Below, piece by piece: positions 1-29,081 of a stretch of DNA of 29,081 bases; the stretch's first letter is position 1; the number at the start of each line of letters is the position of its first letter. The translations under genes were made by a program, and so were the position numbers. Under the pieces are notes generated by a model that was not told where the DNA came from, ran no database searches, and worked only from the letters and a program-made list of their open reading frames with translations. The DNA lies in the IMG/VR virus record IMGVR_UViG_3300017613_002273, positions 1 to 29,081 of that record, one strand, 5' to 3'. This DNA is from a virus.

Positions 1-118
1 CTCCGATAATGTGAGCAATTTTTTCTCCTTTTTCGAAATCAGAGTTATTGCATGAATGATCGGCGGCAAAATTATTGTCTCCCATTTCTTTAAGTTCACC
101 ATTAATATGTAATTCCAT
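1..118 (-). CDS. small hypothetical protein, 3' end outside the window
   Basis: An ORF opens with ATG at 118 and stays open to the window edge, giving 39 residues that begin MELHINGELKE. A GGAGT Shine-Dalgarno motif lies about 6 nt before the ATG, and the start follows the stop of the upstream gene (123) by only 4 nt, as expected in this dense operon. One Cys (in HSCNN) is visible, but too little is present to assign a family. The first residues resemble the short beta-strand openings of other small phage proteins, which is not diagnostic. It is called a gene from its start context and position; function is unknown. Confidence 0.6.
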   Translation of the reverse strand, partial: MELHINGELKEMGDNNFAADHSCNNSDFEKGEKIAHIIG

Positions 119-122
119 GATG

Positions 123-476
123 TTACTCCTTTTTATTTTCTTTACATTTTCCATTTGTACAGTATGCGTATGACCTGCCGTTAATTATTAAATCTTCATA
201 GGGATAATTGTCATGTGTTCTGTTTTCTGCTACGGTGAAATCACAATAGATACATTTTTTTCGTATGTGTCTCTTATGTGTAAATATTTTGAAATCATAA
301 GAGGAACTATATAATTTCAATTCCTGCCAGCTTACTCTGAGTTCTGATTCGTCAAAATTAAAAAGATTTATAGCAGTTATTTTTATTAGAGGGATATACC
401 ACTCGCCAAAATTGTGGAGCTTGCCCTTCTTACATAGAAGCTGCCTGAAGTTTTGTTTTGGCTTTGATTTTGTCAT
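123..476 (-). CDS. small Cys/His protein, putative zinc-binding (third of three similar genes)
   Basis: This encodes 117 residues with a candidate metal site: LCKKGKLHNFGEW near residues 14-25, then KKCIYC near residue 75, and a further pair of Cys (YCTNGKC) at the C-terminus. The order C-x5-H-x-FG followed by CxxC matches the two genes just upstream (430-762 and 737-1045), so the three look like diverged paralogues. The ATG at 476 is preceded by AAGGAAGA, and the gene overlaps the upstream gene by 47 bp. Small proteins with a C..G.H start and a later CxxC are common in phages and usually have no known function. DNA, RNA or protein binding through zinc is inference. Confidence 0.72.
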   Translation of the reverse strand: MTKSKPKQNFRQLLCKKGKLHNFGEWYIPLIKITAINLFNFDESELRVSWQELKLYSSSYDFKIFTHKRHIRKKCIYCDFTVAENRTHDNYPYEDLIINGRSYAYCTNGKCKENKKE

Positions 477-762
477 GTTCTTCCTTGTGGTGTACGGTTA
501 CGATTCTGTTACAATTAGTACACCGTCTTTTTGATTCAAATCGTTTTACAAAATACAGGTAATTGTTTTCCGTGGATGACATTTTGTATTCTTTTGCCAT
601 GTCTTTGCGTTGCTGTTCTGGTTGCGTTATGTGAGCATCTTTCCTGATTCTTATGGTTATGGGCATTCTTGGTCCAAATGAGTGTATGTCTTTATCACAC
701 ATATGATCCCGGAGTGTTTTTTTAAGCCTGGTTGCGTTAATGGTTCTTCTTGTTGGTCTCAT
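430..762 (-). CDS. small Cys/His protein, putative zinc-binding (second of three similar genes)
   Basis: This encodes 110 residues and is very basic at the N-terminus (MRPTRRTINATRLKK). It shows MCDKDIHSFGP around residues 21-31 and RRCTNCNRIVTVHH around residues 80-92, the same C-x4-H...CxxC order as its neighbours. The start at 762 has GGAG about 11 nt upstream, inside the end of the preceding gene, which it overlaps by 26 bp. Its own 3' end overlaps the next gene by 47 bp, so three small genes are chained by overlaps and probably translationally coupled. A nucleic-acid-binding role is plausible from the basic N-terminus and possible zinc ribbon, but is inference. Confidence 0.72.
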   Translation of the reverse strand: MRPTRRTINATRLKKTLRDHMCDKDIHSFGPRMPITIRIRKDAHITQPEQQRKDMAKEYKMSSTENNYLYFVKRFESKRRCTNCNRIVTVHHKEEHDKIKAKTKLQAASM

Positions 763-1045
763 TTTTTTCTGTCTCCATGTCTTTTGAGTATTGGAAATTA
801 TTAAATCTTAAGAAGTAGTCTATATTAAATTGAGAATCATGTCTGACGTAACCGGCCTCATTTAATTTTTTAATAAATAATACTTCGTGTGTGTATTTTC
901 TTCGATGAAATATTGTATTGCAAACTTTACATCTAAATACTTCTTCCGGATATCCGGGAATCATGTTTATATAAGCGTGCTGCTGACGGCTTTTCCATGT
1001 GCCTGAATGAATTCCTATTGTACATAAAGCTGATCTTAATTCCAT
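737..1045 (-). CDS. small Cys/His protein, putative zinc-binding (first of three similar genes)
   Basis: This encodes 102 residues. The motif ALCTIGIHSGTW lies at residues 7-18 and FRCKVCNTIFHRRKY near residues 38-52, giving a possible C-H-C-C metal site. The ATG at 1045 is preceded by TGGGAG. The gene sits just after an intrinsic terminator (1050-1093), so it may need readthrough or a promoter I could not identify. With the two following genes it forms a set of three similarly patterned proteins. No function is assigned; a small zinc-ribbon protein is the best structural guess. Confidence 0.72.
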   Translation of the reverse strand: MELRSALCTIGIHSGTWKSRQQHAYINMIPGYPEEVFRCKVCNTIFHRRKYTHEVLFIKKLNEAGYVRHDSQFNIDYFLRFNNFQYSKDMETEKNETNKKNH

Positions 1046-1049
1046 ATGT

Positions 1050-1093
1050 CTCCCATAAAATAAAAAAGGGACGAGAACTATTCCCGCCCCTTT
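1050..1093 (-). terminator. intrinsic terminator after the 1119-1868 gene
   Basis: On the minus strand, AAAGGGGCGGGAA (1093-1081) pairs with TTCTCGTCCCTTT (1077-1065) across a 3-nt loop, a 13-bp stem with two G-U wobbles. It is followed by a T-rich run (TTTTTTATTTTA). It starts about 25 nt after the stop of the Cys-cluster phage protein. Stem, tight loop and T-tract are the classic rho-independent arrangement. The genes at 1045-1 lie beyond it in the same direction, so it should attenuate their expression. Confidence 0.85.
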
Positions 1094-1118
1094 GATTCAC
1101 CAAGTCAACGCACCCGTA

Positions 1119-1868
1119 TTAGCTTGGTTTATCCCCTGAATTGACTTTATCTGCTCCAATGTCTGAGGCTGCGGAAGTTAAACTGGACTTGACCTGTTCA
1201 AGATAATTGTCCACCTTTATGCTTTCATCTTCGCCCAGTACACCGGAAAGCTTGAACTGCACTTCACTGTAATCAAGACCATCCTTATTTGGTTTTTTGA
1301 TAAGGCTGAGAGTGGTAACAGCGTGGTGTACAGGAGTATTGTCCCCTTCAGTCGCTAATTTTAACAGATATTTTTTGGAATTTTTTAAAGAAGTCGCCGG
1401 TATTCTGACAACCATTGGCAGGATACTGTTTTCGGTAAGTACGAACAGTAACCTTTTCATTTGACACGCTTGGGCTTTTTCAGATCGTTCTGAAGACCCA
1501 AACTTTGATAACGGACATTCGTCACAAAGTCCGCCCGGACTGCCTACACCGTTGATAGCGTCTTCGGCGAAACAATCCGGTGGAGTACTTCCGCCGGAGA
1601 ATGCTTGTTTCCAATAGGTTCTTTGAACTTGGCTTAATAAAATGATTCCGGTGAGTTCTTTTACTTCCTTGTCACCGCTTATGGTAGGTAATGACCAGCT
1701 AAGTCCACCACCTAAAGGAACTTTAATGATATCCAAATCCCATGCGGTAAGATTTTCACCGCCAAGATTATCATTAATAAGCCCTACCACATCAATGTCC
1801 GATTTCATAATCTGGAATTTAGTTGCGTCATAAACTACCAGACTGTTTTCTTTAGATTCTTTTGGCAT
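1119..1868 (-). CDS. conserved phage protein with Cys cluster, possible ssDNA-binding protein
   Basis: This encodes 249 residues. I recognise a widespread phage/mobile-element family by its pattern: an N-terminal KFQIMKSD and NLGGENLTAWDLD region, PLGGGLSW at residues 51-58, TPPDCF at 95-100, GVGSPGGLCDECPLSKFGS at 107-125, ACQMKRLLFVLTE at 134-146, and VQFKLSG late in the protein. Cys99, Cys115, Cys118 and Cys135 form a likely metal site. Some members are annotated as single-stranded DNA-binding or recombination-associated, but I am not certain this is established. The acidic, Ser-rich C-terminus would suit an SSB-type interaction tail. AAGGAAGGA precedes the ATG. The gene is followed by an intrinsic terminator, so it ends a transcription unit. 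Confidence 0.75.
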   Translation of the reverse strand: MPKESKENSLVVYDATKFQIMKSDIDVVGLINDNLGGENLTAWDLDIIKVPLGGGLSWSLPTISGDKEVKELTGIILLSQVQRTYWKQAFSGGSTPPDCFAEDAINGVGSPGGLCDECPLSKFGSSERSEKAQACQMKRLLFVLTENSILPMVVRIPATSLKNSKKYLLKLATEGDNTPVHHAVTTLSLIKKPNKDGLDYSEVQFKLSGVLGEDESIKVDNYLEQVKSSLTSAASDIGADKVNSGDKPS

Positions 1869-1946
1869 TTTTTTTCCTTCCTTGTTTTTAGTTTCATGGT
1901 TACATAGTTTTTTTTGTTTGGTGTACTCGCTCGGGCTGACAAACCC

Positions 1947-2372
1947 TTATGAAGTCTTACGAGATTTTAGTTTAAAGACTTCGGATGCCTCTATCACTCC
2001 TTTAAATTGTTCCGGAAATTCTTTTCCGTCTTTGTCGAACTCACGCAATAACGAGGACAACTGATGAGAATTATATCCCTCACTTACGAGAATTCCGAAC
2101 CCTGCGTCTTTGATTGCCTCGATTGCTTCTTCCTTTGTTTTTGTTTCGGATATCTTCGCCCATATTTTTCTTTCAATAAAGACCGTTCTGCCATGTATGT
2201 TAAGATTTTTAATTCCGTTGTCGGCAAACTGATCCATAATGGCTGGGCTGATCGTTGCTATCCGTTTCTTCACTTTCTCGAGTTCGTATTCTAATTTTTT
2301 CTTTTCTTTCTCGAGTTCCGTGAATTCCTTGACTGATTCAAATTCGTATCTTTCGTTTTCTTCAACACCCAT
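1947..2372 (-). CDS. coiled-coil phage protein of unknown function
   Basis: This encodes 141 residues. Residues about 10-45 are a highly charged heptad-like helix (KEKKKLEYELEKVKKRI), followed by a compact domain containing IKNLNIHGRTVFIERKIWAKI (around 53-74), AIKDAGFGILVSEGYN, and a basic C-terminus ending FKLKSRKTS. Similar coiled-coil plus small-domain proteins occur in phage replication regions next to the Cys-cluster protein encoded just downstream, but I cannot name a family. GAAAGGGGGG lies upstream of the ATG. The 98-bp gap before it (2373-2470) is A+T-rich and holds no gene and no promoter I would defend. Confidence 0.65.
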   Translation of the reverse strand: MGVEENERYEFESVKEFTELEKEKKKLEYELEKVKKRIATISPAIMDQFADNGIKNLNIHGRTVFIERKIWAKISETKTKEEAIEAIKDAGFGILVSEGYNSHQLSSLLREFDKDGKEFPEQFKGVIEASEVFKLKSRKTS

Positions 2373-2470
2373 TTTTTAATTTGTCCCCCCTTTCAAGAGT
2401 ATTCTATGTAACATGAAATTTATATAAAAACAAGAAAAAAGTTAATATTTTTAATAGCTTATGTAATGCG

Positions 2471-3052
2471 TTATGGGAGTCCTTCCAAGTCTTTTTTATT
2501 GACCGTCCATATTTTAAAATTCAGGAACGCACAATTTCCTGTTGATCTATAGTAGTTCACTGTGTTCTCGAGTATCCTTAGATACTTTAAATCTTTTGCC
2601 GGATTTTCCATAATCAGCAGGACACCCGGAATTTTACCGGTAACAGCTGCGTAATGCAGAGTCTGACCCAGACCCTCTCCCCACTTATCAGCGAAATCGA
2701 CTTCGATGGCGTGGGTATCGGTGAGTCAGTCAATGCGTGTGTTGTATCTTGTCCTTACTTCAGTCTTCCCCATTCGCTGTTTGCACCACTTTTCCTGATA
2801 CCACTTTTCAGTGTGTACACGCTTTGCGTAGACAGCATTACCGCCGAAAAACAGGAAAAGGAAACTGATGATCCAGATAGCCAGAACTGAATTCAGAACT
2901 TCTCTGTGGTTCCGTGCAAAGAACCTTTCGAAGTAGGGGATTTTGGATAATTTTGCTTTCTTCAATCTCATTTTCTTTTTCATTTTTTTTACCTTTTTTT
3001 CGTTAGGTATGGTTCTGTAATAGCCTTTTACATACATAAAGCGATCTGCCAT
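2471..3052 (-). pseudogene. membrane-anchored nuclease-like gene interrupted by one in-frame TGA
   Basis: From ATG 3052 (AGGAGGGG upstream) the frame runs 108 codons, meets TGA at 2728-2726, and continues without another stop for 84 codons to TAA at 2471-2473. The first part has a basic N-terminus, a hydrophobic segment at about residues 53-76 ending NAVYA (signal-peptide or anchor-like), then HTEKWYQEKWC and KTEVRTRYNTRID. The part after the TGA reads LTDTHAIEVDFADKWGEGL, GQTLHYA and GKIPGVLLIME. Together they match a family I know with the core RVDCLTDTHAIEFDFA.KW, probably PDDEXK-like (Asp108, Glu117-x-Asp119, Gln130). The TGA sits where the family usually has Cys, so TGC/TGT to TGA is one base change. 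A nonsense mutation, a sequencing error, or real readthrough/Sec insertion are all open; I see no convincing SECIS. Confidence 0.72.
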
Positions 3053-3074
3053 TACCCCTCCTTTCACTCTCCTT

Positions 3075-3296
3075 TCATGGTTTTAACGCTACGTATTCCG
3101 GTTGAATGTCAAGGATATCTATAATTTCCTCTGCGTCAAGGGTATTTCTGATTGCGAGTATTTCTATTAATCTGCCGAGTGTCCACTTTAAATTTTCAAT
3201 GTCAACTTCTTCGTCACCGCTGGACAATGTATCTACGATAAATTCATCGAGCTTGACTGTGGATCTTACACCGGCATTTTTTACTTCTATGTCCAT
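3075..3296 (-). CDS. small acidic hypothetical protein
   Basis: This encodes 73 residues, mostly acidic and helical: VKNAGVRSTVKLDEFI, then GDEEVDIENLKWTLGRLIEIL and TLDAEEIIDILDIQP. There are no Cys residues, membrane segment or recognisable motif. AAGGAGGA lies upstream of the ATG at 3296, inside the end of the previous gene, with only 1 nt between the genes. The TGA stop at 3075 is immediately followed by AAAGGAGAG and the start region of the nuclease-like gene. Function unknown. Confidence 0.65.
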   Translation of the reverse strand: MDIEVKNAGVRSTVKLDEFIVDTLSSGDEEVDIENLKWTLGRLIEILAIRNTLDAEEIIDILDIQPEYVALKP

Positions 3297-3297
3297 T

Positions 3298-3630
3298 TTA
3301 TTTTTGTTCCTCCTTGTCTATGGGTTCTTGGTCTTTGAAAATATCTGTTCTGTGATCATCTTTATCAGCAGTTGTTTTGTCTGCACCAAGACTTGTTACA
3401 TGACCAGTTCCTCCAGGTTGATCAGCCATGTCCTGAGTAACACGAAATGATGGTTGTTCCCACCCTTCTCCGACTTTGTGATAATGATCTCTTACTTCAA
3501 TTAATCGATCAAGATATGATTCTACAATTTTCATCTGACAGGCTGGACAACACTGTTTTGTATTCGGATAATAGATATCATGATCTTTGCAGTAAAAGTA
3601 ATTGTCTAAACTAGACGTATTATTTTCCAT
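3298..3630 (-). CDS. small protein with N-terminal Cys-rich zinc-ribbon-like motif
   Basis: This encodes 110 residues. The N-terminal part has FYCKDHDIYYPNTKQCCPAC (about residues 12-31), with spaced Cys residues consistent with a small zinc ribbon. A helix (MKIVESYLDRLIEVRDHYHK) follows, then a polar, probably disordered C-terminal half rich in Asp, Lys and Thr. GGGAGGTGA precedes the ATG at 3630; that GGTGA also contains the TGA stop of the upstream gene, so the two are translationally coupled. Function unknown; zinc binding is inferred from the Cys pattern alone. Confidence 0.65.
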   Translation of the reverse strand: MENNTSSLDNYFYCKDHDIYYPNTKQCCPACQMKIVESYLDRLIEVRDHYHKVGEGWEQPSFRVTQDMADQPGGTGHVTSLGADKTTADKDDHRTDIFKDQEPIDKEEQK

Positions 3631-3634
3631 GATC

Positions 3635-3826
3635 TCACCTCCCTTCTTGTGTGTATATTACTGTGTCAAAAATTTCTTCTTTGCCAAAGTGTACTTCAAT
3701 GCCCTGAATTTTATAGCCGGTTTTTTCAAAAAATACTTTTATATAATCGTTAAGCATTTTTGTTATAATACGTTCTATGATTTCTTTTTCTTTTTTAAAT
3801 GCCTTTATTCCAATGTCTTTATCCAT
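3635..3826 (-). CDS. small hypothetical protein
   Basis: This encodes 63 residues: a charged N-terminal helix (KAFKKEKEIIERIITKMLN), then a segment with beta character (YKIQGIEVHFGKEEIFDTVIY). The ATG at 3826 overlaps the stop of the membrane/HTH gene by 8 bp, and the TGA stop at 3635 lies inside the Shine-Dalgarno of the next gene. The tight coupling on both sides supports a real gene. No family recognised. Confidence 0.55.
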   Translation of the reverse strand: MDKDIGIKAFKKEKEIIERIITKMLNDYIKVFFEKTGYKIQGIEVHFGKEEIFDTVIYTQEGR

Positions 3827-4814
3827 TACTTCTCTCCCAATACCTTAAAAGCCTCATCGCTTTTTCCGGTATAACTTTTTCATCATTGAGCCATTTTCTA
3901 ATGGTATCAACTTTTTTATATTTAATGGTCTTTGCTATTTTATACGGGGTCATCACATTCTGCTGCCTCTTAATAAATCTGTGGAATTCGATCTGTCGCG
4001 GATGTTTGCTCACCTTTAAATCTGATGTTTTAGAATTACCGATGTGTATGTATGGATATTGCGATATAACTGAACCTGATTTAGATTTATTTGATTTGGC
4101 AATTTCGGCTTTTTCAATTGCCGTATTCGGCTTTTTGACTTTTTCAGATATTTTTTTCTTTTGCCACAGCGAACTTACTGCAATTGCCATGCCTATTGAT
4201 GCCGGTTCAAGGATCAGCACAATCATCAGCACAAATATTCTGGCAATTTTTGGCGGACTGATGTCAAGCATTTTAGCGGTTGCAAATACGGGACCGGAAT
4301 ATTCTATTTTCTGTTCCTTTATATATTTTGTCTGAAGTTCTGCTATTTCCTGAAGTCTGTCCTGTTTCTGATCGTAGTTGATTTTCTTTCTTTCCTCGAG
4401 TCTTTTTGACACCCATGTAGACGGTAAGTGCCTGATGGTCTCATCAACCTTGTCCAGTTGTCTTTGAATTACTGAAGATTCTTTTTCTAATTGTGCATAC
4501 ATATCTTCTGACTTCTGATATTTTTCAGTGGAAATATTATGAGAAAGAGTTAAAAAACCTGTTACCTCAATGGTAGTAAGAAGAACAAGAGCTATGATGG
4601 TAAAAGAATAAAATGTTTTCCACCACATATTAATCATATTCCATTCCCGGTGAGCATATACAACGATTGAAATTTTTGTGCATTCCAGACCGGTGCCTAC
4701 AATACCGGCAACGTAAGGATTGTTTGACAGGAAAGCAATGAGTCCGTACACTGACATATATGCTTGACCGCCGAACACCATAAACAGAACGAGCGTAAAG
4801 ATGTATTTTATCAT
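3819..4814 (-). CDS. four-TM membrane protein with coiled coil and C-terminal HTH-like domain
   Basis: This encodes 331 residues. Hydrophobic segments lie at about residues 3-29, 33-53, 68-91 and 190-216. A charged coiled-coil-like region (about 96-170) lies between the third and fourth. After a Lys/Ser-rich linker, the last 50 residues (MTPYKIAKTIKYKKVDTIRKW, then LNDEKVIPEKAMRLLRYW) have the helix-turn-helix look of an XRE-type or MerR-like DNA-binding domain. A phage protein with membrane helices, a coiled coil and a DNA-binding tail could tether DNA to the membrane or sense membrane state, but that is inference. The start is moderately sure: GGAG lies 16 nt upstream, longer than usual, and the 200-bp leader holds the structured RNA at 4881-5000. 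Confidence 0.68.
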   Translation of the reverse strand: MIKYIFTLVLFMVFGGQAYMSVYGLIAFLSNNPYVAGIVGTGLECTKISIVVYAHREWNMINMWWKTFYSFTIIALVLLTTIEVTGFLTLSHNISTEKYQKSEDMYAQLEKESSVIQRQLDKVDETIRHLPSTWVSKRLEERKKINYDQKQDRLQEIAELQTKYIKEQKIEYSGPVFATAKMLDISPPKIARIFVLMIVLILEPASIGMAIAVSSLWQKKKISEKVKKPNTAIEKAEIAKSNKSKSGSVISQYPYIHIGNSKTSDLKVSKHPRQIEFHRFIKRQQNVMTPYKIAKTIKYKKVDTIRKWLNDEKVIPEKAMRLLRYWERSNG

Positions 4815-4880
4815 TGTTTAAAACTTTGTTCTCCATAAGATTTTCCACGCCAATTTCAAGCGTGCTTTAAACCCTACGTT

Positions 4881-5000
4881 CTGAAATTGAGTTGTTATGT
4901 GGCTACCTAATTTCCTGCATAACTATTTCAGCAGCCTATTATCCGCACTACCCTCTCGCCTTTCGGCAATTCGTCCTGACCACATAACAACCCAATTCAG
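4881..5000 (-). ncRNA. putative structured RNA closed by a 21-bp stem
   Basis: In minus-strand RNA, CUGAAUUGGGUUGUUAUGUGG (5000-4980) pairs almost perfectly with the segment at 4902-4881: 21 pairs, one bulged U and one G-U wobble. Inside are a GAAA-capped hairpin (UUGCC-GAAA-GGCGA, 4969-4956) and a hairpin CUGC...GCAG (4934-4915) with a 12-nt loop. Purine-rich joining stretches (GAGAGGGUAGUGCGGAUAAU and GGAAAUUAGGUAG) look like conserved junctions. It fills the 223-bp gap (4815-5037) between the small helical gene and the membrane/HTH gene, with no ORF. It resembles an independent structured RNA or a cis-regulatory leader. I compared it mentally with common riboswitches, hammerhead, SRP and tRNA and found no match. 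Confidence 0.6.
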
Positions 5001-5037
5001 GATATAAAATATCTGATTTTTTTGTTTTGTTTGTCGC

Positions 5038-5259
5038 TCATGTGCTTTCTTTAATAGCCTCTTTTGTTGCTTCCCTGATTGCATCTTCGACATTTAACTT
5101 TTCAATAGACTCTTTTATTGCATCTTTAATTGTGTCGTAAAAGTCATGGCATGGCATATCTGTAGCACCTGTTATCATTTGCCACATGGCATCATAAACA
5201 CCTCGATAAATTGCTTCTTTTATATCATCTACTTCTATTGGCAATTTGTTTTCACACAT
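5038..5259 (-). CDS. small helical hypothetical protein
   Basis: This encodes 73 residues: an amphipathic N-terminal part (PIEVDDIKEAIYRGVYDAMW), a middle with MITGATDMPCHDFYDTI, and a strongly helical, charged C-terminus (KDAIKESIEKLNVEDAIREA). AAAGGGGGA lies about 6 nt before the ATG at 5259. The stop is TGA at 5038, and the structured RNA begins 37 nt further downstream. No family recognised; it might be an oligomerising or regulatory small protein, but nothing in the sequence decides this. Confidence 0.6.
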   Translation of the reverse strand: MCENKLPIEVDDIKEAIYRGVYDAMWQMITGATDMPCHDFYDTIKDAIKESIEKLNVEDAIREATKEAIKEST

Positions 5260-5311
5260 TCAATCCCCCTTTCTTGGTAATAAAATAATAGAATAATTCA
5301 AAGAAAAACAA

Positions 5312-6442
5312 TTAAGGTTTATATTTTTTAATCTGCTCTCCCAGCCATTGTGGAATGTCACTTCTTGTTTTTCCAAATGCTTTTTGAATTCTTAGTGGAA
5401 ACTTTTTATCGAATAGAAAATTTATCGGAGCAATAACATTGAGTGATTCCAGTAATTCTTCAGGCAATGCTATTTCGAATGGTTTGTAATAATCGCTTTC
5501 GTTATATGTATGAGCTGTCATTGGGTAGTCGCTTCCAAGCATGACTCTATGGCGCGGTATGTGAGGAATAATGCTGGTGAGTGCCTTGAAATACAGTTCT
5601 TTTGTTTTTTTGTTGTGTGCGTCATTATGGTATGCAAGGTCTGCAAATACAAAATCATATTCTTTTATGTATTCAATAATAGTTCTTGTCCATGTATTAT
5701 ATTTATGGATTGACTGACCGAAATGTGCGAAATTTATTTTTAACTCCGGATATTTTTCTAATACTGGTTTCCATGCACGGGGATGAGTCAGCACATCTGC
5801 TTTTTCTTTGTACCCTACAAGTGATTGACTGTATGCTCCACCGGAACTACAATGAACAGTAATAGGAATACGGTATTCCTGACAGAATCTATACATAATG
5901 CTTAATTCTGTATTTGTTTGTGGTTTATTTATTGGTGATTCTTCCCATGGACTGAAGCCGAGTCTTGTATACATTTTGATGCCTAAGTATCCCATGTTGT
6001 TTAGCGTATTCTTTGCCAAAGCTGCGGACTGCTCTCTGCGTGGATCAAATCCATAGAACGGCATGATGACTCCGTAATAATCTTTTGCAATTTCCGACAT
6101 GATAGTTACAATATAGCTGTATCCGAGTTCTGCCTGACTGTGTTCATCAGTTGCGTAATCCATGTCCATTACCAATGGAATGAACAATTCAATATTGTTT
6201 GGAACCATTTCAGACATATAATATTGATCTGCGTTTTCATACAAAGTGTTTTTGAATAGTTTCATCATCTGTGCTGTTCTGTCGAATTTACTTCCGGGCA
6301 TTAGTTTTGTAAGCAACCATACGATAGCTCGAGGAGAATATAATTTTAAAACCCATTCAGGTATATGTGTTTGAGCTAAGAACCATTCGTTTGGGCAACA
6401 ACCATAATTTATAATGTGACCATGTACGTTTATTTTTTTCAT
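5312..6442 (-). CDS. metal-dependent amidohydrolase (TIM-barrel, amidohydrolase_2-like)
   Basis: This encodes 376 residues, a full-length amidohydrolase-2-type enzyme. The metal-ligand pattern is intact: HGH at residues 7-9 (INVHGHI), Lys156 in GIKMYTR, His197 in ITVHCSSGG, His240 in NFAHFG, and Asp305 in VMLGSDYPM, with the late APINFLF segment typical of the barrel end. The family hydrolyses or decarboxylates cyclic or amide-bearing substrates (for example ACMSD and related decarboxylases, cyclic amide and ester hydrolases); the substrate here cannot be told. AAGGAGGT lies just before the ATG at 6442. Its place between a helicase and a small gene, in a stretch otherwise filled with phage DNA-metabolism genes, is odd and suggests an auxiliary metabolic or host-interference gene. 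Confidence 0.82.
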   Translation of the reverse strand: MKKINVHGHIINYGCCPNEWFLAQTHIPEWVLKLYSPRAIVWLLTKLMPGSKFDRTAQMMKLFKNTLYENADQYYMSEMVPNNIELFIPLVMDMDYATDEHSQAELGYSYIVTIMSEIAKDYYGVIMPFYGFDPRREQSAALAKNTLNNMGYLGIKMYTRLGFSPWEESPINKPQTNTELSIMYRFCQEYRIPITVHCSSGGAYSQSLVGYKEKADVLTHPRAWKPVLEKYPELKINFAHFGQSIHKYNTWTRTIIEYIKEYDFVFADLAYHNDAHNKKTKELYFKALTSIIPHIPRHRVMLGSDYPMTAHTYNESDYYKPFEIALPEELLESLNVIAPINFLFDKKFPLRIQKAFGKTRSDIPQWLGEQIKKYKP

Positions 6443-6443
6443 G

Positions 6444-6590
6444 TTACCTCCTTTTTTCTAACCATTCACCTAAAAAAATTATGAATATTATGATCCATAT
6501 AATAGTTGACCATGCTTCTTTTGAAAAAAAACAAATACAAGCCATTAAGAACGCAACAGTTGTAAAGAAGTATATTATAGGTAGTTTTAT
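6444..6590 (-). CDS. possible two-TM small membrane protein with a non-standard start
   Basis: A frame open from about 6590 to TAA at 6444 encodes two hydrophobic helices: LPIIYFFTTVAFLMACICFF and TIIWIIIFIIFLGEW, then LEKRR. There is an internal ATG at 6545 (33 residues from MACICFF), but the coding character starts upstream, where the only start-like codon is ATA at 6590, overlapping the helicase stop. The stop TAA lies inside the Shine-Dalgarno region of the amidohydrolase (AGGAGGTAACATG), which supports a translated ORF. I favour a real small membrane protein but cannot fix its start; use of ATA would be unusual. Confidence 0.4.
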   Translation of the reverse strand: MKLPIIYFFTTVAFLMACICFFSKEAWSTIIWIIIFIIFLGEWLEKRR

Positions 6591-8020
6591 ATTACTTCTT
6601 CTAAAACGCATTCGACAATATCCTGTTTTTTATCAATTGCTTTTTTGATTTTTTCATCCACTGTATTCTTAGTGATAACATGAATGAAAGTTACTTTGTA
6701 TTTTTGTCCGGGCCTGTCTTCTCTGGCACACGCTTGATCATAAATTCCAAGTGAATAGCCTATTGAAAAAAAGATACAGTAACATGAACGTGTGAGGTCA
6801 ATGCCTTCACTGCCCGCTTGTATTTGAGCGAGCAGGACATCCGTTTCACCGTTTTTCCATTTCATGAGTTCATTTTTTTGTCCGGATAATTCTGAAACTG
6901 TCCTGCCTGTTTTTTGAATAGCGTCTTTTAATCGTTTGATTTCATTGGTAAATCTACAAAAAATAACAACCGGTTCTTTCTTATCAAGGTCTTCAATTAT
7001 TTCTGTTGTCGCTTTTATTTTATTGTTATCAAGAATGACTTCTTTACCCTCGTTGTCTTTGACATAACCACCGGCAAGCTGTGCAAGTCTTAATAGTTTT
7101 ACCAGAGTATTGGATGCCGACATGATTGATTTTATTGTATTGCCCTGCGCTTTTTTTTCTTTGATTTCAACCAGAAGTTCTTTGTCCATTTCTTTGTAAA
7201 CTTCTTTGGTTTTTTTATCAAGTTCACATAATCTTATCTGATGATCACATGGAATAAGGTTCGGCAATGCGTCTTCTTTTTTAATTCTGTACGCAATGCT
7301 GTAAAATTTTTCATTTAAATCATCGAGGTTTTGAAACGCAACAACCTGTTTATTTTGATACCCTCCCATTATATTATAGTGCTGCTTAAACATCTGGAAG
7401 GATGATCCGTAAACTGATTTATCCAAGAATCTGTACTGGGCATAGATGTCATTGGGACTGTTCGGAAACGGTGTACCTGAGAGCCCTAATTTTCTTTTTG
7501 CCTTTTTACCTATCCTGAGAGCCCCCCATGATGCCCTGCCTCCCGGGTCTTTTATTCTGTGTATTTCATCACAAATTATTAAATCCCAGTTGTAAGAAAA
7601 TAAGATTCCCGGATTTATCATTCTGTTCCGTGTATTGTAATCCGGTCCCAGTGGCGGTCGCCAGAATGATTCATAGTTAAGGACAACTGCGAGCCTGTGA
7701 TTGTTTGCGTCTGCTGAGTCTAATTGTACCTTGATTTTTTCTGCTTTTTGTTTGACTGATTCTTTGAGCGGAGCAAATACTTTTACGTTATTTGCTGAGT
7801 GAAGTGAATACTGATCTTCCCATATTGAGGAAACAATAACATTTTTTGGACAGAGTATAAGGATTCTTTTTGCGTCAAATGCCGTGCCGTAATCTATTGC
7901 TAATTTTGTCTTACCCCCTCCCATTGCTATTGCCAAGTAAAAATTATCGTAGAACTTTGCTTTCTCCCATGCCTTTTCTTGATGTGTCCATGGCTGGGTC
8001 TTAGAATTTGGGTAATCCAT
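6587..8020 (-). CDS. SNF2-family DEAD/DEAH-type helicase/ATPase
   Basis: This encodes 477 residues with two RecA-like domains of superfamily 2, SNF2 branch. Visible motifs: Q-like WTHQEKAW (11-18), Walker A AMGGGKT (32-38), LILCPKNV (54-61), DEIH box ICDEIHRIKD (149-158), SGTPFPNSPNDIY (181-193), VVIFCRFTNEI (351-361), motif V AGSEGIDL (402-409), and motif VI DQACAREDRPGQ (428-439) with the arginine finger. It couples ATP hydrolysis to translocation on DNA. Phage members of this compact family (about 450-500 residues) are common replication or recombination genes. It is the first gene after a strong promoter (8049-8077). GGGAGGGAG lies about 9 nt upstream of the ATG, so the mRNA leader is only about 20 nt. 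Confidence 0.93.
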   Translation of the reverse strand: MDYPNSKTQPWTHQEKAWEKAKFYDNFYLAIAMGGGKTKLAIDYGTAFDAKRILILCPKNVIVSSIWEDQYSLHSANNVKVFAPLKESVKQKAEKIKVQLDSADANNHRLAVVLNYESFWRPPLGPDYNTRNRMINPGILFSYNWDLIICDEIHRIKDPGGRASWGALRIGKKAKRKLGLSGTPFPNSPNDIYAQYRFLDKSVYGSSFQMFKQHYNIMGGYQNKQVVAFQNLDDLNEKFYSIAYRIKKEDALPNLIPCDHQIRLCELDKKTKEVYKEMDKELLVEIKEKKAQGNTIKSIMSASNTLVKLLRLAQLAGGYVKDNEGKEVILDNNKIKATTEIIEDLDKKEPVVIFCRFTNEIKRLKDAIQKTGRTVSELSGQKNELMKWKNGETDVLLAQIQAGSEGIDLTRSCYCIFFSIGYSLGIYDQACAREDRPGQKYKVTFIHVITKNTVDEKIKKAIDKKQDIVECVLEEVI

Positions 8021-8048
8021 GCTGTATGACTCCCTCCCTTTTTGAGAT

Positions 8049-8077
8049 AGTATACAATATGTATGGAATTATGTCAA
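8049..8077 (-). promoter_or_regulatory. sigma70-type promoter for the helicase operon
   Basis: On the minus strand, TTGACA (8077-8072) and TATACT (8054-8049) are separated by exactly 17 bp: a consensus -35 and a near-consensus -10. The predicted start of transcription is near 8042, about 20 nt upstream of the helicase ATG, with the Shine-Dalgarno in between. It is the clearest promoter in the window and marks the beginning of the unit from 8020 downwards. Confidence 0.8.
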
Positions 8078-8087
8078 GAATATGATA

Positions 8088-8127
8088 GATGGATGTTAAA
8101 AAAATTGCTATTTTAATAACATCCATC
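8088..8127. repeat. inverted repeat directly upstream of the helicase promoter
   Basis: GATGGATGTTA (8088-8098) is repeated in inverted orientation as TAACATCCATC (8117-8127), an 11-bp perfect stem with an 18-nt A+T-rich loop. It ends 10 bp upstream of the -35 box. It may act as an operator for a dimeric regulator, or as a terminator stem for transcripts from the lysis-like cassette, though no T-tract follows it on the minus strand. The function is not decided by sequence. Confidence 0.6.
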
Positions 8128-8216
8128 GTTTTGCTCGAATGTGTAAGAAAAAAATTAATAAGGCGTGGAAGGCATTATTATTTTTTTTCGGTCATTCTTA
8201 TTAGCCTTGCGCAATA

Positions 8217-8253
8217 AGATCAAATTACATTGAGGATAGAAGTAATTTGATCT
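8217..8253. repeat. hairpin A: 12-bp inverted repeat
   Basis: AGATCAAATTAC (8217-8228) pairs with GTAATTTGATCT (8242-8253), a perfect 12-bp stem with a 13-nt loop. No T-tract follows on either strand, so it is not a standard intrinsic terminator. It is one of a row of hairpins in the 306-bp stretch 8128-8433, where I find no gene. Confidence 0.7.
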
Positions 8254-8270
8254 GTTCAACTTGATAGTGA

Positions 8271-8306
8271 AGGACTTAAAATAGAAACGATTCTATTTTA
8301 AGTCCT
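8271..8306. repeat. hairpin B: 16-bp perfect inverted repeat
   Basis: AGGACTTAAAATAGAA (8271-8286) and TTCTATTTTAAGTCCT (8291-8306) form a perfect 16-bp stem around the loop ACGA. It is the most exact palindrome of the junction and lies midway between the two TTGCGCAA copies. No T-tract follows on either strand. Confidence 0.75.
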
Positions 8307-8334
8307 GAAATAAGTTCTCTGAGCTTGCGCAATA

Positions 8335-8378
8335 AGGCTAGCTTGATATTTCCCTTCATGGGAAATTCAAGCTAGCCT
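8335..8378. repeat. hairpin C: 19-bp inverted repeat with one bulge
   Basis: The left arm (8335-8354, beginning AGGCTAGCTTGA) and the right arm (8360-8378, ending TCAAGCTAGCCT) pair over 19 bp with one extra T in the left arm and a 5-nt loop (TTCAT). The left foot overlaps the second TTGCGCAATAAG copy. Its length is far more than chance would give in A+T-rich DNA. Confidence 0.75.
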
Positions 8379-8400
8379 GTTCTTCCCGAAGTTCTAATTG

Positions 8401-8468
8401 TTAAAAAATTCAGGACGCACCGAGGGAAAAATTTTAATTTTTCCGGAGAGCCGGGATGAATTTTTTAA
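8401..8468 (-). repeat. hairpin D: nested inverted repeats at the end of the 49-residue gene
   Basis: The outer arms TTAAAAAATTCA (8401-8412) and TGAATTTTTTAA (8457-8468) form 12 bp; inside, GGAAAAATT (8425-8433) pairs with AATTTTTCC (8436-8444). The stop codon of the small membrane protein (8434-8436) lies in the apex of the inner stem, and the outer stem overlaps its last codons. This could end or protect the mRNA of the lysis-like cassette. The inner stem followed by an A+T-rich outer stem is terminator-like, but there is no clean T-run. Confidence 0.6.
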
Positions 8469-8583
8469 TAATGGTCATAATGATATCGTCATACTTGTTC
8501 GGTGTTTCAGCAACGATTTTATCAGCAATAACAAGAATGATGAAGAACCACTGAGCACCATCTAAAATTACACTGAGTTCCAT
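8434..8583 (-). CDS. 49-residue single-TM protein, holin-like candidate
   Basis: This short gene has ATG at 8583, TAA at 8434 and AAAGGAAAA upstream, starting 11 nt after the stop of the DUF5675-type gene. It begins MELSVILDGAQWFFIILVIAD, a membrane helix at about residues 3-22, followed by KIVAETPNKYDDIIMTIIK and a basic tail. Small proteins with a hydrophobic helix and a DKIV..TP.K.DD motif recur in phage genomes next to lysis genes. The position after a DUF5675-type protein and a TM/coiled-coil protein suggests part of a lysis cassette, with a holin or holin-partner role as inference. Confidence 0.72.
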   Translation of the reverse strand: MELSVILDGAQWFFIILVIADKIVAETPNKYDDIIMTIIKKFIPALRKN

Positions 8584-8594
8584 ATTATTTTCCT

Positions 8595-9080
8595 TTATAT
8601 AGTTATCGGTTTATCATAATCGATATATTCAATAGTGACTTTCTCACCTCTTACAATTGCATCTGCAATGGGTGGGTAGATACGTTTGTATGCCTGACTG
8701 GAATGTGGAAGCTTTCCGTCTCCATAAGTATTGCCTGTAACATCGTCACCGACAATCAGGCAACCGGCTGTGTCTTTGTGTGTGTACCCGCAATGAATCA
8801 GGATATACTTAAAGTTCGGTACATTCTGAAGCCACAACATTCCCTTGTGAATATCCGGAAACCGTTTTCTGTATCTGGCATCATGCCCACCGACTGTCCG
8901 CAAGATAATAATATATGTTCCCGCTGGAATCCGTGTTTCGTTTTTGATCTTTTTTTCACGGAACGGGTCTTCTAATGTCCAGCACAAAAATTTCCGTTCG
9001 TCCTTATTGCTGATGTCAAATAAAGCGCCAAGTGTTGTTTTATGCTGACTGCTTAAGCGAAGAACTTGAAGTTTAATCAT
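8595..9080 (-). CDS. DUF5675-family protein in the lysis-like cassette
   Basis: This encodes 161 residues matching the DUF5675 pattern: FLCWTLEDPFREKKI (31-45), TRIPAGTYIIILR (49-61), then DIHKGMLWLQNVPNFKYILIH ending at His96, and DTAGCLIVGD (103-112). The His96...Cys107 pair in an IH.....D..GC setting recalls the His/Cys active site of L,D-transpeptidase-like folds, so a peptidoglycan-directed role is possible, but the family function is not established to my knowledge. The gene overlaps the upstream TM/coiled-coil gene by 8 bp and precedes a 49-residue membrane protein. No other lysozyme-like gene is visible in the window, which makes it the best candidate for a wall-acting lysis protein. 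Confidence 0.78.
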   Translation of the reverse strand: MIKLQVLRLSSQHKTTLGALFDISNKDERKFLCWTLEDPFREKKIKNETRIPAGTYIIILRTVGGHDARYRKRFPDIHKGMLWLQNVPNFKYILIHCGYTHKDTAGCLIVGDDVTGNTYGDGKLPHSSQAYKRIYPPIADAIVRGEKVTIEYIDYDKPITI

Positions 9081-9363
9081 TGTTATTTTTTATTCGGTCA
9101 AGCTTTGCTTCAATGATTCCTAATGTTTTGTCCATTTTGGTAGTTAATTTAACCAATTCGGTCATTGTTTCTTTTCCATCTTCCAAATGTTCATCAATTC
9201 TTTTGTGTCGGATATCACATTCTTTTTCAGTTACAAGCTCGCTCATTGTCTTCTCCATTCTATCCGATCTTTTCGAATAATTTTTAAATAAAAATAGGAT
9301 TAATGTTAAGATTCCGCTTGTAGTTAATACCCCCGTAACGATTACAATTGGTGTGTGGTTCAT
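9073..9363 (-). CDS. N-terminal TM plus coiled-coil protein, holin/spanin-like candidate
   Basis: This encodes 96 residues: a hydrophobic helix at about residues 5-26 (PIVIVTGVLTTSGILTLILF), a basic turn (KNYSKRSDRM), then a charged coiled coil to the end (HKRIDEHLEDGKETMTELVK and TTKMDKTLGIIEAKLDRIK). The single Cys lies in EKECDIRHKR. The TM-then-coil layout matches inner-membrane spanin-like and other small phage lysis accessory proteins, and the neighbours support a lysis cassette. AAGGAGAAAG precedes the ATG at 9363, 12 nt after the TGA stop of the upstream structural gene. The exact role is inference. Confidence 0.7.
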   Translation of the reverse strand: MNHTPIVIVTGVLTTSGILTLILFLFKNYSKRSDRMEKTMSELVTEKECDIRHKRIDEHLEDGKETMTELVKLTTKMDKTLGIIEAKLDRIKNNND

Positions 9364-9375
9364 TGTCTTTCTCCT

Positions 9376-11562
9376 TCATGTTACTATCGTTATCGGTTGA
9401 TGAGCTTGAGGTGTGAATTCTACATATGGTTTATATGAACTTTCACTAAACCAACATCCGCAGGCTTTTGAATTATTTTCACCTACACTGGTTTTTTCTA
9501 TGTCCCAGTCAGACCTGAATAAAAAACAAGTTATTCCAAAAGGAGCTAGGCTTCCATCGGGTATTGAAAATACGTTGGGTGCTGACAAATAAAGGATACT
9601 CCAATCGGTAACTTCACCCAAACTGTTTGCGTAACCACCAGCATAACGGGAATAGTCAGCTAATGTGCCTTCAAATTCACCTTGTACGGGGGAAAGATGC
9701 GCAGGATCACCATCGTAGGTACCTGCTCCATATATAGAAACTGTAATATCACTAGCCCAATAATTGTCAGATGTATCAAAATAAAAACATGTACGGCTGC
9801 ATCGTCTATAGTGCGTACTCATTTTATTACTTATTGTATAATCTCTTACTGATCCTGCGTAAAGACTTGAAGTTAATCCTGGAAAGGATGATTCTGTACC
9901 TTCTGCAGCTTCGAAAATAGTATTCCATGCAGTTGCTCTTGATGCTTCATGACTTACTGTATAATCATCGGTATCTCCGTAAACTGTTTCTGCATCGAGG
10001 TATCTTGCAGACTGCATAATAGTGGAAAGCGGATTTGTTTCTCTTGCGTATTTTATATATTCGTATTTTGTATTTGATATTTTACGGAGTGTATGAGTTA
10101 TCTGTAATGTATTTTGTTTTTCGTGTAACCGTGTTGGGTCATCACCGGGTTCTAAATATGTTCTGTGATCCATACGGTTTAAATTTTCGTCAAACAATCC
10201 GGGTTCAGCTAACTTTAATATACATTTATTTTCAATGTTAAGAATCTTAAATGTATTGTATCCTTCAGGCACAGCATAATTTCCTGTAATTCGGACTTCA
10301 GGATAACTGAAAGTTTCTATGAAAGTTTGAAATTTTTCAACGAATTTATCATAGTTACAATTTAAAAAATTGAATGATCCTTTTCCGGTTTCCCATTCAG
10401 TTGTCCCTACCATATGAGTTTCTTTAAATATATAATCATATTCAGACACATCGGCTGTACGAAAGAAACAATTTAATGTATGCTCAGTGTCGAGCATTAA
10501 ATTTCCGATTACCTTACCGTCTAAAAATAGAAGATAAACAGAATCCGGATGATAAGTTTCAGTTTCAGGTAAATTAATTCTGTGTGCTTCTAATTTTTGT
10601 TTTCCTTTGGTCACTTCATTTGCAATTGGTTTGAATACTTCATTTACCAATGATTCAATAAACCATGTAACTGATCCTCTGCCACCCGTATTACTTACAT
10701 AGTGAGTTTCCGGAATGTTTTTAATTTTTATATTGATGCTGTTTCTGCGGTAAACACTCCATGCTAATCCTGTTTTGTGTTCGCTTTTGTATGTTGTGAA
10801 ATGAGAGGGAATCATGTCTTGATGAATATTTGTTTCTATTTTATGAATTTTTTCCCAATCATCATGCGGTGAAGTTATTAAATCAAAACCAACCTTGCAA
10901 ATACTTACATCATATCCTTTTTCACTTTTTTTTGAAATTGCCCAGTCATCAAATTTTTTCCAACCAGCCGGATCAACTTTTCCAAAATTTACAAAATTAA
11001 CTCGCTGTCCTTTTAAGAAAAGTTCATTTTCTAACTGTTTGAATTCATTTTTAAATTTGACATTTTTCAGATCTATTTCGTAGTGTGCTTCCATATTTTT
11101 AGTTGCTTCAGGTATTTTAATAAGCTGCCTTGTCCTGCTTTGTGTGCTTTGAATAACAATATCACCGAGGTCTGTGGTTTTATTGTCTACTGTGTCGAGC
11201 TTGCTCAAATCATCTACTCTTTGATATCCGTCAATGATGATTTTTTTAAGTGAAAATTCGATTTGTTCTTCACCAGCGTGTTGAGTGGTGTCCGGTCTGA
11301 AACCGATAAATTTATCCGGGTCTCCGCTTTTCCTGATACCGACAGACATTATATTTTTATTTCTGAGCTGACAGTCATCAATAAAAAGTCCTGTGAGCTC
11401 AGTATGTGTGTTGTCGATTTCCGCTAATGTTCCTTTGTCGAAATAATAAGGAGAAGTCAGAGGATTAAAACACCTCACTTTTTGAGTGTCATCATCAAAG
11501 TTAATGAGCTGTTGTGATCTATTGTCTTTTTTCCACGGTTCTTTTGATATGATTTCAGCCAT
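9376..11562 (-). CDS. large tail-tip/fibre accessory protein with C-terminal jelly-roll-like segment
   Basis: This encodes 728 residues and follows the fibre gene at 12770-11562 with a TAATG stop/start overlap. The body is rich in beta-type and aromatic segments (for example NGYQRVDDLSKLD-like and GGRGSVTWFIESLVNEVFK stretches) with no motif I can name. The last roughly 180 residues (CFYFDTSDNYWASDITVSIYG through KPYVEFTPQ) look like a DNRLRE/disaggregatase-type jelly roll: a FDTS...ITVSIYG opening and a PYVEF close. These domains are found in secreted and surface-binding proteins, so carbohydrate or surface binding at the tail tip is plausible. The position between the J-like operon and the lysis cassette supports a virion structural role. 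The function of the N-terminal 540 residues is unknown. Confidence 0.65.
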   Translation of the reverse strand: MAEIISKEPWKKDNRSQQLINFDDDTQKVRCFNPLTSPYYFDKGTLAEIDNTHTELTGLFIDDCQLRNKNIMSVGIRKSGDPDKFIGFRPDTTQHAGEEQIEFSLKKIIIDGYQRVDDLSKLDTVDNKTTDLGDIVIQSTQSRTRQLIKIPEATKNMEAHYEIDLKNVKFKNEFKQLENELFLKGQRVNFVNFGKVDPAGWKKFDDWAISKKSEKGYDVSICKVGFDLITSPHDDWEKIHKIETNIHQDMIPSHFTTYKSEHKTGLAWSVYRRNSINIKIKNIPETHYVSNTGGRGSVTWFIESLVNEVFKPIANEVTKGKQKLEAHRINLPETETYHPDSVYLLFLDGKVIGNLMLDTEHTLNCFFRTADVSEYDYIFKETHMVGTTEWETGKGSFNFLNCNYDKFVEKFQTFIETFSYPEVRITGNYAVPEGYNTFKILNIENKCILKLAEPGLFDENLNRMDHRTYLEPGDDPTRLHEKQNTLQITHTLRKISNTKYEYIKYARETNPLSTIMQSARYLDAETVYGDTDDYTVSHEASRATAWNTIFEAAEGTESSFPGLTSSLYAGSVRDYTISNKMSTHYRRCSRTCFYFDTSDNYWASDITVSIYGAGTYDGDPAHLSPVQGEFEGTLADYSRYAGGYANSLGEVTDWSILYLSAPNVFSIPDGSLAPFGITCFLFRSDWDIEKTSVGENNSKACGCWFSESSYKPYVEFTPQAHQPITIVT

Positions 11563-12770
11563 TATGGCATCCTCGCTGTTATGGATACGGACAAACCTTC
11601 TGCGTCATTGCCTGAAGGAATTGAATCGATGTCTATGTATATTATATCACCTTTTTCAATGTCATAATTTGAATTATTTATAATATGAGGTGCTGCTGCA
11701 TCAACACTGCTCCATTCCCCTGCGTCAATGGTAAGAAGTGTTGAGAGTAAATCAACTGGGCTTGTAGCTTTTCTGCGTCTGCGGATTTGAATTTGAACTG
11801 TACTTCCTGTTCCTACTACTCCAGTAATGCTGGCAACACAGTCAACAATATTCATGCCATCCATATCTGCCGGGACAACAAAACCGAGTTGCCCATCCCC
11901 TGTAGAGAGTGATTGACTGACTGCAAACGGCATAATGTTGAATGATTTTGTACCGTATATGGAAGCTGCGAATTCATCAACTCCCATTGCTCGTGTAGTG
12001 TCAACTGCTGCATCTATTTCAGCTGTAGTGGCAAGTTCCAACAGTCCGTCACGGGTAAGGGTTCCTGTTAAACTTTGCAGAGCGAGTGGTGTGACTGCTA
12101 GAGCATCACTGGTTCCGGTAGTAACATCCGCACCAGCTGCCCACGGAATTGCTAGAGCCTCAAGAGTATGATCAACAATTTTTACTTCGCTGCCGTTGCT
12201 TTCAAGCCTGCAATATAAACAGGCTCCGGTGTCTTGTTTTGCATAAACTTTTACCTGATCGGCAGCGGTAGTCGGTGCGGATTCCTCAATGAATGTCCTT
12301 GCGTCTGTGGCAACAACAAGTAAATCCCATGTACTTCCACCGAACACTTTCTCTACAGTTGCCGTAAGATCATAAACAACTGTGCCGGTTTCTCTGGTAT
12401 AGCTTGATGTTGGAAGATTTGCAGTTGTATAGACGTTTCCTGCCATGACTCTCCATTTGGAATTTCCGTCATCCCATGTATACATATTGCCGTTGTCCGC
12501 ACAAATGCGAAGTTCTCCATCACATCCGCCTGTACCGATAGCAGCTAAATCCGCCACTACACTTTGAGGAAGTGTGGACCATGATGTTCCGGACAAATCA
12601 TAAATTTCGAACCGGTTTTCAGTAGCGTTATATCTTACCGCCTTATCCGGGATATTTGCTGGAGTTATACCATTTTGCATTACGCCAAGTGCTTCAAACA
12701 TTTCAACAATTTCTGTTGCGAAATTTGTATATGTTGAAGTTACGGTTGGTTTATCAAAGTCAGCAGCCAT
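11562..12770 (-). CDS. tail fibre protein
   Basis: This encodes 402 residues. The N-terminal half has DKAVRYNATENRFEIYDLSG, the kind of AIRYN..T..FE.YDGTSW repeat found in phage fibres. A typical fibre segment, GLLELATTAEIDAAVDTTRA followed by MGVDEFAAS, lies around residues 245-272; such GLVELAT...TD..RAVTP elements are widespread in long and side tail fibres. The last 120 residues (GFVVPADMDGMNIVDCVASI onward, ending LSVSITARMP) form a beta-rich domain. It begins 17 nt after the J-like gene with AAAGGAAA before the ATG. It probably attaches to the tail tip as a receptor-binding accessory; attachment and receptor are not determinable here. Confidence 0.75.
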   Translation of the reverse strand: MAADFDKPTVTSTYTNFATEIVEMFEALGVMQNGITPANIPDKAVRYNATENRFEIYDLSGTSWSTLPQSVVADLAAIGTGGCDGELRICADNGNMYTWDDGNSKWRVMAGNVYTTANLPTSSYTRETGTVVYDLTATVEKVFGGSTWDLLVVATDARTFIEESAPTTAADQVKVYAKQDTGACLYCRLESNGSEVKIVDHTLEALAIPWAAGADVTTGTSDALAVTPLALQSLTGTLTRDGLLELATTAEIDAAVDTTRAMGVDEFAASIYGTKSFNIMPFAVSQSLSTGDGQLGFVVPADMDGMNIVDCVASITGVVGTGSTVQIQIRRRRKATSPVDLLSTLLTIDAGEWSSVDAAAPHIINNSNYDIEKGDIIYIDIDSIPSGNDAEGLSVSITARMP

Positions 12771-12787
12771 TGTTTTTTTCCTTTATT

Positions 12788-15700
12788 TTATATTCCTGTT
12801 ATTACCCATGTAAAATCAGTTTCATAACACGCAACTCCGTCTTCATCAAATATATAGACATCAAAACTGGTGGGATTGGGAGCATCTGTAAAATCAACAA
12901 CCGCGAACATGGCAGTTGTTCCTATAGGTGTTACCTGAATGGATGATAAATCATAAAATGATTCAGTAAAAGTGATTGTCACGTTTGGTGTGGGAGAACT
13001 TGGTGTTGTTCCTGTACCGGATTCTGTTTTTGATACTTGTCCCAAACTTATACTGTGACTTAGAAAGTGTGTAAACCGTTTATTGTCCGATGATGTTAAT
13101 GCTATTCGTGTTCTTAAAAATTGGAATTCATTAAAATATTCATCAATGCTTGTTTCTTCATTCCATGCGTCATCACCGTATTGTTTTTCAGCAATGTAAT
13201 TTGTTATGCCTGCTCCGCTGTTATAATCTGTTTTTGATAATGTTGTCTGAACTCTTGCCAGATTAATTTCAACGCCTTCATCTACTGTTTCTTGATAATC
13301 TGCGGTAGAAGGAACAGGTTCCGGCATATATGTATAGGTATCATCAATAAAATCCTGCAATGTAGTATTGGAGTTATTTACAAAATGTTCTGTCCATGTT
13401 TCATCAGTATCTATTGGAGCAACCATTGTTCCATCAGGTAAGATAAAACAATTTGTCATAATATCTTCGGTACAGCTAAGTGTATCGAGATATATTGCAA
13501 GTGTGTCTGTATCTGGTGCTGTTACTTTTATATAAAATATTCGGTCTGCATCATCATTCGGGAGTTCTCCGGATAATTCAATCCATGAATCGGTTGTAGT
13601 TGTGGAATCAAGTTCTGTATCATTAGCATCGGAATCTCTATAATACAACTGGACATTGGTTATCCCCTGTCCGGATGGAATATATACTCTGGTACTGATA
13701 TTATAAACGTGTCCTTCTAAAAGCCCACAATCAGACCCGTCTGGAAAATACAATTCCATGGTGGTAGATGTGGCGTTACCAAGCATTTTTAATCCATACG
13801 TTCCGGCGTGTTTTTGTGTGGTACTTTGTGACAAAACACAATTTACAGCTGTCAAAGATATGCTGTTCATAGTAGGTACGTCAGATTCTATATCTCCGTT
13901 GGTTACCTTTTCATCACCGACTGTACCTTGATCAAAATCTAAACTCCAACTGTTTACAAGAACGAAATTTCCCGGATCATCAACTTCAACTGCTATTTCT
14001 GCGGGAACTCCGTAATTACCCCCAATGTCTTTTGCTGCGATCCGGTATGTGTAATTACTACCAACTGTTTCAAGGAGATTGCTGAATGTACTATCCACTG
14101 TGCCAATAACGGGATCACTCGCCCAACTGACTGTGGCAGAAGTCAGACATCCCCTGATTTCATATTCAGATATGGGGTATGTTCCTGCTGCTGGGGCATT
14201 CCAGTTAAGTAATACATTACTACTGATTACCGTAGAGTCTAAATTTTCCGGTGCAGATGCCTGTACAACTGTGAAGGGAGTGGTCGCCCATGATGAAGTT
14301 TGTCCGTAGACATCTCTTGACCTTACCTTGAAAGTATATGAACCGACTGCGGGTAATGATCCATAAAGAAAATTATTTCCGGCGTATCCTTGAGTAATAA
14401 CAGTATCATCAATATTTATGTCATACGAAAAAATATGAACATCACCGATGAGTGACCATGACAGCCGGATACCAATTTCCGTTTCACTGTACGTTGCTGC
14501 TAAATTATCCGGAGCTTCTACATCTTGTGGAATATTGGTATATTCAAGCTCTACATATTCAGTATCTCCGGGATCGTTTGTTGCTGATACAGTAAATTGA
14601 TATGTTGTACCGATGTCTAAACCGTCTGTTTTGCTCCAAAAATTTTCAGTAACAACGCCAGCAAAATTCCATTCAGCATGAGGATATGCTCTCCACCATA
14701 CATTATATCTGAGAGCTGTTCCTGTCCATGTAACCATGATACCGCTTGTACCAGCGTCTGTGGGTGACCAGAATTCATAACAAGCTAAATTGTATACCAG
14801 AGATTCTGTGCTTGGGGGAGTCCATTCTGTAATACTGATACTGTCATCGTATATGGCATCTATGTATTCGATTGCTTTTAATTTACGGCTAAGTTCATTA
14901 CCTCTCGTGATGTCTACTAACCTGAATTCTTTTGCAACACCCTGCACGGACCCGAAAGCAAATAATCCCGGAGCCACTGGAACGGTTGTCCAGTCATTTT
15001 CAATAGGAACTGGGGTTTCTGCCGGAAATGTCATGTCTTCCATTACAGTCGCTGTTGCCTGAGTTTCTAAAACATCTGTTGCTTGGTGACGGACAATTAT
15101 CTGATTTGAAACGCCATCTTTAAGTTCAATATCTTTATCGACTGTCACTTGTGCCGGAATAATAATTGAAAGATCATCAACGTAAACAGAGAGCGTGTCT
15201 ATATCTGAAGGGTGTGCCATGCGGATTTCAAAAGTTCTCTGTCCTGTTCCTGCTTCAAAGTGCATATAGCCGTATAGATTTACCCACGTATCTGTTTGGT
15301 CTGTTTCTGTCAATGTGTAAATATTACTGTCTGTATCCCTGTATCTTAAATAAACACCCGTAATTCCTTGACCGGATGGAATGTATACCCATGTAGATAA
15401 TTTATAAAGTTTTCCTTCGGTGAGTGATGGATCATCAAAATAGGCATATGCAGATGAAGCAGTTGCATTACCGAGTATTCTCATGGAATATGTTCCTGCG
15501 TGTGCTTGTGTGGCACTTTGACTGAGAGCGCAACTTGATCCCGTGAAACTTGTAGCTCCTAATGTGGGTATGGCAACTTCACAATCAGGATTTGTGAGAA
15601 GTTCTGTATCATCTTCTGCACATCCGTCAGCATATATCCGACTGGATATGCCCCACTGAGGGACATCATGAGAGAATAAGAACACATCCCCAACCTGACA

Positions 15701-18145
15701 GGCAATAGAATCAACGTCCGCTTGAAATTCAATTGTTCTTTCAATATATTTATTACAGTTTAACGCAAATTTTGCGTGTCGTAAAGCAAGTTGTCTGTCA
15801 ATACAGCCATATAAAACTGCACTTGTTTTTACCGGAATAATAGCTTCACCGGTATTAAATTCTTCTGTTCTGAGTTCAATTGTCTGACGGGTATAATCCA
15901 GCTCTTTATCAAAATATGTGACTTCTACACAATTTGCTCTGTCCTGCTGATTTAAAAAAGTTTCTTTAAAACTTTCTGAAATTATATTTCCCATTGAAAA
16001 CATTTGTACCGGTTCTCCAATACCTTCATAAATGCAGGAAAAATTTGACCCTTTTTGTACGACTTTTCCCCTGCCAACTTGTTCAATGGGTTCCATTGAT
16101 CTGGGTAACGTACCGACAGTATCTATGTACATATTACAGGAGAAGCCTTCATCATCACACCATTGTGCCCATGCTTTAAAATCTGCAAATATCATTTGTG
16201 TATAATCAACACCGGTTCCGTAAACATCATCTACAAGCATATCATAACAAATCCATGCGGGGTTTGTAGCGTCTTTTGTTGTCCATCCTTCAGTTGTTCC
16301 ATCTTCACGGCATGAAAAATTATCGATATAAATATATAATGTATCTGTGTCTGTTGCAGCAAATTCTACCCAGAGAACTCTCTGAACGTCATCATCGGTA
16401 AATGATCCGGTTAACGTAATCCATTCATCTTCGGTTGGGGTAGTGTCACTATCAAGTGTAGTGTCAGACCCGGCATTATTTTTTGATTTTAGATAAACAC
16501 CTGTGATTCCCTGTCCGGATGGAATGTATACTTGAACGGAAACATCATAGTCTTCCGTAGCTGTGAGTCCACAATCACTTCCATCAGCAAAATACACCCC
16601 TGCTTCTGTGGCTGTGGCATTGCCAAGAACTTTTAAACACCCACCATGAATGACATCATCATCAATTAAATGTGTGACAACAGAATCCAGTGGTGTCAAA
16701 TCTTCACTGTTCATTGTGGGTTCGTCTAATCTGCAGTTACCGTCAGTGACCATTTGCTTATCATCGGGATCATATACAGGAACAGTGTTTCGTGAAGCGA
16801 GTAAAGATAATCTCGGCATTCCGCCTGAAATTTGGTCTGTTGCCATTGCTTTTAAAGCGCACAAAGAAAGTCCGGGATATCCGAAATCGTCATAAATGAT
16901 TTCTTCTACATATTCCCATTGGCAATCTTTAAGACATCTAGTACTGATACTTGGTCGTTTATTATAACGGACTCTTATATCATATTTACTTGGTGTAAGA
17001 TCGTCTATTCTAAACATGATACGTTTTGGTTCAGTGACTTTATCTGTTATTTCAACAACTCCGCCGGAAAAATCATCTCCTGTCCAGTCTGTCCATGATT
17101 CTGAGGATGTTAGTTTGTATTGAATTCTGACGTCAACTGTAAAATTAGTTGGGTTTCCATCATTATTAAATCTGGTAAGTCCTCGAGGAAAAACGAGAGC
17201 AACAATTAATCCTTGGACAACATTTCCATTTGTTTGTGTTTGTGACCATTCTCCCGGATTATTTTCATCCCCGCCCTCTTTATCAATAGTCATTCCAACA
17301 GGTTTGATGGAATAAGTATCCATAAAATAACTTATCGTAGTTTGTCCAAGCGTACCATATCGGTATTCAACGCTTACTTCTTCGTAATTTTCTATTGGAT
17401 TATCATTAATTCTTAAATTTGATATTGTATCAACAGCATGATCCGCAACGAGCATCAGAATAGATAAATATTGTTTTCCCTCTCCTTCAGCTGTGATATG
17501 GCGGGCAATAAAATACGGCATGATTCTTACAGTACCGTATAAAACAGGAAGTGGCTTTCCTTCTCTGGCTGTATTGCCTCTTGCATCCCATGAATATGTA
17601 GCAGACTGATCTTCAACAGAACTACCGCCACCACCTGGAGGTAAGATCGGGTCATCTTTCCAGACAATACTTATAACCGTATTGATAAGTGTTGCAGCTG
17701 CGAGAACGTAAACTGCCCAATCATAGAGATAAGTAGCAGCTAGTACAATAGCCACAACATAAAGAACAATTTGTAGTATTAATTTCCAGATGTTTTTGCC
17801 ACCTTCACCACTGCCATGAGGTATAAGACAGATAGCAATATAATCTCCGGATTCAATACGTGTAGTCTCCTGACTTTCTTTTGAAATTCTATACCCGTTA
17901 ACGGCCGCTTCTAAATCCCACATTTTATTATTAATGACAGGAAAAATCTCATTAACGTACTCTTTTATGCCGACTCCGTTCTTTACAGGAACCATTTTAA
18001 CTGTCCGGTAATTTGCATCATGAAATTTAAAAGGATTTTTTACACCAACAATAAGAACATTACCGGGGTCTAATTCGTAAGGTGGCTGCTCAGCAATTTC
18101 AGGTATTAAAACAGTATGACGTTGTATGTTATCCTGTGTATTCAT
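12788..18145 (-). CDS. J: tail tip attachment (host specificity) protein J-like, with three CBM-like insertions
   Basis: This encodes 1785 residues. The N-terminus has the J-family layout: a MVPVKNG region, a hydrophobic hairpin at about 119-162, then GKPLPVLYGTVRIMPYFIAR (197-215) and ISNLRINDNPIENYEEV (241-257). NPAWICYDMLVDDVYGTG (628-645) and QVGDVFLFSHDVPQWG (817-832) are core J signatures. Fibronectin-III-like repeats lie at about 1118-1205, 1209-1294 and 1297-1390. Three related ~145-residue domains, each with VYIPSGQGIT, sit at about 467-614, 848-994 and 1413-1558; they resemble CBM4/9-type jelly rolls. The first interrupts the core before NPAW, the second interrupts a loop after ISSRIYADG, the third lies after the FN3 repeats. 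It shares a 17-bp overlap with the NlpC/P60 gene. It should sit at the tail tip and contact the host surface. Confidence 0.88.
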   Translation of the reverse strand: MNTQDNIQRHTVLIPEIAEQPPYELDPGNVLIVGVKNPFKFHDANYRTVKMVPVKNGVGIKEYVNEIFPVINNKMWDLEAAVNGYRISKESQETTRIESGDYIAICLIPHGSGEGGKNIWKLILQIVLYVVAIVLAATYLYDWAVYVLAAATLINTVISIVWKDDPILPPGGGGSSVEDQSATYSWDARGNTAREGKPLPVLYGTVRIMPYFIARHITAEGEGKQYLSILMLVADHAVDTISNLRINDNPIENYEEVSVEYRYGTLGQTTISYFMDTYSIKPVGMTIDKEGGDENNPGEWSQTQTNGNVVQGLIVALVFPRGLTRFNNDGNPTNFTVDVRIQYKLTSSESWTDWTGDDFSGGVVEITDKVTEPKRIMFRIDDLTPSKYDIRVRYNKRPSISTRCLKDCQWEYVEEIIYDDFGYPGLSLCALKAMATDQISGGMPRLSLLASRNTVPVYDPDDKQMVTDGNCRLDEPTMNSEDLTPLDSVVTHLIDDDVIHGGCLKVLGNATATEAGVYFADGSDCGLTATEDYDVSVQVYIPSGQGITGVYLKSKNNAGSDTTLDSDTTPTEDEWITLTGSFTDDDVQRVLWVEFAATDTDTLYIYIDNFSCREDGTTEGWTTKDATNPAWICYDMLVDDVYGTGVDYTQMIFADFKAWAQWCDDEGFSCNMYIDTVGTLPRSMEPIEQVGRGKVVQKGSNFSCIYEGIGEPVQMFSMGNIISESFKETFLNQQDRANCVEVTYFDKELDYTRQTIELRTEEFNTGEAIIPVKTSAVLYGCIDRQLALRHAKFALNCNKYIERTIEFQADVDSIACQVGDVFLFSHDVPQWGISSRIYADGCAEDDTELLTNPDCEVAIPTLGATSFTGSSCALSQSATQAHAGTYSMRILGNATASSAYAYFDDPSLTEGKLYKLSTWVYIPSGQGITGVYLRYRDTDSNIYTLTETDQTDTWVNLYGYMHFEAGTGQRTFEIRMAHPSDIDTLSVYVDDLSIIIPAQVTVDKDIELKDGVSNQIIVRHQATDVLETQATATVMEDMTFPAETPVPIENDWTTVPVAPGLFAFGSVQGVAKEFRLVDITRGNELSRKLKAIEYIDAIYDDSISITEWTPPSTESLVYNLACYEFWSPTDAGTSGIMVTWTGTALRYNVWWRAYPHAEWNFAGVVTENFWSKTDGLDIGTTYQFTVSATNDPGDTEYVELEYTNIPQDVEAPDNLAATYSETEIGIRLSWSLIGDVHIFSYDINIDDTVITQGYAGNNFLYGSLPAVGSYTFKVRSRDVYGQTSSWATTPFTVVQASAPENLDSTVISSNVLLNWNAPAAGTYPISEYEIRGCLTSATVSWASDPVIGTVDSTFSNLLETVGSNYTYRIAAKDIGGNYGVPAEIAVEVDDPGNFVLVNSWSLDFDQGTVGDEKVTNGDIESDVPTMNSISLTAVNCVLSQSTTQKHAGTYGLKMLGNATSTTMELYFPDGSDCGLLEGHVYNISTRVYIPSGQGITNVQLYYRDSDANDTELDSTTTTDSWIELSGELPNDDADRIFYIKVTAPDTDTLAIYLDTLSCTEDIMTNCFILPDGTMVAPIDTDETWTEHFVNNSNTTLQDFIDDTYTYMPEPVPSTADYQETVDEGVEINLARVQTTLSKTDYNSGAGITNYIAEKQYGDDAWNEETSIDEYFNEFQFLRTRIALTSSDNKRFTHFLSHSISLGQVSKTESGTGTTPSSPTPNVTITFTESFYDLSSIQVTPIGTTAMFAVVDFTDAPNPTSFDVYIFDEDGVACYETDFTWVITGI

Positions 18146-18578
18146 AAAATCCTTCTATTTTGTTTTTGAAAAACATATGAGATAAAGGTGCTACCGATGA
18201 ATTTCTTCCGGATAATGTGTGAATAAATGTATCATTGCCTATATAGACTCCCAGATGATTTAATACCTTTGGTCCGGCATCAGAAATCCCCATTGTGATC
18301 AATACTGGTGCGTATGGTTTTTTGACTTTATTCCATTGATACTTATAATCCTCAACTGTCTGACCGATTTTGTCAGGAGAAAAATTGACAGATTCAATTG
18401 CATGACACGCTACATTATAATCCGGAATATCTACACCGAATATTTCAAATGTTTTTAAAACAAGTCCCCAGCAATCAATCCCTGTTGTTGTTCTGCCACC
18501 ATCAACAAAGGGAATACCTATCAGACCACCTGTTTGCCAGGATTCTCGTATTTTTTTATATGTTTGATATTTGTTCAT
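18129..18578 (-). CDS. NlpC/P60 cysteine peptidase, tail-associated (lambda K-like)
   Basis: This encodes 149 residues from MNKYQTYKKI at 18578, whose ATG overlaps the upstream TAA as TAATG. Catalytic features of NlpC/P60 are visible: GIDCWGLVLKTFE with Cys36, and LNHLGVYIG with His108, then a third polar position around FIHTLSG (His120). The family cleaves peptide links of peptidoglycan; tail-tip members aid DNA entry and assemble with J. It lies between the L-like gene and J, as in lambda. A longer in-frame start at 18650 would extend into the L-like gene and is less likely. Confidence 0.86.
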   Translation of the reverse strand: MNKYQTYKKIRESWQTGGLIGIPFVDGGRTTTGIDCWGLVLKTFEIFGVDIPDYNVACHAIESVNFSPDKIGQTVEDYKYQWNKVKKPYAPVLITMGISDAGPKVLNHLGVYIGNDTFIHTLSGRNSSVAPLSHMFFKNKIEGFYEYTG

Positions 18579-19192
18579 TATATATTTATCCCTGTGGCGC
18601 TTACTCCGGGACATCCGCCAAATCGAAGTGAATTGCCGAGTTCTCTGCATCTGGCAAGTGTCCTGTCACATTCAGTTTCTCCACCGGTGTACTGACAACG
18701 TGTGCCTTTAAAATATTTATAGTTACAAAATGTAGCCAAGACCCTGTTTCGTGGAAACCGTTTTTTGAATGGACTTGGAACACCCAATATAAAAGAAGCC
18801 CATTTTTCATCAAATGAAGCTCCTACTACTTCAAACGGTATGTCAATTTCAGGAGTTGCCTCATCTAGATTTTCTGAATGAACAGCCATGATTCTTACGT
18901 TTGAACCGACACCGCCTTTTTCATCTTCTACCTGAGTTTGAATGACACGGGTAATATTAGATACGCGAACTGTGAGTTGTGGAATTGTTCCTTTTGCACT
19001 TTCACCAATGTCATCTATTTCAAATGGAAACGCATACCATGTTTCACTGTTCCATGTAATGTCTTCATTATTTGTGCATACCCGTATATATGTTGAAGTA
19101 ACTGGAGAAATAATTTCAAGAAGCAGAATCCATGCACCATCTGAACTTAATTTATTTTTTTCACCTATGGCAAATGAACTTAATGGTAACAT
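18578..19192 (-). CDS. L: minor tail protein L-like (tail tip, Cys cluster)
   Basis: This encodes 204 residues. The N-terminal half is beta-rich (WILLLEIISPVTSTYIRVCT, EDITWNSETWYAFPFEID). The C-terminal third contains CNYKYFKGTRCQYTGGETEC (156-175) then DRTLARCRELGNSLRFGGC (176-194), with Cys156, 166, 175, 182 and 194. This is the arrangement of the lambda gpL-type protein, whose C-terminal cysteines bind an iron-sulphur cluster. The gene is 2 nt from the M-like gene upstream and overlaps the NlpC/P60 gene downstream, in the standard M-L-K-J order. Cluster identity is from family knowledge. Confidence 0.86.
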   Translation of the reverse strand: MLPLSSFAIGEKNKLSSDGAWILLLEIISPVTSTYIRVCTNNEDITWNSETWYAFPFEIDDIGESAKGTIPQLTVRVSNITRVIQTQVEDEKGGVGSNVRIMAVHSENLDEATPEIDIPFEVVGASFDEKWASFILGVPSPFKKRFPRNRVLATFCNYKYFKGTRCQYTGGETECDRTLARCRELGNSLRFGGCPGVSATGINI

Positions 19193-19194
19193 AA

Positions 19195-19545
19195 TTAATC
19201 TTCCTCTAAAATAAGTCCGTTCATTGAGTATGCCTGTTCACCACCACGCCATCCTATCCATTTGGCTTTTGGAAGTTCGTCTTTTTCAAACCGCACAGTT
19301 ATAGACTCGGATGATATGGAATGCGTCCAGTCAAATGTAGTTCCTATGTTCGCCACAAAGAAAGCTGTGAGAGAATCAAGGTCATCTTGATCCAGTGCTT
19401 TCCATCCCAGAGTGAATTTTCGTCTCGCACGGGTTTCTTTGGGTCTGGATAATGGTGTTCCGTCTTCAAATTTTCGTTTGATGTGCCCTTTTCTTATACT
19501 TTCTTCAAGACTGGACGGTAATGAAATTGTCGGGAAAGTTGCCAT
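19195..19545 (-). CDS. M: minor tail protein M-like
   Basis: This encodes 116 residues resembling the lambda gpM/phage minor tail family: PLSRPKETRARRKFTLGWKA near residues 30-50, then LTAFFVANIGTTFDWTH, with the aromatic FDWTH segment and a late GEQAYSMNGLILEED. It lies directly after the tape measure gene (11-nt gap) and before the L-like gene, matching the lambda order. It should be a tail tip component that joins the tape measure end to the tip complex. Confidence 0.78.
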   Translation of the reverse strand: MATFPTISLPSSLEESIRKGHIKRKFEDGTPLSRPKETRARRKFTLGWKALDQDDLDSLTAFFVANIGTTFDWTHSISSESITVRFEKDELPKAKWIGWRGGEQAYSMNGLILEED

Positions 19546-19556
19546 GATTTATTCCT

Positions 19557-21896
19557 TTATTTTGTTCCAAGTATATCTCTTAGACCACCTTCATTTCTGG
19601 CATAAGCGTCAAGCCATATAGTCACTATATATTCTTTACCGTTAAACTCAGACTCTGTAGTTGCTTCGGTATCTTTATCTGTGTTGTTATATATATTTAC
19701 CGTAACAGGTGGAACAATTGTCTGTGCTGCTGTTCCTTCTGCCGTTACTCCCAACCGACCTTGGCTATCACGTTTTAACGGCATGATTGCTTCTGCCCCG
19801 GCTTCGCCCATCATGCCGATACCGCCAGCAAATCTGAAATATTTCTTTGAATTAACAATTCCGCCTCTCGCATGACTGACAGTTTGATCAGTCGGGTATG
19901 CAGAAGACCCGCTGGTAGCATCAAACCCACCACTGAAAGTCCCGCCTTTTGATCCACCCCACATATCTATTGCTTTCTGGATAGCGAGCATAATAAGCAT
20001 TTTAATTATGATTTTTGAAATTTCATTAATTATGCTTTGCGCCATGCTTTTCCAGTCTTTTTTAGCTCCTGAAGCAAAGTCTGTGATTGCGTTACCCAAC
20101 GTATTGAGCATACCTGTTGTACTGTTTTGTACTATTTGTCCCGCATTGAGTCCGGTTTCCATCCATGTATTCCATCCGGCTTTCATTCCATCTAACCAGT
20201 TCCTTGAGTTTTCTAATTGTTCTTTTCCAAGCTGTTTTTTTCTTGCTTCCATTGCTGCTGTAAGAGCCATAGATTCGCCGTACATTATTTTTAATTTTTC
20301 AAATTCAAGATCAATCTGCTGCAATTTCCATTCATAATACCCTTCCGCTTTCCATTGAAGCTCGTCATAAAAGATTTTTTCTGCTTCATGTTTTTTCATC
20401 TTTGCTTCATGCGCTTCCAGATTTAATTGCTTCATTCTTTCGGTGGTGGCAATGGCAACTAATACTGCATCTGCACCGGCATTTCTTTCTGCTTTTGCTG
20501 TTCTTTGTATTTCAGCTATTTTAAAATTGTAATAGCCGGCTGCTTTGCTTTTGAGTTCGTCATATAATTTTTTTTGTACTGCACGTTGTTTAACTGGGTC
20601 AAATTTAGGCTTGTAATCACCATAAAAATCTTCAAGTCCTCTTGTATCTTGTTTCATTGGAGCTTTTTGCGGACCTATGTTTATTTTATCTATTAAATCA
20701 GATGGATTAATACCAAACCATCCAGTAACACTGAAGTATTTATGATATTTTTCCATAAGTGTTCCGACATTTTCAAGATGAGCAATGAATCTCTCCCATA
20801 AACTCATTTTACGCATTTCAATAACTCTATCAATTGCACTAGCCATCTCATCAAAAAAACCTACCATCCTTTTTTTATTGGCTTCGCCTAATACTATTAA
20901 TAATTCTTTGAGCGATCCTCCAAGGCTTGCAAGGCTTGTTTCCATTTCACCCATTGTAGATTCTTTCCATGCTAATTCTTCTTGGAGCATTTTCATGGCT
21001 TCAGCAGCAGAGTAACCTTTCATTTCTAATTCCGTTAAACGGTTAAACACTTCATCAGCGCCCATAAAACCTGATTGTCCTATTGACCTTGCGTATTCTG
21101 TCATATTATTCATTTCTATATTGGTTAACCCTAGCGTTGCATTTGCTTTTTCAGCAGCGGATTCCATTTGAACAATCACTGTTATCATAGCTTTTATGGC
21201 ACGAACAATATTTTGAAATACAAAAAGTGAAGCAGCAATACCTGACATAATGATAGAAAACCTGGCAAATCTTGAATTCATAAAGCTGACTCGTTCGCTA
21301 GTTTCTCCTGCTGCTTTACCGGTATCCCTAATACTTTTAGATACAGACCTTCCATAACCGCGTTTATCACCTTTTACCGGGTCCCATTCGCGGTTTTCTC
21401 CAGGAATTACTTGATTCTCACGAAAACGCCGCATCCTTTCTTCATATAATCTGTCGCTTGCTTCTTTTTCTGCCTGAGTCATTTCGACTCCATGCACTCC
21501 ACCACGTTTACCGGTTTTTGGGCTTACTCCGGAAGTAACACCAGCAGATTTATATCCTACACTTGACAAAAACGCAGCGTTTGCAGACATTTGAGCAGTC
21601 TCTGCATTCATGGCAGTAGTATTGGTTCCTCTTGCTCTTGCTTCCGCATATTTTAGCTTGATATATGCTTTAAGACTTTGTCCTGAAATTATCTGCTGCA
21701 TTCTTTCTTTTTCGTCAGCTCTGGCTTTATCCGCAGCCCATTTCTTTCTATTGCGTTCATAAGCCCTGAAAGTATTGGTTCTTTCTTTTACATCTTTTTT
21801 AACTGCAGTAGTGACTTCCTTGCTCGTTTGTTTGGTTTTTTTCTGAGCAGCAACTGATTTTTTATTGTCATAGACTGTCTCAATTCTAAATTTCAT
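19557..21896 (-). CDS. tail tape measure protein
   Basis: This encodes 779 residues. The N-terminus is Lys/Arg/Ala-rich and helical. A hydrophobic segment lies at about residues 210-240 (FSIIMSGIAASLFVFQNIV), followed by VQMESAAEKANATLGL, a tape-measure signature, and long helical stretches (AEIQRTAKAERNAGADAVL and similar). The C-terminus carries GGIGMMGEAGAEAIMPLKRD and GRLGVTAEGT, the GEAG.EA..PL element seen in many tape measures. Using the usual ~0.15 nm per residue, the tail would be about 115-120 nm long (inference). It follows the chaperone genes, as expected for a siphovirus tail cluster. Confidence 0.9.
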   Translation of the reverse strand: MKFRIETVYDNKKSVAAQKKTKQTSKEVTTAVKKDVKERTNTFRAYERNRKKWAADKARADEKERMQQIISGQSLKAYIKLKYAEARARGTNTTAMNAETAQMSANAAFLSSVGYKSAGVTSGVSPKTGKRGGVHGVEMTQAEKEASDRLYEERMRRFRENQVIPGENREWDPVKGDKRGYGRSVSKSIRDTGKAAGETSERVSFMNSRFARFSIIMSGIAASLFVFQNIVRAIKAMITVIVQMESAAEKANATLGLTNIEMNNMTEYARSIGQSGFMGADEVFNRLTELEMKGYSAAEAMKMLQEELAWKESTMGEMETSLASLGGSLKELLIVLGEANKKRMVGFFDEMASAIDRVIEMRKMSLWERFIAHLENVGTLMEKYHKYFSVTGWFGINPSDLIDKINIGPQKAPMKQDTRGLEDFYGDYKPKFDPVKQRAVQKKLYDELKSKAAGYYNFKIAEIQRTAKAERNAGADAVLVAIATTERMKQLNLEAHEAKMKKHEAEKIFYDELQWKAEGYYEWKLQQIDLEFEKLKIMYGESMALTAAMEARKKQLGKEQLENSRNWLDGMKAGWNTWMETGLNAGQIVQNSTTGMLNTLGNAITDFASGAKKDWKSMAQSIINEISKIIIKMLIMLAIQKAIDMWGGSKGGTFSGGFDATSGSSAYPTDQTVSHARGGIVNSKKYFRFAGGIGMMGEAGAEAIMPLKRDSQGRLGVTAEGTAAQTIVPPVTVNIYNNTDKDTEATTESEFNGKEYIVTIWLDAYARNEGGLRDILGTK

Positions 21897-21908
21897 GGCA
21901 TCAACACT

Positions 21909-22262
21909 TTATGTTTTAGGTTTATCTTTTAATTTCACTTTAGGTTTTTCCTTTTTATTCACTAATTCAACGAAAACAGAATCTATGAATTGAATCCATT
22001 TAATATATGTGGCTCGTTCGTATCGAAGTATTTCATTTTCGTTTAAATAAGCTACAATTTCACTGTAAAAAATATGACCTATGCCGAATCCGGTATTCCT
22101 ACATGATATGAGAGCCCTAAAAGCTTCCCAATATGGTAGTAAATCGTGAAAAATTTCAGGCTCTTTATCAAGGATGGGCACTTTTTGCCCATCCAATTCA
22201 AGCTGTACGAACCAGTTATAATTGTCTTGGATAGACAGCCACCATTCCAAGACATCCCTTAG
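21909..22262 (-). CDS. tail assembly chaperone T domain, expressed by -1 frameshift from G
   Basis: In the -1 frame relative to the chaperone at 22654-22259, an open frame begins after the slippery site and runs CTAAGGGAT..., giving LRDVLEWWLSIQDNYNWFVQ and then 98 more residues to TAA at 21909. It has no ATG in its frame near its beginning and no Shine-Dalgarno, so it is best read as a fusion made by slippage (about 249 residues in total from 22654). The encoded part is helical and charged, ending KEKPKVKLKDKPKT. In lambda the G and G-T proteins both chaperone tape measure and tube assembly. Location directly upstream of the tape measure gene supports the call. Confidence 0.85.
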   Translation of the reverse strand, partial: LRDVLEWWLSIQDNYNWFVQLELDGQKVPILDKEPEIFHDLLPYWEAFRALISCRNTGFGIGHIFYSEIVAYLNENEILRYERATYIKWIQFIDSVFVELVNKKEKPKVKLKDKPKT

Positions 22263-22268
22263 TTTTTT
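22201..22268 (-). promoter_or_regulatory. programmed -1 frameshift signal (A AAA AAC plus stem-loop/pseudoknot)
   Basis: The G-frame codons GAA AAA AAC TAA carry the slippery heptamer A AAA AAC at 22268-22262, exactly at the end of G. Eight nt further, GUCUUGGA (22253-22246) pairs with UCCAAGAC (22231-22224), a perfect 8-bp stem with a 14-nt loop. GGCUGU in the loop (22240-22235) can also pair with ACAGCU (22206-22201), giving a possible pseudoknot. After -1 slippage the next codons are CTA AGG GAT and lead into the open T frame. The A AAA AAC heptamer is a well-known -1 site; the downstream spacing and stem are as expected. Confidence 0.88.
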
Positions 22269-22654
22269 TCCGATTCCTCATCTTGACTTTTCTTGAATAG
22301 ATTCAACGCATTGGATAGATCAAGAATCTGTTCCCTGAAATCCGGATATGCGTCAAATAATCTTTTTGCTTCCTGCGGTGAATATACGAGTTCTTTTTCA
22401 CCTTCATACATACCTTTCCAACCAAGAAGAATATGCTGAGAAGCAGCCTGAGATACACAACTCTCATAGATATCATCTGAAAGTGTGTTTCTCCTCATGG
22501 CTTGTCTGTGAGGTTTCAGAAGATTTGTTAATTTCTGTTGAAAATTCTTGTTTCCAAACCTTGCTATAAGAACTTCACATCCTTCACCGATGTCTTCCCA
22601 GACACCTTCGACTTCTTTAACCTTATCTGTTTCAAAAGTTTCTTTAATGTCCAT
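22259..22654 (-). CDS. tail assembly chaperone G
   Basis: This encodes 131 residues, TAA at 22259. The sequence fits the siphophage chaperone family: DIGEGCEVLIARFGNKNFQQ early, then KLTNLLKPHRQAMRR, ASQHILLGWKGMYEGEKE, YSPQEAKRLFDAYPDFREQI, and an acidic/Lys-rich C-terminus ending EESEKN. It is the usual gene between tail tube and tape measure. GGGGAG lies 9 nt upstream of the ATG and is a possible partner of a conserved sequence in the structured leader (22683-22759), so its translation may be regulated. A programmed -1 frameshift at its last codons yields the G-T fusion. Confidence 0.85.
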   Translation of the reverse strand: MDIKETFETDKVKEVEGVWEDIGEGCEVLIARFGNKNFQQKLTNLLKPHRQAMRRNTLSDDIYESCVSQAASQHILLGWKGMYEGEKELVYSPQEAKRLFDAYPDFREQILDLSNALNLFKKSQDEESEKN

Positions 22655-22663
22655 TGTATATAT

Positions 22664-22759
22664 CTCCCCGTTTTTAAGTAGAGCCCCGTATTATGCTTAG
22701 GGCAGGGCAACGAAAAATGATACGGGGCGAACCACTTTTCGTTGACAGCATCCCTGCCC
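22664..22759 (-). promoter_or_regulatory. pseudoknot-forming leader RNA with switch-like Shine-Dalgarno complement
   Basis: Between the tail tube gene and G, minus-strand RNA contains three interlocked pairings: a GGGCAGGG (22759-22752) with CCCUGCCC (22707-22700), b CAACGAAAA (22744-22736) with UUUUCGUUG (22716-22708), and c GCCCCGUAU (22728-22720, the b loop) with AUACGGGGC (22691-22683). The order a-b-c-b'-a'-c' is that of an H-type pseudoknot with all stems perfect (8, 9 and 9 bp). The c strand also complements ACGGGG (22671-22666) in the Shine-Dalgarno of G, so c could pair with either c' or the ribosome site. I read it as a candidate regulatory leader for the chaperone or as a transcript-stability element. 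Confidence 0.75.
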
Positions 22760-22767
22760 AGGATTAA

Positions 22768-23928
22768 TTATAATGACGCTGGTATTCTGTCTATCTGAAT
22801 CATGCAATCCGTTGTAGAATCTCTCATGGCTCTCCATGTAATGTTTTCCACAACATCTGCGTCCTGCCCTTCAGCGTTTGGCTGATCAGTTTCAAACTTA
22901 ATGTTCGGAAGTGTGAAAACATATATATTTCCGGCAGTATCTGTAAGCCTGAAAGTCAGTGAAGTCGCTGTGTTCGCAAGATACTTATCATACAGACTGT
23001 CATCAGCGAACATGACGTTAAGCGTTCCGGTAATATCACACTTGCCAACTCCGATATCCGCTGCTCCGAGTGTGCCGACAGCAGGGATACCTCTAACATT
23101 ATTTTCTAATGATATGGATACTTCCTGAATCATTAATGAAAGAGCTGCACCGCCTTCCTCGATGGTTCCCACATTGGACAGTGCATCAAATATTTCCGTA
23201 GTTGTTGCATCGGTGGGTTCGCCCGTGCCTATTGTTGCTTGAGCAAGAGCTGCGCTTTTTCCAGTAAACTCGAATGATCCGGTAACGGCAGCGTTTGCAG
23301 CAACAGTAAGTTCAAGAGAGCTTACAACCATTCCGAGGAACCCAAAGAATTCTGTAATGTCTGCGTGCTTTCTTTCAACGGAATAGCTGATCTCAGTCGT
23401 TCCATTTCTAAGATATGCGCCGTTTATAAGTCCGTTTGTCGGAGCGGATTCATCAACAAGTGTGGAATCTACGGTTATGACTAAAGCACTGACGGCAGTT
23501 ACTTTCTTAAGACCGTTGTTTTCAGAATTGCTCCATCCACTGAACATGAGCCATTGACCAACAACGATACCGTCTACCACAAAACCTTCAATCGCGGCTG
23601 AAGTGTACGTACTCCCTGACTGAGCAACCGCAACATCACTTGTATCCAGATCGATTGTACTTGACCAATTGTTCCATAAAGCGCCTTCGAATAAATCATC
23701 GAATGTGCCGTATGAAAGTTCAATATTAATCCCGCCGTTACATTCCGCACCGGTTTGAACGAGATCTGTTACCTGACGATCATCTCTGATTTCACCTGAA
23801 ACCATATGATCAATTACAAACCCAAGGGACTCGCCTGTGATCCTCAATTCCTGAAGCGCACTTGCAGGCGTTGTCCCCCACGTAACTTCTTCTAAAATAT
23901 AAATCCCTGTTCTATTGGTATCTGACAT
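22768..23928 (-). CDS. major tail tube protein
   Basis: This encodes 386 residues. It matches the tail tube family in its N-terminus: YILEEVTWGTTPASALQELR at about 10-29, ITGESLGFVIDHMVSGEIRD and DRQVTDLVQTGAECNGGINI, followed by ELSYGTFDDLFEGALW. These EST.GTTP.SA, SxEIR.DRQVTDL and G.DD..E.AL elements are typical. AGGAGGCG precedes the ATG at 23928. It lies upstream of the two chaperones and the tape measure, the standard siphophage position. At 386 residues it is longer than minimal tube proteins; the middle insert (about 115-180) looks like an Ig-like domain (inference). Confidence 0.85.
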   Translation of the reverse strand: MSDTNRTGIYILEEVTWGTTPASALQELRITGESLGFVIDHMVSGEIRDDRQVTDLVQTGAECNGGINIELSYGTFDDLFEGALWNNWSSTIDLDTSDVAVAQSGSTYTSAAIEGFVVDGIVVGQWLMFSGWSNSENNGLKKVTAVSALVITVDSTLVDESAPTNGLINGAYLRNGTTEISYSVERKHADITEFFGFLGMVVSSLELTVAANAAVTGSFEFTGKSAALAQATIGTGEPTDATTTEIFDALSNVGTIEEGGAALSLMIQEVSISLENNVRGIPAVGTLGAADIGVGKCDITGTLNVMFADDSLYDKYLANTATSLTFRLTDTAGNIYVFTLPNIKFETDQPNAEGQDADVVENITWRAMRDSTTDCMIQIDRIPASL

Positions 23929-23963
23929 TTTACGCCTCCTTGGTTAACATTGTCTTTCTAAAA

Positions 23964-25112
23964 TTAAACAGCCGTTCCGTTTATCTCAGCGATATCTGCT
24001 TTCGCCGTTCCATTTATTTCGGCTATATCTGCCTGACCTGTTGAATTTACTTCTGCTATATTCGACCATCCTGCTCCTGCTTCCACAAATTCCCATGCTC
24101 CGATTGTACAGGTAGTACCACTTCTGGTATTTCCCATGATATCGTCTGTGGGAACGTTCGAATCACTGCTTGGTCCGATTCCCGCATCTGGCAAATCTTG
24201 ATCTAATGGAGTAACATCATAAGTAGTATAATCTTCAAAATTGGCATTCCAATCTGTTGCTTCCAAATCCCAATCAACTTCATTGGTTCCATCTCCATCG
24301 TCAGAAGCATTATGCGTAAGTTCATCAGCAGAACCTACGCCATAAAAATCATCAGTGTTATTGAAACAAGCATTATTACGAACATACTGAGCTGCATTAG
24401 CAGAACTGAAATTTTTTATTCCATGACGATTATTATAGCACGTATTATTATAAACATATATATATGGATCATCTACACCCATTGATATTCCCTGACAATT
24501 ACCCCCCAACCACCCGAAACAAATATTATTATAGGCATAATATGTGCCAGGTTCTACCATAGTAATTCCACTGTCATAAGCACCTGACGCACCATATTCA
24601 CTGTAACATATACAATTTTTTGTTGTACCAACAGAAGTAGAATCCCAACTATACCATGTAATACAAGACTTATTATTATTCATGTGGCATTGCAGACCAT
24701 CAATAATCATAGTATTGTTTGCAGTACCATCATTTACCTTAATATTATACTCATTACCTGATTCGGAAATTAAAAAAGCATTTGTTTTATCTCCGTATAT
24801 TCCATTGTGCCGTGCTGCGTTATCTCCATCAGGCAATGTTATCGGGCATTCAAGAACCAAGTCCAATGCGTTCCATCCTGCAATAGTTACATTCGTAGTA
24901 TCAGGAGTTGCCCACGGACCGATGATAACACCATATTCCGTATCGCCTGAAGAACTTGCCCCATCTCTTGCTGTGTCCCACGCCTGAATAGTGGTATATC
25001 TTCGGGTGGAATATTTAGTATCACGATTAGCTTGAGACAATTCGCCTGCCCATGAAACAGTTCCGTCCCAGTAGTCATCATCTAAAATTATAGCAGAATA
25101 TACATCAGCCAT
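23964..25112 (-). CDS. beta-helix-like virion surface protein with C-terminal IAEINGTA repeats
   Basis: This encodes 382 residues. The middle contains regularly spaced Asn/Gly/Tyr-rich strands (YYAYNNICFGWLGGNCQGIS, YIYVYNNTCYNNRHGIKNFS, AQYVRNNACFNNTDDFYGVG), the pattern of a right-handed parallel beta helix as in polysaccharide-binding or -degrading phage proteins. The C-terminus has two and a half tandem copies of IAEINGTAKAD (IAEVNSTGQAD, IAEINGTAKAD, IAEINGTAV), a motif seen as IAK.NGVA.AS at the ends of other phage structural proteins. The start at 25112 overlaps the upstream gene by 8 bp. A virion surface/decoration role is likely; catalysis is not shown. Confidence 0.7.
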   Translation of the reverse strand: MADVYSAIILDDDYWDGTVSWAGELSQANRDTKYSTRRYTTIQAWDTARDGASSSGDTEYGVIIGPWATPDTTNVTIAGWNALDLVLECPITLPDGDNAARHNGIYGDKTNAFLISESGNEYNIKVNDGTANNTMIIDGLQCHMNNNKSCITWYSWDSTSVGTTKNCICYSEYGASGAYDSGITMVEPGTYYAYNNICFGWLGGNCQGISMGVDDPYIYVYNNTCYNNRHGIKNFSSANAAQYVRNNACFNNTDDFYGVGSADELTHNASDDGDGTNEVDWDLEATDWNANFEDYTTYDVTPLDQDLPDAGIGPSSDSNVPTDDIMGNTRSGTTCTIGAWEFVEAGAGWSNIAEVNSTGQADIAEINGTAKADIAEINGTAV

Positions 25113-25605
25113 GCGGTGTTAAACTCCTCGTATCTGTTGTTATAACTTCTGGTGTATCAACAAAATCCTTAGTAATTTTTACAAACGCTTCATCTTTTTC
25201 AACACTTGTTCTTGCCTGTTCAATTATATCTTTTTCCCCTTGCGTTAAAGATGCCAATGAATAAGGATGTTTTTTCGTTTCATAAAAATACCACCGACCG
25301 TTTACTTCATACACTTCTTTTACTTTTCCGAAATATTCTTGCGGTACACCATCAATTAATCTTGTTGCTGGTTTCCACGACCATTCACCTGTATCTGGAT
25401 GTAAGAAGACTCTTTCCGTATGCGGACGGGTAGCTTCTATTTTTTCTTTTATTTCTATTCGGGTTCCCGGTACAAATTTGACATTAAATACTTTTAATTC
25501 TTCTTCAGAGAATTTATGCTTATCATCAAACACACCAATAATATCATCAACCATATCAAATGGCGGGTGATATGTTTCTGTGGATACCAATAATAATTGT
25601 GCCAT
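25105..25605 (-). CDS. conserved hypothetical phage protein
   Basis: This encodes 166 residues from MAQLLLVSTETYHPPF at 25605, with AAAAGGAAA upstream; an upstream in-frame start would run into the fibre gene and is unlikely. Its signatures are PPFDMVDDIIGVFDDKHKFS (about 14-33) and FNVKFVPGTRIEI, followed by PDTGEWSWKPATRLIDG. I have seen a small phage protein with a similar PPF..GDI.GVFDD opening near fibre and head-tail genes, but cannot name a function. It may be a connector or decoration protein, or a fibre assembly partner, given its place directly after the fibre-like gene (11-nt gap) and its overlap with the next gene. Confidence 0.65.
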   Translation of the reverse strand: MAQLLLVSTETYHPPFDMVDDIIGVFDDKHKFSEEELKVFNVKFVPGTRIEIKEKIEATRPHTERVFLHPDTGEWSWKPATRLIDGVPQEYFGKVKEVYEVNGRWYFYETKKHPYSLASLTQGEKDIIEQARTSVEKDEAFVKITKDFVDTPEVITTDTRSLTPHG

Positions 25606-25616
25606 AATTTTTCCTT

Positions 25617-28600
25617 TTAAGCTGCCTGTACAAATGTTAATGACGGTTTGAAATACATGATATCTGCTGACACCGCCCATCCAAGTATTTGTTGTTGGTC
25701 TCCGGTTCCTGTTGGTTTTGTTTGTGTTAGTGTATTTCCAGTCGTCCCTGTCGTACTAAGCCAGATCAATCCGCTTTCACCGGGGCCGACCGTCCAGTTC
25801 CAAGTATCATCCCGAACATAGCCTTCAATTAACCATTCTCCGCTTGAGGCAGCGGATATTGCTTCAAGAGCCATGTACAATCCCGGACAGGTTGTGGGAC
25901 CGTCTGCATCTCCGAACTCCAAATCCCCGTCCGCTGCCATGTAGCAGACATCTCCAACTGCGACAGCTCCTGCATTGCCGTTTGTGTGAACTGCCTTTTT
26001 ACCGGACGCTGTATGATCTGTATCCGGTGACGAATCCAGTAAAATTTCATAGTCCGTTAAATCCAGATCTCCGGCAAGCTGCGGAGAACTATCATCAATA
26101 AGGTCTGTTAAATACCCGAGCTGAGTTTTCATTTCACCATCGGATCGTGATTCCAATCCATTTGCTGTGAACCTTGCTATTTCTGTGTTTGTTGCATCAG
26201 CACTGTCTACTGTTACTAAATGATTGTCTGCTATACCATGTTGTATTTGATGAGCATGATCCGCTCTTGCTAATGAATGCGAAGAACCTTCGGCAGATGC
26301 TTGGACTGATGCTAATTCAGACGGTGCTGCCGTGTCTAATGCGTCACCACCATCTTCGGGATCGTGTGAATCTTTATGTGCTTGAGGAGCATTATCACCG
26401 GTTACGTCAGCTCCTGATGTCACACTTATATCTGACAATAACTCAGCGACCGATCTTCCTTCCAAACCACTTGCAGTAAGTCTTGCGTAATCTGTTGCTT
26501 CAGCATCAGTATCGTCCATAGTTACTAAATGATTATCAGCAATACTATGTTGGATCTGATGTTGATGATCTGCCCGTGCCAGAGAGTGTGAAGTTCCAAT
26601 AGCTGAAGCCTGAACAAGCGCCAACTCCGATGGCGCTGCCGTATCAAGCGCATCACCTCCGTCTTCCGGATCATGGCTGTCTTTATGAGCTTGCGGAGCA
26701 TTATCTCCCGTAACGTCTGCTCCGCTTGTTACGCTTATATCTGATAACAATTCCGCAATTGATCTTCCTTCTAATCCACTGGCTGTGAATTTTGCAAAGT
26801 CACCGCTTTCGGCATCAGCGTCATCTATTGTCATTATAGCATTGTCGGCAATACTGTGTTGAATCCTATGAGCATGATCCGCTCTTGAAAAAGAATGAGA
26901 AGTACCGATTGCAGCAGCCTGAATTCCATCAAGATTGCCAGCAATTGCCGTATCTAACGGATCACTTCCATTTTCCGGATCATGATCATCTTTATGTGCT
27001 CCACCACTACCCGGATCTGCCCATGTCCCGTCATCTCTTAAAAAGTTTCCAACATCCGTGCCTTTTGGAACGAGTCCGTGGAGAGTCGTAGAAAAATCAA
27101 GGTCTGTATTATCTTCTGGTACTTGAAGATTATCCAATCTAATTTGATCTCCACCACCGGATTGATGGGAAGCGTTATGAGCTTGTGGAGCGTTGCTACC
27201 GGTTACATCAGCTCCGGCATCAATTCCATCAAGCTTGCCTCCGTCTGTACTCACACTTCTTCCATCTACATTTCCCGATACAACTATATTTTCAACATCG
27301 AGATCTCCATCTACATTTATATCCCCTGTATCGGATATGGTTGGAGCGTTGCTTGTGTAATCCTGCAGTAATTTTCCTGTTACTCCACTGAATCTGGCTA
27401 TTGCATTATCAATAGAAGCACCGGGACCAACAACATCTCCGCTTCCTCCCGGAGTATCCCATACCAATTCACCCGGATCATCATCCCATTTTAAATACTG
27501 ATCTGAACCCGGATCAGCGGGAAAGACAGTATCCCCACCGCTTACCGCATGGCTGGCTTCATGAGCTTGAGGAGCATTGCTACCAGTAACATCTGCACCG
27601 TCATCCACATTAAGATCTCCTCTGACTTCAGAATAGCTCCGGCCTTCCAAACCGCTGGCTGTAAATCTTGCATAGTCCAAAGTTGCTGCGTCTGTATCGT
27701 CTACTTCTAACAAATTATCATCAGCAATACCAATCGCCTGCTCTGCAAGAACATCTGTTCCAATAACAAGTCCAAGGTCAGAACGAACTTCTGAGTAATC
27801 CCTGCCTTCCAAACCACTTGCAGTAAATCTGGCAAAATCGTTATCCGCAGCATCAGCGTCATCTACTTTTAAGTTATTACCATTTGCTATTCCTGCTGTT
27901 AATCCAAGCTCTGATAACAATGTTGCGTCATTAATTCCATCCAACCCTCCGCCCATAGTCCATCGTGGCCACTCATCTTCAAAAATAGTACTACCTTTAT
28001 TAATAACTACTAAATGACCGTCACCGGGTCCAAGTTGAATTTGGTGTTGATGATCTGCTCTTGCGAAGCTATGTGAACTTCCTTCTCCGGACGCTTGAAC
28101 TCCAGCAAGTTCAGCAGGTGCAGCAGTATCCAATGAGTCACCACCGTCTTCTGGATCATGTGAATCTTTATGAGCTTGAGGAGCGTTACTACCTGTTACA
28201 TCAGCTCCGGCATCGATTCCATCGAGCTTGCTTCCATCGACTGAAACATCTCTACCGTCTATTGTCATTGTATGAGCATCAGTACTATGCACAGTGTTTT
28301 CAACATTATCTAAAGACAAATCGCTTTTTACTTCTGAATAATCCCTGCCTTCCAAACCATTTTCAGTAAATTTAGCGTAATCATTATCGGCAGCATCAGC
28401 ATCATCCACTTCCAAAAGATTGTCATCCGCAATACCAATTACTTGCTCTGCAAGAATGTCTGTTCCGATAACAAGCCCAAGGTCAGTACGAACTTCTGAG
28501 TAATCTCTACCTTCCAAACCGTTTGCAGTAAATCTGGCAAAATCATTATCCGCAGCATCTGCATCATCTACTTCTAATAGATTATTATCGGCAATACCAA

Positions 28601-29081
28601 TTGTCTGTTCTGCCAACACATCCGTTCCAATTTCTAAGCTTAAATCAGCCCTTACTTCAGCGTAACTCCTTCCCTCAATGGTATCTTCATCTGTGAACCG
28701 TGCAAAATCAAGAGCCACGGGAGTTCCGCTTGTGTCTACAGTTCCGCTTCCGGCAGGAGCAGCCCATGCCCCATCATCTCTTAGAAAGTTACCAACATCT
28801 GTTCCTTTAGGAACGAGCCCATGCAAAGATGTTGAAAAATCTAAATCCGTATTATCATCTGGAATTCCAAGATCATCCAGCTTGATTTCATCGCCCCCAC
28901 TGGCTTCATGAGAAGTACTATGAGCCTGCGGAGCGTTATCACCGGTAACATCTGCTCCGGTCGCAATACCAGTCAATTTCGACTGCTCTGCTGCGGTAAA
29001 AGGAGTTGCCAGTGTAATATTAACTTCTGTATCGGGACTTTCAGATACGTCAAAATGATCACCGTCAAAATCAAAAGTTTC
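25617..29081 (-). CDS. large repeat-rich fibre-like protein, 5' end outside the window
   Basis: The frame is open from TAA at 25617 to the window edge (1154 residues visible). It contains repeated fibre modules: GADVTG(D/S)NAPQAH units followed by HD(P)E or S.GGD elements, DNLLEVDDADAADND with FAR(F)TA(N/S)GLEGRDYSE, VP(K)GTDVGNFLRDDG(A/T)W, and SHSFARADHQHQIQ-type HxH turns. The C-terminal ~140 residues (SGKKAVHTNGNAGAVAVGDV, then LIWLSTTGTTGNTLTQTKPT and ADIMYFKPSLTFVQ) form a domain seen at the ends of other phage fibres. Its position upstream of the tail tube gene, between the expected head genes and tail genes, makes a head fibre or head-tail decoration as likely as a tail fibre. The HxH turns could bind a metal in a trimer (inference). 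Confidence 0.8.
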   Translation of the reverse strand, partial: ETFDFDGDHFDVSESPDTEVNITLATPFTAAEQSKLTGIATGADVTGDNAPQAHSTSHEASGGDEIKLDDLGIPDDNTDLDFSTSLHGLVPKGTDVGNFLRDDGAWAAPAGSGTVDTSGTPVALDFARFTDEDTIEGRSYAEVRADLSLEIGTDVLAEQTIGIADNNLLEVDDADAADNDFARFTANGLEGRDYSEVRTDLGLVIGTDILAEQVIGIADDNLLEVDDADAADNDYAKFTENGLEGRDYSEVKSDLSLDNVENTVHSTDAHTMTIDGRDVSVDGSKLDGIDAGADVTGSNAPQAHKDSHDPEDGGDSLDTAAPAELAGVQASGEGSSHSFARADHQHQIQLGPGDGHLVVINKGSTIFEDEWPRWTMGGGLDGINDATLLSELGLTAGIANGNNLKVDDADAADNDFARFTASGLEGRDYSEVRSDLGLVIGTDVLAEQAIGIADDNLLEVDDTDAATLDYARFTASGLEGRSYSEVRGDLNVDDGADVTGSNAPQAHEASHAVSGGDTVFPADPGSDQYLKWDDDPGELVWDTPGGSGDVVGPGASIDNAIARFSGVTGKLLQDYTSNAPTISDTGDINVDGDLDVENIVVSGNVDGRSVSTDGGKLDGIDAGADVTGSNAPQAHNASHQSGGGDQIRLDNLQVPEDNTDLDFSTTLHGLVPKGTDVGNFLRDDGTWADPGSGGAHKDDHDPENGSDPLDTAIAGNLDGIQAAAIGTSHSFSRADHAHRIQHSIADNAIMTIDDADAESGDFAKFTASGLEGRSIAELLSDISVTSGADVTGDNAPQAHKDSHDPEDGGDALDTAAPSELALVQASAIGTSHSLARADHQHQIQHSIADNHLVTMDDTDAEATDYARLTASGLEGRSVAELLSDISVTSGADVTGDNAPQAHKDSHDPEDGGDALDTAAPSELASVQASAEGSSHSLARADHAHQIQHGIADNHLVTVDSADATNTEIARFTANGLESRSDGEMKTQLGYLTDLIDDSSPQLAGDLDLTDYEILLDSSPDTDHTASGKKAVHTNGNAGAVAVGDVCYMAADGDLEFGDADGPTTCPGLYMALEAISAASSGEWLIEGYVRDDTWNWTVGPGESGLIWLSTTGTTGNTLTQTKPTGTGDQQQILGWAVSADIMYFKPSLTFVQAA

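Follow-up and report, generated by a model that had tools for sequence, protein, structure and literature searches.

The gap between the genes for the major tail tube protein and the G tail-assembly chaperone holds an RNA element (22759 to 22664, minus strand) of three interlocked stems, in which a loop strand has two competing complements, one of them in the Shine-Dalgarno (SD) region of G. The stems covary in related phages, and the position of the element between these two genes is fixed. The design is kept in relatives while its letters change, which points to an undescribed switch setting the amount of chaperone. Judged from its sequence, the element probably serves as a cis-acting translational gate of the G/GT chaperones in the polycistronic tail mRNA.

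Architecture and gene context of the element

The tail genes of the window (the whole analysed stretch of 29,081 nt) are encoded by the minus strand of the virus record, and all coordinates given here refer to that strand. The 5' neighbour of the gap is the gene for the major tail tube protein (22768..23928; domain match to PF18906), whose UAA stop occupies 22770-22768. The gene for the G chaperone (22259..22654; profile matches to phrog_313 and phrog_8233) begins with an AUG at 22654 and ends with GAA AAA AAC TAA (22259-22270), which contains the -1 frameshift site A_AAA_AAC. Frameshifting at this heptamer is predicted to join G to a TTG-started ORF in the -1 frame (21909..22250; domain match to PF23812, Phage_TAC_18), the T part, with a lambda-like GT fusion as the product. 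The related loci L002 and L065 share the heptamer. Located 5' of the tail tube gene is a gene for a repeat-module protein of >1100 aa (25617-28976), with the repeated modules DYSEVRSDLGL.. and TGADVTGDNAPQAHKDSHD...

Stem a begins 8 nt past the tail-tube stop with its 5' arm GGGCAGGG (22752..22759). A 7-nt 5'-side bulge, AUGCUGU (22745..22751), spaces it from the 5' arm of stem b, CAACGAAAA (22736..22744). The loop strand c, GCCCCGUAU (22720..22728), is separated from b by GUGGUUC and by CAU from the 3' arm of stem b (b', UUUUCGUUG, 22708..22716). The 3' arm of stem a (a', CCCUGCCC, 22700..22707) abuts b' without a gap, as it does in L002, L065, and L088. An 8-nt linker, UAAGCAUA, leads to c' (AUACGGGGC, 22683..22691), the first complement of c and its decoy or pseudoknot partner. 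The second complement, the SD region of G (ACGGGGAG, 22664..22671), follows after an 11-nt linker, UCUACUUAAAA, and stands 9 nt ahead of the AUG. The initial annotation had described perfect, interlocked stems a, b, and c of 8, 9, and 9 bp in a 113-nt gap; the lengths, order, coordinates, and gap size were all reproduced. It had also stated that c pairs both with c' and with ACGGGG at the SD of G. Both complements are present exactly: CCCCGU in c is a 6-bp complement of ACGGGG, a motif shared by c' and the SD region. On the minus strand of the window there are four copies each of ACGGGG and CCCCGU, two and one of them, respectively, in the gap, and none of the other genes in the window is preceded by ACGGGG. 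An extra pairing, AUGCU:AGCAU, is missing from L002 and was dropped. An intrinsic terminator was also rejected: the sequences directly 3' of a' and c' (UAAGCAUA and UCUACUUAAAA, respectively) are not U-tracts, and a minus-strand scan found no site here.

A 574-nt gap elsewhere in the window (8021-8594) contains another structured RNA that is conserved, with a homolog in L063 (~15550-16082). Its hairpin GGCUAGCUUGA/UCAAGCUAGCC, with the inner part CCC-AUGAA-GGG, corresponds to GGACAGGAUU/AAUCCUGUCC and CCG-AUGAA-CGG in L063; the stem is rewritten yet paired, and the AUGAA loop is identical. The structure is followed by a terminator-like hairpin and by a promoter-like site (TTGACA/TATACT).

Two arrangements in related phages

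The arrangement of the window, with the decoy between hairpin and SD (type A), is known from six gaps only, of about five lineages. L002 shares 79% identity with the window in the tail tube protein, 38% in G, and ~62-66% in DNA over collinear parts. The 5' arm of stem a, the AUGCUGU bulge, and the loop letters are unchanged in L002, and the element starts 9 nt past the tail-tube stop. The 5' arm of stem b reads CAACAAAAA and is compensated by a U in b', a double change from G-C to A-U; at the end of c:c' there is a one-sided change from G-C to G-U. Despite the low identity of G, L002 keeps c, the core of c', and both ACGGGG copies, including the SD region, which is also kept in L065. The G of L065 is 44% identical to that of the window, and its stems a (UGGCAGC/GCUGCCA) and b (CCAGGG/CCCUGG) are replaced yet paired around the retained CCCCGU, ACGGGG, and ACGGGGAGG of loop, decoy, and SD. 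L088, which shares its gap with L087 and L089, has a stem a of 12 bp (CUCCGCACUGGC/GCCAGUGCGGAG), a stem b of GAUAG/CUAUC, and a loop CGCUCC; GGAGCG occurs twice, the second copy being the SD. The bulge between a and b is 10 nt long in L065 and occupied by a small hairpin in L088. The b'/a' 3' arms are continuous and the 5' arms split by an insertion in the window, L002, L065, and L088. In ctIqW946, the loop GCGAGU is followed by ACUCGC and then by CUCGC-AGGA (the three strands being GCGAG/CUCGC/CUCGC), and in L068 the type A layout recurs, a single bulge interrupting the SD pairing.

This comparison supports the initial interpretation in part: the three stems are real and conserved, since the gaps of relatives keep paired arms despite changes of letters. 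The compensatory changes sought in homologous gaps were found in stem b of L002 and, for L065 and L088, in the rewritten stems a and b. In L088 and ctIqW946, the letters of c, c', and the SD copy shift together. Within the lineage of the window, L002, and L065, c is invariant, so its pairings gain no covariation there. MAFFT alignment of these three gaps misplaces stem a, and covariation was therefore tabulated by structure. A blastn search with the window gap against phages and plasmids gave no useful match. Conserved-letter DNA patterns hit only L002 and unrelated sites in viral contigs and had no match in genome contigs; no relatives of G were found on plasmids.

The second arrangement, with the decoy upstream of the hairpin (type B), occupies the same gap in 18 sequences, including that of the laboratory phage phiCbK. 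These come from phages of Ruegeria, Phaeobacter, Rhodobacter, Erythrobacter, Citromicrobium, Caulobacter, Brevundimonas, and Pseudanabaena, and from one metagenomic contig. The design comprises a strong hairpin with the loop (G/A)UCGGG, a complement CCCGA(C/U) upstream, and another adjoining the SD of G. Each stem position displays 2-5 pair types. The last pairing position (upstream-loop-downstream) is C-G-C in ten members, U-A-U in phiCbK, CcrRogue, and Gurke, C-G-U (wobble) in DSS3P8 and V10, C-G-A in RXM and Bajun, and the mismatched C-A-A in L086. The Brevundimonas phages Gurke and Domovoi differ from each other in all three strands at exactly this position. When loop letters were permuted among the type B phages, both Watson-Crick counts were matched in 0.18% of cases (fraction 0.0018). 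The energies of pairing of the loop strand with the upstream complement (u:c) and with the SD-side copy (c:d) are similar in most members; in RXM, Bajun, and L086, the pairing of c with the SD-side copy is limited to 5-6 bp. This copy abuts the SD and does not cover it. As revealed by blastn, the type B gap occurs in groups of 31 and 6 records around phiCbK and DSS3_MAL1, respectively; among the records listed, no features were annotated at the gap, with one exception.

In several type B loci (L107, L108, L109, L111, L113, L114, and L115), a self-complementary segment lies 3' of the upstream complement and 5' of the main hairpin. Its sequence varies but remains palindromic (CUCAGCGCUGAG, CUCACCGGUGAG, CUCACGCGUGAG; GCCAUGGC or GCUGCAGC in roseophages). 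In the type B loci L108, L111, L113, L115, L119, and L120, a TTGACA-like promoter (CTTGACATTTCCC...TAGGGT in phiCbK) lies in a 140-180-nt gap 5' of the tail tube gene, which suggests that this gene is expressed separately and at a high level.

Other relatives have other features at this gap. It contains a terminator-like hairpin in Pseudomonas phage 73, Kmi2C, FtMidnight, Bhz59, and Vibrio 264E42.1, and is almost absent in Xp15, Siara, L031, L069, and L085; the distant tail-tube relatives A1432, L031, and L032 have little or no gap. In L070, L072, and L073, a terminator-like hairpin is followed by a promoter-like TTGCCA-16-TATACT, as if G were transcribed separately. Many phages may thus place a step-down of expression at the boundary between tail tube and G, and the RNA described here would be one translational way of doing so.

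The proposed gate and alternative explanations

The strong hairpin of stems a and b would display strand c in its loop. Pairing of c with c' would form an H-type pseudoknot that leaves the SD of G free and G translatable, and pairing of c with ACGGGG of the SD would mask the ribosome site. In type B, masking would come from c:d next to the SD, and the block would be steric because the SD-side copy abuts the SD and does not cover it. Since c' would be made first during transcription (in type B, u:c would form first) and the pairings are close in energy, the RNA could partition between the two states. Such a partition would keep the output of G/GT far lower than that of the tail tube protein, which is abundant. 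The balance could be shifted by a bound protein (G/GT or tail tube protein) or by ribosomes that terminate at the tail-tube stop, 8-9 nt before stem a begins. We infer that the pairing alternates in vivo, that the masked state represses G, and that the ratio is set in this way.

According to rough helix energies, which exclude the costs of pseudoknot loops, c:c' and c:SD differ by 0.4-3.5 kcal/mol in the six type A gaps. The window prefers c:c' by 3.5 kcal/mol (duplex energy, loop costs excluded) and could therefore sit permanently in the open state. Its c:c' pairing may also be strained, because the 8-nt linker must span the 17 bp of a and b unless the bulge kinks.

Chance or base composition, with GC-rich hairpins and coincidental complements, is a very improbable source of the design. 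Crossing helices are indeed not rare: two helices of at least 8 bp each within 150 nt were found 110 times in 1.74 Mb of simulated sequence. Nested folding of the window gap is unremarkable (z -1.9), because it cannot show a pseudoknot. What is rare by chance is a loop strand with two complements, one of them at the SD. This was assessed by a design score, which required a hairpin of at least 6 bp and, in its loop, a k-mer complementary to two or more sites beyond the hairpin, one of them close to the start codon. This score was devised once the window had been seen and related phages are not independent, so the figures serve as guides: as a rough count, it was reached in 2 of 1500 dinucleotide shuffles of the window gap and, for the same number of shuffles, in 29 for L002, 11 for L065, 5 for L088, and 41 for ctIqW946 (k=5), and values of at least 6 were obtained for 11 of 31 tail-tube/G gaps (35%; all gaps at least 60 nt) versus 6 of 124 other gaps (5%) from the same loci collection. 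One of the 11 high scorers, Colossus, scored via a k-mer other than the one described here, and the gaps of L067, L070, L071, L074, L076, and L079 did not display this design above chance level. The 5% of other gaps that reach the same score speak for coincidence; against it stand the compensatory changes in several lineages, the variety of pair types at each stem position of the 18 type B members, and the three-strand covariation.

An operator, in which a constitutive c:c' pseudoknot is bound by a phage or host protein and blocks translation of G, with the likeness of the SD to c' being secondary, is unlikely as well. It would agree with the strong hairpin, with the 7-nt bulge and loop letters shared by the window and L002, with c:c' being the stronger pairing in the window, and with the existence of such operators (PMC535899; PMC10931766). 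However, neither L065 nor L088 retains the bulge sequence, and in L088, ctIqW946, and type B, changes in c are matched by changes in the SD-side copy, which a single pairing would not need. Somewhat less likely still is a 3'-end element that serves to protect or process the abundant tail-tube mRNA, its position before G being incidental. The start of the element 8-9 nt past the tail-tube stop in the window and L002 would fit this role, as would the strong terminator-like hairpins of Pseudomonas phage 73, Kmi2C, FtMidnight, Vibrio 264E42.1, and Bhz59, but no U-tract follows the stems in the window, L002, L065, or L088, and both the SD complementarity and the three-way covariation are left unexplained. 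Stimulation of readthrough or frameshifting at the tail-tube stop has been largely refuted and is the least credible of these explanations. A pseudoknot 8 nt past a stop has the usual spacing for this function, and frame 0 of the window is open past the stop through the gap. Neither property is conserved: with a spacing of 9 nt, L002 has a different frame past the stop and meets a UAA directly after a', and the spacing is 13 nt in L088 and 36 nt in ctIqW946.

Relation to known systems and significance

Neither the window nor 18 related loci had a match in Rfam 15 at the gathering score, and relaxed thresholds gave only weak snoRNA/miRNA matches, which were judged to be due to chance. The open-access literature yielded no description of a two-complement loop at a tail chaperone gene, and tail genes are not mentioned in the main text of a survey of structured-RNA candidates (PMC2864571). 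The gene 32 translational operator of phages T4 and RB69 is an mRNA pseudoknot 5' of the ribosome site; in T4 it spans ~28 nt and nucleates cooperative binding of gp32 on UUAAA repeats (PMC535899). The window element is likewise an H-type pseudoknot 5' of a ribosome site in a phage mRNA, but it serves another gene and has much larger stems, and the T4 pseudoknot itself does not compete for the SD. The surroundings of the G start in the window contain no run of UUAAA repeats, with one UUAAA before the SD.

Pseudoknot operators are also present in Escherichia coli mRNAs for the ribosomal proteins L20, S4 (alpha operon), and S15 (rpsO), and those for S4 and S15 entrap the bound 30S subunit together with the ribosomal protein (PMC10931766). 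These two share with the window element a pseudoknot at the ribosome site and alternative mRNA conformations; in window-type elements, in contrast, SD complementarity itself persists through sequence change. Nor does the element fit the ribosomal-protein operators (L20, S4, S15), which control their own operons, as the gene it would control is that of a phage tail chaperone. In the L20 operator of infC-rpmI-rplT, the loop of an upstream hairpin pairs with the downstream start region, and ribosome and repressor compete. The window element has the same layout in a polycistronic mRNA, but its loop has two complements, one being a decoy, and the downstream gene is that of a phage tail chaperone. 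In SD-sequestering riboswitches, alternative pairings exclude each other, and one of them masks the SD. Two such pairings, one covering the SD, are also found here, as seen in sequence and covariation; unlike riboswitches, the element has no visible conserved ligand core, and its conserved letters are mainly in the pairing strands.

The balance between very abundant tail tube protein and scarcer chaperones is explained mainly for G:GT, whose ratio is fixed by frameshifting in phage lambda. The same proteins would be under stoichiometric control in the window, which also bears A_AAA_AAC at the end of G, but the element would set total G/GT relative to tail tube protein. It would thereby add a layer of control at the tail-tube/chaperone boundary itself, and this is directly testable, because type B occurs in phiCbK, which grows on the laboratory model Caulobacter crescentus. 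The three-strand covariation offers a clean natural case of one strand matching two competing partners. Tentatively, these elements may represent a widespread, undescribed class of phage RNA switches at the tail-tube/chaperone boundary, with at least two arrangements and a hairpin loop with two competing complements, one of them at the SD of G, possibly sensing a tail protein or assembly. If so, the synthesis of chaperones may be coupled to tail building through such sensing.
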